Shown in pieces: positions 1-7,737 of a stretch of 7,737 nt of DNA. The DNA is from DASVDK01 sp036562265 [NCBI: Thermodesulfobacteriota bacterium]. GTDB lineage: Bacteria > DASVDK01. The position numbers were made by a program, and so were the translations under genes. Below the pieces are notes generated by a model. The model saw only the letters and a list, made by a program, of their open reading frames with translations. It did no database searches and had not been told where the DNA came from. Positions within the stretch are counted from its first letter, which is position 1. Every line of letters begins with the position of its first letter. The stretch spans positions 1-7,737 of the forward strand of contig DATCKS010000233.1 of the NCBI GenBank assembly GCA_036562265.1. Reading direction: 5' to 3'.

Positions 1-110
1 CCCTCGCCGTAGAACCGGCTGATGAAGCGGACCTTCGCGAGCAGGTCCTCGGCGGGGTACGCCGCGAAGTAGAACACGCTGTCCTTCTGTCGCACCCGGG
101 TCGCCAGCAT
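1..110 (-). CDS. DGQHR-domain (DndB-related) protein, N-terminal fragment
   Basis: The gene is cut by the left edge; only 36 codons from the ATG at 108-110 are visible. The start is supported by a GGGAGG Shine-Dalgarno (117-122) six bases upstream. The peptide opens MLATRVRQKDSVFYFAAYPA and continues with EDLLAKVRFISRFYGEG. From memory, this matches the N-terminus of DGQHR-domain proteins, where a short strand is followed by an 'xFYxxxYPAxxLLxxVRF' segment. That family includes DndB, the regulator of DNA phosphorothioation, but most members occur alone and have no known role. The diagnostic DGQHR residues would lie beyond the edge, so the family call rests on this short stretch only. It has its own promoter (201-230) and stands apart from the gamma-glutamyltransferase gene upstream, so I see it as a single transcription unit. 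That a coding region begins here is fairly certain; the family is moderately likely. Confidence 0.6.
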   Translation of the reverse strand, partial: MLATRVRQKDSVFYFAAYPAEDLLAKVRFISRFYGE

Positions 111-167
111 CCTCAGCCTCCCTCGGTCGATCGTCCCGCGACGCGCCGCCATCAGGTCGCACGACGA

Positions 168-188
168 CCCTGACGCCGGCTGTCAGGG
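168..188. repeat. Perfect 7-bp inverted repeat, operator-like
   Basis: CCCTGAC (168-174) and GTCAGGG (182-188) are exact inverted copies around a 7-nt centre, which itself contains the palindrome GCCGGC. The repeat lies about 6-26 nt downstream of the predicted transcription start of the DGQHR-like gene (about 194). That is a typical place for a repressor operator or an mRNA leader hairpin. No T-tract follows on either strand, so an intrinsic terminator is unlikely. The repeat is seen directly; the function is inferred. Confidence 0.4.
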
Positions 189-200
189 GACTGCCGGCCC

Positions 201-230
201 ATCCTACGGGCTCTCACGGCCCGGTGGCAA
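201..230 (-). promoter_or_regulatory. Sigma70-like promoter of the DGQHR-like gene
   Basis: Read on the minus strand, TTGCCA (225-230) is separated by 18 bp from TAGGAT (201-206). This matches the -35 consensus at 5 of 6 bases and the -10 consensus at 4 of 6. The predicted start of transcription is near 194, giving a leader of about 84 nt before the ATG at 110. It lies just past the stop codon of the gamma-glutamyltransferase gene, so the DGQHR-like gene need not depend on read-through. Confidence 0.5.
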
Positions 231-265
231 CCGTCGAGTCGGCGTGCAGGCGAGCGGCCGTGCGG

Positions 266-1918
266 TCAGGCCCACTCCGCGACGGCGTAGGTCTCGCGAC
301 GCGGGTCGGCGCCGGCCGTACGCAGGCCGGTGCGGGGGTCGACGCGGATCACCGAGGCGCCGCCGGTCGAGGCCGACCAGGGGTCGATGACCGAGACGGT
401 GTGCCCGCGCGCCCTGAGACCCTCGGCGGTCGCCTCGGGGAACCGCCCCTCGAGGACCACCTGGCCCATGCCGCCGGCGACGCCGCCGTACTCGCCGGCC
501 GGGTCGGCGTCGTGGCGCCACCGCGGCCGCTCGATGGCCTCCTGCGGCGAGGCGCCGAGGCGCAAGAGGGCGTCGAGGAGCTGCGCGAGCGTCTGGGGCT
601 GCGCGTGCGCGCCCGGCGTGCCGACGAGCGCCTCGAGGCGCCCCTCGGCGTCGAGGACCAGGGCCGGGCAGAGGGTGTGGAAGGGGCGCTTGCCGGGCGC
701 GAGGCGGTTCGGGTGGTCGGGTGTGAGCACGAAACCCGCCCCCCGGTTGTGCCAGATCACGCCGGTCTCGGGGTCGGCCACTGCCGAGCCGAAGCTCTGG
801 AAGAGGCTCTGCATGAGCGACACCCCCCGACCGCGCCGGTCGATGACGCAGAGGTAGGTCGTGTCGCCGCCGGTCGCGGCCTGGCCGAGCGCACCCGGCG
901 CGTAGCTCGCGGCCCGCTCGCGGTTCACCACCGCGCGGCGGCGGCGCACGTAGTCCTCGTCGAGGAGCGAGGAGGCGGGGGCCGGCATCGCGGCCGGGTC
1001 GGCGAGGTAGCGGTCCCGATCGGCGAAGGCGACCTTCTTCGCCTCCACCCAGAGATGCACCGCCTCGGCGCTGTCCCAGGACCAGCGGTCGAGGCCGAGC
1101 CCCTCGGCGATCCGCAAGAGGAGGAGCAGCGAGAGCCCGCTCGCGTTGGGCGCCATCCCGACCACGGTGCGCCCGGCGTAGGGCGCGGTGAGCGGCTCGA
1201 CCCAGTCGCTGCGGTGGGCGGCCAGGTCCTCCAGGGTCAGGAAGCCGCCGGTGCGCGCCGCGAAGGCGGCGAGCGCCCGCGCGACCCGACCGCGGTAGAA
1301 GGCCGAAGGCCCCTCGGCGATGATCGCGTCGAGCGTCGCGGCCAGCGCCGGCTGCACGAACCGCTCGCCGACGGCCGGCGGCCGGCCGTCGGGACGGAGG
1401 ATGGCGGCGAGGCCGGGGTCCTGCGGCGTCGTCGCGGCGATCGTCTCGGCGAGCCGCCGGTACATCGGGAAGCCGCGCGCGGCGAGTTCGCGCGCCGGCT
1501 GGAGCAACTCCGCAAGCGGCCGCGAGCCGAACCGGTCGAGGACGTCGGCCCAGGCGGCCAGGGCGCCCGGGACCGTCAGCGTCGCGACGTGCGGGCCGTG
1601 CACGGGGACGCGCGTCCGGTGGCCCCGCTCGGCGAGCGCCTCGGGAGTCGCCGCCGCCGCCGCCCGGCCGCTCCCGTTGAGCGTGGCGACGCTGCGGCGC
1701 TCCGGGTCGTAGACGAGGATGAACGCGTCGCCGCCAAGGCCGCACATGTGCGGCCGCAGCACGGTGAGGGCCGCGGCGGCCGCCACGGCCGCGTCGACCG
1801 CCCCGCCGCCCGTACGCAGCACGTCGAGGCCGATCTGGGCCGCCATCGGGTGTCCGGCAACGACGACACCGGCCTCCCCCACGATGTCCGGACGGAGCGG
1901 ATGGGGAAACTTCGTCAC
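266..1918 (-). CDS. ggt: Gamma-glutamyltransferase family protein (YwrD-like)
   Basis: This is a 550-residue Ntn-hydrolase precursor of about the usual length for the family. Gamma-glutamyltransferases cleave the gamma-glutamyl bond of glutathione and related amides, and mature by self-cleavage into two subunits. Numbering from the GTG at 1918, the early motif VVAGHPMAAQIGLDVLRTGG is typical. NGSGRA holds the substrate-carboxylate arginine (R85). GGDTTYLCVID carries the predicted nucleophile and cleavage site (T353). GTPGAHAQPQ stands where well-studied enzymes have the GSPGG oxyanion loop. No signal peptide is evident, so it is probably cytoplasmic like YwrD, and the physiological substrate is uncertain. 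The GTG start is chosen because GGAGGT sits five bases upstream and the 14 codons before it are unremarkable. An in-frame ATG at 1960 with AAGGGG eight bases upstream is the alternative (564 residues). No operon partner is visible. Confidence 0.93.
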   Translation of the reverse strand: MTKFPHPLRPDIVGEAGVVVAGHPMAAQIGLDVLRTGGGAVDAAVAAAAALTVLRPHMCGLGGDAFILVYDPERRSVATLNGSGRAAAAATPEALAERGHRTRVPVHGPHVATLTVPGALAAWADVLDRFGSRPLAELLQPARELAARGFPMYRRLAETIAATTPQDPGLAAILRPDGRPPAVGERFVQPALAATLDAIIAEGPSAFYRGRVARALAAFAARTGGFLTLEDLAAHRSDWVEPLTAPYAGRTVVGMAPNASGLSLLLLLRIAEGLGLDRWSWDSAEAVHLWVEAKKVAFADRDRYLADPAAMPAPASSLLDEDYVRRRRAVVNRERAASYAPGALGQAATGGDTTYLCVIDRRGRGVSLMQSLFQSFGSAVADPETGVIWHNRGAGFVLTPDHPNRLAPGKRPFHTLCPALVLDAEGRLEALVGTPGAHAQPQTLAQLLDALLRLGASPQEAIERPRWRHDADPAGEYGGVAGGMGQVVLEGRFPEATAEGLRARGHTVSVIDPWSASTGGASVIRVDPRTGLRTAGADPRRETYAVAEWA

Positions 1919-1972
1919 GGCGTACCTCCCGCGCGGGCCGCCGCTCCGGAGGGGCTCCATCGCATCGACCCC

Positions 1973-2001
1973 TTGCCAGGCGACCTGCGACCTAGTAGAG
2001 T
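1973..2001 (+). promoter_or_regulatory. Sigma70-like promoter of the 70-residue membrane protein gene
   Basis: TTGCCA (1973-1978) is followed after 17 bp by TAGAGT (1996-2001): 5 of 6 matches to the -35 and 4 of 6 to the -10, at ideal spacing. Transcription would begin near 2008, leaving a leader of about 40 nt before the TTG start at 2048. The -35 box lies just outside the longer possible start (1960) of the divergent gamma-glutamyltransferase gene, so the two genes share this short control region. Confidence 0.55.
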
Positions 2002-2047
2002 CGGCGCCCAGTCATCGCTCGGCCCGGCGGCCGGAAAGGAGCGCCCG

Positions 2048-2260
2048 TTGCTGTCCCAGATCGTCGTGTCGGTCGGTGCGGCCTACCTCACCGCGCTGGC
2101 CGTTGCCGTCCTCGTCGAGGTGACTCGGCCCCGCCCCCTGCGCGCGGTGCTCGCGGACATCCCCCGCCTCCTCCGCTACACGACGATGACCGTCGGCATC
2201 CTCGTCGCGACGCTCTGGTTCTACGCGTACCTGGGAATCGTGCCGTCGAAGCCGTTCTGA
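2048..2260 (+). CDS. Small membrane protein with two predicted helices (70 aa)
   Basis: I recognise no family. The 70-residue product has two hydrophobic segments, about residues 5-24 and 47-64, joined by a polar, arginine-rich loop (TRPRPLRAVLADIPRLLR). By the positive-inside rule, this loop should be cytoplasmic. The start is a TTG, chosen because AAGGAG (2036-2041) sits exactly six bases upstream and the first helix begins at once. The same frame stays open far upstream, but there it is only a shadow of the opposite-strand gene. A good promoter at 1973-2001 and G/C-rich third positions support a real gene. It diverges from the gamma-glutamyltransferase gene and converges on mrp, so its neighbours give no functional hint. 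Small two-helix proteins of this kind often belong to membrane complexes, but nothing here shows which. Confidence 0.72.
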   Translation: MLSQIVVSVGAAYLTALAVAVLVEVTRPRPLRAVLADIPRLLRYTTMTVGILVATLWFYAYLGIVPSKPF

Positions 2261-2279
2261 CGCTTCGACGTTGAGGCGA

Positions 2280-2332
2280 GAGACACCGGGGCATCGCCTG
2301 GCTCCTCAGCCGGGAGGCGCCTGCCCGGTCTC
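2280..2332. terminator. Imperfect hairpin between convergent genes, possible bidirectional terminator
   Basis: This hairpin lies in the 83-bp gap between the stop codons of two convergent genes. CCTGGCT (2297-2303) pairs with AGCCGGG (2308-2314) around a CCTC loop, with one G-T pair. Further out, GAGAC (2280-2284) pairs with GTCTC (2328-2332), and CCGG/GGCA pairs with TGCC/CGG with small bulges. No strong T-tract follows on either strand, as is common in G+C-rich genomes. The position suits a shared terminator; activity is inferred. Confidence 0.4.
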
Positions 2333-2343
2333 CCTCGGCCCCC

Positions 2344-3471
2344 CTACCCCTTGACCGGCAGCGACAGCGCGGACGCGACGGCGCGCGCGACCTCGACGAA
2401 CGCCTTCGCCGCGGCGGAGTTCGGCGCCGAGGCGACGACCGGCCGGCCGGCGTCGCCTCCCTGGCGAACCGCGGGGTCGATCGGGATGCTGCCGAGGAAG
2501 GGCACGTTCATCATCCGGGCCGACGCCTCGCCGCCTCCCGTGCCGAAGATGTCGGTCACCTCGCCGCAGTGGGGGCAGGCGAAGGTCGACATGTTCTCCA
2601 CGATCCCGAGGATGGGGACGCGGGTCTGCCGGAACATCATGAGGCCCCGCCGCGCGACCGTGGAGGCGGCGTCCTGGGGCGTCGTCACGATGATGGCGCC
2701 CGAGAGCGGCACGCGCTGCACGAGGGAGAGCTGCGCGTCGCCGGTGCCGGGCGGCATGTCGACGAGGAGCACGTCGAGGTTCCCCCACTCCACGTCGCGC
2801 AGGAACTGGTCGACGAGCCCCGCGACCATCGGGCCCCGCCAGATGACCGGCGTGTCCTCGTTCATGAAGAGACCGATCGAGATCGTGCGAACGCCGTAGG
2901 ACTCGGCCGGCGTGATGCGCCGCTCGCCGGCCACCTGCGGCCCGCGCCCCCCTTCCTGGCCCCCCTGCGCGCTCACGCCGAGCATGAGCGGAACGGACGG
3001 GCCGTAGACGTCGGCGTCCATCAGGCCGACCGCCAGGCCGAGGCGCGCCAGCGCGAGCGCCAGGTTCGCGGCCGCGGTCGACTTGCCGACGCCGCCCTTG
3101 CCGCTCGCGACGGCGACGACCCGCTTGACCCCGGCGAGCGACGGGGTCGGCTCGGGCGCGCCGAAGGGGCTTGCGCCGGCGGCCGGCGCCGCCGGGCCCG
3201 GCTGCGGCGCCCCGCCGGCCGCCGGCGGCCGCACCATGATCTCGACGTCCGTCACGCCGGGGACGGCGCGAACCGCCGTTTCAACCGAGGCCTGAATCTG
3301 CTTCGCGGTCGAGGGGTCCCTCGCCGTGACGGCGAGGAAGACGCGCACTCGCCCGCCGTCGATCTGGATGTCCTTGACCAGGCCGAACGACACGACGTCG
3401 CGAGAGAAGCCGGGATACTTGACCTGTCGTAGCGCCTCGCGCACCGCGTCGGGCGTCACTGCCTGGGGCAT
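2344..3471 (-). CDS. mrp: Mrp/ApbC/NBP35-family Fe-S cluster carrier ATPase
   Basis: This is a 375-residue cytoplasmic P-loop ATPase of the family that binds and transfers iron-sulfur clusters to apoproteins. Residues 5-80 form the N-terminal MIP18/DUF59 domain. Residues 83-108 are an Ala/Pro/Gly linker, and the rest is the MinD/Mrp ATPase. The deviant Walker A GKGGVGKS is at 124-131, DADVYGPS follows it, and VDMPPGTGD forms the switch/Walker B region. CPHC (C299, C302) supplies the two cysteines that bridge a [4Fe-4S] cluster between subunits of the dimer. The MIP18 part reads KYPGFSRDVV where many relatives have KDPE, a small departure. I start at the ATG at 3471 because GGAGGAGG lies 11 bases upstream and the protein then opens like its relatives. 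The in-frame ATG at 3507 has no ribosome site and would add 12 residues. The gene is monocistronic here and divergent from the SPFH operon. Confidence 0.95.
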   Translation of the reverse strand: MPQAVTPDAVREALRQVKYPGFSRDVVSFGLVKDIQIDGGRVRVFLAVTARDPSTAKQIQASVETAVRAVPGVTDVEIMVRPPAAGGAPQPGPAAPAAGASPFGAPEPTPSLAGVKRVVAVASGKGGVGKSTAAANLALALARLGLAVGLMDADVYGPSVPLMLGVSAQGGQEGGRGPQVAGERRITPAESYGVRTISIGLFMNEDTPVIWRGPMVAGLVDQFLRDVEWGNLDVLLVDMPPGTGDAQLSLVQRVPLSGAIIVTTPQDAASTVARRGLMMFRQTRVPILGIVENMSTFACPHCGEVTDIFGTGGGEASARMMNVPFLGSIPIDPAVRQGGDAGRPVVASAPNSAAAKAFVEVARAVASALSLPVKG

Positions 3472-3551
3472 GGTTGGTTGGGCCTCCTCCGAGTGGGTCT
3501 CTCCCATGATAGCGACCGGCGTCGCGCGCCATCCCGACTCCGTGACAGCGT

Positions 3552-3557
3552 TTTATA
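3552..3557 (-). promoter_or_regulatory. Possible -10 element for mrp
   Basis: The minus strand reads TATAAA here, inside the most A+T-rich patch of the window, and would start transcription near 3545, about 75 nt before the mrp ATG. No convincing -35 hexamer lies 16-18 bp upstream (the best is AGGTGT), so the assignment is weak. The site lies 14 bp from the -35 box of the strong plus-strand promoter, so the two polymerases could compete. Confidence 0.3.
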
Positions 3558-3571
3558 TCCGCCGACTCTGC

Positions 3572-3601
3572 TTGACACCTCTGTCGAGCGGCGCCTATAC
3601 T
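3572..3601 (+). promoter_or_regulatory. Strong sigma70-type promoter of the SPFH-Ycf46-Ycf35 operon
   Basis: A perfect -35 box, TTGACA (3572-3577), is separated by 18 bp from TATACT (3596-3601), which matches the -10 consensus at 5 of 6 bases. This is the closest match to consensus in the window, and it stands out against the G+C-rich background. Transcription would begin near 3608. The first well-supported gene downstream is the SPFH gene at 3948, so the transcript would have an untranslated leader of about 340 nt, or an RNA gene lies in between. Confidence 0.7.
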
Positions 3602-3607
3602 TCCGCG

Positions 3608-3947
3608 TAGTCGGGCATCGTGACCGCCGTCCGGTGCGCGGTTCGAGTGGGGTCGCTAGCCCCCGAGCGACGCGCGGTCGGGGAGCCTGGCTTCGCCGCG
3701 GGCGTGGGACGATGGGCGGCTTCTCCGGTGACGCCGAGCATACCGCCCTCCTCGTGGAACTGGTATACCGAGTCTCGAACCGAAAGTGCTCGTGGACGCA
3801 GAGGAACATCCCGCACGCACGGCTTGCTCCGCTCTACCTCCGCCAGCTTCTCTCGGCTCTCCGACCTCCGCCAGCGGCGCCCTCTGACGCGGGAATCCGT
3901 CGAAGGGCTCGGCTCTTGCACGGTTTCGACCCGCCAAGGGGTCACAG
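3608..3947 (+). promoter_or_regulatory. Long noncoding leader or small-RNA candidate upstream of the operon
   Basis: This stretch lies between the strong promoter and the SPFH start. Third-position G+C bias is weak in every frame and no tRNA, tmRNA, RNase P or SRP RNA signature is visible. It has pairing potential. CGGTTCGAG (3639-3647) is the exact reverse complement of CTCGAACCG (3774-3782), and CGTCC (3628-3632) with GGACG (3794-3798) can extend that closing stem. Inside lie GTCGCT/AGCGAC (3652-3657 with 3666-3671) and GGGCGG/CCGCCC (3714-3719 with 3743-3748), the latter with a nested CTC-GG/CCGAG helix. GGTATACC (3762-3769) is a palindrome. A stem-closed RNA of roughly 180 nt starting at the promoter would resemble a small RNA such as 6S in outline only; I see no conserved 6S sequence. 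It could equally be a regulatory 5' leader. Confidence 0.3.
3836..3875 (+). repeat. 12-bp direct repeat in the leader
   Basis: ACCTCCGCCAGC occurs exactly at 3836-3847 and again at 3864-3875, a period of 28 bp. A second short repeat, CTCGGCTCT, is at 3852-3860 and 3908-3916. Two identical 12-mers this close in noncoding DNA could be paired binding sites for a regulator or the trace of a small duplication. The spacing is not a whole number of helical turns (about 2.7). Confidence 0.35.
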
Positions 3948-4991
3948 ATGATCGTCCTGCTGCTCGTCATCCTCTTCTTCCTCACCCTGCTCCTGACCGT
4001 CTGGTCGGTGACGAGCCGCGGGCCGTCGCGCGGCGGGCCGGGAGCGCCTCGGGTCAACCCGGCACTCGGCTGGCTCCACGCCCGGCTGACCCTCCGCCGG
4101 GGCATCGTGGCCGGCCTCCTGCTCCTCGGCCTCCTCGTCGGCGCGGCGTCGCTCACGATCGTGCCGGCCGGGCACCGCGGCGTCGTCTTCAACGTCTTCC
4201 ACGGGGTTCGCCCGTGGGTCCTCGCCGACGGTCTCCACATCGTGAGCCCCCTCGTGAACCAGGTAACGATCTACGACGTGCGCTCGCAGACCTACTCGAT
4301 GGTCGCGGGCGGCGAGGACCCCGACCGCAAGGGGCAGAGCGACACGCTCTGGGCGCCGACGTCCGACGGCCTCAAGGTCGGCCTCGACGTGACCGTTCGG
4401 TTCCGACCCGACCCCGATCGCCTCCCCGATCTCCACGCCGCGGTCGGCCCCGAGTACCAGGAGAAGATCGTCCGCCCGCAGATCCGGAACATCACCCGCA
4501 TGGTGGTGTCCGAGTACGCGATCATGGACATCTACGGTCCGTCGCGCGCCGGCATCCAGCAGCAGATCTTCGACCGCCTGAAGGGCCGTTTCGCCGCCGA
4601 CGGCGTGGTACTCGAGGACGTCCTCCTCAGGAACGTCGCCGTCAGCCCCGACTTCGAGAAAGCGGTCGAGGCGAAGATGATGGCGGCGCAGAAAGTGCAG
4701 GAGATGGAGTTCCACGTCCAGCAGGCCCGCATGCGCGCCGAGGCGCGTCAGCGCGAGGCCGCTGGCGAGGCGGCCGCCTTCGAAACGGTCACGCGGACCA
4801 TCGAGCGCAATCCGCGGCTGCTCGAGTACCTCTGGATCAACAAGCTCGCCGGCAACGTCAAGATCCTCGTCGTGCCGAAGGGCCAGGAAGGGCTCATCCT
4901 GTCGCCGGGGCCCATCCTCTCGGAGGACGAGTCGCAGGACGGCGAGCGGACGGCGCGGGCCGAGCCCCGCGCACGCGGCGAGGGGCAGTGA
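3948..4991 (+). CDS. Prohibitin-like SPFH/band 7 membrane protein
   Basis: This 347-residue membrane protein is preceded by AAGGGG (3936-3941) six bases before the ATG. It has two hydrophobic helices, about residues 2-20 and 52-71, around a basic loop (24-51). The SPFH domain covers roughly 72-240. [17 protein letters not shown] and the following [18 protein letters not shown] closely resemble mitochondrial prohibitins. An alanine-, glutamate- and arginine-rich helix (about 237-276) should form the usual coiled coil, and a charged, disordered-looking tail ends the protein (325-347). SPFH proteins assemble into large rings or cages in membranes; HflK/HflC and prohibitins do so around FtsH-type AAA+ proteases. 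Here the next gene encodes an AAA+ protein and overlaps the stop by four bases (GTGA, 4988-4991), implying coupled synthesis and probable partnership. The second helix is unusual, since prohibitins usually have one anchor. Family certain; partner inferred. Confidence 0.92.
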
Positions 4992-6589
4992 CGATCTCGA
5001 ACGACGAACTCCGCTTCCTGATCCGGGCCTCCTACCCGATCATCTACATCGTGTCGGCCGAGGAGGCGCGCGTCGAGCACGCGCTGCGCCGCGAGGTGCT
5101 GCCCGGACTCGGCGGGGGGCCCGGGAACGAGAAACGGCTCATCACCTGGTCGATCACCGAGGGCTTCGCCGACCCGGCGCGCAGCGGCGCGTCGCCCGGC
5201 GCCGGCCCCGGGCCGGGCCGCGGCGACTCGCGCGACCCGCTCCGGGCCCTCGAACTGGTCGAGAAGTCGCCCGACCGCGCGGTCTTCCTCTTCCGCGACT
5301 TCCACCCGTACCTGCAGGACCCCACAGTCGTCCGCAAGCTGCGCGACCTGGCGCACAGTCTCAAGACGAGCCCGAAGACGCTCCTCATCCTCTCGCCCGT
5401 CCTCAAGATCCCGCCCGAGGTCGAGAAGGAGGTGGCGGTGGTCGAGTACGGGCTGCCGACGCTCGAGGACCTCGACCCGATCATGGAGGAGGTCATCGAG
5501 GCGGTCCGCGCCGAGGGGAAGGAGGACGTGCAGCTCGACCTCTCGCCCGCCGACCGGGAGGCGATGCTCTCGGCCGCCCTCGGCCTCACCGAGTCGGAGG
5601 CGCAGAACGTCTTCTCCAAGTCGCTCGTCCAGAAGCGCCGCTTCGACGTCGGGGTGATCCTCTCCGAGAAGGAGCAGATCATCCGCAAGTCGGGGATCCT
5701 CGAGTACTACCGCCACTCCGAGGCGTTCGAGGACGTGGGCGGTCTCGAGGCGCTCAAGACCTGGCTCGCCAAGCGGACGCGGGCCTTCACGAAGGAGGCC
5801 CGGGAGTTCGGCCTCCCGCAGCCGCGCGGCATCCTCCTCATCGGCGTGCCGGGCTGCGGCAAGTCGCTGACGGCCAAGGCGGTCGGCCAGCTCTGGCGCC
5901 TGCCGATCCTCAGGCTCGACGTGGGGAAGGTCTTCGCGGGGCTCGTCGGGTCGTCCGAGGAGAACATGCGCAAGGCCATCCGGACGGCCGAGGCGGTGGC
6001 GCCGGCCATCCTCTGGCTCGACGAGCTCGAGAAGGGCTTCTCGGGCACGCAGTCCTCGGGCGTGTCGGACGGCGGGACCACCGCGCGCGTCTTCGGGTCG
6101 TTCGTCACCTGGCTGCAGGAGAAGACGAGCCCCGTCTTCGTCATCGCCACCGCCAACAACGTCTCGCTCCTCCCTCCCGAACTCCTGCGAAAGGGACGCT
6201 TCGACGAGATCTTCTTCGTCGACCTCCCGACGCTCGAGGAGCGCGAGTCGATCATCCGCATCCACCTCGAGAAGCGCGGCCGGGACCCGGAGCGCTTCGA
6301 GTTGACGGAGCTTGCCGTCTACTCGGAGGGCTTCAGCGGCGCCGAGATCGAGCAGGCGATCGTGTCGGCGCTCTACGACGCCTTCGACGAGGGGGCCAGA
6401 CCACTGACGACGGCCGACATCCGTGCGAGCTTCGAGGAAACGGTGCCCCTGTCGCAGACCATGAGCGAGGAGATCGCGGAACTGCGGGAGTGGGCGAGCC
6501 GGCGCGCACGGCCGGCCTCGGCGATCACGCGCCGACGCACGGCCTCGAACGGCGGGGAGCCGCGTCGGGCCCGTCAGCTCGATCTCTGA
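4988..6589 (+). CDS. Ycf46-type AAA+ ATPase
   Basis: This is a 533-residue AAA+ protein without a protease domain. Residues 1-245 form the N-terminal part typical of Ycf46; it opens [20 protein letters not shown] and looks like a degenerate nucleotide-binding fold with no P-loop. The classic AAA module follows. Walker A is GVPGCGKS (286-293, K292), a pore-loop-like VFAGLVG lies at 315-321, and Walker B is ILWLDE (341-346, D345/E346). Sensor 1 asparagines are N390/N391. RKGRFDE (401-407) carries the arginine fingers, and FSGAEIEQ (449-456) begins the small helical domain. The last 30 residues are arginine-rich. A Gly/Pro insert at 62-82 is probably a loop. In cyanobacteria Ycf46 has been linked to inorganic-carbon use and stress responses; its substrate is unknown to me. 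The GTG start overlaps the SPFH stop (GTGA), with a short GAGG site upstream. The same frame is open to 3620, but that stretch is a shadow of the SPFH gene. Confidence 0.93.
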
Positions 6590-6608
6590 CGCGAGAGGAG
6601 CGAGAACC

Positions 6609-6998
6609 ATGTCCCACTTCACGACCGTCAAGACGAAGATCACGGACCTCGACGCGCTCCGGGCGGCGCTGGCGGACCTCGGCTACGCGGTCGTCGAGGG
6701 CGAGACGCAGATCCGCGGCTGGCGCAACACGTCCCAGTCGGTCGACATCGCGGCGCGACTCGGCGCCTTCGACATCGGGTTCCGCCGCGGCGCCGACGGC
6801 ACGTACGACGCCGTCGCCGACTGGTGGGGCGTCAAGACGTACGAGGGGCTCTCGCAGGCCGACTTCATGCGGCGGGTGACCCAGCGCTACGCCTACCACA
6901 AGGTCATCGGCGAGGCGAGCCGCCAGGGCTACACCGTCGTGGAAGAGCAGAACGAGGCGGACCAGTCGATCCGCCTGGTCGTGCGGCGATGGGCATGA
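6609..6998 (+). CDS. DUF1257/Ycf35-family protein
   Basis: This 129-residue protein covers the whole family length. Family hallmarks are the opening MSHFTTVKTKITDLDALRAA, the LGYxVxE segment, the glycine-rich strand RGADGTYDAVADWWGV (60-75), TQRYAYHKV (91-99) and the closing IRLVVRRW. Ycf35 was first named from red-algal plastid genomes and is widespread in cyanobacteria; its biochemical role is unknown to me. It is small, soluble and has no signal peptide or membrane helix. An AGAGGAG ribosome site (6594-6600) lies eight bases before the ATG, 19 bp after the ATPase stop. It is followed after only four bases by the DUF2997 gene, a pairing I recall as common for these families. Placement next to a Ycf46-type ATPase suggests an adaptor, substrate or regulator for it, but this is inference. 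Confidence 0.93.
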   Translation: MSHFTTVKTKITDLDALRAALADLGYAVVEGETQIRGWRNTSQSVDIAARLGAFDIGFRRGADGTYDAVADWWGVKTYEGLSQADFMRRVTQRYAYHKVIGEASRQGYTVVEEQNEADQSIRLVVRRWA

Positions 6999-7002
6999 TC
7001 GA

Positions 7003-7221
7003 ATGACCGCGCGCAAGCAGGAGATCGAGGTCACCATCTCGCCCGACGGGCAGGTGAGCCTGCGACCGAAGGGGGCGAAGGGCGCCGACTGCCTGGACCT
7101 CACGCGCGCCATCGAGCAGGCGGTGGGCGAGGTGGAGCGGCGCGAGTTCACCTCCGAGTACTACGAGCGGGGTGTCGGCATCGATGCGCACGTGCGCGGG
7201 CGGTCCGGCGGCGAGGCGTAG
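7003..7221 (+). CDS. DUF2997-family small protein
   Basis: This 72-residue soluble protein matches DUF2997 in length and pattern. A strand-forming N-terminus with a turn (EIEVTISPDGQVSLRPKG, 7-24) is followed by the conserved cysteine in GADCLDLT (C30), a helix (TRAIEQAVGEVERR) and the EYYE motif (52-55). The function of the family is unknown to me. The ATG lies four bases after the DUF1257 stop with no strong ribosome site, so translation is probably coupled to DUF1257. An ATG at 6995 that overlaps that stop leads straight to a stop codon and is not used. The tail (residues 60-72) is glycine- and arginine-rich. Its codons double as the start of the next gene, which overlaps by 38 bases. The two small proteins may form a complex and serve the ATPase; this is inferred from linkage only. 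Confidence 0.88.
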   Translation: MTARKQEIEVTISPDGQVSLRPKGAKGADCLDLTRAIEQAVGEVERREFTSEYYERGVGIDAHVRGRSGGEA

Positions 7222-7737
7222 AGGCTCACTCGTCGCCCTCTGGCTCGGCCTCCTGCTGGGAATCGCCGGGCCGACTCCGGCTCGCGCCGACGAGCCGGCA
7301 GCCGCGCAGGTGACCGTCGAAACCGTGTGGCCCCCGCCCGGCGCCAGGCTCGCCGCGCCGCTGGCCGGTCCCTCCGCCGTGGCGGTCGACCGCGCCGGTC
7401 GCGTCTGGGTGGCCGAGCCGCAGGCCGACCGCGTGATCCGGTTGCCCGACCGGGCGGCCAGTACTCCTCGCGTCGCCACACCGGAAGGGGCGCTGCGCCG
7501 CCCTCTGGGTCTCGCCGCCGCCCCCGACGGCACCCTCCTCGTCGCCGACACCGGCAACCACCGGATCGTCCGCCTCGCGCCCGACGGGCGGATCGTCGCC
7601 ACCTACGGCGGGCCGGGCGACGACCCCGGCGAGTTCGAGCGGCCGGCCGCCGTCGCCGCGGCGCCCGACGGCACCTTCCTGGTCGCCGACACCGGCAACC
7701 ACCGCGTCCAGCGACTCGACGCGGCCGGGCGGCCCCT
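7184..7737 (+). CDS. Exported NHL-repeat beta-propeller protein, N-terminal part
   Basis: This gene runs off the right edge; 184 codons are visible. The first 35 residues form a signal peptide, with an arginine-rich start (AARRRGS), a hydrophobic core (LVALWLGLLLGIAG) and a probable signal-peptidase site after A35 (ARA before DE). NHL repeats follow, with motifs such as SAVAVDRAGRVWVAE, LLVADTGNHRIVRL and FLVADTGNHRVQRL. These form blades of a beta-propeller, usually a protein- or ligand-binding platform. The product should be periplasmic or extracellular. The ATG at 7184 lies within the DUF2997 gene, 38 bases before its stop and in another frame, with only a weak GGGG upstream; a GTG at 7172 is an alternative. 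The overlap places it in the operon, though read-through of an unrelated gene is possible. The C-terminus, which could add an enzyme or anchor domain, is not visible. Confidence 0.85.
   Translation, partial: MRTCAGGPAARRRGSLVALWLGLLLGIAGPTPARADEPAAAQVTVETVWPPPGARLAAPLAGPSAVAVDRAGRVWVAEPQADRVIRLPDRAASTPRVATPEGALRRPLGLAAAPDGTLLVADTGNHRIVRLAPDGRIVATYGGPGDDPGEFERPAAVAAAPDGTFLVADTGNHRVQRLDAAGRP
7523..7704 (+). repeat. Near-identical NHL-blade DNA repeat, 141-bp period
   Basis: The 41 bp at 7523-7563 recur at 7664-7704 with two visible differences. They encode PDGTLLVADTGNHR and PDGTFLVADTGNHR, so one repeat unit is 47 residues. Such DNA-level identity between adjacent blades suggests recent duplication or gene conversion within the propeller. 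Confidence 0.75.

Follow-up and report, generated by a model that had tools for sequence, protein, structure and literature searches.

A widespread AAA+, DUF1257 and DUF2997 gene trio, possibly a Cdc48-like machine, lies beside a prohibitin-like SPFH gene in a Thermodesulfobacteriota contig

Organization of the locus

The window, a 7,737-nucleotide stretch of DNA from a Thermodesulfobacteriota bacterium, carries five closely spaced plus-strand genes and, upstream of them, a promoter candidate:

3572..3601, + strand, sigma-70-like promoter candidate (TTGACA, 18, TATACT), a consensus match only
3948..4991, + strand, prohibitin-like SPFH/Band_7 protein, 347 aa (Pfam PF01145, E 1.4e-33)
4988..6589, + strand, Ycf46-type double-AAA+ ATPase, 533 aa, GTG start (Pfam AAA, 5e-27, and AAA_lid_3)
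6609..6998, + strand, DUF1257 (Ycf35) protein, 129 aa (Pfam PF06868, E 1.8e-28)
7003..7221, + strand, DUF2997 protein, 72 aa (Pfam PF11211, E 1.1e-19)
7184..7737, + strand, exported NHL beta-propeller protein, start ATG 7184, cut by the window end (Pfam NHL, E 5.2e-22)

The original prediction described five plus-strand genes at specific spacings, and our analysis confirmed it: all frames are open, the spacings are exact and Pfam backs the names. The SPFH and AAA+ genes overlap by 4 bases (4988-4991), gaps of 19 bases (6590-6608) and 4 bases (6999-7002) flank the DUF1257 gene, and the DUF2997 and NHL genes overlap by 38 bases (7184-7221). Third-position GC is 0.90-0.97 across all five genes. 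The promoter candidate, with 11/12 consensus matches (one seen against a shuffle mean of 0.1), lies within the divergent intergenic region 3508-3947, with the SPFH start 346 bases further on. Rfam gave no match. The NHL protein is tied to the operon by the overlap alone, and membership of both SPFH and NHL comes solely from tight spacing in this one sequence.

A conserved AAA+, DUF1257 and DUF2997 unit

Ycf35 and Ycf46 are best known from cyanobacteria and red-algal plastids, and both are still catalogued as hypothetical chloroplast frames. We defined a trio as an AAA+ gene at most 3.5 kb and a DUF2997 gene at most 2.5 kb from a DUF1257 gene, all on the same strand, an arrangement present in the window. 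Among DUF1257 neighbourhoods, each labelled by the phylum of the search's centre genome, the trio was found in 60/62 loci from Myxococcota, 24/27 from Desulfobacterota, 19/21 from Planctomycetota and 4/11 from a fourth phylum. It was present in 5 of the 30 cyanobacterial loci, where DUF1257 mostly lies apart from the AAA+ gene. These counts cover 151 loci and omit L099-L101, which are copies of L015, L019 and L020. Every place listed by four of the searches was covered, and 20 cyanobacterial and 20 additional Myxococcota places were taken from two longer lists. Since the order AAA+, DUF1257, DUF2997 turns up in five samples at phylum level, it is far beyond chance. These three genes are the conserved unit.

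Nearly every DUF1257 genome also has DUF2997. It was present in 32/32 Myxococcota and 23/24 Desulfobacterota genomes with DUF1257, and the AAA+ protein in every one (32/32 and 24/24, respectively); the accompanying Fisher values take no account of kinship. The reverse does not hold: in Myxococcota the AAA+ protein occurs in 100 of 140 genomes and DUF1257 in 32, so we rejected the idea that the AAA+ protein is invariably accompanied by the pair. Since it commonly occurs without them, DUF1257 and DUF2997 must be dispensable for some functions of the AAA+ family.

The distribution is patchy. A relative was found in phage records, while a scan of viral contigs with the DUF1257 alignment found none; plasmid copies also exist, and seven plasmid loci were examined. 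An apparent DUF1257-DUF2997 fusion at one locus (L208) was discarded, as the N-terminus of DUF1257 turned out to be encoded in a different frame. Our literature search found the trio nowhere described as a unit and returned no biochemistry on it.

An AAA+ protein with a degenerate N-terminal half and an intact second domain

No model named Ycf46 matched the AAA+ protein in Pfam or NCBIfam; we take it to be Ycf46-type, a name used in the literature, and it has the conserved N-terminal half without a Walker A motif and the intact second AAA+ domain of that type. The N-terminal half (about residues 1-235) is degenerate and D1-like, and the intact domain spans about residues 246-507. Across 158 AAA+ relatives, the Walker A Lys and Ser of the second domain are invariant, and the Walker B D (157) and E (156) and the sensor-1 Asn (157) are nearly so. 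A Walker A motif falls within the first 230 residues in only 2 of these relatives. The window protein has none in its first half, and in its second domain it carries G286, K292, S293, D345, E346, N390 and R404. A quick tree puts it in a group that also holds 53 Myxococcota and 8 Planctomycetota rows, with an SH-aLRT of 89, short of the 95 mark.

A predicted structure places a tandem AAA+ fold along the whole chain with moderate confidence (mean pLDDT 70.5, with values of about 55-70 where the second domain begins, at residues 231-410). This model aligns with D1 and D2 of p97/Afg2 over residues 1 to 507 (Z about 18; Foldseek E 3e-18). By this model, the protein resembles a double AAA protein of the Cdc48/p97 type. 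Cdc48/p97 and Afg2 likewise have tandem AAA+ domains, the second with intact motifs, and match along the whole protein. Unlike them, the window protein is bacterial, has no ATP site in its first domain and no N-terminal cofactor domain, and is encoded with DUF1257 and DUF2997 partners; compared with the two ATP sites and N domain that mark Cdc48/p97, it has one such site and an alignment that begins at p97 residue 209. Neither a protease domain (M41 included) nor a transmembrane segment was found by Pfam or hydropathy, and an FtsH-like identity was rejected on these grounds.

SPFH and NHL genes were not seen beside the trio in the other loci scanned

SPFH scaffolds operate with AAA+ machines, as HflKC or prohibitin does with FtsH. 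The original prediction saw here such a scaffold with a motor and two small proteins, and proposed tabulating gene neighbourhoods as a test. The association of a non-proteolytic AAA+ protein with DUF1257 and DUF2997 held up across the phylum-level samples; SPFH as the defining partner did not. A profile scan found no SPFH gene in any of the 151 other DUF1257 loci, a sample drawn from outside the window's own phylum, nor in 40 further loci of related AAA+ genes taken from a longer list, nor at the 7 plasmid loci. SPFH is therefore not part of the conserved trio. Flank lengths vary; 84 of the 151 loci have the AAA+ gene directly upstream and no less than 3.5 kb of DNA on that side. The window protein and fetched relatives went into the profile, and a very divergent SPFH gene could escape it; it matched 9 of 10 loci fetched for SPFH, which had helped to build it and are no independent control. 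An NHL gene near the trio was seen in the window only, with none in roughly 110 loci scanned (L001-L021, L062-L101 and L161-L213). A literature search on SPFH genes in AAA ATPase neighbourhoods found nothing.

The SPFH protein itself passes the PF01145 gathering score (116.9 bits, cut-off 23.6), and the solved structures nearest to it in sequence are those of prohibitins (E 1.3e-23). It falls below the NCBIfam cut-offs for HflK and HflC (20.7 and 19.1 bits against 159.4 and 134.4). Two N-terminal hydrophobic segments (1-19 and 53-71) enclose a loop (22-52) with six K+R and no D+E, and the SPFH domain is probably outside the cytoplasm, away from the motor. The N-terminus of the NHL protein looks like a signal sequence and, read by eye, ends ARA-D. 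The positive-inside rule would put both the propeller and the SPFH domain outside the cytoplasm and the motor inside, which argues against simple direct contact.

Neighbours of the trio differ among lineages

Partners were counted as profile matches, some of them weak, on the same strand within 6.5 kb. An FHA/coiled-coil partner accompanies 51/62 Myxococcota loci and an Hsp70-like partner 14/27 Desulfobacterota loci. In Myxococcota the FHA and coiled-coil scaffold lies upstream, with the coiled-coil gene directly before the AAA+ gene. In three cyanobacterial loci (L310, L248 and L260), genes for Hsp70 and its exchange factor GrpE adjoin the DUF1257, DUF2997 and AAA+ genes, making a protein quality-control role, as originally suggested, plausible.

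In one Planctomycetota trio locus (L202) a PspA/IM30 gene precedes the AAA+ gene by about 1.6 kb; as this was the only case, a general PspA link was dropped. A PspA-associated double-AAA+ protein with an inactive N-terminal copy has, by its description in an excerpt of PMC11237479, the architecture of the window protein. That excerpt does not use the name Ycf46, and Pfam found no PspA/IM30 or Snf7 gene among the seven window proteins.

The cyanobacterial and plastid Ycf35 proteins belong to the same Pfam family (DUF1257) as the window protein, and cyanobacterial AAA+ genes that adjoin DUF1257 (L095, L253 and L255) fall within the same AAA+ tree as the window gene. For Ycf46 (slr0374 in Synechocystis), the comparison covered other cyanobacterial relatives placed in that tree. 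In contrast to the window, cyanobacterial DUF1257 seldom has an AAA+ gene nearby, its frequent neighbours being DUF2997 and a ferredoxin gene: a 4Fe-4S ferredoxin is paired with DUF2997-DUF1257 in 9/30 loci, an arrangement that an excerpt of PMC4284462 lists as cluster g. According to excerpts of PMC8141849, PMC8875361 and PMC7496141, Synechocystis Ycf35 is up under copper/iron reduction, ycf35 is SigD-dependent in heat and high light, and the slr0374 (Ycf46) operon responds to iron and other stresses. In red algal plastids both ycf35 and ycf46 are habitat-linked (PMC5940233, excerpt).

Of the two small proteins, the DUF1257 protein gave a confident model (pLDDT 92) but no clear fold relative: Foldseek had no match at E 0.001, and the best VIA Z was a middling 6.8 (rmsd 3.3, 78 aligned). 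A DUF2997 Cys is present in 134/134 aligned sequences, the window's included.

Discussion

We consider it an even chance that the trio is the ATP-driven core of a Cdc48-like protein-remodelling machine, served by a neighbour that varies with lineage, here SPFH. Such a core would act like an unfoldase or segregase. The AAA+ protein may assemble into a double ring like that of Cdc48, the first domain, its ATP site lost, being a platform while the second would do the work, with DUF1257 and DUF2997 as small partners, adaptor or regulator. Recruitment to the substrate would fall to the lineage-specific neighbour. This is an FHA/coiled-coil protein in Myxococcota and elsewhere an Hsp70-like protein, joined by GrpE in some cyanobacteria. 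In the window a prohibitin-like SPFH recruiter would make the membrane the workplace, and perhaps the trio is recruited there; a physical role for SPFH or NHL is something we infer. We counted against the remodelling core that the SPFH link was seen once and the trio in just 5/30 cyanobacterial loci, and also that the AAA+ protein is frequent without the pair and its model of moderate confidence.

Several other explanations, not all mutually exclusive, have to be weighed. It is quite possible, if somewhat doubtful, that SPFH and NHL are passengers, neighbours co-transcribed in this lineage with no physical role in the trio machine, as their absence from the other loci scanned and their predicted placement on the far side of the membrane would suggest. 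Against this, the 4-base and 38-base overlaps suggest translational coupling, the Myxococcota scaffold gene indicates that at least some lineages do not fill the slot before the AAA+ gene at random, and the SPFH counts come from samples outside the window's own phylum. A further reading, in line with the original prediction, is a direct SPFH-AAA+ membrane quality-control complex like HflK/HflC-FtsH or prohibitin-m-AAA, which resemble the window in that an SPFH protein is encoded beside an AAA+ protein. The prohibitin-like sequence and overlapping genes favour such a complex, and Band-7/AAA+ operons of other kinds have been described (excerpt of PMC11237479). We nevertheless think it distinctly improbable: the AAA+ protein differs from FtsH in having no detected transmembrane segment or protease domain, the score of the SPFH protein falls well short of the HflK cut-off and its domain is probably across the membrane from the motor, and no second example turned up in 151 and 40 loci.

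In a redox or Fe-S system, a 4Fe-4S partner would help to modify or read out the DUF2997 Cys, and remodelling of the modified target would be the task of the AAA+ protein. This reading draws on the invariant Cys, the cyanobacterial ferredoxin pairing, the radical-SAM/4Fe-4S activase genes that adjoin plasmid copies and lie close to the trio in other lineages, and the metal, heat, light and other stress responses reported in the excerpts cited above. Such a system seems unlikely, since Pfam found no Fe-S partner among the window operon genes, a radical-SAM family lies near just 1/62 Myxococcota loci, and the conserved Cys may be structural. The patchy distribution, and the RloB, toxin and integrase genes found close to plasmid copies, would also suit a system that uses the AAA+ motor against phages or in another conflict, and chaperone-based conflict systems with Hsp70/GrpE are known (PMC7159879, excerpt). 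PADLOC gave only partial matches to the AAA+ protein, to IetA and TRIP13; the closest, IetA (E 3.8e-23), is confined to the AAA+ domain and reached 69.6 bits against an NCBIfam cut-off of 510. With no IetS protease partner among the operon's five proteins (Pfam), we rejected an IetAS system. A conflict role in general is very unlikely: the scan of the seven window proteins turned up neither an effector nor a nuclease, and according to the excerpts above the genes are stress-regulated in cyanobacteria and plastid-encoded in red algae.

Returning to the remodelling core, we tentatively put forward, at a little under even confidence, that the trio is a bacterial remodelling machine of Cdc48-like type, widespread and so far undescribed, into which various recruitment modules plug (FHA/coiled coil, Hsp70-GrpE, SPFH and others). 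The cyanophage DUF2997-DUF1257 and plastid Ycf46/Ycf35 copies would then be scattered pieces of it, and the window its membrane-scaffold version. The SPFH pairing is absent from the other loci examined; the trio itself is conserved and little studied. If SPFH recruitment is true, the system would parallel FtsH-HflKC, with a motor that is soluble and non-proteolytic. A single conserved Ycf46/Ycf35/DUF2997 unit in non-photosynthetic phyla, set beside Hsp70/GrpE, FHA or SPFH, would make a testable remodelling machine, and the trio offers non-photosynthetic hosts in which to test Ycf46 and Ycf35.

Organization of the operon

All five plus-strand genes of the operon were confirmed at the coordinates originally predicted, as were the 4-base overlap, 19-base gap, 4-base gap and 38-base overlap between them. 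The nearest upstream genes lie on the minus strand, placing the operon's start in a 440-base intergenic region between divergent genes. An Rfam search of the window gave no matches.

Features of the window (genes named from Pfam)
266–1960, minus: gamma-glutamyltransferase gene, divergent from the operon
2344–3507, minus: Mrp/NBP35-type gene, divergent from the operon
3572–3601, facing the operon: sigma-70-like candidate site agreeing with the consensus at 11 of 12 positions (mean in shuffles 0.1), the only good one in the intergenic region
3948–4991, plus: SPFH gene (Band_7)
4988–6589, plus: AAA+ gene (AAA and AAA_lid_3)
6609–6998, plus: DUF1257 gene
7003–7221, plus: DUF2997 gene
7184–7737, plus: NHL gene, truncated by the window end

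A conserved AAA+–DUF1257–DUF2997 trio

We searched genome contigs with the window DUF1257 protein, which gave 21 loci, and then searched phylum samples of whole genomes with Pfam DUF1257. Flanking DNA was scanned with profiles made for this analysis, and the resulting neighbourhood table held 151 loci and the window after removal of three duplicates.

DUF1257 and the full trio by phylum
Phylum: genomes with DUF1257 (Pfam); loci with the full trio (profile scan of flanks)
Myxococcota: 32/140 (larger sample, 72/282); 60/62
Desulfobacterota: 24/247; 24/27
Planctomycetota: 20/246; 19/21
G010 phylum (the fourth phylum-level sample): 7/149; 4/11
Cyanobacteriota: 58/117; 5/30

The linkage of DUF1257 and DUF2997 to a Ycf46-type AAA+ gene thus held outside cyanobacteria, in Myxococcota, Desulfobacterota and Planctomycetota alike, and the trio is real and conserved. 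In cyanobacteria, DUF2997 is present at 15 of the 30 loci, 9 of which also carry a ferredoxin gene, an arrangement that a passage of PMC4284462 describes for Synechocystis as cluster g. AAA+–DUF1257 pairs occur among other cyanobacterial loci (L095, L253 and L255).

The same association was found across genomes when DUF2997 was searched independently in the same Myxococcota and Desulfobacterota samples. It was present in 32/32 Myxococcota genomes with DUF1257, plus one further genome with a sub-cut-off match, and in 23/24 such Desulfobacterota genomes, plus six others (two below the family cut-off). The AAA+ protein, searched with a profile of the AAA+ alignment A2 (E up to 1e-70), was present in every DUF1257 genome (32/32 and 24/24) and overall in 100/140 Myxococcota and 51/247 Desulfobacterota genomes, many without DUF1257 or DUF2997; these co-occurrence tests ignore kinship. 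In both samples, then, DUF1257 never occurs without the AAA+ protein, which often occurs without DUF1257.

Two variants were seen. Three Desulfobacterota loci (L289, L291 and L292) carry an AAA+ gene, diverged DUF1257 and DUF2997 genes below Pfam-level detection, a radical-SAM gene and an Hsp70-like gene. A second trio type (L187–L190 and L299) has a DUF3150 protein downstream, assigned by Pfam on L189 and, for L299, taken from the AAA+ locus scan; its AAA+ proteins are separated by long branches in the tree.

By their titles, the papers mentioning Ycf46 and Ycf35 together are mostly on plastid genomes, and one that names Ycf46 alongside an AAA ATPase is on CRESS-DNA viruses. Passages from individual papers describe red algal ycf35 and ycf46 as habitat-linked (PMC5940233), place ycf35 in the SigD regulon (PMC8875361), report increased Ycf35 under copper/iron reduction (PMC8141849), and identify slr0374 as Ycf46 and a member of a stress operon, crediting its effect on a carbonic anhydrase to Jiang et al. 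2015 (PMC7496141). In the passages from the one literature collection searched, we found no proposal that the AAA+, DUF1257 and DUF2997 proteins act together as a working unit.

Features of the trio proteins

The window AAA+ protein (533 residues) is 56–60% identical to Myxococcota rows of A2 (at best 60% over 494 columns). Its AlphaFold model, built with 12 sequences, has a mean pLDDT of 70.5: mostly 79–92 over residues 1–230 (with a loop dip near 61–80), about 55–70 over 231–410 and mostly 74–91 over 411–490. Residues 1–507 of the model align with D1 and D2 of p97/Afg2 (Z about 18, rmsd 7–10; Foldseek E 3e-18), the high rmsd presumably reflecting different placement of the two modelled domains; D2 alone aligns with Z 17.6 and rmsd 3.3 (254 aligned). 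Among 158 AAA+ relatives the second domain keeps Walker A K and S (158/158), Walker B D (157) and E (156), the sensor 1 N (157) and one Arg finger R (157), while in only two do residues 1–230 contain Walker A. Together with the D1+D2 alignment, this makes it most readily interpreted as a double-AAA protein whose first domain is degenerate. PMC11237479, in passages on PSP partners, describes a PspA-associated protein with the same architecture, without calling it Ycf46. At a single Planctomycetota trio (L202), the AAA+ gene is preceded, at a distance of about 1.6 kb, by a PspA/IM30 gene (6949–7701, minus).

In a tree made by a quick method, the window AAA+ protein groups with 53 Myxococcota and eight Planctomycetota rows (SH-aLRT 89) on its own long branch, so the source of the window could belong to a phylum outside those sampled.

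DUF1257 was modelled confidently (pLDDT 92, pTM 0.84) as an alpha+beta fold with no clear relative among solved structures. One Cys and one Gly are invariant in all 134 DUF2997 sequences; taken with nearby ferredoxin and radical-SAM genes, this leaves room for a role in redox or thiol chemistry. DUF1257 is also present in 11 phage records, and in the cyanophage P-SSM2 of Prochlorococcus (L309, 3802–4381) the pair is ordered DUF2997–DUF1257.

SPFH and NHL genes found only in the window among the loci scanned

The original prediction coupled a prohibitin-like SPFH scaffold to a non-proteolytic AAA+ motor and two small proteins, as a membrane-remodelling or quality-control system. This is partly supported: the trio within it recurred across the phylum samples, the scaffold did not. 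An SPFH profile applied permissively (E 0.05) found no SPFH gene in the fetched flanks of the 151 other DUF1257 loci; in 84 of these, the AAA+ gene immediately precedes DUF1257 and the upstream sequence extends for 3.5 kb or more. There was likewise none at 40 further same-family AAA+ loci, chosen for having no Pfam-level DUF1257 neighbour (five proved to carry diverged copies), or at seven plasmid loci. SPFH relatives do occur elsewhere in such genomes, 10/16 matching the window protein (E 0.01, 23–35% identity), and the profile recovers 9/10 of those fetched loci, which themselves contributed to it. The NHL gene was present only in the window among about 110 loci scanned.

Topology bears on the same question. 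The SPFH protein has two N-terminal hydrophobic segments (1–19 and 53–71), and the loop between them contains six K+R and no D+E, so by the positive-inside rule the loop would be cytoplasmic and the SPFH domain outside. Starting at a downstream GTG (Val21) predicts the same side. The SPFH domains of HflK/HflC and prohibitins are likewise outside. With the SPFH domain predicted outside and no hydrophobic segment of the AAA+ protein above threshold, direct contact between SPFH protein and motor would not be the simplest reading. What supports their coupling in the window is the overlap of the two genes. Finding one SPFH neighbour among about 200 loci means little statistically, in our judgement rather than by computation. 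The conserved unit does not include SPFH, and only one example of the SPFH version was found.

Lineage-specific neighbours of the trio

Neighbour clustering and the neighbourhood table revealed other partners. In Myxococcota, the gene immediately preceding AAA+ encodes a protein with an FHA domain (confirmed on L004, E 5.3e-20) and a long coiled coil (family in 51/62 loci), and a downstream protein in 47/62 loci has no Pfam matches. Pentapeptide-repeat proteins accompany 9/21 Planctomycetota loci. An Hsp70-like protein (PF00012 E 8.9e-17 on L162; the Desulfobacterota form, on L185, slightly below cut-off) is found at 14/27 Desulfobacterota, 4/11 G010-phylum and 2/30 cyanobacterial loci, and GrpE precedes Hsp70 at L248 and L260. 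The Pseudanabaena plasmid pPg_01 (L310, 3864–12021) encodes in one run GrpE, Hsp70, DUF1257, an ATP-binding protein, an unknown protein, DUF2997, AAA+ and a WD40 protein, and is thus a trio with an Hsp70/exchange-factor pair.

Radical-SAM/4Fe-4S activases lie within 6.5 kb of 7/11 G010-phylum loci (some matches weak) and adjoin plasmid copies in Paenibacillus (Pfam), Paenarthrobacter and Rhodococcus, the DUF1257 match being weak in the latter two (E 6e-4 and 7e-5). On the Treponema succinifaciens plasmid pTRESU01 (L301/L308), an AAA+ relative (56% identity) has a radical-SAM/4Fe-4S gene and a baseplate gene as neighbours; the plasmid also encodes DUF1257 within a cluster of contractile-tail genes. 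At L010 (6881–9097), a Ycf46-type AAA+ protein encoded just upstream of DUF1257 has a Ser/Thr kinase domain fused to its N-terminus (PF00069 E 8.5e-26).

Chaperone-based conflict systems are described in passages of PMC7159879 and PMC8195603. Chaperone, phosphopeptide and scaffold functions among the partners would fit a remodelling core, the trio, that is recruited in different ways by such neighbours in different lineages.
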